Under the pieces are notes generated by a model that was not told the DNA's origin, did not search any database, and worked only from the letters and a program-made list of their open reading frames with translations. Both the position numbers and the translations under genes were made by a program. This document shows, piece after piece, positions 1-45,113 of a stretch of 45,113 bases of DNA (positions are counted from its first letter, which is position 1; every line of letters begins with the position of its first letter). The stretch is from Candidatus Moraniibacteriota bacterium (lineage in GTDB: Bacteria > Patescibacteriota > Minisyncoccia > Moranbacterales > UBA11712). The stretch is taken from contig JAQVJV010000006.1 of NCBI GenBank assembly GCA_028695025.1, positions 1 to 45,113 on the forward strand, in the 5' to 3' direction.

Positions 1-100
1 TTTCTCTTGGCTCGAAAAATGCCGAAGGCTTTGGAAGAACTGTGAACGAAAACTCAATTCAAGTTTGCAAATGATAGTTTTGTGTTTCGTGAGAGTATTG

Positions 101-880
101 TTAAAAAGATATTGAACAGTTACTTAGATAAAATATTAAAAACACTAAAAATATCATCCAGAATCCAACAATTAGGATGTTTTTCAGGTCAAGATTTTCC
201 TTTCCCATGAAGATAGATGCCGGGTACCAGCTGAAATATTTGAAGGGTAGGAATTGGTTGGCGGTTTTGAGAAATGACGGAAGCAAATCAACCGGTATTA
301 TTTCTCCGGACAGTATCAGTATAACCGTTCGCAGAGAAAAATCAAAACCTCTTATATCAACGAGCCAAAAAGCGCTGATGCCGATTAGGCACGAAAACGA
401 GAAAGAAAGGACAAAAGCCGTTCCGAAAGTAAAAAGAAAACTTAGGAAAGATAAAGGGCTGACAGGAAAAACCAATTTATCCCGCAAGAAAAAGAATATG
501 AGAAGAAAAGCTATTGAAAAAACAATTATGTTATAAAAAACTCCGGCGAGAATATCAAAAAATAAGCGAGCCGCGTAGTTTATGGGCTTTAGTATGTATC
601 CAGTGATATCTCCTGCCCGGATTTCATCTCCCATAATCCAAGCAACATCTCTTGAAGTGATGACCACCGAAAGAAAATTTACTAAAAAATAGTAGGTAAT
701 CATTTCTTTCAACGAGTAACCGCCGACTTGGCTTCCAGATCGGTAGACTGACAGCCACAAAAAAACCAGGACGGATAAGGAAAAAATATGCGCCAAAAGA
801 GTCATTAGCGTATCTGATCGATACGCCAAGTTCCGCTTAAACGAATTTCTGAAAAAATGAAGATATTTTTTCACAAGCAA
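101..880 (-). CDS. ABC-2 type transporter permease (DUF990-like)
   Basis: 259 aa, about 6 hydrophobic segments; N-terminal 'NSFKRNLAYRSDTLMTLLAHIF' and 'GDEIRAGDITGYILKPINY' typical of ABC-2 permeases. Confidence 0.8.
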   Translation of the reverse strand: MLVKKYLHFFRNSFKRNLAYRSDTLMTLLAHIFSLSVLVFLWLSVYRSGSQVGGYSLKEMITYYFLVNFLSVVITSRDVAWIMGDEIRAGDITGYILKPINYAARLFFDILAGVFYNIIVFSIAFLLIFFFLRDKLVFPVSPLSFLSFLFTFGTAFVLSFSFSCLIGISAFWLVDIRGFDFSLRTVILILSGEIIPVDLLPSFLKTANQFLPFKYFSWYPASIFMGKENLDLKNILIVGFWMIFLVFLIFYLSNCSISF

Positions 881-940
881 AAAGATTCAACCAGAGGTTG
901 CGTTTATTGAAAAAAAATTAATTTTTTCGTCAGGCAGGCC

Positions 941-2176
941 TTATCTAATTTTTCCAATTAGCTCCTCGAATTTCACAATCTCCCCTTTTTCTTCGCTCCT
1001 CTTTTTCACTTCTACTCCCCCGCTCGCAAGTGATTTTTCGCTCACGACCACGCGCCAGGGAATGCCAAGGAGATCCGCATCGGCGAATTTTTCTCCGGCG
1101 CTTGCGTCGCGGTCGTCGTATAAGATTTCGACATTGTTTTTTTGAAGATTATCATAGATTTTTTCAGCCTCGTCGTTTTTTCCGAGACTGATCAGATGAA
1201 CCCGAAACGGCGCGACTGATTCCGGCCAAACAATCCCCTTTTCGTCATTGTTTAGCTCGACGATCGTCCCCATAAGCCGCGAAATCCCAATCCCATAGCA
1301 TCCCATAAAGACAAACTGATCCATGCCTTTCTCATCTTTATATTTTAAGTCGAGCGGTTCGGAAAATTTATGCCCCAGGGAAAATATATTGCCGACCTCT
1401 ATGGCTTTTTTTTCGACTAATTTTTCTTTCGATAATCCGATGTTTTTCAGCACGTCATCCGTATAAACCTCTTTATTCACGGCAACCTTTTTTTCTTCAT
1501 CTGCATAAATTATATCTTCTCCGGCCTCGCAAACCGTTTGAAACTCATGAGAATACTTCGAAAAAGAGCCGCCCGAAGCAAAAGTGAGATACGTCTCTTT
1601 TCCTAGGCCGATCCGGTCAAAAATATTTTTATAGGCTGTTTTGGCTTTTTCATAATATTCATTATGTTCCGCTTCATTTTTGGAAAAAGAATACAAAGCT
1701 TTCCAGAAAAATTCCCTTCCCCGCATGATTCCTGATTTTGCCCGCACTTCATTTCGAAAAACAGACCTGATGTCGTATACATATATCGGCAAATCTTTGT
1801 AGGAAGAAACAAAACCCTTCATCATGTTGGCCAATGGCTCCTCATGCGTGAATGCCAGCCCCAATTCGGCATCGTTTTTCAGTTTTGTCTTGAACCAGTT
1901 ATCAACCACATCATCGTTCCATCTTCCTGTTTTTTCCCATGTTTCTTTTTTCTGAAGAGCCGCGGATTGGATCTCTACTCCTCCTGTTTGATTCATTTCA
2001 CTTCTGATAATATCGGCAATTTTGTTGATAATTCGCAAACCCAAAGGCAGAATTGTATACACGCCGGCCATTTCTTTGTGTATAAAACCGCCTCGAATGA
2101 GAAGTTGGGCGTTGAGGCTGATTTCGCCTTTCGGCGCGTTTTTTTGAGTTTTGGTGAAAAGTTGGGATTGTCTCAT
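941..2176 (-). CDS. proS: Prolyl-tRNA synthetase, short form lacking the INS editing domain
   Basis: Class II motifs 'MAGVYTILPLGLRIINKI', 'FRNEVRAKSGIMRGREFFWKALYSF', 'GCYGIGISRLMGTIVE'; only 411 aa. Confidence 0.93.
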   Translation of the reverse strand: MRQSQLFTKTQKNAPKGEISLNAQLLIRGGFIHKEMAGVYTILPLGLRIINKIADIIRSEMNQTGGVEIQSAALQKKETWEKTGRWNDDVVDNWFKTKLKNDAELGLAFTHEEPLANMMKGFVSSYKDLPIYVYDIRSVFRNEVRAKSGIMRGREFFWKALYSFSKNEAEHNEYYEKAKTAYKNIFDRIGLGKETYLTFASGGSFSKYSHEFQTVCEAGEDIIYADEEKKVAVNKEVYTDDVLKNIGLSKEKLVEKKAIEVGNIFSLGHKFSEPLDLKYKDEKGMDQFVFMGCYGIGISRLMGTIVELNNDEKGIVWPESVAPFRVHLISLGKNDEAEKIYDNLQKNNVEILYDDRDASAGEKFADADLLGIPWRVVVSEKSLASGGVEVKKRSEEKGEIVKFEELIGKIR

Positions 2177-2215
2177 GCTTTGAGCATAAAGAAAAAAAGC
2201 TTATATGTCAAAATC

Positions 2216-5200
2216 TCACTGCGAAACCTGATATGAAACCGTCGCTTTCCGCTTCAGTTTTCCCCAGGAAACGATTTTTCCGGTGAGCGCGGTGAGAAAA
2301 ACTTTGATGGCGACGTAGTACATCAGCTGGCGGTAATAGAATCTTTGGGGAATCAACCAAAAAAGAAGTTTCCAGTCCTCGTCTTTTTCGAGCGCGAAAG
2401 CGGCGGCGGAAGTAACAAAATCCACAAAAAGGAAAATGAGATAATAATCCAAAAGTTTTTGAAGGGTGAAAAAAGCAGAATAATCAACCGGATGTTGGAA
2501 ATATTGCCAGGAAGCCCAAACAAGCGAACCAAGGATAGTGAGATCCATGAGCGGCGAAATAAGCGGAAAAAGGACTTGGAAAACGAAAATATTGGGAATG
2601 GCGAAAGCCCCCAAAAAACTGTGCTCCGAATGGAGGAATCCTTTCTTCGGATGGAAGAAGGCGTCCAAATGCTTCCAGGCGGTCTGGAGGGTGCCGAACA
2701 TCCAGCGGAAGCGTTGCTTCACGAAATCGCGGGAAGTGGCCGGCGCTTCCGTATAGGCAAGGGCTCTTGTTTCATAAACCACCCTATAACCCTGGCGGAT
2801 GATGGAAAAGGTAAGGTCGGCATCTTCAGCCAGCGTCCAGTTGCTGAATCCCCCGGCTTCGATAAGGGCTTTTTTCTGCCAAGCGCCGACTGATCCGGGA
2901 ACGACCGTGATGCAGTTCATCATGTCAAACGCCCGGCGGTCGAGATTCTGGCTCGTGATATATTCAAGCGCCTGCCAGCGGGTGAGGATATTTTTTCGAT
3001 TGCCGACCTTAGTGTTTCCGGCCACCGCTCCCACTTCCGGATCGGAAAAATGCGGGACCAGCCGCGAAATCGTTGAGGGAAGAAAAATCGTGTCGGCATC
3101 CAACGTGACAATGATCGGCGCTTCCGTTTTTTCAATTCCCGAGTTGAGAGCCGCCCATTTCCCTTTGTTCGGCTGGGAATAGATGCCCACTTTCGGATTT
3201 TTGCCGAAAAAATATTCCATAACATTGAGGGTATTGTCGGTTGATCCATCGTTCACAAGGATGATTTCGAGATTGGGATAATCCGAAGCAAGGATTGATT
3301 CCACTGTGTTTCGGATAACGTTTTCTTCGTTGTAGGCCGGAATCACAACCGCTACTTTCGGGTGAAAATTTGAAATATATTCGGGGAATTTCTGAAAATG
3401 CCGCCTGATTTTTTGGATAGCCGCCAGAACAGCAATGAAAGCGAAGCGGCCTATGCCCAAAAGAATTCCCGCGAGGAAAAAGAAATAAAGGAATCCGGTT
3501 CCCCAGCCGGTGGCCGCGTAGGCGCTTTCGCTCAAAGCGGAAACCATCCTCGAACCGCTGGAAACCGGCGGCATAGCAGCATCTCCGGAGATTCCCGCGA
3601 GATCCGAAACGGTGACGATTTCATATCCTTCGCCCTGTAAACCCTCGATTATTTTCGGAAGGGCTGCGACAGTTTGGGACCGGTCGCCGCCGCCATCATG
3701 GAGCAAAACCACGTTTCCTTCCCCGCTTTCCGCTCCGGCAACCACTTGGCTCACGATTTTTTCCACTCCCGGGGAAGACCAATCATTGGGATCAATGTGC
3801 ATTCCAACGGTGTAATAGCCCTGCTCCGAAGCGAAAAGCACCGGCCGAATCTCGTCCGGCGTCACCGGTTCGACGTCTTCTGCATAGGGCGGACGAAAAA
3901 GAAGCGTATGCCGGCCGATCGCCCCGGCAAGAAGGCTCTCGTTTGAGTTGAGCTCAAAAGCAAATTGGCTGTTGGATATTTCCGTAACATTTGGGTGCGT
4001 GAAGGTATGGCTTCCGATTTCGCTTCCCTCGGCCACGATTTGCCGCAAAATATTTTGATTTTGGATGCCGTTCACTCCGACCACAAAAAAAGTGGCTGGC
4101 ACGTCATGTTCTTTCAAGATGGAAAGTATTTGCGGCGTATACAGCGGATCCGGACCGTCATCGAAAGTAAGGGCGATTTTTTTGGGATCGCTTCCGCCCC
4201 AGCGATATATGGTATAGGCGGACGGATATTGGAAAATATCCTCATCAACAACCATTTTTTTCGATTGGTCGTAGGTGAGATTGCGCTTTCCGTCCTGTGG
4301 CATCCCGGTAACTTTCAAAATTTCGCCGCTTCCTTCGTAGTTTATGTCATAGCCGTATTTCATTGAGCGCAAGGGGCTGGCCGCCTCCCGGCTCACATTT
4401 CCCGGACTCTTGAGGACATTCCAAACCGACGGATCTTCCGACCCCATCCGCCAGAGGGCATAGCCGTGAAAAGGAGTGTTCCGTATGGCGGAAATTTGAT
4501 TGAAAGTCGAGGTGGCATCCAAAAACCAAACGTGGTGCAAATTATCCCCGTCATAATAATCGTAGGTCGGATTGAGCGAGGCGGCGTCCAATTTCACTTT
4601 CGAATTCGAATCATTGGCCGAAAGCATCGCATCTTGGAAAGTATATGGCTGCCCGTCAAAAGTGCTTCCGTCCCAATCATATCCGTAATTCCCGAGAGCG
4701 ACGATATATTTTTCCGCGGACGCTTGAATGAGGCGGACATTGAGCGCATTCACGAACCAATCTTGCGAGGCAATCGGGCCAGCCGGATCGCTTCCGACGG
4801 AATGTTCGTCATAAGCCATGAGAATGAGGAAATCATTTGATTTTGCGAATTCGGCAGCATTGAAAGAGTCATCATCGAGCGGAATATTTTGGGTCACCTC
4901 CAGCCCGTCCGGATGGAATTTGGCATAAAGCTCGTTCATAAACTGGGCGAGGAGCGGTTGATCCTGGTCCGGAACGGCCTCAAAATCAATTGAAATTCCG
5001 GAAAAATTGTTCTTCTTCACAAAATCGTAGAGGTTTTGGATGGTCTGCGTCCGGGCGGCTGGATTGTTGAGCATTTTGTCAAGCATATCCGGGTTCCAGT
5101 CCTCGATATTTTGATCGTAATTGTTGATAAGCGGCTCAATCGACAAGCCTGGCTTGTTGTGAGAGATGAAATTGAGCGTATTGTCCTGGATTGATTGATT

Positions 5201-5647
5201 GTCAATAGCAATGCCGCCATTCTCGTCGGCGAGGTGCAACCATTCAGGAATCAACTCGTCGAGAGTGTCGATATTGTTCTCGAGAGAAGTGAAGCTGGTA
5301 TCGTCCCAATTGACATAGTAGCCAATTATTTTCGGACGATAATTTTCTCCCAAGGAAGCATTTGAAAGAAGGCTGGGGGAAGGAGCAGTTTTTGAAGTAG
5401 CGGAAACAATGGACGCTTGATTTTGGCCGGTAGTGCTGTCCGCTACGGTTTGCGCGGCGCTTTTCAGTTGCGAAGCCGGCATGGCAAGATTAGGATCAGG
5501 AAGGGCGGCCTTGCTGAACATCGAAAAAAGCATTGTCCCGAACATGACAACCAGAAAAACGGCGAGAACAGCCAAAAGAACCTGTACCAACCTGGAGCGC
5601 AGGCGGTTTTTGGCCGAAAATATTTGATTTTGGCTATAAGCGGCCAT
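2216..5647 (-). CDS. Trimodular GH18 / polysaccharide deacetylase (CE4) / glycosyltransferase family 2 fusion membrane protein
   Basis: N-terminal TM; GH18 'FSGISIDFEAVPDQDQ'; NodB 'KIALTFDDGPDPLYTPQILSILKEHDVPATFFVVG'; GT2 'VAVVIPAYNEENVIRNTVESIL', 'ADADTIF'-type and 'QRFRWMFGTLQ' motifs; C-terminal TMs. Confidence 0.92.
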   Translation of the reverse strand: MAAYSQNQIFSAKNRLRSRLVQVLLAVLAVFLVVMFGTMLFSMFSKAALPDPNLAMPASQLKSAAQTVADSTTGQNQASIVSATSKTAPSPSLLSNASLGENYRPKIIGYYVNWDDTSFTSLENNIDTLDELIPEWLHLADENGGIAIDNQSIQDNTLNFISHNKPGLSIEPLINNYDQNIEDWNPDMLDKMLNNPAARTQTIQNLYDFVKKNNFSGISIDFEAVPDQDQPLLAQFMNELYAKFHPDGLEVTQNIPLDDDSFNAAEFAKSNDFLILMAYDEHSVGSDPAGPIASQDWFVNALNVRLIQASAEKYIVALGNYGYDWDGSTFDGQPYTFQDAMLSANDSNSKVKLDAASLNPTYDYYDGDNLHHVWFLDATSTFNQISAIRNTPFHGYALWRMGSEDPSVWNVLKSPGNVSREAASPLRSMKYGYDINYEGSGEILKVTGMPQDGKRNLTYDQSKKMVVDEDIFQYPSAYTIYRWGGSDPKKIALTFDDGPDPLYTPQILSILKEHDVPATFFVVGVNGIQNQNILRQIVAEGSEIGSHTFTHPNVTEISNSQFAFELNSNESLLAGAIGRHTLLFRPPYAEDVEPVTPDEIRPVLFASEQGYYTVGMHIDPNDWSSPGVEKIVSQVVAGAESGEGNVVLLHDGGGDRSQTVAALPKIIEGLQGEGYEIVTVSDLAGISGDAAMPPVSSGSRMVSALSESAYAATGWGTGFLYFFFLAGILLGIGRFAFIAVLAAIQKIRRHFQKFPEYISNFHPKVAVVIPAYNEENVIRNTVESILASDYPNLEIILVNDGSTDNTLNVMEYFFGKNPKVGIYSQPNKGKWAALNSGIEKTEAPIIVTLDADTIFLPSTISRLVPHFSDPEVGAVAGNTKVGNRKNILTRWQALEYITSQNLDRRAFDMMNCITVVPGSVGAWQKKALIEAGGFSNWTLAEDADLTFSIIRQGYRVVYETRALAYTEAPATSRDFVKQRFRWMFGTLQTAWKHLDAFFHPKKGFLHSEHSFLGAFAIPNIFVFQVLFPLISPLMDLTILGSLVWASWQYFQHPVDYSAFFTLQKLLDYYLIFLFVDFVTSAAAFALEKDEDWKLLFWLIPQRFYYRQLMYYVAIKVFLTALTGKIVSWGKLKRKATVSYQVSQ

Positions 5648-5728
5648 GATTTTATCCTTTACAGACTAGTACTACAGTAAAAAGCAAAAGAATACATCCG
5701 TCAATATAAAATATAAAAGGCATAGAAA

Positions 5729-5748
5729 ATACCCGATTGGACGGGTAT
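5729..5748 (-). terminator. Rho-independent terminator downstream of the 5779..6627 gene
   Basis: ATACCCG-tccaat-CGGGTAT hairpin followed by TTTTCT on the minus strand. Confidence 0.55.
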
Positions 5749-5778
5749 CGCGGGCACTTTTGAAAAAATATCAAAAAG

Positions 5779-6627
5779 CTAGTTCCAATTCACTCCCGAA
5801 GTGGTGATGACTTCTTTCCAAGGTCCGTTTGGCACATCCTTTTCGTCAACAAATTGCCAGCTGGTTTTATCAATATCTTTGAGTCCTAGATAATCCCGCA
5901 CTGCCGGTGAGACATCAAGTCCGGCGTTTTTATTCGACTTGCTTTTCGGATCGCCGGTTCCAAACACATAGGCGATGTCATTTTCTCCAAATGGTCCCGC
6001 ATCTTCCCACTGGGCATAAGCTATTTTTTCATCTTTCATTATTTTTATCCAGCGATTTTTGCAGATCGATTCGTCTTTTTTCCAATCTTTTTCCCCAAAC
6101 CAGGGAACATAGTCAGCCAGATTTTGTTTGCGATTTCCTTTTGAATTGAAATCATTGAATGGAAGAGCGAAATAGAAAGGATTCTCCTTAGGGGTGAATG
6201 CGGACGGAAAAAAACCGTTGCGTTTCTTTGGATTGTCCACTCCGCCAAAACTTTTTTTCCAGCTATCATCCCAACAGCTCGGTGAATTGGAAATATCGTG
6301 ATTGTCATCATCGGCGCCCTCCCCCACCCAAAAAAAAGTTGTGGATATGTTTTCATGGAGGGGATAATCGCCTGAATTCGCTTTTTCATCCTCATTTTTC
6401 CCGACAAGCATATCCTGGAGATCATCCTTCACTTCCCCAAGTTTTTCTCCAATGCCCGCAAGGCTGGGAAGACGGTCTTCCCAGGATTCGCTTTCGTCAC
6501 TCTCTGTTTTTGCCGATGCCTGCTGATTTTTGGACGATGGACCAAAACCAAGCGCCCACCAGCAAACTCCGGCGCAAACCAAAAGCAGCCCGGAAGTGAA
6601 AATTATGAGGATTGATTTTCTTGTCAT
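5779..6627 (-). CDS. Secreted/membrane-anchored protein, possible double-psi beta-barrel (RlpA/expansin-like)
   Basis: N-terminal TM; 'AYAQWEDAGPFGENDIAYVFG...NKNAGLDVSPAVRDYLGLKDIDKTSWQFVDEKDVPNGPW' resembles DPBB domains. Confidence 0.5.
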   Translation of the reverse strand: MTRKSILIIFTSGLLLVCAGVCWWALGFGPSSKNQQASAKTESDESESWEDRLPSLAGIGEKLGEVKDDLQDMLVGKNEDEKANSGDYPLHENISTTFFWVGEGADDDNHDISNSPSCWDDSWKKSFGGVDNPKKRNGFFPSAFTPKENPFYFALPFNDFNSKGNRKQNLADYVPWFGEKDWKKDESICKNRWIKIMKDEKIAYAQWEDAGPFGENDIAYVFGTGDPKSKSNKNAGLDVSPAVRDYLGLKDIDKTSWQFVDEKDVPNGPWKEVITTSGVNWN

Positions 6628-6632
6628 CTGCG

Positions 6633-7478
6633 CTATTTATTAGCTATCTTCTCCAATTTTTTCAATATTTTTTCAATAACCCACTCAGGAGTGGAAGCTC
6701 CGGCGGCAATGGCGATCGAACGCGCCTTTTGAACCGCTTTTTCCGGAATTTCCGTTTCATTTTCCAGGAAAAAAGTATTTTTGTTCAGTTCCCGCGCAAT
6801 TTCAAAGAGTCTTTTGGAATTGGCGCTGTCGCGTCCGCCAACAACCAGCACAAGATCGTTCTCTCGAGCCAATTTGCGAATCTCTTTTTGACGATCACCT
6901 GTCGAAGGGCAGATCGTATTATAATACGAAAAATCTTTCAGTTTGTTTTCGAGGTAGTCGACAATTTTTTGGAATTCCTGGACATTTTGGGTAGTTTGGG
7001 AAAGAAGATAATATTTTTTCTCCGGATCGAGCTTTATTTTTTTTATTTCCGCCAAGCTACTGATAATTTTGGCCTTGTTATTCGACCATTCGCGGATACT
7101 TTTCACCTCCTTGTGGCTTTTATCACCGAAAAGGAGCACCTGAAACCCTTTTTCGGCGAAATTCTTGGCAAGCCTTTGGGCTTTCATCACCTTTGGGCAA
7201 GTTGTGTCAATGATTTTAAGACCCTTGTTTGTAGCTTTTTCATATAATCCCGGCCCGACACCGTGCGCCGTAAAAATGATCGTTCCTTCTTCCAAATTGT
7301 CAATCGATTTTGTTTCTTTGATGCCTCGCTTATAAAGATCTTCACAAACATCATCATTGTGGACCAATTTCCCTAAAATATAAATATCCGTGCAGTTTTT
7401 TGAATTCACGCACGTCAAATCGTAGGCGCGCTTGACGCCGAAGCAAAACCCGGCATTTTTGGCGATGGTGATCTTCAT
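6633..7478 (-). CDS. ispH: 4-hydroxy-3-methylbut-2-enyl diphosphate reductase
   Basis: 'AKNAGFCFGVKRAYDL', 'FTAHGVGP', 'DTTCPKV', 'LLSQTTQN', 'NTICPSTGDRQKE' motifs of IspH/LytB. Confidence 0.95.
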   Translation of the reverse strand: MKITIAKNAGFCFGVKRAYDLTCVNSKNCTDIYILGKLVHNDDVCEDLYKRGIKETKSIDNLEEGTIIFTAHGVGPGLYEKATNKGLKIIDTTCPKVMKAQRLAKNFAEKGFQVLLFGDKSHKEVKSIREWSNNKAKIISSLAEIKKIKLDPEKKYYLLSQTTQNVQEFQKIVDYLENKLKDFSYYNTICPSTGDRQKEIRKLARENDLVLVVGGRDSANSKRLFEIARELNKNTFFLENETEIPEKAVQKARSIAIAAGASTPEWVIEKILKKLEKIANK

Positions 7479-9874
7479 GAAATTTTTCCCACCCTCCCCA
7501 CTTTCCTCAAAAGCTCCCCGTATTTTTTGAGATTCACTTTCGTTTTTAGTTTCAGTGATTCCACCTCGGCGCCGAGCGACAAACCTTTTTTGGTTTTAAA
7601 TTTTCGAATTTCTTCGATTGCCTTCAGCACAGTCGGAAAATCAGATATGTCGGCTGTTTTTTTTCCGCCCGAGGCGAGACCTCGACCCTTTGGGGCGGGG
7701 AGTTTTATTTCATTCGGCCATTGGGAAAGGTGGATGCTTTTCGCGGATTCAAGATTTTTGAAATGGCTGTGGAAAATTTCTTCCGTCACAAATGGCATGA
7801 TCGGCGCGTAGAGCTTCACGATGTTGAAAAACACCGTCGCAAGCGTTTTTCCGGCGATTTTTTTGGATTTTTCATCATCGCCGAAGAAGCGGTATTTCAC
7901 CATCTCGACATAATAATCGGCAAATTTCGACCAAAAAAACTTGTCGATTGATTCTTTGGCGCGCGCGTATTCATATTTTTCAAATGCCGCTGTCACTTCG
8001 ACAATGGTTTTGTTCAGCTCTCCAACAATCCACGCGTCCGCCAGCTCAAGCACGTCAACGCTTTTCAATAGCTCGGCCTTTTCCACATTCATGCCCATGA
8101 ACCGTGCCGCATTCCAAAGTTTGGTAGTGGTTTTGCGGCCGATTTTGATTTCATCGAGACTGAAACGCAAATTCTGCCCAAGCATCGCACCAGTTGCCCA
8201 ATACCTCACCGCATCGGCTCCGTATTCGTCGATTATTTTCTGCGGAGGGATATAATTTCCCAATCGTTTTGAAATTTTTCGACCCTGATCATCGAGTCCG
8301 TGGCCGGAAATCATTGCGTCACGAAAAGGCAATGAGCCGTGGTGGTAGTGCGACTTCACAATCGTATAAAAAAGCCAGGTTCGGATGATTTCATGGGCTT
8401 GCGGTCGCAATGTGTTCGGATACAATTTCTTCTCGACATTTTTTTCGGAAACCAATTTTGAGCCAATCACCGGGGTGAGGGACGATGTTTGCCAAGTGTC
8501 TAAAACATCCATTTCGGGAACAAATTTCTTCGATCCGCACTTGGGACAGGATTTTATTTTCGGCTTTTCTTCCATCGGATCAACTGGCAGATCCTTTTCT
8601 TCCGGCAATATTACCCCGCCGCATTTTTCGCAATACCAAACCGGAAACGGCACGCCGTAGTATCTTTGCCGTGAAATGCACCAGTCCCACTTGAGGTTTT
8701 TCACCCAGGAGTCGTATATTTTTTTCATCGAAGCCGGATACCATTTGAGCTCGCTTCCCCGCTTCAAAAACTCTTTCTTTTTGTCCAAGAGTCTAATAAA
8801 CCATTGTTCTGATTCGATGTATTCCACATCTGTTCCGCAACGCTCGTGGGTATAAACCGAATGTTTGATCGGCTCAATTTTCTGAACCGCACCGGCTTCT
8901 TGGAGATCTTTCACGATCTGCTTGCGAACTTCCAGCACTTTCATTCCTTCATACTTTCCGCCAACAGCAGAAAATCGGCCATTGGAAAGCACCAGTTCTG
9001 TCGGATCGGCTTCCGGATGGCGGGAAAGCCATTCAATGCATTCCCCGCCTCCATAGGAGCAATAATAAACCGCTCCGCTTCCATATTTCATGTCGGTTGC
9101 CTCGTCGGGAGTGAGAGTGACGGCTTTTTTGGTAAGCGGCATGATGATTTTTTTGCCGATCAGTTTTTTGTAACGCTTGTCATCGGGATGCGCTGAAATC
9201 CCCATCACTGCCGGCAAAAGCTCGGGACGCGTGGTCGAAAAAACAATCTCCTCTCCGGTCTCGGCTTTTGCTTTGATATAGACCAGATTGCTCTCTTTTT
9301 CCTCCGCCTCGAGATCAGCTTGAGCGATCGCTGTCTGGCAAGTGGTGCACCAAAGGATCGGTTTTTTCGCTTTGTATACAAGATTTTTTTTATATAAATC
9401 CAAAAACGACCATTGGGAAATTTTGCGGCAGTGATCATTGATTGTGCTGTAAGTTTTTGACCAGTCAACTGAAATTCCGAGAAGCGTCCACAGGTCCTTA
9501 TAATTTTTGGCGCCTTTTTCGGTTTCTTCAAGGCAGAGCTTGATAAATTCCGAGCGGGTGATTTTTGATTTGTTGATTTTATATTTTTTCTCCACATATC
9601 TTTCCGTCGGCAAACCATTGTCATCAAATCCCATCGGATAGAAAACATTATACCCTTGCATCCGCTTGAAACGCACCACGAACTCGGCTTGGGCGTAACT
9701 CATCACGTGGCCGGCATGGAGATGTTCCGCGGAAACATACGGCGGCGGCGTATCCACGGAAAAAACCTTCCCTTTCTTTTTGGGATTGAATTTATATATT
9801 CCGTTTTTCTCCCAAAATTCCCGCCACTTCGGCTCAATTTCGGAAGGATTATAACGTTTTGATATTTCTTTCAT
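7475..9874 (-). CDS. valS: Valyl-tRNA synthetase
   Basis: 'PPPYVSAEHLHAGHVMSYAQ', 'ISRQRYYGVPFPVWYC', 'KISKRLGNYIPPQ' class I motifs; valS-like length and zinc-binding CxxC. Confidence 0.93.
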   Translation of the reverse strand: MKEISKRYNPSEIEPKWREFWEKNGIYKFNPKKKGKVFSVDTPPPYVSAEHLHAGHVMSYAQAEFVVRFKRMQGYNVFYPMGFDDNGLPTERYVEKKYKINKSKITRSEFIKLCLEETEKGAKNYKDLWTLLGISVDWSKTYSTINDHCRKISQWSFLDLYKKNLVYKAKKPILWCTTCQTAIAQADLEAEEKESNLVYIKAKAETGEEIVFSTTRPELLPAVMGISAHPDDKRYKKLIGKKIIMPLTKKAVTLTPDEATDMKYGSGAVYYCSYGGGECIEWLSRHPEADPTELVLSNGRFSAVGGKYEGMKVLEVRKQIVKDLQEAGAVQKIEPIKHSVYTHERCGTDVEYIESEQWFIRLLDKKKEFLKRGSELKWYPASMKKIYDSWVKNLKWDWCISRQRYYGVPFPVWYCEKCGGVILPEEKDLPVDPMEEKPKIKSCPKCGSKKFVPEMDVLDTWQTSSLTPVIGSKLVSEKNVEKKLYPNTLRPQAHEIIRTWLFYTIVKSHYHHGSLPFRDAMISGHGLDDQGRKISKRLGNYIPPQKIIDEYGADAVRYWATGAMLGQNLRFSLDEIKIGRKTTTKLWNAARFMGMNVEKAELLKSVDVLELADAWIVGELNKTIVEVTAAFEKYEYARAKESIDKFFWSKFADYYVEMVKYRFFGDDEKSKKIAGKTLATVFFNIVKLYAPIMPFVTEEIFHSHFKNLESAKSIHLSQWPNEIKLPAPKGRGLASGGKKTADISDFPTVLKAIEEIRKFKTKKGLSLGAEVESLKLKTKVNLKKYGELLRKVGRVGKIS
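7665..7700. repeat. 36 bp GC-rich palindromic element inserted in-frame in valS
   Basis: Minus strand CCCCGCCCCAAAGGGTCGAGGTCTCGCCTCGGGCGG: CCGCCC/GGGCGG outer arm, CGAGG/CCTCG inner arm; encodes PAPKGRGLASGG. Confidence 0.7.
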
Positions 9875-9884
9875 AGATGATTTA

Positions 9885-10358
9885 CTATATTACCTCTATC
9901 TCGTGCCGGATTACCTTCTCATTCCCGTCGAACAAAAAATTTCCTTCGAATTTCTTGCCTTCAAGGAACAAAAGATACCAAATCCGGTCGTCGTCCCACA
10001 TTTTGTCCCAGGGCAAATCGCTAACGCCAAACCACTGCGGTTTCATTTCTTCAGTTTCCACTGGTTCACCTATATATTCTTCAATCAAAAACAAATTCAC
10101 TTCATAGACTTGATCCGGAATTTCGGAAAATTCAAAATACATCACGCCCCGGTTTTCGAACTTCGTCGGCGTGATTCCGCATTCTTCCTGCATTTCACGC
10201 ACAACATTTTCTTCAAGCGTCTCTCCTTTTTCAACTTTTCCGCCATATCCGTTCCAGCGACCCTCGCCAAAACCCCGCTTCTTGAGGCCAAGGAGTATTT
10301 TCGGATGCTTGTACGCTAAGCAAAGCGTAGTTATTTTAGTTGGGGTTGGATGTTGCAT
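9885..10358 (-). CDS. NUDIX hydrolase
   Basis: Nudix box 'GGKVEKGETLEENVVREMQEECGI'. Confidence 0.93.
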   Translation of the reverse strand: MQHPTPTKITTLCLAYKHPKILLGLKKRGFGEGRWNGYGGKVEKGETLEENVVREMQEECGITPTKFENRGVMYFEFSEIPDQVYEVNLFLIEEYIGEPVETEEMKPQWFGVSDLPWDKMWDDDRIWYLLFLEGKKFEGNFLFDGNEKVIRHEIEVI

Positions 10359-12728
10359 CTATTTTCTCACCTTCACTTTCAAATTTTTTTCCAAATTACT
10401 AATGATTTTTCCCATCACCGCATCAATTTCTTCAGAAGTGAGCGTTTTTTCGTTCGAACCGATTTCCGCCCGAACGGCGAGACTTTTCTCGCCATCTTTT
10501 TCAAAAAGGTCGAACAACTCGACTCCCAAAACCAACTCCCCGCCGGATTTTTCAACTTCTTTTTCGATATCGGCGTAAACTATGTCACCGCCAACAAACA
10601 TCGAGATATCGCGCTTGACTGAAGGAAATTTGGAAATCGATCGGAATTGCCTTTCTTTTGCCAAGAAGGCGTTAAATAAGTTATCAACACTCACGCCAAA
10701 CAAAGCCACGCGAGAGTTAATTCCGTATTGTTTTGCCGTCAATGGATTTATTTCCCCAATTTTTCCAATTTTTATGTCTTTTATCCAAATTTCAGCCACT
10801 CTTCCAGGATGCCAAACGGAATATTTTCTCTTATGTCTCTTGTATTCGGCTTTTATCCTAAAAGATCTGCATAAGGCTTCAAAGGAGCCTTTTAGCTCAA
10901 AAAACGGAGAATTTATTCTACTATTTGCATATGCTCCGGAAAAAACCGTATATTCATCCGGATTTATTTTTCCAATATCGCGATATTTCCGTCCGATTTC
11001 AAAAATTTTTATCTCGTCGAAATGCTTTTGGTTTATATTTATATTTTTAAGCAATCCGGGAATCATTGAGCGGCGCAAATACTGCTGGTCCGGATTCATG
11101 GGATTGGCCACTTCATAATGTCCCGCGATGCCCAGCCCGCATTTTTCGATGTCGCTCGCCGAATAGAAAGAATAATTGAGCATTTCTGAAAATCCCAGTC
11201 CGACCAGCAAATCTTTCAGTTTGTTTTCGAAAATTCGCTTTTCGTTGGGCGTCGGGGCGGTGAGTTCCGTCCGCGGCGCTTGAGCGGGAATATTTTCATA
11301 GCCGTAAATTCGCCCGATTTCCTCGATCAAATCCTCTTGGGTTTTGAGATCGATCCGGCCGGTCGGAATCTCCACCTCACGCTTGGAAACTAAGTTTCCA
11401 AGTACCTTCATCCCGAGATTCTCCAGGATATTTTTGATTTTCTTTTCCGGAATATTTTCGCCGAGAAGGCTTTTCGCATAGTCCGGATCCAGCTTGATTT
11501 TCCAAGGCTTGACTTTCGCCGGATAAACATCTTTATACGCCGAAACTTTCACATTCTTTCCGCCGTATTTTTCAATCAGCTCAATTGCCCGCGCGGCGCC
11601 GACTTCCGCAAGATTCGGATCAACTTCCCGCTCAAAGCGATATGACGACTCGGAGTTGAGTCCCGGCCTTGCCCGTGTTTTCCGGATCATTGTCGGATTG
11701 AAATTGGCCGATTCCAAAACAATCGACGTGGTTTCATCGCTTATGCCGGAATTTTCTCCACCCATCACTCCCGCAAGAGCCAAGGCTTTTTCGGGGCTAG
11801 CTATCACAATATCATTTTCATTGAGCACATATTCTTTTTCATCAAGCAATTTGATTTTCTCATTCTTCTTTGCTTTTCTGACCTGAATATTAATCCTTGA
11901 TTTTTGATCACTAATTGCCGACGCATCGAATGAATGCAAAGGCTGGCCGGTTTCAAGCATGACATAATTAGTAATGTCGACAATATTATTGATCGGACGG
12001 ATTCCGCAAGTTTTGAGCCGCGCTTCGATCCAAGTTGGTGACGGCATAACCTCAATACCTTCCATCTTCACTCCAATATATCTCGGGCAAATTTTCTTGT
12101 CACTTATCTCAATAGATAAGTTTCCAACAATCTTCCCTCTTTTATGAAGAGGGATTGAGGGAAATTTTATTTTCCTCCCCTCAATCGCGCAGATTTCCCG
12201 CGCCATGCCTATGTGCGAAAGCGCGTCGTGCGCCCGGTTCGGCAGAATGTCAAATTGCAACTGGACATCGTCAAAGCCGAGATATTTCGCCAAATTTTCC
12301 CCGACTTTGGCATCGCTCTCGAGAATCATGATCCCCGCGTGATCTTCGCCAATCCCCAAATCTTTTTCACTGCAAAGCATTCCTTGCGATTTTGCGCCCC
12401 GAATTTCAGCTTCTTTGATTTGGATACCGGATAGGAGACATGCACCATCGAGAGCCGCCGGAACTTTTTGGCCGGGAGCGATATTCGGCGCTCCGCAGAC
12501 AATATCCAAAATTTTTGAACCGATATTCACCTTTGCGAGCTGTAAACGGTCGGCATTCGGATGTTTTTCCACTTTTTCAATTCGGCCGACAACCACATTT
12601 TCAAGCCCGCGCGACATCGGCTCCGTTTCTTCCAGTTCAAAAGCCCGCCGCGTCACAAGATCCGCCAGCTTTTTTGGTGCCAGTTTTGTTTTTGATAGCT
12701 CTTTTAGCCAGTTATATGAGTATTTCAT
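10359..12728 (-). CDS. pheT: Phenylalanyl-tRNA synthetase beta subunit
   Basis: N-terminal EMAP/tRBD 'VVGRIEKVEKHPNADRLQLAKVNIG', B3/4 and B5 domains, C-terminal FDX-ACB; adjacent pheS. Confidence 0.95.
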   Translation of the reverse strand: MKYSYNWLKELSKTKLAPKKLADLVTRRAFELEETEPMSRGLENVVVGRIEKVEKHPNADRLQLAKVNIGSKILDIVCGAPNIAPGQKVPAALDGACLLSGIQIKEAEIRGAKSQGMLCSEKDLGIGEDHAGIMILESDAKVGENLAKYLGFDDVQLQFDILPNRAHDALSHIGMAREICAIEGRKIKFPSIPLHKRGKIVGNLSIEISDKKICPRYIGVKMEGIEVMPSPTWIEARLKTCGIRPINNIVDITNYVMLETGQPLHSFDASAISDQKSRINIQVRKAKKNEKIKLLDEKEYVLNENDIVIASPEKALALAGVMGGENSGISDETTSIVLESANFNPTMIRKTRARPGLNSESSYRFEREVDPNLAEVGAARAIELIEKYGGKNVKVSAYKDVYPAKVKPWKIKLDPDYAKSLLGENIPEKKIKNILENLGMKVLGNLVSKREVEIPTGRIDLKTQEDLIEEIGRIYGYENIPAQAPRTELTAPTPNEKRIFENKLKDLLVGLGFSEMLNYSFYSASDIEKCGLGIAGHYEVANPMNPDQQYLRRSMIPGLLKNININQKHFDEIKIFEIGRKYRDIGKINPDEYTVFSGAYANSRINSPFFELKGSFEALCRSFRIKAEYKRHKRKYSVWHPGRVAEIWIKDIKIGKIGEINPLTAKQYGINSRVALFGVSVDNLFNAFLAKERQFRSISKFPSVKRDISMFVGGDIVYADIEKEVEKSGGELVLGVELFDLFEKDGEKSLAVRAEIGSNEKTLTSEEIDAVMGKIISNLEKNLKVKVRK
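11382..11402. repeat. Perfect 21 nt palindrome inside pheT
   Basis: CTTGGAAACT-T-AGTTTCCAAG, 10 bp arms with a 1 nt centre. Confidence 0.75.
12103..12120. repeat. Inverted repeat inside pheT
   Basis: CTTATCT-caat-AGATAAG. Confidence 0.6.
12126..12157. repeat. Palindromic segment inside pheT encoding FPSIPLHKRGKIVG
   Basis: CAATcttCCCTCTT-ttatg-AAGAGGGATTG. Confidence 0.6.
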
Positions 12729-12742
12729 GTCTTAAAAAAGTG

Positions 12743-13765
12743 CTAGAATTGTTTGATAAATCTCAAATCTCCACTCTCAATCCAACGGATATCATCGATT
12801 TTGTATTTCATCATAGCAAGGCGCTCAAGGCCAAAACCCCAAGCGAATCCTTGATACTTGTTCTTTGGATATCCCGCCGCCGCAAAAACATTCTGATTGA
12901 CCATTCCGGCACCGCCAATTTCAATCCAACCCGCTTGTTTGCAAGTTCGACAACCTTTTCCGCCACAAATTGAACAACTGATATCAAATTCAAAACTTGG
13001 CTCGGTGAACGGAAAAAAGCTGGGCCGCAAACGGATTTGCGTTTCTTTTCCAAAGAAAATCGTGAAGAATTGTTGGGCGATATATTTAAAATTCCCAACA
13101 CTTATATCATCGCCGACCATTAAAGCCTCAAATTGATGAAGTGTATGCTCATGTTTGGCGTCCGTTGCTTCATTTCGAAAAACCCGTCCAGGAGCGACAA
13201 TTCGCAAGGGTGGTTTGTGTTTTTCCATATAGCGAATTTGCACTGGCGAGGTATGGGTACGCAAAACCAAGCTTTCTTTCTTGGATTTCACCCAAAAAGT
13301 ATCCTGCATATCACGCGCCGGGTGGTCTTTCGGAAAATTCAAAGCGTCAAAATTATAACGCTCAAGCTCCACTTCCGGTCCGTCGGCAATTTCAAAACCC
13401 ATGGAAGTGAATATTTTTTCAATATCCCGCTGAACCAAAGTGATCGGGTTCAAGTGTCCAAGCTCTTGCTTTTTTCCCGGCAAGGTGACGTCAATCGCCT
13501 CTTTTTCCCAATCGACTTTTTCAGACATTTCCCGGCCGTGTTTTGCAATTGCATTCTCAATTTCCATCCGGATCCTGTTGGCCAGCGCCCCGACGGTTTT
13601 TCTTTTTTTTTCATCCAAATTCTTGAGATTTTTGAGGATTTCCGTGAGCTTTCCTTTGCGGCCGAGATATTTCACTTTGACATCATAAAGCATCTGCTCC
13701 GAAGCAGTTTTTTCGATTTCTGCAAAACTCTTGGTTTTGATTTCGGCAATTTTTTCTTTCAACAT
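12743..13765 (-). CDS. pheS: Phenylalanyl-tRNA synthetase alpha subunit
   Basis: 'NFPKDHPARDMQDTFW', 'LRTHTSPVQIRYM', 'FRPSFFPFTEPSFE', 'GFAWGFGLERLAMMKY'. Confidence 0.96.
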   Translation of the reverse strand: MLKEKIAEIKTKSFAEIEKTASEQMLYDVKVKYLGRKGKLTEILKNLKNLDEKKRKTVGALANRIRMEIENAIAKHGREMSEKVDWEKEAIDVTLPGKKQELGHLNPITLVQRDIEKIFTSMGFEIADGPEVELERYNFDALNFPKDHPARDMQDTFWVKSKKESLVLRTHTSPVQIRYMEKHKPPLRIVAPGRVFRNEATDAKHEHTLHQFEALMVGDDISVGNFKYIAQQFFTIFFGKETQIRLRPSFFPFTEPSFEFDISCSICGGKGCRTCKQAGWIEIGGAGMVNQNVFAAAGYPKNKYQGFAWGFGLERLAMMKYKIDDIRWIESGDLRFIKQF

Positions 13766-13914
13766 ACGCTATAAATATAAGATAAAAACTGCAAAAAGTC
13801 CAGAATGCGCTATGATAAGGTTTTTAATGATGTATCTCGGAAACGCACAAAAGACGCGTTTAGCCGCATCTTTTAAGTTTATCATTACTCAATCCCTTTA
13901 ATAAAGAACAAAAG

Positions 13915-13933
13915 CTGGCTCCCTCGAAACCAG
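13915..13933 (-). terminator. Terminator downstream of tRNA-Tyr
   Basis: CTGGTTTC-gag-GGAGCCAG (with G-U pairs) followed by CTTTTGTTCTTT on the minus strand. Confidence 0.5.
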
Positions 13934-13946
13934 TTTTTGCAAAATG

Positions 13947-14029
13947 TGGGTGCGGCAGGACTCGAACCTGCGAAGCCCGGAGGGCGCCAAATTTACAGTC
14001 TGGAGCAATTGCCGCTATGCGACGCACCC
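13947..14029 (-). tRNA. tRNA-Tyr(GTA), class II with variable arm
   Basis: GGGTGCG/CGCACCC acceptor, CCAGA-CTGTAAA-TTTGG anticodon arm, GCCC-tcc-GGGC variable arm, GCAGG-TTCGAGT-CCTGC T arm. Confidence 0.93.
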
Positions 14030-14808
14030 ATGTTAATAAACTCCAAGAAGCGTTGTTCATGCTTCTTATTGCCAAATCCGATTACTTTATGATATTGAAC
14101 TAGATCTTTTTTCTTTGTTAAGTATATATTTTTATCATTGCTTATTTTCGAAGGTGAAAATCCCATTAACACTAACATCTTATGCGTTGAATTCAACAGA
14201 GGCCTGGATTTATTACAAAAAGACAGCTGTGTTCCAAATCTCAATTTATACACTGAACCGTCAGTATCAAAAAATCCTCTTAGGGCTTTTTTAATAAATT
14301 CGCGGCGATCGAATATCCATTTAGGGAAATCAACTTGATACTTAACTTTATTGGAAACCATCCCCATTGAAAATAACCACCTGACAAGCCTGACAGAACC
14401 TAGATAAACCACGATATCACCTCTTTTAGTATACGCTTTTTTGGGACGAACATTGAATAGTTTTTCCATTAAATCAACCACATAATCAACGAATTGCTCC
14501 TCTTTTTTCCCTAACGTTACTGTTATTTGCGATGTCGTTATATGACCATCACCCAGGATAATACCCATAAATTCGGCAAGATTGGCTGAAAATCCGGGAA
14601 TTTTCACATCTGTTCTGATATTATTGAATCCCTTTTTTGCTGATCGATTTATTGGAATCTTCAATCTGATCAACCTGTCATATACCGTACTCTCGTTTAT
14701 TTTGAGAATTGTTGCAATATCTCCAATTGATTTATTCTGTCCGACATAAAGTTCGCGCAGTTCCTTTTTTTTAACTTGCTCCTCGATTTTCGTCCACTTC
14801 GTAGCCAT
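13993..14808 (-). CDS. LAGLIDADG homing endonuclease with N-terminal HTH; C-terminus overlaps tRNA-Tyr
   Basis: Two motifs 'FMGIILGDGHI' and 'LRGFFDTDGSVYK'; N-terminal HTH 'KSIGDIATILKINESTVYDRLIRL'; RBS AAGGA upstream of ATG. Confidence 0.88.
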   Translation of the reverse strand: MATKWTKIEEQVKKKELRELYVGQNKSIGDIATILKINESTVYDRLIRLKIPINRSAKKGFNNIRTDVKIPGFSANLAEFMGIILGDGHITTSQITVTLGKKEEQFVDYVVDLMEKLFNVRPKKAYTKRGDIVVYLGSVRLVRWLFSMGMVSNKVKYQVDFPKWIFDRREFIKKALRGFFDTDGSVYKLRFGTQLSFCNKSRPLLNSTHKMLVLMGFSPSKISNDKNIYLTKKKDLVQYHKVIGFGNKKHEQRFLEFINMGASHSGNCSRL

Positions 14809-14850
14809 GTCCTTAATCTATCCAAATAACATCCGTTTGTCAAATTATTA

Positions 14851-14874
14851 AATTGACCGCTCTGCCACCTACCC
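14851..14874 (-). pseudogene. Orphan 5' half of a class II tRNA (tRNA-Tyr-like)
   Basis: GGGTAGGTGGCAGAGCGGTCAATT matches acceptor plus D-arm layout of class II tRNAs, then breaks off into AT-rich sequence. Confidence 0.6.
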
Positions 14875-14892
14875 AACTTATATTCAATTGTG

Positions 14893-14987
14893 AGCCGTCC
14901 ATCAGAGTCGAACTGATAACCTACTGTTTACAAAACAGTTGCTCCCCGCCCGTACCGAACGGCACGTTCGGGCGGGTGCCATTGAGC
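14893..14987 (-). pseudogene. tRNA-Thr(TGT)-like remnant with palindrome in the D-loop
   Basis: GCTC...GAGC D-stem, ACTGT-TTTGTAA-ACAGT anticodon arm, ATCAG-TTCGACT-CTGAT T arm; 3' acceptor GGACGGC lacks a matching 5' strand. Confidence 0.65.
14945..14976. repeat. 32 bp GC-rich palindrome inserted in the tRNA-Thr-like D-loop
   Basis: CCCGCCCGTACCGAACGGCACGTTCGGGCGGG; nested CGAACG-tgc-CGTTCG. Confidence 0.75.
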
Positions 14988-14992
14988 CCATG

Positions 14993-15065
14993 AGCCGAAG
15001 GTGGGAGTCGAACCCACGGCCAACGGTTTACAAAACCGTTGCTCTGGCCACTGAGCTACTTCGGC
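14993..15065 (-). tRNA. tRNA-Thr(TGT)
   Basis: GCCGAAG/CTTCGGC acceptor, ACGGT-TTTGTAA-ACCGT anticodon arm, GTGGG-TTCGACT-CCCAC T arm. Confidence 0.94.
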
Positions 15066-15083
15066 GATTTTTTTTTATTTCAT

Positions 15084-15809
15084 TCAGCTTCCTAATCTCA
15101 TCTTCATTTCAATCTCCCGCAAGGCGCTTTTGGCTTTGAGGTCGCGCGGACGGAGCTTCAGCACCATCTTGAATGACTCTTTCGCGTCTTTTATGTTTCC
15201 GATCCCCATATAATAATCCCCGATTTCGCGATAAGCCTCGATATCTCTCGGATTCTCGGCGATGCGGTATATGAGAGCGGCTTCCCGCACCTTGTCTTCC
15301 GGCAGAGGTTCTTTTTTGAGCACGACCGGCGGAGCTTCCGGTTTTCTCCGGACGATCACTTCACTGCCAACCATCTGGCGCACGCTCCCGTGATCTTCCA
15401 TAATATCCATGGAAATTTCCTCGGCTTGCTCAATTTTTTGGATTATCTCCTCCTCGTGGCTACTTTTTGCCATGTCTTCCTCGAATTTTTCCGCTTTTTT
15501 CGCATCCCGCCTCGCCCGCAAATTCGAAGCCCATTCGGAGAACAGCTGTTCAATTTTCCTGAACACGTTTTTCGTTCCCAAAAGGACCTTTTCCAGAAAA
15601 TGAAGAAAGCTCTTTCCCAGCCCGGAAAACCTGCTCTTCCAATTCTTTTTCTCACCGGCTGGATTTTCAATCCTTGCTTGCAAAGCGCTTATTTTTTTGA
15701 ATTCCCCTGATTTTTTCCCGAGGATCACAATAAGCCCGGCGAGAGCAATGACGAGTATCACCGGCGGCATATATATCCAAAACGAATTGTTCGAAAATTG
15801 GCTAAACAT
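15084..15809 (-). CDS. Membrane-anchored TPR protein
   Basis: N-terminal TM 'YMPPVILVIALAGLIVIL'; C-terminal TPR 'DIEAYREIGDYYMGIGNIKDAKESFKMVLKLRPRDLKAKSAL'. Confidence 0.75.
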   Translation of the reverse strand: MFSQFSNNSFWIYMPPVILVIALAGLIVILGKKSGEFKKISALQARIENPAGEKKNWKSRFSGLGKSFLHFLEKVLLGTKNVFRKIEQLFSEWASNLRARRDAKKAEKFEEDMAKSSHEEEIIQKIEQAEEISMDIMEDHGSVRQMVGSEVIVRRKPEAPPVVLKKEPLPEDKVREAALIYRIAENPRDIEAYREIGDYYMGIGNIKDAKESFKMVLKLRPRDLKAKSALREIEMKMRLGS

Positions 15810-16584
15810 CCTTTATTTTTACTTCGATACGGTTCCCATTTTCAAGTTCGACAAAAACTGTTTCGGTGAGAGCGTTCATTTTTTTGACAATTCCTTTTCC
15901 TTCTTTTGTCTTGATTTCCTGCCTGATTTCCGGCATTTTTTCGAGCATTTTTTGGTATTGCCCGGCTTCGTAAGCAAGACAGCACATCAGTCTTCCGCAA
16001 AGCCCCGAAATTCTTTCCGACCCCCGGTGGACAATTTGCTGGGACTTGGCCATATCCGAAGTGATGCTCGGCAGATCGTCGCTGAAGCGGATGCAACAGA
16101 GTTCTCGCCCGCATATTCCATACCCGCCGGAGCTGCGCGCTTCGTCCCGGGCGCCCACTTGATGGAGCCGGATGGAACGCTGGAATTTTTTGGAAAGGGT
16201 TTTCACCAGTTCGCGAAAATCAATCCGGCCGTCTGCAATGAAAGCAAAGGAAACCATCCCTCCGTCGAAAGAATACGATGCGCCGACGATTTTCATCGGA
16301 AGATCGCTCTTCCTCACCTCATCGCGGCAAATTTTGACAGCTTCCGCTTCTTTCTCCCGGTTGCTTTTAACAAGGTTCACGTCCCGCAAATTCGCCTTCC
16401 TTACTAGCTTGACTTCTGCGCAATTCCCCGGCTTCTTCTCCTCCGTGATAACTTTTTCCACAATCGCCGAATTTGTCCCTTCCTCGCTCTCCACAATCAC
16501 CAAGTCGCCTTTTTCCAGCGAATGGCTTGTTTTCGCGAAGCATCGGCTCTCCCAGGGACGGATTTTGAGAAAAATGAGGCTCAT
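15802..16584 (-). CDS. PSP1 domain protein (RicT/YaaT-like)
   Basis: 'GYGICGRELCCIRFSDDLPSITSDMAKSQ', 'ISGLCGRLMCCLAYE' conserved in PSP1/YaaT. Confidence 0.92.
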   Translation of the reverse strand: MSLIFLKIRPWESRCFAKTSHSLEKGDLVIVESEEGTNSAIVEKVITEEKKPGNCAEVKLVRKANLRDVNLVKSNREKEAEAVKICRDEVRKSDLPMKIVGASYSFDGGMVSFAFIADGRIDFRELVKTLSKKFQRSIRLHQVGARDEARSSGGYGICGRELCCIRFSDDLPSITSDMAKSQQIVHRGSERISGLCGRLMCCLAYEAGQYQKMLEKMPEIRQEIKTKEGKGIVKKMNALTETVFVELENGNRIEVKIKDV

Positions 16585-17181
16585 TTATATTTCCAACCGG
16601 GAAAACTTTTCGACTTTGATATTTTCTCCGATTTTGGCAATTTTCTCTTTGATCAGCTCATCGACAGTAACATCCGGATCTTTGACAAATGGTTGCGCAA
16701 GAAGCGACATTTCCTCAAAGTGCTTCGCGGTTTTTCCGGCGATTATCTTTTCCAGGATTTCTGCCGGCTTCTTCTCGTTGGCGAATTCCTCCCGGGCAAC
16801 CTTTTCAAATTCGTCCTTTTCTTCGGCGCTCACGTCTTCAATCGACAAATATTTCGGATTGGCCGCCGCAATATGCATGGCAAGGTCGTGCGCCAATTCC
16901 TGAAATTCGGAATTTTTGGCCACAAAATCGGTTTCGCAAAGCAATTCAACCATAGCGCCGATTTTTCCGTTGCCGTGGACATACGTTGCCACAACGCCCT
17001 CGCCGGTTTCCCGTCCGGCTTTTTTCCGGGCTTTTTCCTTTCCGCGCCGGCGCAGGCTTTCAACCGCTTTTTCCAAATCCCCTTCCGTTTCCACGAGAGC
17101 GTTCCGGCATTCCATGATGCTTGCCCCGGTTTGGTCCCGCAAGGTTTTCACCAATTCGGCGGTTATTTTTATTTCACCCAT
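16585..17181 (-). CDS. tsf: Translation elongation factor Ts
   Basis: 'VKTLRDQTGASIMECRNALVETEGDLEKAVESLR', 'CETDFVAKN'; downstream of rpsB. Confidence 0.96.
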   Translation of the reverse strand: MGEIKITAELVKTLRDQTGASIMECRNALVETEGDLEKAVESLRRRGKEKARKKAGRETGEGVVATYVHGNGKIGAMVELLCETDFVAKNSEFQELAHDLAMHIAAANPKYLSIEDVSAEEKDEFEKVAREEFANEKKPAEILEKIIAGKTAKHFEEMSLLAQPFVKDPDVTVDELIKEKIAKIGENIKVEKFSRLEI

Positions 17182-17201
17182 ATATTTGAGGTTTTAATAG
17201 C

Positions 17202-17996
17202 TTATGAATTTTTTTGGCCCGCTTTTTCAGCCTTGGCCGCCTGTTTGGCCTTGGCAATATTTTTGGCCACGAGGCCCAAGATATACTTGAGCGCGGAAAG
17301 AGCATCGTCATTGGCCGGAATCGGAAAATCAACCAGTGTCGGATCCGTATTGGTATCCGTGATAGCCACTGTCGGAATTCCCGCGCGGCGCGCCTCTTTC
17401 ACGGCAAGATCGCTATCTTTGATATCAATGATGAAAACGGCTTGGGGGAGTTTTTCCATCCGCTTGATCCCGCCCATTTTTTCATCCATCCGTTCAACTT
17501 CCTTTTTGATCCGGCTTTGCTCGTATTTGGTATATTTCTTGATTTCTTCGCTGTTGATCAGGCTCTCCTGATCATTGAAATATTTGATGCGGCGCTTGAT
17601 TTCTCCAAAATTGGTGAAAGTCCCGCCCAACCAGCGGTTTTTGACATAAGGCATATCAAGGGCAGCTGCCACCTCCTCGACCAGGTTCCGGGCTTGCGGC
17701 TTGGTCCCGACGAAAAGAATTTTTCCTCCGTTTTCAACAGTATTCGCGAGAAATTCCAAAGCTTCCTTGAAAAGGCCTTCGGTTTTCTCGAGATCGATGA
17801 TGTGGATATTATTCTTTACGCCGAAAATATATTCTTTCATTTTCGGGTTCCATCGGGAATTTTTGTGCCCGAAATGGAGTCCTGCCCGAAGCATGCTGGC
17901 GATATCGAGCTCCAGTTTTTCATAAGAAAAACCAGCCGCTTTTTCCGGGCTGTTCGCAGTTTGCCCCTCGATCGGGGCCTTTTGGTCATTTTTCAT
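17202..17996 (-). CDS. rpsB: 30S ribosomal protein S2
   Basis: '[25 protein letters not shown]', 'VGTKPQAR', '[11 protein letters not shown]', '[14 protein letters not shown]'. Confidence 0.97.
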
Positions 17997-18023
17997 GGTT
18001 TTTTCCTTTAATTATCATCTTCT

Positions 18024-18070
18024 ACCCCTCGAACCACCCCGCTAGTGGGGACAAGGAATTTCCCTTGAGG
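18024..18070 (-). ncRNA. Putative structured rpsB leader (three-way-junction-like)
   Basis: CCTC/GAGG closing pairs enclosing CCCC/GGGG and CAAGG/CCTTG hairpins in the 5' UTR of rpsB. Confidence 0.4.
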
Positions 18071-18092
18071 AGTATGCTTATTAACGCAAATA

Positions 18093-18121
18093 ATCTTATC
18101 AAAAAGCGCGGGACTTGTCAA
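18093..18121 (-). promoter_or_regulatory. sigma70-type promoter for rpsB-tsf
   Basis: TTGACA-N17-TAAGAT on the minus strand. Confidence 0.65.
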
Positions 18122-18143
18122 TCATATATATTTATGCTAGGAT
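18115..18143 (+). promoter_or_regulatory. sigma70-type promoter for rpmE-prfA sharing the -35 site with the divergent rpsB promoter
   Basis: TTGTCA-N17-TAGGAT on the plus strand. Confidence 0.5.
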
Positions 18144-18178
18144 TTCTAGGTAAATTTACTAATCTTACCCCATATATT

Positions 18179-18556
18179 ATGAAGAAAAATATCCACCCAA
18201 AATACCATTCCGAAGCCAAAATCATCTGCGCTTGCGGAAACATCATCACCACCGGATCCGTGAAGCCGGAAATCAAAGTCGAAGTCTGTTCGGCTTGCCA
18301 CCCGTTTTATACCGGCAAAAAGCGCTTGGTCGACACCACCGGCCGGGTTGACCGCTTCAAAAAACGGATGAGCAAAACCGAGCAAATGACCGCCGAAAAA
18401 CTGAAACGGGTTGAAGAGAAAAAAGCCGCCAAAAAGGCTTCGACTGCCAAGGTTGCCAAAAAGAAGGTTGTAAAAAAAGTTGCGAAGCCTGCCCGCAGTG
18501 CTACGCGAAGCGTTGCAGGCGGGAAGAAGGTTGTAAAGAAAGTAGCAAAGAAATAA
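18179..18556 (+). CDS. rpmE: 50S ribosomal protein L31 with Lys/Ala-rich C-terminal extension
   Basis: '[21 protein letters not shown]...[30 protein letters not shown]'; extension '[23 protein letters not shown]...'. Confidence 0.93.
18488..18523. repeat. 36 bp GC-rich palindrome inserted in-frame in the rpmE tail
   Basis: CCTGCCCGCAGTGCTACGCGAAGCGTTGCAGGCGGG; GCAGTGCT-acgcga-AGCGTTGC inner stem; encodes [12 protein letters not shown]. Confidence 0.75.
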
Positions 18557-18575
18557 GCATAAAACACTTCTCGAC

Positions 18576-18602
18576 AAAAAGCGCCGTTATGGCGCTTTTT
18601 TG
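18576..18602 (+). terminator. Rho-independent terminator after rpmE
   Basis: AAAAAGCGCC-gttat-GGCGCTTTTTT. Confidence 0.8.
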
Positions 18603-18649
18603 ACAATAAAATCAAATTTTGCGAATATTAGGATTAGGAATTGGTAATT

Positions 18650-19711
18650 ATGAAAAGTCAAATCGACGCCCTGAAAACCGAATACGAAACCCTAAAAACC
18701 GGGATGGGGAATCCCGCGGTGGTTTCCGACGCACAAAAAATGAAAACCATAGGGCGCCGCATGGCCGAACTTGAGGAAATCATGCAAAAAATCGCGGAAC
18801 TTGAAGAAATCCAAAAATTCATGCACGACAACGCCGATATCATGAACAACGAAAAAGACGAAGAATTGAAAAGTATGGCTATGGAGGAGAACATCACCCT
18901 TGCCAAACGGAAAGAGGATGCGGAAAATGACCTCAAAAGATTGATCATTCCCAAGGATCCGAACGACGCCAAAAACGTAATCGTGGAAATCCGGGCCGGA
19001 GCCGGCGGCGACGAATCAGCCCTTTTCGCCGCAGAGCTTCTCAAAATGTATCTCCGCTACGCCGAAAAAAACGGCTGGCGGGCGGCTGTTTTGAGCTCAA
19101 GCGCGAATTCCATCGGCGGATACAAAGAAGTGATCGCGAGCATTGATGGCGGGGGGGTATATGGCAAAATGAAATATGAATCCGGCGTGCATCGCGTCCA
19201 ACGGGTGCCGGAAACGGAAAAATCCGGACGCATCCACACTTCAACCGCCACTGTGGCGGTCCTTCCCGAAGCGGAAGAAGTGGATCTTGAAATCAACCCC
19301 AAGGATTTGCGCATCGACACCTTCTGCTCCTCCGGACCGGGCGGACAGAGCGTCAACACGACTTATAGCGCCGTCCGCATCACCCATATCCCCACCGGAA
19401 CAATTGTTTCCTGCCAGGACGAAAAATCCCAGATCAAGAACCGCGAGAAAGCCATGAAAGTCTTGCGATCGCGCCTCCTCGCCGCCGAAGAAGAGCGCAA
19501 AATGAAAGAACTGGGCGCCGAAAGGAAGAGCCAGATCGGCACGGGAGACCGCAGTGAAAAAATCCGGACGTATAATTTTCCCCAAGACCGCATTACCGAC
19601 CACCGCATCAAGGAAAATTGGAGCAACATCGGAACAATTCTCGACGGAGACCTCGGAAAAATCATTGATGTTTTGGAAGAAGAAGACGTGAAGAGAAAGA
19701 TAAATACATAA
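18650..19711 (+). CDS. prfA: Peptide chain release factor 1
   Basis: GGQ motif '[24 protein letters not shown]'; RF1-like organization; ATG at 18650 preferred over TTG at 18641. Confidence 0.93.
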
Positions 19712-19725
19712 TTTATCGCGAATTT

Positions 19726-20592
19726 ATGACCATCAGGGAATCACTGGCGAAATATGCTTTTGCGAATAAAATCTCCCCACTCGATGCGGAGATTCTTTTG
19801 TCTTTGGCCCTGAAAAAGCCCAAGGAATATATCATCGCCCATCCGGAAAAGAAGTTGACCCGCTTGCAAGAAAAAAAATATCAGCATTTCACAAACAGAA
19901 GGCTTGCCGGCGAGCCGGTCGCTTATATCGCCGGCCGGAAAGAATTTTTCGGTTTGGATTTTGAAGTGGATAAGCATGTCCTGATACCCCGTCCGGAGAC
20001 TGAATTGGTGGTTGAAAGGGTGCTTGATAAAATGCAAAATGCAAAATGCAAAATTCCGGATGCCATCATCGACGTCGGCACCGGATCCGGAAATATAATC
20101 ATAGCGCTTGCTAAAAATGTTAAAAATAAAAAAATAAATTTTTACGCTCTTGATATTTCCAAAGACGCACTTTCCGTTGCGAAGAAAAATGCGAAGAAAA
20201 ATAAGGCGGCAAAAAAAATTAAATTCATCCAATCGTATTTATTGGATTATTTTTTGAAACAAAAAAATTTATCTAGTAAAAATATTTTTATCATTGCCAA
20301 TCTTCCCTATGTTTCAAAAGAAAATTATAAAGCAAATTTTAAAAATCTAAAATTCGAACCAAGCAGTGCGTTGGTCAGTGGAAAAGACGGATTGCATCAC
20401 TATAAAAAATTATTTGGGCAGATAAAGAATTCACTGCCGTCCGTTGATCATTGTTCGTTGTTCATCGAAATCAGTCCCGAACAAAAACCGGAAATATTGC
20501 GAGAAATAAAAAGCCTTTTCCCCTCCGCAAAACCCCGATTTTCCAAAGATTTGGCCGGAAAATGGCGAATAGTGGAATTTAAAATAACTTGA
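19726..20592 (+). CDS. prmC: Release factor glutamine methyltransferase (HemK/PrmC)
   Basis: 'YIAGRKEFFGLDFEVDKHVLIPRPETELVVE', 'DVGTGSGNI', 'IIANLPYVS' (NPPY-like). Confidence 0.93.
   Translation: MTIRESLAKYAFANKISPLDAEILLSLALKKPKEYIIAHPEKKLTRLQEKKYQHFTNRRLAGEPVAYIAGRKEFFGLDFEVDKHVLIPRPETELVVERVLDKMQNAKCKIPDAIIDVGTGSGNIIIALAKNVKNKKINFYALDISKDALSVAKKNAKKNKAAKKIKFIQSYLLDYFLKQKNLSSKNIFIIANLPYVSKENYKANFKNLKFEPSSALVSGKDGLHHYKKLFGQIKNSLPSVDHCSLFIEISPEQKPEILREIKSLFPSAKPRFSKDLAGKWRIVEFKIT
20029..20053. repeat. Heptanucleotide tandem repeat (AAAATGC) about 3.6 copies within prmC
   Basis: AAAATGC AAAATGC AAAATGC AAAA read directly. Confidence 0.85.
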
Positions 20593-20600
20593 TATGCAAA

Positions 20601-20634
20601 AGAGGCTAGATCTCCAATCGGAGGTCTAGTCTCT
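20601..20634 (+). other. 15 bp stem hairpin after prmC without U tract
   Basis: AGAGGCTAGATCTCC-aatc-GGAGGTCTAGTCTCT; two G-U pairs on the plus-strand RNA. Confidence 0.6.
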
Positions 20635-20676
20635 AAAATAATCTCGGAGAATAAAAAAATTAATAATAAAAAACGT

Positions 20677-20701
20677 AGAAGCGCCCCGCGAGGGCGCTTC
20701 T
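20677..20701 (-). terminator. Terminator of the small basic protein gene
   Basis: AGAAGCGCCC-tcgcg-GGGCGCTTCT followed by ACGTTTTTTATT on the minus strand. Confidence 0.75.
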
Positions 20702-20733
20702 AACTTCTATTGCAAAAAGAAAGTTGGTTCAGC

Positions 20734-20814
20734 CTATCTTTTCTTTTTTTTCTTAGCAACCTTTTTCTTTTTCTTCGCTACCTTTTTCTTTGCAGCCTTT
20801 TTTTTCTTTGCCAT
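20734..20814 (-). CDS. 26-aa poly-lysine/alanine basic protein, absent from the ORF track
   Basis: MAKKKKAAKKKVAKKKKKVAKKKKKR; strong SD GGGAGGTGAT upstream of ATG and own terminator downstream. Confidence 0.75.
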   Translation of the reverse strand: MAKKKKAAKKKVAKKKKKVAKKKKKR

Positions 20815-20943
20815 TTATATCACCTCCCTTCGATTTTAAATTTTATTTTTATTTCAAAAATATTTCTTGGCTGGTTTTATTATAGTAGTAATATTTTTCA
20901 ATTGCAAGTCAAAAAAGTTATCCACAGGCAACTTTTTTTTATT

Positions 20944-22455
20944 TTACATCCCGAGGATGTTTGTTTGTTCCGGGATGTACACTTCGAATAATTTTTTCGT
21001 TCCGTTCGTTTCGTCGAGGAAATAATAAATTCCGTTTCCCGTGTCGTACGAACTTGTGAAGTTGTCGGAATTATATTTGAAGACGTTGTCAACGATCCGA
21101 TGGTCGCGGGAGTCCAGCTCGATTATTTTCACTGTCCCTTGGGTGCTGAAAAAAACATGCTCATAGTCGCGATACCAAAAAATATTTTTTATGGGAACGG
21201 AGAAGCGGACAACCTGCTGGATTTCATTTTCCTCGCGCCGCGGCTGGACGTCCCATTCCCGCAGGAACATGGCGCCGATGTCATTATTCGTCCAAAACAG
21301 GAGCTTCTTGCCGTCATTCGAAAATTGGACGCCTTGGACTCCGTCTTTTATCTTTTTGAGAATTTCCCCGGTTTCCCCATCGTTGTGCACGAAAAATTCG
21401 CCGTCTTCGGAAATTACGGCCTGCCGTTTGTCGTCGTAGGAAATGATCCGGATATCGCCCGGCGCTTCGGAAAAATCAATCGGCGTGAAAATAAGCTGTT
21501 CCTCATTCTTCCCCTCGAGATCGGTTTTGTAGATGATATTGTTTTTCCGTACCACATAAAGAGCGCTCGATGACAGGTCATAAGCCGCAACATCCGGGCT
21601 GATAAGGTCGGTTTTCCGGGTATCAAGATCGACGCGATATAAACTGGTACTTTCCTCGTCGGACGTTTTTGCCAAGAAATATAGTTCCTGCTGGGAATCC
21701 GGGCTCCAACGCGCATGATTTTTTTCCGCGAGGCCGCTCATTTGGGAAAGAAGCATCGGCTCTGTTTTCTGTTCCGAGTCGACAATGGCAAAATCTTTTC
21801 CGCTTTCCGCTTCAAACGGAACCAGCATCGTTTTTTCATCGCTGTTCCATTCGATATTATCGTGGATATTTTTGGAAAACTCCGCATTGCCAGCTGAATA
21901 TATCAAAGCGGGAACATTGGTGCTCATAAGGAGCGACCAAATTTCCATCTTGTTTCCATCCTTTTTCACCAACGCGATTTTTTTTCCGAAAGGCGAGGGG
22001 AAATACCTTTCAGCCCCTTCTCCCGCCAGTTCTTTCGACGTCAAACTCTTTGAAGTGAGAAGGACATTCCAGAATTCCGTTGACAATCCGCTGTGCACTT
22101 CTATATTTTTTCCCCAAGTGCTGTAATTATCGGCAGTTACTTTCACATCGTAATTTCCCGGCCGCAAGCCGTTGATGGTGATGGAGTTATTGATTATATC
22201 GAGGGACCTGGTCGGCTGAAGTTCTCCGTCAAGATAAACGTTCACGCTGGAAGGCGTCGATTTGATCGTTACCGAACCGCTGTGGATGAATATATTTTTA
22301 TACTGGTCGAAACGGTATCCCTGGGAATAAAGGACCGCTAAAGGAGTGGTCACCAAAAACAAAAGCACGAAGACAAAGAAAAAAATATTGCGATAAATTC
22401 GGGGCATAGCGAGAATTAATTGCTTTAATAGTTTCATAGTAGGCCATGCTTGCAT
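20944..22455 (-). CDS. Membrane-anchored PEGA domain protein with beta-propeller-like repeats
   Basis: N-terminal TM; PEGA-like 'GSVTIKSTPSSVNVYLDGELQPTRSLDI...GLRPGNYDVKVTADNYSTW'; WD40/TolB-like repeats. Confidence 0.75.
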   Translation of the reverse strand: MQAWPTMKLLKQLILAMPRIYRNIFFFVFVLLFLVTTPLAVLYSQGYRFDQYKNIFIHSGSVTIKSTPSSVNVYLDGELQPTRSLDIINNSITINGLRPGNYDVKVTADNYSTWGKNIEVHSGLSTEFWNVLLTSKSLTSKELAGEGAERYFPSPFGKKIALVKKDGNKMEIWSLLMSTNVPALIYSAGNAEFSKNIHDNIEWNSDEKTMLVPFEAESGKDFAIVDSEQKTEPMLLSQMSGLAEKNHARWSPDSQQELYFLAKTSDEESTSLYRVDLDTRKTDLISPDVAAYDLSSSALYVVRKNNIIYKTDLEGKNEEQLIFTPIDFSEAPGDIRIISYDDKRQAVISEDGEFFVHNDGETGEILKKIKDGVQGVQFSNDGKKLLFWTNNDIGAMFLREWDVQPRREENEIQQVVRFSVPIKNIFWYRDYEHVFFSTQGTVKIIELDSRDHRIVDNVFKYNSDNFTSSYDTGNGIYYFLDETNGTKKLFEVYIPEQTNILGM

Positions 22456-22482
22456 ATTTGTCTAATCTTCAAAGCACCAAAA

Positions 22483-22500
22483 AACCGGCGGTTGCCGGTT
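22483..22500 (-). terminator. Terminator downstream of the 22539..23204 gene
   Basis: AACCGGC-aacc-GCCGGTT followed by TTTT on the minus strand. Confidence 0.7.
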
Positions 22501-22538
22501 CTTTGGTTTGTATAAAAAAGAACAATATTTTCAAAAAA

Positions 22539-23204
22539 TTAGTTCAATGACGGTACTCTCTGGGCATATTTTTGCAAATTCTTAAGCTGTTTTTCGTTCA
22601 GCTTCTTGGACATTTCAACCGCGTTTGCAATCATATCCTTGCTGAATTCCCGCGTATCTCCGACCTTCAGTGATCCGTTTTTGACTTGCCGGCGCAGATA
22701 ATCTTCGATGTATATCTTGTGTTCGGCCGTAAGAGACGAATCCGGATTCTTTTCGAGATAGTTTGCAAGGGCGCGTCTTGCCAGTACTGTTGTTCCATCA
22801 CCTTTCGCGGCAGTTTCCACGAAAGCGTCTTTGGTTTCCTGGCTTGTCGGAGTTTGCGGCTCGGCTGTTTGCGTTTTGGTTTCCGAAGGAGCTGCTTTTT
22901 GGTCAGTTGTTGCCTGATCAGTTCCTTGGTCGCCCGTGCCGGCGCTTTCATCACTTGTATCGCCGCCAATCACGCTGATTTTTCCTTCGGAGCTATCTTC
23001 GGTCGATGTTGCTGATTTCTTCGTGCTCGGAGCTTGGGCCCGCTTTGAATAGGCGTATATTCCTCCAGCAATGACAACTACGATCAATACGCTGACGATC
23101 ATACGCATATTTTCAGCCAGCCATTCATTGAAATTACCCCTCCCCTCTTCTGATGATTCTTCGTTTTCGTTTTTTTCTTCAGAAGTGACGGGTTCTTTTT
23201 CCAC
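22539..23204 (-). CDS. Hypothetical single-pass membrane protein with low-complexity linker
   Basis: Acidic N-terminus, TM 'MIVSVLIVVVIAGGIYAYS', Thr/Gln/Ser-rich linker. Confidence 0.6.
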   Translation of the reverse strand: MEKEPVTSEEKNENEESSEEGRGNFNEWLAENMRMIVSVLIVVVIAGGIYAYSKRAQAPSTKKSATSTEDSSEGKISVIGGDTSDESAGTGDQGTDQATTDQKAAPSETKTQTAEPQTPTSQETKDAFVETAAKGDGTTVLARRALANYLEKNPDSSLTAEHKIYIEDYLRRQVKNGSLKVGDTREFSKDMIANAVEMSKKLNEKQLKNLQKYAQRVPSLN

Positions 23205-23330
23205 TGTTACACCTGCCTTTCTAGTTTTCCCCTGCTCAAAAAAGCAGAGATGAAATTATTAATGTTCCTTTAGTTTAATTTTATCAGATAGGAATAAAAA
23301 GTGTCAATTTTGAGAACCGGACAAATTCCT

Positions 23331-23750
23331 TTAACGTTTCGAGAACTGCGGGGCGCGACGCGCTTTTTTGAGTCCGGATTTCTTCCTTTCCACTTGGCGG
23401 GCATCCCGGGTGAGATATCCCAGATCCTTGAGCGTTTTTTTCAGTTCCCCGTCTTTTACGACCAGTGCGCGCGAAATCCCCAATCGGGTGGCTTCCGCTT
23501 GTCCGCGGATGCCTCCTCCTCGCGTTTGCACGGTTATCTTGGCAATATCCGCCGAAACCGCCTTGAGAGGCGCTTTGACAATCTCTCTTAATTCCGAAAG
23601 GGGAAAATATTTTTTATAATCCGCTCCGTTGACTTCGATGTTCGCCTCCTTTTTCCCTTCGCTTTTCTCTTCGGAAAGATCAAAAAGGCGCACCCGGGCC
23701 ACGGATACTTTTCTTCGTCCAACTGCTTGGAAGTATTTTTCTGTTGACAT
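23331..23750 (-). CDS. rpsI: 30S ribosomal protein S9
   Basis: '[18 protein letters not shown]', '[19 protein letters not shown]', C-terminal 'RRAPQFSKR'. Confidence 0.96.
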
Positions 23751-23784
23751 AAAAATAGGATAGATTATCTAGAGCTTATCTCAT

Positions 23785-24186
23785 TTAGGCTGTAATTTCT
23801 TCAATCTGGCCGTTTACCACTCCATGGTTCTGATCTTTCGAGATCGTGATTTTTTTCATCACAACATCCCGAAGCTTGTTTTTGGGAAGCATTCCGTATA
23901 TGGATTCCCAAACGGCTTTGCGCGAATCGCGCCCAATCACGTCCTTCAGCTTTTGAGAAGTGATTCCCCCGGGATATCCGGAAAAAGAATGGTACATTTT
24001 GTCATCTTTTTTTCGGCCGGAAACATTGAGCTTGTCGGCATTGGTCACAATCACAAAAACTTCTCCGGTTTTGTTGGGAGCATATCCAACCTCATTTTTC
24101 CCTTGGAGCAATATGGCAATTTTGGTTGCCATCCGTCCCAAGATGAAATTTTCTGCGTTGAAAAGATAATATTTCTTCTGGCTCAT
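23785..24186 (-). CDS. rplM: 50S ribosomal protein L13
   Basis: 'LGRMATKIAILLQGKNEVGYAPN', 'VWESIYGMLPKNKLRD'. Confidence 0.95.
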   Translation of the reverse strand: MSQKKYYLFNAENFILGRMATKIAILLQGKNEVGYAPNKTGEVFVIVTNADKLNVSGRKKDDKMYHSFSGYPGGITSQKLKDVIGRDSRKAVWESIYGMLPKNKLRDVVMKKITISKDQNHGVVNGQIEEITA

Positions 24187-24192
24187 AGTGTC

Positions 24193-24582
24193 TTATTTTT
24201 TATCAGTCTTCTTATCTTCCGCAACCGGTTTCGGCGCGTCCTCAATGATTTCAATCTTTGCCATCTCGGCGCTGTCCGAAAGGCGGCGGCCCCGCTTCGT
24301 GATCCGCGTGTATCCGCTGTTCCGGGAAGCGGTTTTCTCGATAATTTCTTTGAGTATGGCCGGTGTCACGTTTTTCGGCAGTCTGGACTTCGCCACGCGG
24401 AAACTCGGCGCTTTCTTGAGCTGGCCGATTGCTTTCTCGGCGATTGATTTCAGCTCCTTCGCCTTGGCAAGAGTGGTGTTCATCTTTCTTTTCACCAACA
24501 AATCCCCGAGCATGGTCTTCAGCATAGCCTCTCTTTGCTTTTTTTCCCGGCTAAATTTTCTCCCTACTTTCAGATGTTTCAT
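24193..24582 (-). CDS. rplQ: 50S ribosomal protein L17
   Basis: 'MKHLKVGRKFSREKKQREAMLKTMLGDLL', 'RNSGYTRITKRGRRLSDSAEMAKIEI'. Confidence 0.96.
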   Translation of the reverse strand: MKHLKVGRKFSREKKQREAMLKTMLGDLLVKRKMNTTLAKAKELKSIAEKAIGQLKKAPSFRVAKSRLPKNVTPAILKEIIEKTASRNSGYTRITKRGRRLSDSAEMAKIEIIEDAPKPVAEDKKTDKK

Positions 24583-24600
24583 GGTGTGCGTTTCTCTTGC

Positions 24601-25596
24601 TTATTTCAAAGTGAATCCCAGGTTCCCGATAGCTTTCTTGATTTCCTTAATCCCTTTCTCGCCCATTCCTTCCAAATTCATGAGTTCCTCTTCAGACATC
24701 TTGGCGATATCTTCAACAAATTTCAAATTGCTTTTTTCAAGGACGTTCATTGTCCGCGTAGAGAAAGAAAGCCCTTCGACGGCAGTTTTTCTATCTTCAT
24801 TATTTTTTTCTTCCGCTTCAACAGTTTCTTGTTTTTCTTTATCTTCACCTTCTTCAACAGATTTCTTTTCTTCTCCTGCTTCTTCCACCGGATTTTCCAC
24901 TTCTTCTTCGACCGCAAAATCCTTTATGGCGGCATATTGGTCAATCACGATTTCCACCGCTTTGAGATAGGCCTCTTCCGGAGATATCGAACCGTCCGTT
25001 TCCACTTCGAGGATAATTTTGTCATAATCGGTCCTTTTTCCGACACGGGTATTTTCCACGCCATAATTCACCCGGCGCACCGGAGTGAAAACCGCATCAA
25101 TCGCAATGAGGCCGATTTCTTTCTTTTCCCGCTCCTGCTGTTCCACCGGCACGTAGCCAAGGCCTTTTTGTACTTCGATTTCCATTTCTAATTCTCCCTT
25201 CTTGTCAGTAATTGTAGCAATTTCCGCGTCCTTATTGATGATTTCCACGCTGGACGGACACTGGATTTGGGCAGCTGTTATCTTTTTTTCTCCCTTTTCT
25301 TTGAGTGTGAGCTTCACCGGTTCATCTTCGTGGGAAACGAAACGGACTTTTTTCAGATTGAGGATGATTTGGATGACATCTTCAAGCACATTCGGAATAG
25401 CCGAAAATTCATGGGAAACCCCTTTGATTTTCACTGAAACAGCCGCCGCTCCGGGCAGTGAGGAGAGCAAAACCCGGCGGAGGGAATTTCCGAGAGTAGT
25501 CCCGTATCCGGGATAACATCCGTCGATTTCAATTTTTCCGATATTATTTCCAAGATCCGTATATTTGGGAGCAATTGGGAGCGAAACTTTTTGCAT
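24601..25596 (-). CDS. rpoA: RNA polymerase alpha subunit with charged inter-domain linker
   Basis: 'IEIDGCYPGYGTTLGNSLRRVLLSSLPGAA', alpha-CTD 'MNVLEKSNLKFVEDIAKMSEEELMNLEGMGEKGIKEI'. Confidence 0.96.
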   Translation of the reverse strand: MQKVSLPIAPKYTDLGNNIGKIEIDGCYPGYGTTLGNSLRRVLLSSLPGAAAVSVKIKGVSHEFSAIPNVLEDVIQIILNLKKVRFVSHEDEPVKLTLKEKGEKKITAAQIQCPSSVEIINKDAEIATITDKKGELEMEIEVQKGLGYVPVEQQEREKKEIGLIAIDAVFTPVRRVNYGVENTRVGKRTDYDKIILEVETDGSISPEEAYLKAVEIVIDQYAAIKDFAVEEEVENPVEEAGEEKKSVEEGEDKEKQETVEAEEKNNEDRKTAVEGLSFSTRTMNVLEKSNLKFVEDIAKMSEEELMNLEGMGEKGIKEIKKAIGNLGFTLK

Positions 25597-25639
25597 TTTT
25601 TTAGAGCTTATTTTTTAAAATAAATATAAAGTTCAAAAA

Positions 25640-26275
25640 TTACTTGGAATAAAACTCAATGATCATCTGGGAATCGATCCCGGATCCGAAGTCGTCGCGG
25701 GTCGGCTTTCCTTTGATTTCGACAGTCATTTTGGCCGGATCGATGGCGATCCAAGCCGGCAATCCCGCTCCTTTGCTTTCCTTCATTGCCTGGGTGATTT
25801 GCTTGATATAGGTTTTCTCCTTCTTGTTTTCTTTTATGGAAATAACATTCCCCACCTTGAGTTCAATGGAGGGAATATTGGCATTTTTTCCATTCAATTG
25901 GAAAAGGGAATGTTTTACCGCTTGACGGGCTTGGCGACGGCTGGAGGCAAGTCCCGCGCGATATACGGCGTTATCAAGGCGCATTTCCAATTTTTGCATG
26001 AGAAGATCTCCCGTGACACCTTGTTTGTTCCGCACTGCCTGGAAATATTTGTTGAGCTGGCTTTCCATCACGGCGTAAATCCTCTTCACCCGCTGTTTCA
26101 TAGCAAGTTGCTGGCTAAATTCGCTCCGGTTGCGCTGGCCTTTCGCTCCGTGCATTCCCGGCGGAGTAGGCTTCCGCACAATTCCACATTTCGGCGTACC
26201 GCAACGCTCCCCTTTCAAAAAGAGTTTTTCTCCCGCCCGGCGGCAAAGTTTGCATTTGGCAGATATTTTGGTCAT
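25640..26275 (-). CDS. rpsD: 30S ribosomal protein S4
   Basis: 'CKLCRRAGEKLFLKGERC', 'MRLDNAVYRAGLASSRRQARQAVKHSLFQLNG'. Confidence 0.96.
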   Translation of the reverse strand: MTKISAKCKLCRRAGEKLFLKGERCGTPKCGIVRKPTPPGMHGAKGQRNRSEFSQQLAMKQRVKRIYAVMESQLNKYFQAVRNKQGVTGDLLMQKLEMRLDNAVYRAGLASSRRQARQAVKHSLFQLNGKNANIPSIELKVGNVISIKENKKEKTYIKQITQAMKESKGAGLPAWIAIDPAKMTVEIKGKPTRDDFGSGIDSQMIIEFYSK

Positions 26276-26293
26276 TTGGTTGAAATGGAATTA

Positions 26294-26818
26294 TTACACT
26301 CTCCGGGGCTTTCTGGGCCGGCATCCGTTGTGCGGAATCGGAGTTATATCCTTGATGAGATTAATTTCAAAATCATTATTGACAAGCGCCCGGATGGCCG
26401 CTTCACGCCCGCTTCCCACGCCTTTCACATATACGTCAATTTCTTTGAGGCCGAATTTCGCCACTTTTTCCGAAGCCGCGTTGACAATTTGGGTGGCCGC
26501 GTAAGGTGTCGCTTTCTTGGCTCCTTTGAATCCCAGAGATCCGGCGCTTGACCAGGCAAGAACTTTTCCGCCCTGATCGGCAAAAGTGAGAAGAGTATTG
26601 TTGTATGTGCATTGGATATGCGCTTGTCCGCGCAAAACCTGCCGGCGGATTTTCTTTTTCCTGGCCTTGGCAGGCGCTTTTTCCCCGGTCGTTTCAGTTT
26701 TTACTTCCGTTTCAGCCGCAACTTTCTCTTCTTTTTTCTCAACCGCAACACTCTCTGATTTTTGATCAGCTTTTTGACTCACTTGTTCTTCTTTTTTTAT
26801 CGCTTTTTCTTCGCTCAT
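26294..26818 (-). CDS. rpsK: 30S ribosomal protein S11 with about 50-aa charged N-terminal extension
   Basis: 'GQAHIQCTYNNTLLTFADQGGKVLAWSSAGSLGFKGAKKATPYAAT', 'PHNGCRPRKPRRV'. Confidence 0.96.
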   Translation of the reverse strand: MSEEKAIKKEEQVSQKADQKSESVAVEKKEEKVAAETEVKTETTGEKAPAKARKKKIRRQVLRGQAHIQCTYNNTLLTFADQGGKVLAWSSAGSLGFKGAKKATPYAATQIVNAASEKVAKFGLKEIDVYVKGVGSGREAAIRALVNNDFEINLIKDITPIPHNGCRPRKPRRV

Positions 26819-26864
26819 AAAAATACTAGATACTCTATACTAAATACTAGATATCAAATGGATT

Positions 26865-27254
26865 CTACGTCTTTTCTGCCGCTTTCCGGCGTCCGCTTCC
26901 GGCCGTTTTTCTCACGTTTCCGCGCACTGTCCGCGTATTGGTCCGGGTTCTTTGCCCCCGCACCGTGAGGCCTTTCATATGCCGCGTGCCGCGATAGCAG
27001 CCGATTTCCTTGAGGCGGCGGATATTCATCTGCTTTTGGTGCTTGAGTTCCCCTTCGATGGTGTAGGTTTTCTCGATAAAATCCTTCAATTTGTTCACTT
27101 CAACTTCGGAAAGATCCTTGGTCCTGGTATTCGGATCCAATTTCAAAGCCGCCAGCGTTTCCTGGCTTCTTGTTTTCCCTATTCCATATATATAAGTAAG
27201 GGCAATTTCGATCCGTTTTTCGTCCGGGATGGATACCCCTGCAATTCTCGCCAT
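26865..27254 (-). CDS. rpsM: 30S ribosomal protein S13
   Basis: '[26 protein letters not shown]', '[25 protein letters not shown]'. Confidence 0.97.
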
Positions 27255-27259
27255 AAGAT

Positions 27260-27373
27260 TTATCCTTGTCTTTGCTTATGTTTCGGATTGGTGCAAATCA
27301 CAAAAAGTTTGCCTTTCCGCCTGACAACCTTGCATTTATTGCAAATTTTTTTGACTGAAGCTCTAACTTTCAT
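27260..27373 (-). CDS. rpmJ: 50S ribosomal protein L36 (missing from ORF track)
   Basis: Manual translation [37 protein letters not shown], canonical L36 zinc ribbon. Confidence 0.95.
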
Positions 27374-27388
27374 ATTTTTCCGCTAATT

Positions 27389-27619
27389 TCAAAGCCGTTT
27401 TACGATTCGGCCCTTAGTGAGGTCGTACGGGCTCATTTCCACGCTCACGCGATCCCCCGGCAAGAGACGGATATAATTCACCCGCATGCGACCGGAAATA
27501 TGGGCCAATATCTCATGGCCGTTTTCGAGCTCGACTCGAAAGGTGGTGCTCGGCAAAGTTTCCTTCACTACTCCGTCGAGTCTTATAATTTCTTTGTCTT
27601 TTGTCATACCTAAAAACAA
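27389..27619 (-). CDS. infA: Translation initiation factor IF-1
   Basis: '[61 protein letters not shown]'. Confidence 0.97.
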
Positions 27620-27752
27620 AGGCCGCCGCCCCCGTAGATTGCTTTTGATGGTTTCTGGTCAATCCAAGGGCTTGAATCTCGATCTTTTTCGATTTTTTAA
27701 GTCTGAATGTATTATAAGCTTCCTGTTTTTTTTGTCAATAGCGCGAAAAATA

Positions 27753-29669
27753 TCAATCTATCGTCTTCTCCTCAATATCAATCCGCTTTTCATTCATCGG
27801 CATTCTTTTCACGAAAAACGGCCAGAAATCAATGTCTATTTTTTCAATCGCGTCGAAATTTTTGGAATAATTTTGGGCGTCCGAAGAAGTTTTTCCAAGG
27901 ATCCCTTTTCGGAAATTTTCCGCGTCGAAACCCGATCCGATTGTTGCTGTGGTTTTCGCTTGAAATTCAAGGCTTTTGTTCTCAAAATTCGCTTCGGAGA
28001 GGATATAATCTACAGGCTGGTTGAAAAGGATATCGCTCGAATTCACGCCGGATTTCACCAAATCATCGCGCATGAGATTCTTGATTTCCGCCTCATCGAC
28101 GGAAAGCACTGAAAGTTTCACCTTGGCCGAGGCCGTCAGCTTGTCCTTTTCCGCCCCGATATCTTCCGAAACCGTGATTCCGGAAACATCCGTTTTGATC
28201 GCATTGTCAAATACTTTCCGGCCGGAGGGCAAATTTTCTTTCGCAAGCTCCGCCGCTTTTTCTTTGGCATCGGTTGCCAATTTCTCCCGGGCAGACGCGA
28301 TGTCTTGAGCCGTCACCATTTTTCCGTCGCCTTCCGACCCTCCCGCCATTGCTTCCGTTGATTTCGCATAGAATTTTTCATATTTCGACGATCCTTTGAA
28401 TCCGACAATTTTGAATTCCGCCGGATCGATGTTGTAGCTGTCTCCCGCCTGGTCGGCAACCACCTCCACCTCGATCGCCCCCGGCTTCACCTCGCCGTCC
28501 ACTTTCGAAAATCCCGGCACAACTACATTTTTCGTTATCCGGAATATTTTTCCATCCGTCGTTTCGAGCCGGGTTGTCGCCACCAGCGGCTGGCTGTCCG
28601 AACTGTACTCGTTGTATATCACCACTTTTCCGCCTGCTTTGGTCCCGCCTTTCACTGCTCCGGTTGAATCGAACTCCTCGCCAAAATCAGTGGTTATTTC
28701 ATCATATTCGGCCTTGATCGGCTGGCTGCCGGAATTTTCGGCATCAACATCCAGCGAAACCGGCTTCTTGTCGCTTTTGAGCTGGATATAAACCGTCGCT
28801 TTGGGAAGAAAATAGGAGGCAAGCGCCACCGCCGCCAAAAAAACAACAATCAAGCCAAAGAAAAGAAAGAATTTTTTTGCGCCACCGCCCACCTTTTCAG
28901 TTTCAAGAATTCTTTCTTCTTTCCGGTTTTTTTTGAAAAATTGGTCGGCTTTTTTGATGGAAACCTGGCTGATCTTCGGAGGAGCAACGTTCGATTCGAC
29001 ATAGGATTCAGACACAGTATCAGTTTCCCGAATGACAATGTCCGGTTCCGGTTCCGGCTTTTTTTCCGGCGGTTTTTCTTTTGTTTTTTTTCTTTTTGTG
29101 GCCGCTTTTTTTCCGGCAACTATATCCGACATGCGGACAGACGGCTTTTCCGATTCCGGTTCCAACTCGTTTTCCATTTCATATTTGGCAATTTTTTCAA
29201 TCTCCCGCTTGGCTGTTTTTGTGTGGACTATTTTTTGGGACGCTTCAGAAGCCGCCATATTTTCCGCCGCAGCCGATCCGCTTCCCGCCGCAAAAAAACT
29301 GCTTGTCCCCACCTCACCATCTTTTTCCAGCTCTTCTTTGATAGCTTCCGCCTCGTTTTTATACATCGGTTCGTAATCATCTTCTTCGGTTTCCGACTCT
29401 TCCAGGAAAATATCGTTGTCAGCTTTGGTTTGCGCCAATATCCCGGCTTTTTCAATGAGTTTTTTTCCGAACTTGTCCTGCGTGACGATCAAAAGCTGTT
29501 TTTTCTGGCGATCCGCTTCTTTTTTTAGCAAGCGCAAATTGACGATTCCCTGAAGGATCAAAGCGTTTTTCGGAGCAATGAGGATGATTTCTCTTGCCTG
29601 GGTTTTTTTCACCCGGTCGATTATGGAAGTGATTTCTTCGTCAATGTCGATATAGAGGGTTTTGTGCAT
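27753..29669 (-). CDS. Large hypothetical membrane protein, cytoplasmic Rossmann-like N-terminus and extracytoplasmic C-terminus
   Basis: N-terminal 'TREIILIAPKNALILQGIVNLRLLKKEAD'-type region; central TM 'FFLFFGLIVVFLAAVALASYFL'; long extracellular part. Confidence 0.6.
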   Translation of the reverse strand: MHKTLYIDIDEEITSIIDRVKKTQAREIILIAPKNALILQGIVNLRLLKKEADRQKKQLLIVTQDKFGKKLIEKAGILAQTKADNDIFLEESETEEDDYEPMYKNEAEAIKEELEKDGEVGTSSFFAAGSGSAAAENMAASEASQKIVHTKTAKREIEKIAKYEMENELEPESEKPSVRMSDIVAGKKAATKRKKTKEKPPEKKPEPEPDIVIRETDTVSESYVESNVAPPKISQVSIKKADQFFKKNRKEERILETEKVGGGAKKFFLFFGLIVVFLAAVALASYFLPKATVYIQLKSDKKPVSLDVDAENSGSQPIKAEYDEITTDFGEEFDSTGAVKGGTKAGGKVVIYNEYSSDSQPLVATTRLETTDGKIFRITKNVVVPGFSKVDGEVKPGAIEVEVVADQAGDSYNIDPAEFKIVGFKGSSKYEKFYAKSTEAMAGGSEGDGKMVTAQDIASAREKLATDAKEKAAELAKENLPSGRKVFDNAIKTDVSGITVSEDIGAEKDKLTASAKVKLSVLSVDEAEIKNLMRDDLVKSGVNSSDILFNQPVDYILSEANFENKSLEFQAKTTATIGSGFDAENFRKGILGKTSSDAQNYSKNFDAIEKIDIDFWPFFVKRMPMNEKRIDIEEKTID

Positions 29670-29691
29670 AAAAACTTGTGTTGGTTGGAAA

Positions 29692-30990
29692 TTAGTTCTG
29701 CATCATTTTGACAGCCCGGCGAAGCATCGAAGACATCACTTTTTCTTCGCCGACAAACTCAAGCGCCAAATTGGCAAGCCCCATCGGAGTTATATCCTGC
29801 GGATCCTTGAGCATATTGGTCGTATCTTCGATATTAGCCACATCTTTCGGCTGCAAAAAACTCACCGAAGGGGCTTTCGCAAATGACAAATTCTTGATCC
29901 AATTCCCGCTCAAAAGAGACTTCCGGATTCCGGGAAGCGCCGACCCGCCGCCGCAAAGAAGAATCCTCGGCGGGAGAAGGCCGCCCTCCGAATATTCCGA
30001 AAGGGAAAGTTCGATGCCATCCAGCCAAACCTGGCAATCCTCCTCGAATATTTTCTCGAGCCGGGAACTGATTTCCCTATTCAATTCCCCGCGCCCGTAT
30101 TTCATTTTGAGCGCCTCCGCTTCGTCGAAGTTTATGTTGAGTTCCTGGGCCAGCCTCTTCGTGAAAGCCCTTCCTCCCAAAGCAAACATTTTTGTGCCCT
30201 CCAATCCGCCGTTCCGCACCACCGCCACGTCCGTCGTTCCGCCACCCACGTCGATGAAAATCGTACTGAAATCCATATTGTTTTCCAGCCCCATGGAACG
30301 CGCCACGGCATACGGCTCCGCAGCAATGCTCAACAGTTCCAGATCCAGCTCCTGAGCGATGGTTTGGAGCGCTCCCAGATGGACCATCGGCGCGTGCGCA
30401 TTGAAAATTCCAATGGAAACATCCCGGCCCTGAAAACCCAGCGGGTTCGTCACGCGATATCCGTCGATCCGCACATCAACAATCGCCGCGTTGATCAACT
30501 TCACGTCAATTTCATTATGTCCCGTTTCCCAAGCGATTTGCTGGCGAATTTTGTCGAAAGCTTTCCATTGGACTTTTTGGATGATATTTTTGAGCTCCGG
30601 AAGATCGATGCGCGTTTCCGGCTTCAATCTTTCATAATGCACGGTTGTCGTCGATCCTTTCACCAGTTCTCCGGCGATTCCCATAATCGTCTGTTCAACT
30701 TTTTTCACGCCTGCCATTTCTTCCGCGATCCCGATTGCTTTTTCACAAGACGCCACCACGCCCCCGATGTCACTCACCGCGCCGGACTGCATATCGCCCA
30801 GCCTTTGCCGCACCCTTCCCACTCCCGTGACAACCCCCCTCTCTTCGTTCTCATCCACCTTGAAAACCAAGGCTTTGACCACCTCCGTTCCAATGTCAAG
30901 CGAAAGCGCGTAGTTGCCGACGCTCTTCCGCCCCATCATTTTTGAAAACAATCCCATGGTTTTTTTATAATTATAACTTTTATTTCCCAA
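29692..30990 (-). CDS. FtsA-like actin-family ATPase
   Basis: 'YALSLDIGTEVVKALVF', SHS2-like insert, 'TIFIDVGGGTTDVAVVRNG', 'ILLCGGGSALPGI'; true start may be internal Met. Confidence 0.85.
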   Translation of the reverse strand: MGNKSYNYKKTMGLFSKMMGRKSVGNYALSLDIGTEVVKALVFKVDENEERGVVTGVGRVRQRLGDMQSGAVSDIGGVVASCEKAIGIAEEMAGVKKVEQTIMGIAGELVKGSTTTVHYERLKPETRIDLPELKNIIQKVQWKAFDKIRQQIAWETGHNEIDVKLINAAIVDVRIDGYRVTNPLGFQGRDVSIGIFNAHAPMVHLGALQTIAQELDLELLSIAAEPYAVARSMGLENNMDFSTIFIDVGGGTTDVAVVRNGGLEGTKMFALGGRAFTKRLAQELNINFDEAEALKMKYGRGELNREISSRLEKIFEEDCQVWLDGIELSLSEYSEGGLLPPRILLCGGGSALPGIRKSLLSGNWIKNLSFAKAPSVSFLQPKDVANIEDTTNMLKDPQDITPMGLANLALEFVGEEKVMSSMLRRAVKMMQN

Positions 30991-31034
30991 GCTGACAATT
31001 TTTTGACTGCCGGGTGGAAATTGATTAAGATATA

Positions 31035-32024
31035 GTGAGCCGTATGACTGAAGAAAAATTGGAAAAAATATATCGCGTCCTCCGAATTTTCATTTTTGCG
31101 ATCCCACTCATCGTGATCATCGCCGGACTTTACCTGGCGCTTTTTCCGGTGGATATATATCGCTCCTATCCGGACAAACCCAAGCTTTCTGATTTCGACA
31201 TCACAAAAGAAGACGGGAAAAACACTCTGTCTTTCGGAGTTTTTCCCGCCCGTGAATACCGCTATATAAACCTGGCCATGAATCTCAAAGATTCCAGCAG
31301 TTCCGACTGCAAAAAATCGGGCGTGAGCGTGAGCCTTGCCCGAACATACAAAGCCTTTCTCTATCCGACCGGCGACCCTATCGCGAACGACGGCCAGTTG
31401 CATGATTTTCTTTTCCAGGACAACAAAACCCCTTATCCCAGCGGAACCCTCCTCCACCTCAAAACCACCGACCAGGTTTTTCTCCTCACTGACGGAAAGA
31501 AAATTCTTTTCCCCAGCCCGGAAATTTTCACCGCTTTTGGTTATAGCTTCGACAATCTGGTGGATGTGGACCAATCCGTCATCGACCAGCTTCCCGACGC
31601 AGACCAAAAAACCTTTTCGCGATCAATGGACCATCCGGACGGTACCTTGTTTGAAGCTTATCCTTCCCATTCTCTTTTTTTGGTTTTTCAGGGGAAAAAA
31701 TATCCGATCGAAGACAAATCCATGGTTGAACGGATTTCACCCCGGAATTATTCTATTGTCGTAAATGACTATGATCCGGCTGATATCTTGAAGTGCGAAT
31801 CCGAAAACAAATCCGGGCGTGTTTCCTGCCATTTTGACGGGTCGCAAATATCCAAAATCGGAAGATACTACTATTTCACCGTTGATTTTCCGGCTGATTG
31901 CTCGATTGGAAAAGTCCATCCGGAAAATTCGACCATCAGTTTTTATTCCGAACGGTCACTCGCCACCGTAAAAGATTCCTTGAAGACAATTGCCGCTTCC
32001 GTCCTGAACCGCTATTTTTATTAG
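31035..32024 (+). CDS. Hypothetical membrane-anchored protein
   Basis: 329 aa, N-terminal TM 'IFIFAIPLIVIIAGLYLALFPV'; divergent from the FtsA-like gene. Confidence 0.6.
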   Translation: MSRMTEEKLEKIYRVLRIFIFAIPLIVIIAGLYLALFPVDIYRSYPDKPKLSDFDITKEDGKNTLSFGVFPAREYRYINLAMNLKDSSSSDCKKSGVSVSLARTYKAFLYPTGDPIANDGQLHDFLFQDNKTPYPSGTLLHLKTTDQVFLLTDGKKILFPSPEIFTAFGYSFDNLVDVDQSVIDQLPDADQKTFSRSMDHPDGTLFEAYPSHSLFLVFQGKKYPIEDKSMVERISPRNYSIVVNDYDPADILKCESENKSGRVSCHFDGSQISKIGRYYYFTVDFPADCSIGKVHPENSTISFYSERSLATVKDSLKTIAASVLNRYFY

Positions 32025-32041
32025 GACTTATCCCAAAAACC

Positions 32042-32422
32042 ATGTATCAAAAATTTTTCTTCAAAATTGCCAAAGACTTGCTGGTTTCGCTCATCATTTC
32101 CTATTTTGTCCTGCTTATTCCGGAACTCATCCTCCCCGGGATCGTCAGCTCCCACTTCGACCCGAAATATGTCTTGATTTCCATCCTTCTTCTGGGAATT
32201 GTTTTTTTCAAGCTGGATCCCGGTGGCAGCGCTCAAAAAAAGCCTGAAAACGCCAAGTTTCAGGCCATATCGCGCAACCTCATCAATGTGATTCTTTTTA
32301 TCATTATCATAATGCTTATCTTGAGCCTTTATAAGATGAAATTCTGGGAAATTGCCGTGGTTGTTTCCGTTTCCGTTCCGCTTCTCATCAGCATGGAGAA
32401 GATGTTTATCCGGGAAAAATAG
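32042..32422 (+). CDS. Small hypothetical membrane protein
   Basis: ATG at 32042 (MYQKFFFKIAKDLLVSLIISYFVLLIPELILPG); about 3 hydrophobic segments. Confidence 0.6.
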   Translation: MYQKFFFKIAKDLLVSLIISYFVLLIPELILPGIVSSHFDPKYVLISILLLGIVFFKLDPGGSAQKKPENAKFQAISRNLINVILFIIIIMLILSLYKMKFWEIAVVVSVSVPLLISMEKMFIREK

Positions 32423-32428
32423 CCCGCG

Positions 32429-33544
32429 CTAACCCGCAAACCATTCAAGCGTTTCTTTCGCGCACTTTTCCCAGGAAAATTGTCCGGCCCTATCAAGGCC
32501 TTTTTTTATTAAGCCTTCTTTCAACTCTTTGTTTTGCAAAATTTCTAATATTTTTTCAGCCATATCTTGCGCGTCTTGAGGATCGAATAGCTCGCCAAAT
32601 CCTTCAGTAATTTCACGTAAACTTGAATTGTTCGCTACCGCAACCGGCGTCCCGCACGCCATTGCTTCAAGCACCGGCAAGCCAAAACCCTCATAGAGCG
32701 ACGGAAGCGCGAAAAGTTCCGCGCCAGCAAGAAGTGATGGCAAATCTTTTGTCGAAAAATGACCTGTCATGACTGCGCCGGGTGTTTTTTCCATTTCGGC
32801 CACAATAGGCCCCGCAAGCCATCCCGGAGCGCCGGCGATGACCAGTCCCAAATTCTCCCATTGTTTTTGTTTTTTTATAATTTCAAACGCTTCAAGCAAT
32901 TTTCCAATATTTTTCCGCGGCTGGATCGCTCCCGCGAAAATGATATATTTTTCAAAATTCATGCCGTATTTTTTCTTCACCTCTTCAATTTTTTCAAGAG
33001 ATATGTTTTCCCGAAACAAATCTTTGTCATAGCCGTGATAGATCACTTTTATTTTCTCAGCATTCACATTCGGATAAAACCGCAAAATATCATCCTTGGT
33101 CGATTGGGAAATAGCAATCAGCTTATCCGCGTGATTCACGGCAAAATCCGTGAAAAAGTTGAGGCGGCGGAGATCCTTCTTTTCAAAATGATTCGGAAAA
33201 AATTTGAAGGCAAGGTCATGGATCGTCACAACGGTTTTTGTTTTTTTGGAGCGAAGGGCCGGAAGCGAGTGCATCGGCATCCAAAGAACATCCGGCTTCT
33301 TGCGAAGAATTTCCAATGCAAAAGCCGTCTGCGTCCACCAAAAGGGAAAGGCTATTTTCTTGATTTCGTAGTTGGAAAATCTCGGAAATTCAAGTTCCAG
33401 ATTGAAGTTATTTTTCTTGTGATATATCAAAAAACGGCCTTTTTCATCCAAAAGGCCGAAATTTTTGAGAAGGTTGGAAATATAAACACGCGTCCCATCT
33501 ATGCGGGCATGATCAAGATCGGCAGCGTTGATGGCGATTTTCAT
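32429..33544 (-). CDS. Glycosyltransferase, GT-B (GT4) family
   Basis: 'KYIIFAGAIQPRKNIGKLLEAF', 'LFALPSLYEGFGLPVLEAMACGTPVAVANNSSLREI'. Confidence 0.92.
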   Translation of the reverse strand: MKIAINAADLDHARIDGTRVYISNLLKNFGLLDEKGRFLIYHKKNNFNLELEFPRFSNYEIKKIAFPFWWTQTAFALEILRKKPDVLWMPMHSLPALRSKKTKTVVTIHDLAFKFFPNHFEKKDLRRLNFFTDFAVNHADKLIAISQSTKDDILRFYPNVNAEKIKVIYHGYDKDLFRENISLEKIEEVKKKYGMNFEKYIIFAGAIQPRKNIGKLLEAFEIIKKQKQWENLGLVIAGAPGWLAGPIVAEMEKTPGAVMTGHFSTKDLPSLLAGAELFALPSLYEGFGLPVLEAMACGTPVAVANNSSLREITEGFGELFDPQDAQDMAEKILEILQNKELKEGLIKKGLDRAGQFSWEKCAKETLEWFAG

Positions 33545-33550
33545 CTTGGA

Positions 33551-34411
33551 TTAGCAAAATATTTTTTGGGTATATTCCTTCAGCTCTTTTCCAATGTCTT
33601 CGCGCTCCACCGCATAGGCCATGACGGCTTTCAGATAATTCAGAGGATCTCCCGTCGTGAGCCACTCTCCGCCTTCGACTTCCTTGGCCAGAAACAATCC
33701 CCCGCTTTGGACATATTGCTTGATTGCGTCCGTTATCCACAGCTCGTTTCCCTTCCCAAGCGCTGTTTTTTTCAAGACATCAATGATTTCCTGGTTGAGG
33801 ATCATCCGGCCGAAATCGGCCAACTGCGACGGCGCTTCCTCAATAGACGGCTTTTCGATTATATCTTCAATCTCATTGCTTCCCTCCCGGAGCTTCACTA
33901 TTCCGTATCGCACCACGTCTTCTTTCGGAACTTTTTGCACCCCGATCATGGGCTTTCCTGTTTTTTCAAACTCATCAACCATCTGCTTCGCGAAAGATAC
34001 TTTCGATTTCACCAGATCATCCCCCCAAACGAAGACGAAAGGCTCGTCATCAACCAGGCTTGCCGCCGTCAAAACCGGGGTTCCGTTTCCATAAGGCCCC
34101 TTTTGGCGGACATAAATAAAATTGGCCATTTCGGAAATACTCCGCACCTCTTCCAACTTTTCTTTTTTGCCGGCTTTTTCCAGTTCATTTTCCAGCGCCC
34201 AAGAATGGTCAAAATGGTCTTCGAGCGGTTTTTTGTCCCACTTGGTAACCAAAATTATATCCTCAATCCCCGCTTCGACCAATTCCTCGACAACCAGCTG
34301 GATGATCGGCTTGTCAATGATCGGTAGCATCTCCTTCGGCATTGCTTTGGTTACGGGCAAGAATCTGGTTCCTGATCCGGCAACAGCCACAATCGCTTTT
34401 TTCACTTTCAT
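33551..34411 (-). CDS. galU: UTP-glucose-1-phosphate uridylyltransferase
   Basis: 'KAIVAVAGSGTRFLPVTKAMPKEMLPIIDKPIIQ', 'EYLTTGDPLNYLKA'-type C-terminus. Confidence 0.93.
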   Translation of the reverse strand: MKVKKAIVAVAGSGTRFLPVTKAMPKEMLPIIDKPIIQLVVEELVEAGIEDIILVTKWDKKPLEDHFDHSWALENELEKAGKKEKLEEVRSISEMANFIYVRQKGPYGNGTPVLTAASLVDDEPFVFVWGDDLVKSKVSFAKQMVDEFEKTGKPMIGVQKVPKEDVVRYGIVKLREGSNEIEDIIEKPSIEEAPSQLADFGRMILNQEIIDVLKKTALGKGNELWITDAIKQYVQSGGLFLAKEVEGGEWLTTGDPLNYLKAVMAYAVEREDIGKELKEYTQKIFC

Positions 34412-34457
34412 TGTTTTTTGGATAAAAAATTAGGCGCCAAAACCCGGGCGCGAAAAA

Positions 34458-35273
34458 CTACGTCAGTTGCTTTTTGGCAATGGCCTTTAGCTCGGCGTTG
34501 AATTCTTCAACCGCTTTTTCGATCTGGGGATCAAATTTTTTGTATATCTCTTTTTCTTTCACGATCCTTCCCGCTTCCAAGAGCGAATCGAAAGTTCCGG
34601 CATCCAGCCACTCCCCCTCAAACTCACTCACCCGAAGCTCGCCTTTTTCAAGATAGAAATTATGAAGAGAGGTTATCTCGATTTCCCCGCGCCCCGACGG
34701 CTTGGCTGTTTTTGCCGCTTCAGAAGCCCGGCCGTCAAAAATATAAAGGCCCGGAATGGCAAAATCACTGATCCATTCCGCCGGCTTTTCAACAATTTGG
34801 ACGGCTTTCCCCGTTTTATCGAACTTAACCACGCCATATCGCTCCGGATCAGGCACTTTTTTGGCAAAAATATGGCCGCCGCCCTCGAAATCCCGGATGG
34901 TTTCCGAAAAATCATCCTCAAAAATATTATCCCCCAAAATCATCGTCACGTCATCGCCATCGATGAAATTTTCCCCGATGATGAAAGCGTCGGCCAGCCC
35001 CCGCGGGACGCTTTGCACTTTGAATTCGATATGCACGTCTTGGCGTTCGAAAATCCGCCCCAACAGGTTCAAAAATTGGCCGGAATGATCCGGCGAAACG
35101 ATGATCAGAATTTCCCGGATGCCGGCCTTCACCAAAATATTCAATGGATAAAAAATCATCTGGCGGTTGTAGACCGGTAAAAGTTGTTTCGAAGTCGTCG
35201 CCGTCAAAGGAAAAAGGCGCGTTGCTGTTCCTCCCGCAAGAACTATCCCTTTCATTTTTTTCTCACTTGCCAT
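34458..35273 (-). CDS. rfbA: Glucose-1-phosphate thymidylyltransferase-like nucleotidyltransferase
   Basis: 'KGIVLAGGTATRLFPLTATTSKQLLPVYNRQMIFYPL', 'EGEWLDAGTFDSLLEA'; in rml cluster. Confidence 0.88.
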   Translation of the reverse strand: MASEKKMKGIVLAGGTATRLFPLTATTSKQLLPVYNRQMIFYPLNILVKAGIREILIIVSPDHSGQFLNLLGRIFERQDVHIEFKVQSVPRGLADAFIIGENFIDGDDVTMILGDNIFEDDFSETIRDFEGGGHIFAKKVPDPERYGVVKFDKTGKAVQIVEKPAEWISDFAIPGLYIFDGRASEAAKTAKPSGRGEIEITSLHNFYLEKGELRVSEFEGEWLDAGTFDSLLEAGRIVKEKEIYKKFDPQIEKAVEEFNAELKAIAKKQLT

Positions 35274-35282
35274 ATTTTTACT

Positions 35283-36152
35283 TCAAGAATTATGATATTT
35301 TTCCAGATATTCGGCCAGCGCAGATGAATAATTCCTCAAAAGTTTCAGCTTCGTATTGAGAAGAACTGAAGATTTCGGCCGTTTTGCGGGACGCGGAAAT
35401 TCCGCAGAGCTCACCGGGACAACTTCGACCTTGGTTCCGGAAAGCTCGAACAACTTGAGAGCCGCTCCATACCAGGTGCACGCCCCTTCATTTACAACAT
35501 GATATATCCCGAACGGAATCTTTTCTTCAATGATTTTCTTGGTTTCGAGAGCCAGGTCCGGACAATAGGTAAAACAGCTTTTTTCTTCGTCAACTACTTT
35601 TAAGGTGTTGTTGTCTCGCGCCAACAGAAGCATCGTGTCAAAAAAACTTTTTTTCGACATTTCCGACCTTCCAGGCGCGCCAAAAAGCTTTGAAGTCCGT
35701 ATAAGATAATATTTATCTGTATTTTTCTGGACTTCCTGTTCTCCCAAAAGTTTCGACCGGCCGTAGTTATTGACCGGATTCGGCTTATCGTCTTCTTTAT
35801 ATTCCCCCTTTTCTCCGTCAAAAATATAATCACTCACATAGTGCACCAGCGGAATTTTCTTCTCTTTGCAAATTTTGGCAAGGAGCCCCGGCCCATATCC
35901 GTTGATTTTTTTGGCCAGCTCGAATTCAATCTCGTCCGCCTCGCAACGGTCTACTGCGTTATAGGCCGCCGCGTTAACAACCGCATTCGGTTCGATTCGA
36001 TCAATTTTTTCACGCAAATTCTCTTCTGATGCAATATCAATTTCTCCGCGATCATAGCCAAAAACTTCCCAATTCATATCCCGCTCGAAAACTTTCACCA
36101 ACTCCTGGCCAAGCATGCCTTGCGAGCCGATGATCAAAATTTTATTTCCCAT
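35283..36152 (-). CDS. rfbD: dTDP-4-dehydrorhamnose reductase
   Basis: 'ILIIGSQGMLGQELVKVFE', 'VVNAAAYNAVDRCE', 'VSDYIFDG' (SDR). Confidence 0.88.
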   Translation of the reverse strand: MGNKILIIGSQGMLGQELVKVFERDMNWEVFGYDRGEIDIASEENLREKIDRIEPNAVVNAAAYNAVDRCEADEIEFELAKKINGYGPGLLAKICKEKKIPLVHYVSDYIFDGEKGEYKEDDKPNPVNNYGRSKLLGEQEVQKNTDKYYLIRTSKLFGAPGRSEMSKKSFFDTMLLLARDNNTLKVVDEEKSCFTYCPDLALETKKIIEEKIPFGIYHVVNEGACTWYGAALKLFELSGTKVEVVPVSSAEFPRPAKRPKSSVLLNTKLKLLRNYSSALAEYLEKYHNS

Positions 36153-37146
36153 ATTGTTTTTCGTAATATTTCAAATATTCTCCGGACTTTATATCCCTCC
36201 ACCATGCTTCGTTCGCTTGATACCACTCGACCGTCTTTTTCATCCCGGTATCAAAATCCGTTTTCGGCTCCCATCCGAGTTCCCGTTTGATTTTCCCAAA
36301 GTTGATGGCATAGCGCCGGTCGTGCCCCGGCCGGTCTTTCACATATTCTATCATTTCTTCATCTTTTCCCAAAATTTCGAGAATTTTCCGGGTTATCCCG
36401 ATGTTCGGCTTTTCGCAGTCTCCGCCCACGCAATATGTTTCGCCAATTTTCCCGTCGTGGATTATTTTGTCAATCGCCCCGCAGTGGTCCTCGACAAAGA
36501 GCCAGTCGCGCACCTGCGTTCCGTCGCCGTACACCGGAATTTTTTTTCCTTCCAGGAGATTTGTGATGAAAAGCCCGTGCAATTTTTCCGGAAACTGGAA
36601 AGGGCCGTAGTTGTTCGAACAGTTGGAAATTGTCACCGGCAATCCGAAAGTATGGAAATAGGCCCGCACCAAATGGTCAGATGCCGCCTTTGAAGCGCTG
36701 TAGGGGCTCCTGGGGGCGTAAGGCGTGCTTTCATTGAACGCAGGGTCGCCCGGCTCCAGATGGCCGAAAACTTCATCTGTTGAAACATGATGGAACCTTT
36801 TTCCGCCCGCGTTTTTTGCCGCTTCAAGCAAATTGTGCGTTCCAACCACGTTCGTACGGATGAAAGCGGCGCTGTCGAGGATCGAGCGATCCACATGCGA
36901 TTCAGCAGCAAAGTTGACGATTACATCAACGTCTTTCACCAGATCGCCCACCAGTTTCTTGTCGGCAATATCCCCTTTCACGAATTGATAGTTTTGATTT
37001 TTTTCAATGTCCCGGAGATTTTCCAGATTTCCGGCATAAGTCAAAAGATCAAGATTTATAACTTGATAGTCAGGATATTTGTTGAGGATATGACGGACGA
37101 AATTTGAACCGATGAATCCCGCTCCGCCGGTGATGAGTAATTTCAT
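36142..37146 (-). CDS. rfbB: dTDP-glucose 4,6-dehydratase
   Basis: 'LLITGGAGFIGSNFVRHIL', 'FAAESHVDRSI', 'VSTDEVFGHLEPG', 'YSASKAASDHLVRAY'. Confidence 0.96.
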   Translation of the reverse strand: MKLLITGGAGFIGSNFVRHILNKYPDYQVINLDLLTYAGNLENLRDIEKNQNYQFVKGDIADKKLVGDLVKDVDVIVNFAAESHVDRSILDSAAFIRTNVVGTHNLLEAAKNAGGKRFHHVSTDEVFGHLEPGDPAFNESTPYAPRSPYSASKAASDHLVRAYFHTFGLPVTISNCSNNYGPFQFPEKLHGLFITNLLEGKKIPVYGDGTQVRDWLFVEDHCGAIDKIIHDGKIGETYCVGGDCEKPNIGITRKILEILGKDEEMIEYVKDRPGHDRRYAINFGKIKRELGWEPKTDFDTGMKKTVEWYQANEAWWRDIKSGEYLKYYEKQYGK

Positions 37147-37151
37147 ATTAG

Positions 37152-37697
37152 CTAAAACGGAGAATTAAATTCACGGAACCCTTGCAACTTTTGGTCTTTT
37201 TCCGAAAGGATCGGATTTTTGATCGGCCAGTCGATTCCAAGATCCGGGTCATTCCAAGCCAAGCCGGAATCCGATTCCGGAGCATAGAAATTATCCACCT
37301 TATACATAAACTCCGTATTTTCCTCAAGTGTGAGAAAAGCATGCGCAAACCCGCGCGGCACAAACAGCATTTGGGCGTTCTTGTCCGACAGCTCAAAACT
37401 TTCCCATTTGCCGAAAGTCGGGGAATTTTTGCGAAGATCCACGATCACATCCAGAACTTTTCCATGCGTCACCCGGACGAGTTTCGCCTGCGCATTGGGC
37501 GGCAATTGAAAATGAAGCCCGCGCAAAACGCCTTTTTGGACGGAAAGGGAGTGATTATCCTGCACAAACCGTGCATCAACGCCAGCTTCCGCAAATTTCT
37601 TTTCACTGTATGTTTCGAGAAAAAATCCCCGCTCGTCACGAAACACTTGCGGAACAATAAGATAGGCTCCTTCAAGAGAAGTTTCTTTAAATTCCAT
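37152..37697 (-). CDS. rfbC: dTDP-4-dehydrorhamnose 3,5-epimerase
   Basis: 'DERGFFLETYSEKKF', 'QDNHSLSVQKGVLRGLHFQ', 'PRGFAHAFLTLEE'. Confidence 0.96.
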   Translation of the reverse strand: MEFKETSLEGAYLIVPQVFRDERGFFLETYSEKKFAEAGVDARFVQDNHSLSVQKGVLRGLHFQLPPNAQAKLVRVTHGKVLDVIVDLRKNSPTFGKWESFELSDKNAQMLFVPRGFAHAFLTLEENTEFMYKVDNFYAPESDSGLAWNDPDLGIDWPIKNPILSEKDQKLQGFREFNSPF

Positions 37698-37792
37698 ATT
37701 CCTATCCTACTCCAAAAAGCCAAAAAAATCAAAAGAGCGCGGAGTAATCCGTGCCCTCGTCTTTTATCACAATATCTTAATATCCCAATTCT

Positions 37793-38608
37793 CTATAATT
37801 CTCCCCTCATCAGCTTGTTGAGCCGGTCCTTCACTTCTTCATCCGAAGGCTCCTCGGCCGGTTGCGGCTTTTCCCCTGTTTCCATTTCAATTGTGGGCAA
37901 ATTTTCCGGAACGGTTGATTCATCTTCCTTTCGGCTAACCGGTTCAATTATTCTCGTCGCCTTTGGCGCCGGCTGCTCTTTTTTTTCTTCTGTTATGGCT
38001 TCTTGGTCAATTTCAATTTGGGGGGACACGAATTTTTCCGGCAATTGATATTTATCCTCCGCCGGAACCCGCAGAAATTCAAACAAAAACCAATAAAGCG
38101 CCGAAATCAATACACCAATTCCAAAACCGCCTGCAAGATAGCAAAATAAATTCGGCCGAACCGGATTTGCCAAAATTTCCGGATCCCCCAGCGATTTATA
38201 CTTGAAAGGATTGCCGCCATAGAGATCGCGGGCATATTCCGCAACAGCTTCCGGAATCCGGACAATCGCGTCTTCAGCCAGCGTTTCTTCATCCGGCTGC
38301 GCAAAGAAAGAAACTTCCACTGCCGATGATCCTTCCAAGACTTTCGCGCCGGCAAAATTCTCCGCCATTTCTCCGAAAACATTTTCTTGGAAAGCCGTAT
38401 TTTTGATTATTTCCGCCGTATTTCCAACTTCATATCCCAAATTTTTTCCCGTGAGCGACGAAGTTGGGAAAACAACGAGCTTGCCTGTCACCAAATATTC
38501 TTTGGTTGAAAAAAATGCGATCGTCAATGCCACAGCGGCGCCGATCACGCCGATGAGGATGGTGCGACCTAGGAATTTTTTTAGCGCGATGTTTTGGGAT
38601 TCTTTCAT
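37793..38608 (-). CDS. Wzz-like polysaccharide chain-length/envelope protein (putative)
   Basis: Two TMs flanking an extracytoplasmic region, followed by long cytoplasmic charged/Pro-rich tail; next to rhamnose cassette. Confidence 0.5.
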   Translation of the reverse strand: MKESQNIALKKFLGRTILIGVIGAAVALTIAFFSTKEYLVTGKLVVFPTSSLTGKNLGYEVGNTAEIIKNTAFQENVFGEMAENFAGAKVLEGSSAVEVSFFAQPDEETLAEDAIVRIPEAVAEYARDLYGGNPFKYKSLGDPEILANPVRPNLFCYLAGGFGIGVLISALYWFLFEFLRVPAEDKYQLPEKFVSPQIEIDQEAITEEKKEQPAPKATRIIEPVSRKEDESTVPENLPTIEMETGEKPQPAEEPSDEEVKDRLNKLMRGEL

Positions 38609-38771
38609 GGTTGTTTCGAAAAAAATTAGCCTTGAATCGATTTGCCTTTTTGAAACGGCGAATCATTGCATTATGGAAAATCCCGCGAAATTTGTCAAAT
38701 GCCGCATTCAAAAAACAAAAGCACGGTTCAACCGCGCTCCTGCCTTACTATAAAATTTCCCAAATCAAATT

Positions 38772-39542
38772 TCAATCCGCAATCTCCGCTTTCACGATGA
38801 GACGCCGCAGATCAGTTCCCAGCGGCCAGCAAGTGGAAAGCGTGAGTGTCGGGCCGGGAGTGTCAGCAAAAATCCGCCCGTCGTCCGGCGCGGCCGTGAA
38901 TTTGTCCCGAACCGCATAGCGAAAAAGGATTTCCCGGCCGTCCTGCTCTTTTTCTGAAACTTCAATGAAGTCGCCTTTTTCCAGCTGGTTCAGTTTCCGA
39001 AAAATATAGTTATAATCCCCTTTCACCCAGACGTAATTGCTACTGTGACCCGAGATGATCGCGTTCCCCGCCTGCCCGGGAGAAGCCGAATCCGGAAAAT
39101 GGCTCACCCCTGCTTGAAGATCGGCAAGCTGGCTCTTTTCGTCATCGCTTTCGGACCAAACCATGGGCGCCGCCATATTGATTTTGGCGATCCGGATTTC
39201 GGTCGCGAGGCGCGCGTCGCCGGGAGCGGTCGGGTCGTATCCGTTCCAGATTTCTTTGAGGTCGAAATAGCCGTCGCCGTCCGTGTCTTTTTTCGCGGGA
39301 TCGGTTCCGTACACTTTCTCCATGCTATCCGAGAGCCCGTCGCCGTCCGAATCGTGCGTCGCCGGGTCAAAAAGCTCGATTGAACCCGCAAAACTCATTT
39401 GGGAAATTTTCGGTTTTCCGAAAAAAGCCCGCACGTCCAGATTGGCAAGATATGTGAGAACAACAAACATCGCCAAAGCAAGGCAAAATCCCAATGCCGC
39501 TTTTTTGAAATCGATATTCACTTTTCTCAAAATCTTGTCCAT
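38772..39542 (-). CDS. Sortase with N-terminal TM and thrombospondin type 3-like calcium repeats
   Basis: Sortase 'NAIISGHSSNYVW...GDYNYIFRKLNQLEKGDFIEV...TLTLSTCWPLGTDLRRLIVKAE'; 'DSDGDGLSDSMEKVYGTDPAKKDTDGDGYFDLKEIWNGYDP'. Confidence 0.92.
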   Translation of the reverse strand: MDKILRKVNIDFKKAALGFCLALAMFVVLTYLANLDVRAFFGKPKISQMSFAGSIELFDPATHDSDGDGLSDSMEKVYGTDPAKKDTDGDGYFDLKEIWNGYDPTAPGDARLATEIRIAKINMAAPMVWSESDDEKSQLADLQAGVSHFPDSASPGQAGNAIISGHSSNYVWVKGDYNYIFRKLNQLEKGDFIEVSEKEQDGREILFRYAVRDKFTAAPDDGRIFADTPGPTLTLSTCWPLGTDLRRLIVKAEIAD

Positions 39543-39642
39543 GGTTTTTGGAGGATATTCCCTATATACCGCGAGCGGTCCGGCTAATCTTGGGATTTGG
39601 CCGAACCGCTGGGTATATTTTCAATCTTTTTTGAAGATGAAT

Positions 39643-40254
39643 TTATTTTTTCAACCAATACTTCTTGGTTCCGACTGCCGCAAGAGAAGAAACAACTGCA
39701 AGTCCCGCCACACCGGCCGTATTCGGCCCGGATGCAGGAAGAGACGGAAGGGCTTCCACATAAACAACTTTTTCGTGTTTGTCGTAATAATACCGCTTGT
39801 GGTTATGGTCTTTGTAGTGATGGTATTTGTGATGTTTGTGATGTTTGTCTTCGTGATCGCACTCATCATCTTTGCAAGTGTCGCTCTTTACAGATGCAGA
39901 TGCGCTTGAAGAAGCGCTGGAGCTTGAATTAGAAGATGAAGATGAACTAGAACTTCCGTTACTGCTGGAGCTAGAGCTAGTTTTCTTTCCAACACTAGCG
40001 CTAGCAGCGGCACTGGAGCTAGCACCCGAACTTGAAGCCGCGGTACTCGGTTTCCCGGAAGTGCTTGAACTTGACCCAGAGGAGGTGCTAGAAGCTCCGC
40101 TTGCACTTGCGCCTATTTTTCCAACGCTGGCGCTGGCAGTAGCACTCGCAGATGAGGCTGAACTGGCACTTGAAGTCGCCGCACTGACCTTGGCAGCGAT
40201 TGCCATTACAGCTATCAATGCAAATGCTAAAACTTTCGCTTTCATTGATTGCAT
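39643..40254 (-). CDS. Secreted Ser/Ala-rich protein with His-rich segment and LPASG sorting signal
   Basis: Signal peptide; about 100 aa Ser-rich; 'HEDKHHKHHKYHHYKDHNHKRYYYDKHE'; 'LPSLPASGPNTAGVAGLAVVSSLAAVGTKKYWLKK' sorting signal. Confidence 0.88.
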   Translation of the reverse strand: MQSMKAKVLAFALIAVMAIAAKVSAATSSASSASSASATASASVGKIGASASGASSTSSGSSSSTSGKPSTAASSSGASSSAAASASVGKKTSSSSSSNGSSSSSSSSNSSSSASSSASASVKSDTCKDDECDHEDKHHKHHKYHHYKDHNHKRYYYDKHEKVVYVEALPSLPASGPNTAGVAGLAVVSSLAAVGTKKYWLKK

Positions 40255-40322
40255 AATTGTTATTTAATTGATTAAAAAATTAACATACTAGTCTAGCAGA
40301 TAATGATTTTTTTGTCAAGTAC

Positions 40323-40426
40323 ACCCCCACACCAATTTTACCTAATTTTAAATCTTTATGAGCATACATAAAATGCTTTATAAAAAGCAAAATTACTATA
40401 TTTAACTATAAGATTGGTGTGGGGGT
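40323..40426. mobile_element. 104 bp MITE-like element
   Basis: Terminal inverted repeats ACCCCCACACCAAT / ATTGGTGTGGGGGT; AT-rich interior without ORF; same 14-mer as the IS end at 44857. Confidence 0.75.
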
Positions 40427-40439
40427 AAATAAAAAGAAG

Positions 40440-40500
40440 CCCCATATCCGCCTCTTATCGATTTCCCTCCTTGGAATTTCGATAAGATTTTGGATATGGG
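40440..40500 (-). terminator. Long interrupted hairpin/terminator downstream of the 40531..41154 gene
   Basis: CCCATATCC...GGATATGGG plus CTTATCGA...TCGATAAG; on minus strand followed by GGCTTCTTTTTATTT. Confidence 0.6.
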
Positions 40501-40530
40501 ACTTTCATAGGGCCTGTTTTCAGCCCTTAT

Positions 40531-41154
40531 TTAGTGGCCGCAGCCATGGCCACCACCAGCCGCGGCGGCTGCAGCGGCGTCGGCAGATGAAGAGGATGAG
40601 CTGGCAGCAGATCCGCCAGCGCCTCCGGCACCACCAGTGGCAGTGGCAGATGCCCCGCCACCACTTTGCGACACATTTGTTTGAGCCGGGCGGATCAAAC
40701 TTGCTCCTACCGGGAAAGCGGCGGCTTTCGCCATGTCTCCTAGAAGGCCGCAGATTGGGACAATTGGCGCTTGACCCATATGGGAGTTAGCATATTTTAC
40801 GTCAGACCGCCCAGGGATCTTCTTTTTTTCCACCGTATGGGTGGTTTCTGATTCTTTTTTCCACCCAACTGAACGAGTCTGTTCCGGAGCCGGGCAACCG
40901 CCTTCCCGAAACTCCTGTTTATAGGTTCGGGTTACGGTTACTTCCGCAGTCACTACTTGCGGAGGAGTGTTTTGAACAACAACCACCTTTGAGAGAGGAG
41001 GTTGAAAAAGATACCCCCCGGTGATTACAGAACAAGCTTCCGAGCTCCCATAATCGTGCTCGAATCTGTCCTGATTACGCTCCCTCCACTCGGCCGAGGC
41101 GATATTTACCATGGCCACCAATAACACCAACACTACCAGTATAACTTTTTTCAT
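40531..41154 (-). CDS. Secreted hypothetical protein with Gly/Ser/Ala-rich tail ending GHGCGH
   Basis: Signal peptide MKKVILVVLVLLVAMVNIASA; C-terminal 'GGAGGAGGSAASSSSSSADAAAAAAAGGGHGCGH'. Confidence 0.75.
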   Translation of the reverse strand: MKKVILVVLVLLVAMVNIASAEWRERNQDRFEHDYGSSEACSVITGGYLFQPPLSKVVVVQNTPPQVVTAEVTVTRTYKQEFREGGCPAPEQTRSVGWKKESETTHTVEKKKIPGRSDVKYANSHMGQAPIVPICGLLGDMAKAAAFPVGASLIRPAQTNVSQSGGGASATATGGAGGAGGSAASSSSSSADAAAAAAAGGGHGCGH

Positions 41155-41176
41155 TGTTCACTTCCTCCACATTTTT

Positions 41177-42376
41177 TTAAGATTTTTTTGGCGATTTCGG
41201 AATCCGACGACTGTCCGTAAAAGCATATAGCTCCTTGGACGGCGTCACCGGGACAATATTATAATTTTTCTGAACCGGATCGATGTATTCGACCTGGAGA
41301 GCTTTAGGTTTGTCGACCATCCGGAAGAAACCATTTTCATCAACAATTTCGTACTGGGTTTTGGTTTCTATCCCGGTCATATGTTTCATTTCGAGCTCGC
41401 TCGGCTTCCTTTCCGAACTAAGCGCGAAATGCTCAACCGCTCCCGCCGGTACCGGTTTTCCCGGCAGAACGATGTAGTTATGCACATCCCGCCGCTCGGT
41501 ATACGTCCGAGCCGGCTTTGATTTGGGTCCATATCCCGGCGCATACCTGGTTCCGGTCTCCGCCAGAGATCTTCTATATATCTTAAACGGCCTTGCTTTG
41601 CCGTTTTTGTCTATTTCGTAAGTAATCTCCATAACATCCCAATCGGCAAGATACCGATAGGTTCCTTTTTCGGCGCTGTTCTGCGCCTGATGAGAGCCCC
41701 CATCTCCGGGGACACCGGCCTTATACCCTGCCGAGGGTGCGGCGCAGCAAATTGGCGCCTGGTCAGCTCCGCCTCTGGAGCCATCAGCACAATAACCCCG
41801 TGCTTGGGGGGCATTGTTTCCCTCATTCAGACCGGAACGCCCGGCCGGAGTTGGGAAACAATTAGCTTGAAAACTTCTATCTTTCACCGGTTCAGCAGTT
41901 TGATACCGCTGGCCCGGAGTAAAGGGCACATTGGGATAAGGGGCGGCGCAAACTGGCGCCTGGTCAGCACTATTGACCCGTGCCGGGGTGTTAGGGATTT
42001 CGCATCTTTCACGAGAATTATTGCCTTTGCCAATATAATTGGCGCTGGCAGGTCTCGCGGCTTGAGGTTTCGCAATAGGCACTTCCATTTCCCGCACCGG
42101 AGCCGGAGCTTCGGCTTTGGGAATGATAACCGGAGGTGCAGCCATTCTGGCTGGAGTCGCCTTCCGCGCCGGTTCATATTGAGGCCGAACTTTTTTCCAA
42201 ACATCTTGCTTTTTAAATTTCGCATGATATTCGGGAGTCACTTCAAACGCAGGTTTCCCATCAACAGAAGCATAGGGAATGCCATCAATTTCGAAGTGAT
42301 AGATCTTTGCCTCAGACAAAGACACCAGCGACAACAGTAAGGCGACAGCCACAAACAAAATCCTGAACAGCTTCAT
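41177..42376 (-). CDS. Secreted hypothetical protein with repeated Cys-containing QAP motifs
   Basis: Signal peptide MKLFRILFVAVALLLSLVSLSEA; 'ADQAPVCAAPYPNVPFTPG' and 'ADQAPICCAAPSAGYKAGVPG'. Confidence 0.75.
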   Translation of the reverse strand: MKLFRILFVAVALLLSLVSLSEAKIYHFEIDGIPYASVDGKPAFEVTPEYHAKFKKQDVWKKVRPQYEPARKATPARMAAPPVIIPKAEAPAPVREMEVPIAKPQAARPASANYIGKGNNSRERCEIPNTPARVNSADQAPVCAAPYPNVPFTPGQRYQTAEPVKDRSFQANCFPTPAGRSGLNEGNNAPQARGYCADGSRGGADQAPICCAAPSAGYKAGVPGDGGSHQAQNSAEKGTYRYLADWDVMEITYEIDKNGKARPFKIYRRSLAETGTRYAPGYGPKSKPARTYTERRDVHNYIVLPGKPVPAGAVEHFALSSERKPSELEMKHMTGIETKTQYEIVDENGFFRMVDKPKALQVEYIDPVQKNYNIVPVTPSKELYAFTDSRRIPKSPKKS

Positions 42377-42578
42377 GGCTGTCCTCCTTTCAAATTTTTA
42401 ATGATCTTGCGCCTGAATAGGCAAAAAGTGGCGATAATCATTCAAATTCCATATTTTCGGCACTTTCCGCCCATTCATACTCCAACATATTATTATATTC
42501 TCTTTTTTTGAGTTTGTCAAGGTATCCATAATTCTCCAAGTAGGGGCGTCCCGGCGGGGCGTCTCTCGCGCTGTTTTC

Positions 42579-43940
42579 CTATAAACCAAATTCCTTGTCC
42601 GTGTTCAATATTTCCGCTTTCTCAAGCGTTTTTCCGTCTTTTTGTTTCACCGAAAGGGAAAGCGGCAATTCGCCCGATCCGGACTGCTTCTGCGCCAAAA
42701 GGGCATAATATTTTTCATCGATATTTTCCGGAAGGACATACTTCAAGGTGACGGTTTTCGTCTCACCCACCGGCACTTTGACCAGCATCCCGAAGACGCT
42801 TTTCCCGGATTCTTCGGGGTATTCCGCCTCGCCCGACTGCCCGGATGCCCCCACCAAAAGGCGCGAACCTTGCGGGACATAAACCCGCAGCCAATCGCGA
42901 TAATCGCTCGTCATCCAGTCTTTTGTCCGGCAAGCGTGCTTGTAGGTGATGTTGAGCGTTGCTTCCGGCTTTTCCGCCGAAAAATCCACCGCATATTCCA
43001 CTTTCCGCCGGATGCAATAATCCGTCTTGAGCGCATTCATGTTGGCGTCCACAATGAACAAATAATCGCTTTCGCTCTCCCGGATTTCCCCGCCCCAGCC
43101 GACTGAATCGATTTCCTTTTGCAAATTTTCATCTTTGAAAAAAAGTTGGATGTCTTTTTCTTTGAGGCGCTCTTCCAATTTTTCGGCAAGCGTGAACTGC
43201 TCCGAAAAAGTGAGGTTCCGCGCCTTTTCAGAAAGGATTTCCGCCAACTCTTTCATGATATTCTTGCGCTCTTCTTTGGCAATTCCTTGCTCAACATAGC
43301 CCTTTTCCACTTGATATTCGAGCTGCAAGATCGCATTTTCATCCCGATATTCGCCCGGATATCCGTCGATTTTCACCGGCCCCGTCACCGAAAGAAGCGT
43401 ATCCAGCACGTCCGTATTGATGGCCGCCACGCCGTCGATTTCTTCTTTTCCGCCGCCAAGGTGGTAGAAATATTCGGCTTTTTTGGCATTCACAGCAAAA
43501 TCAGGCGACCAGTTAGAATCACGCATTTTCCAGTTTTCGTATCCCAAAATTTCCCGGAACGGCTCCGGCGGAGTTTCGCCAAGGGGCACGTTTTTGTCGA
43601 AATTTCCCGTGTCAAAAATGCGGATATCCTCAATTTTTCCATTTTTTGTCTTGAGGATTCCGAACGACCCGATGAATCCGCCTCCCGGACGCAATTCAAG
43701 GTTGTTTTGGAAAAGAAGAAGGAAGGTTTTTTCATCTTTGGTGGCGCTCAAAATGTCCATGAGGACCCGCGCTTCTTCTTTTTTTTCCGCACTGATCGGC
43801 GCGAGGCTGACCAGCGGCTTCAAGTTTTCCAGGTTTCGGTAGTGGATTTGGAGATACGCAAACCACCCGGCAAGCCCCAAAACCGCCAAAATCCAAAAAA
43901 TGACCAATATTTTTCCGCTATTTTTCCGCTTCATTGACAT
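42579..43940 (-). CDS. DUF4012 domain membrane protein
   Basis: N-terminal TM; 'LLLFQNNLELRPGGGFIGSFGILKTKNGKIEDIRIFDTGNFD' characteristic of DUF4012. Confidence 0.88.
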   Translation of the reverse strand: MSMKRKNSGKILVIFWILAVLGLAGWFAYLQIHYRNLENLKPLVSLAPISAEKKEEARVLMDILSATKDEKTFLLLFQNNLELRPGGGFIGSFGILKTKNGKIEDIRIFDTGNFDKNVPLGETPPEPFREILGYENWKMRDSNWSPDFAVNAKKAEYFYHLGGGKEEIDGVAAINTDVLDTLLSVTGPVKIDGYPGEYRDENAILQLEYQVEKGYVEQGIAKEERKNIMKELAEILSEKARNLTFSEQFTLAEKLEERLKEKDIQLFFKDENLQKEIDSVGWGGEIRESESDYLFIVDANMNALKTDYCIRRKVEYAVDFSAEKPEATLNITYKHACRTKDWMTSDYRDWLRVYVPQGSRLLVGASGQSGEAEYPEESGKSVFGMLVKVPVGETKTVTLKYVLPENIDEKYYALLAQKQSGSGELPLSLSVKQKDGKTLEKAEILNTDKEFGL

Positions 43941-43999
43941 ATATTATGACAATACAATCTAGCAAATTTCAAGGTTTTGTCAATTCCACGCAAAAAAAC

Positions 44000-44027
44000 T
44001 TGACAAGAATTTTTATTAGGATAAAAT
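44000..44027 (+). promoter_or_regulatory. Putative sigma70 promoter upstream of ncRNA candidate 1
   Basis: TTGACA-N16-TAAAAT. Confidence 0.55.
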
Positions 44028-44034
44028 AAAATTA

Positions 44035-44217
44035 GATTTAGTCAGTTCAGTTCTTTCAAGGCACGGTGCAAACCCCCACCAGTGCCGCAGGGATTAGAAG
44101 GAAACCAAAAAAGCTTTATTCGGGTCAGAATAGCATAAAAAATAAAAACCCCGCCGCCTCCATCCTTCTTAACCCTCAACCCCTAACCCGAGCCTCTACG
44201 GAGGCTCTTTTCTTTTT
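44035..44217 (+). ncRNA. Candidate small structured RNA 1
   Basis: Promoter upstream; GGCAC-GGTG...CACC-a-GTGCC hairpin at 44060-44086; ends in terminator; no convincing ORF. Confidence 0.4.
44190..44217 (+). terminator. Rho-independent terminator
   Basis: GAGCCTC-tacg-GAGGCTC-TTTTCTTTTT. Confidence 0.85.
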
Positions 44218-44227
44218 CAGGACTTTT

Positions 44228-44256
44228 TTGCAAAAAATCTTCTGATTTGATATATT
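44228..44256 (+). promoter_or_regulatory. Putative sigma70 promoter upstream of ncRNA candidate 2
   Basis: TTGCAA-N17-TATATT. Confidence 0.5.
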
Positions 44257-44262
44257 GAAAAT

Positions 44263-44494
44263 ACGAATGCCATTCAAGCAAAGCTAAAGCTCTTTGTCCA
44301 ATCGGCTGACTGCAGGAAATTCTCCTATTTCCATTATGGTCGGATGAAGTAAAGCCTTGACGACAGAGCCGAAAGGAAATTCGGGAGACAGGAGGACAAA
44401 TAAAATCAACAAACAGCTCGAAAATAAACCTTCAGGAGGTAAAAATATAAGAGGCCGCAATCTGGATTTTTCAGAGAGCGGCCTCGCTTTTTTT
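44263..44494 (+). ncRNA. Candidate small RNA 2 / leader, with orphan Shine-Dalgarno AGGAGGT
   Basis: Promoter upstream and terminator downstream; SD-like AGGAGGT at 44434-44440 without ATG/GTG/TTG at normal spacing. Confidence 0.3.
44451..44494 (+). terminator. Rho-independent terminator
   Basis: GAGGCCGC-N19-GCGGCCTC-gcTTTTTTT. Confidence 0.7.
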
Positions 44495-44612
44495 GAAAAT
44501 CGTTTTGATAGGGGGAAACCGGTCACTCTCCCTTTTCTAAAGGGATAGATGGAGAGGGATTTCTCTGAAAGAAAAACCCCCATATTGCGTACAGATGATT
44601 AGGGAAGGTGTT

Positions 44613-44762
44613 ATGAAGATCTCTAAAAAATCAATACAAAACTATGGCCTCACCACAAAGTGGCCACCTCTTGGGAGACAGAAAGAGAATTATGTGTTTC
44701 GTCGGTTGCTTTTGAAGAGGGAGGGGCAACTGGCGGGATACGCAAAAGAGAGAGACGGCTGA
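44613..44762 (+). CDS. Possible 49-aa basic small protein
   Basis: MKISKKSIQNYGLTTKWPPLGRQKENYVFRRLLLKREGQLAGYAKERDG; AGGGAAGG purine tract about 7 nt before ATG. Confidence 0.35.
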   Translation: MKISKKSIQNYGLTTKWPPLGRQKENYVFRRLLLKREGQLAGYAKERDG

Positions 44763-44856
44763 ACCGACCAAGACTGACGAATTCATTGAATTCTGACGTC
44801 AACGAACGAGAGGTGGTTTTTCTTAGGTTAAAAAAATAAGGTGTTCCGTGAGATTC

Positions 44857-45113
44857 ACCCCCACACCAATTATGTAACGCATCTGCTGATGCGTTTTTTG
44901 AGCTGAGAAAATGCCCTACTTCTTAATTTGAGATTATGCTCTCTGTCACGAGCATCTTTTTCGATACAATAAGCTTCATAATAAACTAGGCTCTAGACTA
45001 GCACTTTTCTAAAAAATTAATAATACTTGGTAACGATTTTCATCAATTCTTTCTCCAAATCAGCATCGTTTCTTTTCCATCTCCATTCGCATTCCTTGAG
45101 GTGCATGTAAAAA
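44857..45113. mobile_element. End of an insertion sequence (IS1595/ISXO2-like, putative), continuing beyond the window
   Basis: Terminal repeat ACCCCCACACCAAT at 44857-44870; hairpin AACGCATC-tgct-GATGCGTT just inside; transposase C-terminus follows. Confidence 0.6.
45017..45113 (-). CDS. Transposase C-terminus (partial), ISXO2-like
   Basis: FYMHLKECEWRWKRNDADLEKELMKIVTKYY*, resembling the 'HLKECEFRFNHR' C-terminal region of ISXO2-like transposases. Confidence 0.5.
   Translation of the reverse strand, partial: FYMHLKECEWRWKRNDADLEKELMKIVTKYY

Follow-up and report, generated by a model that had tools for sequence, protein, structure and literature searches.

The window comprises the 45,113 nucleotides of contig JAQVJV010000006.1 from an uncultured, ultra-small bacterium of Candidatus Moraniibacteriota; all features described below are encoded on its minus strand. 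A complete class II tRNA-Tyr with anticodon GTA (13946–14029) was identified by ARAGORN and Rfam. Its right neighbor is pheS (12743–13765), and its left neighbor is tRNA-Thr(TGT) (14992–15065; ARAGORN/Rfam and comparison), which is conserved at this place across the order. An ORF of 271 residues with an ATG start (13993–14808; ORF reading and Pfam) lies between the two tRNA genes and resembles LAGLIDADG homing endonucleases. The initial annotation of this DNA had described an ORF that enters the tRNA-Tyr without interruption and terminates within its anticodon loop, and both points were confirmed. The ORF runs in frame from 14808 to 13993 into the tRNA at 14029–13946, its final 12 codons, including the stop codon, overlap the tRNA (13993–14029), and the TAA falls at tRNA positions 35–37.

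A 24-nt orphan tRNA-Tyr 5' half (GGGTAGGTGGCAGAGCGGTCAATT, 14851–14874), cut in the D-arm, ends 42 nt before the ATG of the ORF, close to the 40 bp first estimated. As had been noted, it stops at a CAATT that is also reached in the D-arm of the intact tRNA. A sigma-70-like promoter sequence (TTGACA-17-TAGATT, 14815–14843) is located between the orphan half and the ORF, within the element. It is a consensus match only, with three matches found and 3.7 expected, and shuffled sequences give such matches too. The nearest homolog (G102, Candidatus Moranbacteria UBA2206; loci L002 and L118), with 68% protein identity, has TTGACC-17-TATTAT at the equivalent position. The hairpin followed by a T run on the 3' side of the tRNA-Tyr (13915–13933), which resembles an intrinsic terminator, is likewise a consensus match only (0.9 expected by chance; also obtained with shuffles). 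Additionally, positions 14892–14963 hold a second, degenerate tRNA-Thr (33 bits), with a D-loop insert that resembles the palindromic inserts of displaced tRNA halves described below.

The LAGLIDADG protein and its homologs

The 271-residue protein matches Pfam LAGLIDADG_3 (E=2.3e-12) and has a helix-turn-helix-like (HTH) region at its N-terminus with a weak HTH match; the Pfam search gave these two matches and no zinc finger. Alignment identified two LAGLIDADG motifs, the first at residues 77–88 (LAEFMGIILGDG, 14545–14580) and the second at residues 177–185 (RGFFDTDGS, 14254–14280). Asp87 in motif 1 and Asp181 and Asp183 in motif 2 are invariant among 16 homologs. An AlphaFold2 model built on these 16 aligned homologs has a mean pLDDT of 88, and its best matches among solved structures in the PDB are LAGLIDADG homing endonucleases (I-Tsp061I and I-DmoI) and homing-endonuclease inteins. 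The tRNA-encoded tail (GASHSGNCSRL, residues 260–271) is the only badly predicted part, being disordered with a pLDDT of about 35; therefore, the overlap between ORF and tRNA lies outside the fold of the protein. The nuclease is under purifying selection, with dN/dS well below 1 (dN 0.03 and dS 0.29 for L090/L091). The protein has the two motifs, the conserved acidic residues and the fold of a LAGLIDADG homing endonuclease, and we infer that it cuts DNA and is mobile. With a promoter-like sequence of its own and its absence from empty alleles, it corresponds to a free-standing homing endonuclease. Classification as an intein was rejected, since the host gene is a tRNA and the ORF stands alone.

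A single-sequence scan of genome contigs returned no homologs; they were found with an alignment-based scan. In public genomes, every one of the 33 named Tyr-type homologs adjoins or overlaps a tRNA-Tyr; in 32 of them the stop codon falls within the tRNA, and ORF ends range from −53 to +10 nt relative to the tRNA-Tyr start. A random gene end is expected near a same-strand tRNA start in about 0.3% of cases (an estimate based on 48 tRNAs in 984 kb). More distant homologs number 47, of which 41 abut a tRNA according to ARAGORN (37 tRNA-Ser, and three tRNA-Gln in DPANN archaea). By sequence reading, four more archaeal homologs end in a tRNA-Gln that appears to be intron-interrupted; the ORF of one of the remaining two continues across an entire tRNA, and that of the other is cut off by the contig end. 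Such loci at tyrosine, serine or glutamine tRNAs are spread over many ultra-small bacteria and some archaea. At some Ser loci, the orphan may supply the start region of the ORF, with the acceptor GGAG serving as ribosome-binding sequence and the ATGGC of the D-stem providing the start codon.

Each tRNA isotype forms one group in the nuclease tree, with the minimum possible number of changes (two). Members of one named lineage fall apart in this tree (Doudnabacteria; Yanofskybacteria), and a Gracilibacteria member groups with a Vogelbacteria member, a scatter of the kind expected for transfer. PheS identity is 64% with G102 (68% for the nuclease) and 32–39% with the f17 genomes (55–57% for the nuclease), a comparison that is only suggestive as a test for transfer. 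A viral scan yielded only distant homologs, none near tRNAs, and no phage vehicle; these viral relatives are embedded, intein-like, in ORFs of ~650–1470 residues without an adjacent tRNA.

Native and replacement tRNA-Tyr alleles

Of the 131 genomes of the order, 102 yielded a tRNA-Tyr, and 70 loci were read beside that of the window. The usual gene order is tRNA-Thr(TGT), tRNA-Tyr, tRNA-Thr(GGT) and tRNA-Trp, the first two being separated by little sequence. In G054, which belongs to the same family as the window genome, tRNA-Thr is followed by an intact tRNA-Tyr and pheS, in synteny with the window. This tRNA-Tyr begins GGGTAGGTGGCAGAGCGGTCAATT|GCACC and is identical to the window orphan at 24 of 24 positions, as is the intact tRNA-Tyr of G100. 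An exact match at a syntenic locus indicates that an empty site exists, and its extension over all 24 nt places the insertion point on the 3' side of the D-arm. Empty alleles are present in G054 and in most of the order. As demonstrated at the level of sequence, the native tRNA-Tyr is interrupted in its D-arm just past GGTCAATT. The proposal that an endonuclease gene had entered the D-arm of a tRNA-Tyr is therefore borne out by the tRNA-Tyr found at the empty site, and the orphan, being an exact match to the native allele, does not derive from an unrelated tRNA.

Within the window genome, an 18-nt query for the native D-arm, with up to three mismatches allowed, matches the disrupted orphan only. 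G102 shares this insertion, and its orphan has decayed further (..GATAGAGTGGTTAATT). Most homologs retain just the last ~12–15 nt of the orphan, and none is detectable in about a fifth of the loci. A profile of the full 24-nt orphan is too strict for decayed copies (12 of 34), and the 15-nt D-arm part is better kept; with the D-arm motif, orphans were found 5' of the ORF at 23 of 34 Tyr loci at p<0.01, compared with one of 33 control regions. The orphan ends share one D-arm point across dozens of loci. The identity of the orphan, the unique D-arm match and the 33 of 33 homologs at tRNA-Tyr, against an expectation of about 0.3%, argue that this arrangement is not due to chance.

The resident tRNA-Tyr differs from the native one along its length. 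Comparison with the 70 other loci gives a D-arm of GTCGCATAGCGGCAATTGC in the resident tRNA versus GTGGCAGAGYGGTCAAWTGC in the native, with the core TCGCATAGCGGCAATTGC where the native tRNA has GGCAGAGYGGTCAAWTGC. The T-arm is GCAGGTTCGAGTCCTGC, where the native tRNAs of the order usually have GGGGGTTCGAATCCC.., and the acceptor stem, including its 3' strand, is also unlike that of native tRNA-Tyr. The two acceptor strands of the resident tRNA pair with each other, which indicates that it is a working unit. The whole tRNA, beyond its 5' half, appears to have been imported into the order. Thus, the replacement proposed in the initial annotation was upheld but its restriction to the 5' half was not, as D-arm, T-arm and acceptor stem are all foreign. 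The genome is 99% complete and a single tRNA-Tyr was found in it (one pattern match), its other long tRNAs being Leu, Ser and one stretch typed as tRNA-Asp; therefore, the rescue copy must work.

The replacement D-arm type (type B) occurs at five of 71 loci of the order, all five with a nuclease ORF between tRNA-Thr and tRNA-Tyr. The same type is the ordinary tRNA-Tyr in other Paceibacteria families that lack the nuclease. The possibility that this D-arm was made by the element or is unique to it was consequently rejected; it is a natural foreign allele that was not made for immunity. Most likely, the element arrived together with the foreign tRNA-Tyr.

Of 58 empty tRNA-Tyr genes, 45 contain the 17-nt D-arm consensus around the insertion point with at most two mismatches, compared with none of 34 nuclease-linked ones (p=8e-15), the two sets being drawn from different taxa. 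Because of this difference in taxa, a comparison paired within each locus is fairer, and here the native D-arm is matched more closely by the orphan region than by the resident tRNA at 29 of 34 loci (Wilcoxon p=5e-5). These results suggest that the substitute tRNA escapes the cut of the nuclease, and the pattern resembles that expected of a nuclease that brings a protected substitute.

Other nuclease genes provide independent parallels at the same tRNA gene. In G056, a 92-residue GIY-YIG ORF lies 3' of an orphan, GGGCAGGTGACAGAGCGGCCAATTGTACCAGACTG, and continues into a replacement tRNA with 80 of 84 positions identical to the window tRNA-Tyr; the orphan equals the start of the intact tRNA-Tyr in G058, of the same genus. 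G031 contains an HTH-type gene between a 25-nt orphan, 24 positions of which match empty tRNA-Tyr genes of its genus, and a foreign tRNA-Tyr. The right-hand end of the conversion was not found in G031 by flank alignment, because the intergenic sequence is too divergent. PDDEXK_5 (PF11645) genes, a family to which we take I-Ssp6803I to belong, precede tRNA-Tyr in G100 and G101 with no visible orphan. At the GIY-YIG loci of G051, G105 and G125, orphan and regenerated tRNA belong to one type, and recoding is therefore not universal across the nuclease families.

Small GIY-YIG genes are very common in the order, being present in 114 of its 131 genomes; among the 30 that best match the G056 gene (L293–L322), 25 have a same-strand tRNA within 300 nt. 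A family of HTH proteins of 200–245 residues with a YW(A/G)EG motif (L261–L290), for which Pfam gives only a weak HTH, is within 300 nt of a same-strand tRNA at 29 of 30 loci, mostly 0–12 nt before tRNA-Thr, Tyr, Gly or Trp; the window genome has one member (L289, G000:C9:10440-10826). Inserts resembling group I introns, unnamed by Rfam at the gathering score, occupy the anticodon loop of tRNA-Tyr/tRNA-Thr genes at L267 and L269 (G079, G085) and of the tRNA-Thr(GGT) downstream of L263 in G031, in each case with an adjoining HTH-type, nuclease-like gene. Palindromic inserts of 30–70 bp, such as CCACCGCC...GGCGGCA, are seen at L053 (G051), L057 (G056), L062 (G105) and L296 (G125), in displaced, non-functional tRNA halves, where they lie at or next to the D-loop or the anticodon loop. 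Displaced 3' halves of tRNA-Thr (..TAAATAGGTCGTCAGTTCGAATCTGACGGGCGGCTC) lie just 3' of the intact tRNA-Thr(TGT) at L052, L054, L055, L067 and L070, suggesting another element or a duplication that acted on the neighboring tRNA. The slot between tRNA-Thr and tRNA-Tyr can also hold a non-nuclease ORF, similar to pyridoxamine-phosphate oxidase, at L053 (G051) and L056 (G055).

Proposed mechanism and rival explanations

We regard it as highly probable that the locus represents an intron-less "home-and-replace" element that lives in a tRNA gene. The nuclease would cut the native D-arm around GGCAGAGYGGTCAAWTGC, and the break would be repaired from a DNA copy that bears the element, with homology provided by the upstream tRNA-Thr and 5' half on one side and by the 3' part of the tRNA or its flank on the other. 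Nuclease and donor tRNA would be copied in together by this repair; the donor tRNA would restore tyrosine decoding and, by virtue of its different D-arm, would not be cut again. The two genes are probably on one transcript, in which RNase P cleavage at the 5' end of the tRNA would remove the stop codon of the ORF, such that each transcript could yield nuclease or tRNA but not both. The overall effect would be that of a natural home-and-rescue drive. The tRNA-regenerating, intron-less homing element originally envisaged is in keeping with the empty site, the native orphan and the lack of an intron, homing itself being deduced from these.

One rival is a tandem duplication: of two tRNA-Tyr genes formerly present, one was destroyed by an ordinary nuclease gene, its 5' half remaining, and the other merely lay downstream. 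A few relatives (G089 and G051) do have a near-complete pseudo-tRNA-Tyr beside an intact one. However, the Tyr-type ORF passes straight into the intact tRNA, with no space between them for the 3' half that a first copy would have lost, and the surviving tRNA of the window is of foreign type whereas the orphan is native; the confinement of type-B D-arms in the order to nuclease-bearing loci also speaks against duplication, which we judge very unlikely. We consider it very unlikely that the 5' flank of tRNA genes is simply a tolerated place for insertion, with no cutting or replacing and with incidental orphans. HTH-type, GIY-YIG and PD-(D/E)XK genes do lie just 5' of tRNAs as well, some without an orphan, and the loci at which no orphan is detectable would fit this reading; but the orphans end at a single D-arm point and exceed those of the control regions, tRNA isotype tracks nuclease clade, and the intact motif is present in the empty tRNA-Tyr genes.

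A split or intron-containing tRNA, with the orphan 5' half joined in RNA to the 3' half of the downstream tRNA and the nuclease as intron ORF, is hardly credible. The CAATT common to both halves, the unspliced-looking tRNA inserts of related genomes (L267 and L269) and the apparently intron-interrupted tRNA-Gln targets in archaea would agree with it. Against it, the downstream tRNA is a complete one that by itself reaches 52.9 bits with the Rfam tRNA model, the acceptor strand of the orphan (GGGTAGG) does not pair with CGCACCC, and in most homologs just the end of the orphan (~12–15 nt) survives. No group I or group II intron family reaches the Rfam gathering threshold in the window, L001 or L002. 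The 42 nt on one side of the ORF, with none on the other, leave no space for a group I intron, as the initial annotation had argued, and a group I intron-encoded endonuclease was rejected on the same grounds and because a complete tRNA lies downstream.

The home-and-replace reading can be extended to a broader proposal, to which we give an even chance: that home-and-rescue drives are widespread in Patescibacteria and DPANN archaea and use several unrelated nuclease families, that they replace essential tRNA genes with resistant foreign tRNAs, that tRNA genes in these lineages evolve through repeated horizontal replacement, and that a single transcript yields nuclease or tRNA as alternatives.

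Comparison with known systems

The locus would show how a selfish nuclease can persist in an essential non-coding gene without splicing, by means of a working substitute. The logic is that of engineered home-and-rescue gene drives, which here seem to have a natural prokaryotic counterpart that recurs with several kinds of nuclease and tRNA. The presence of tRNA fragments and foreign tRNA alleles in CPR genomes would be explained as well. The nucleases form a large natural collection whose targets would be tRNA genes, and predictions on the cut site, the immunity of the substitute and the RNase P switch can be tested. No description of a tRNA-replacing prokaryotic homing element was found in the literature searched, subscription papers and preprints excepted.

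Integrases of genomic islands and phages also insert in tRNA genes, restore the tRNA end and leave a displaced piece. These enzymes are site-specific recombinases that usually restore an identical 3' end and bring in larger cargo, whereas the window element has a LAGLIDADG nuclease, a displaced 5' half and a divergent tRNA. SegB of T-even phages is an intron-less, free-standing GIY-YIG homing endonuclease that adjoins tRNA genes, including tRNA-Tyr (PMC13096335; Brok-Volchanskaya 2008 cited therein). It shares with the window element an intron-less nuclease beside tRNA-Tyr, and GIY-YIG parallels occur in the order too; however, SegB belongs to phages, and is described in PMC13096335 as converting and amplifying the tRNA region, with mention of neither an orphan half nor a substitute tRNA. 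I-Ssp6803I, the PD-(D/E)XK endonuclease of a tRNA-fMet group I intron (Bonocora & Shub 2001, as cited in PMC3984707), is likewise a homing nuclease aimed at a tRNA gene but, as summarized there, resides in a self-splicing intron at the anticodon, in contrast to the intron-less window element with its different fold.

By mechanism, the closest systems appear to be fungal mORFs and WHO elements, in that a displaced native half lies beside a divergent complete gene, here a tRNA. In fungal mitochondria, mORFs consist of a LAGLIDADG or GIY-YIG ORF that has entered a gene and brings a foreign second copy of part of it (Allomyces atp6; Glomus atp6, atp9, cox2 and nad3; PMC3630166). As in the window, the nuclease is inserted with a foreign gene part and the native part is displaced; mORFs, however, occupy protein genes and carry the C-terminal part, whereas the element described here sits in a non-coding tRNA gene into which the nuclease frame continues. 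In Torulaspora and Lachancea yeasts, every homing event of a WHO element substitutes a resistant donor version for the 3' end of FBA1, the old fragment staying behind, and several WHO elements accumulate at a single locus (Coughlan et al. 2020, PMC7282813). Common to these and the window element are a LAGLIDADG-type nuclease, no splicing, an essential host gene as target and an old fragment beside the nuclease gene. Membership in the WHO family in the strict sense was rejected, given the lack of a zinc finger, the other nuclease subfamily and the other target. WHO elements replace the 3' end of a eukaryotic nuclear protein gene and encode HO/VDE-related proteins with an intein-like region and a C-terminal zinc finger, whereas the window element, found in bacteria and DPANN archaea, displaces the 5' half of a tRNA gene, apparently replaces the whole tRNA, overlaps it with its ORF and encodes a nuclease of an unrelated subfamily. 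It would thus work like a WHO element without being one.
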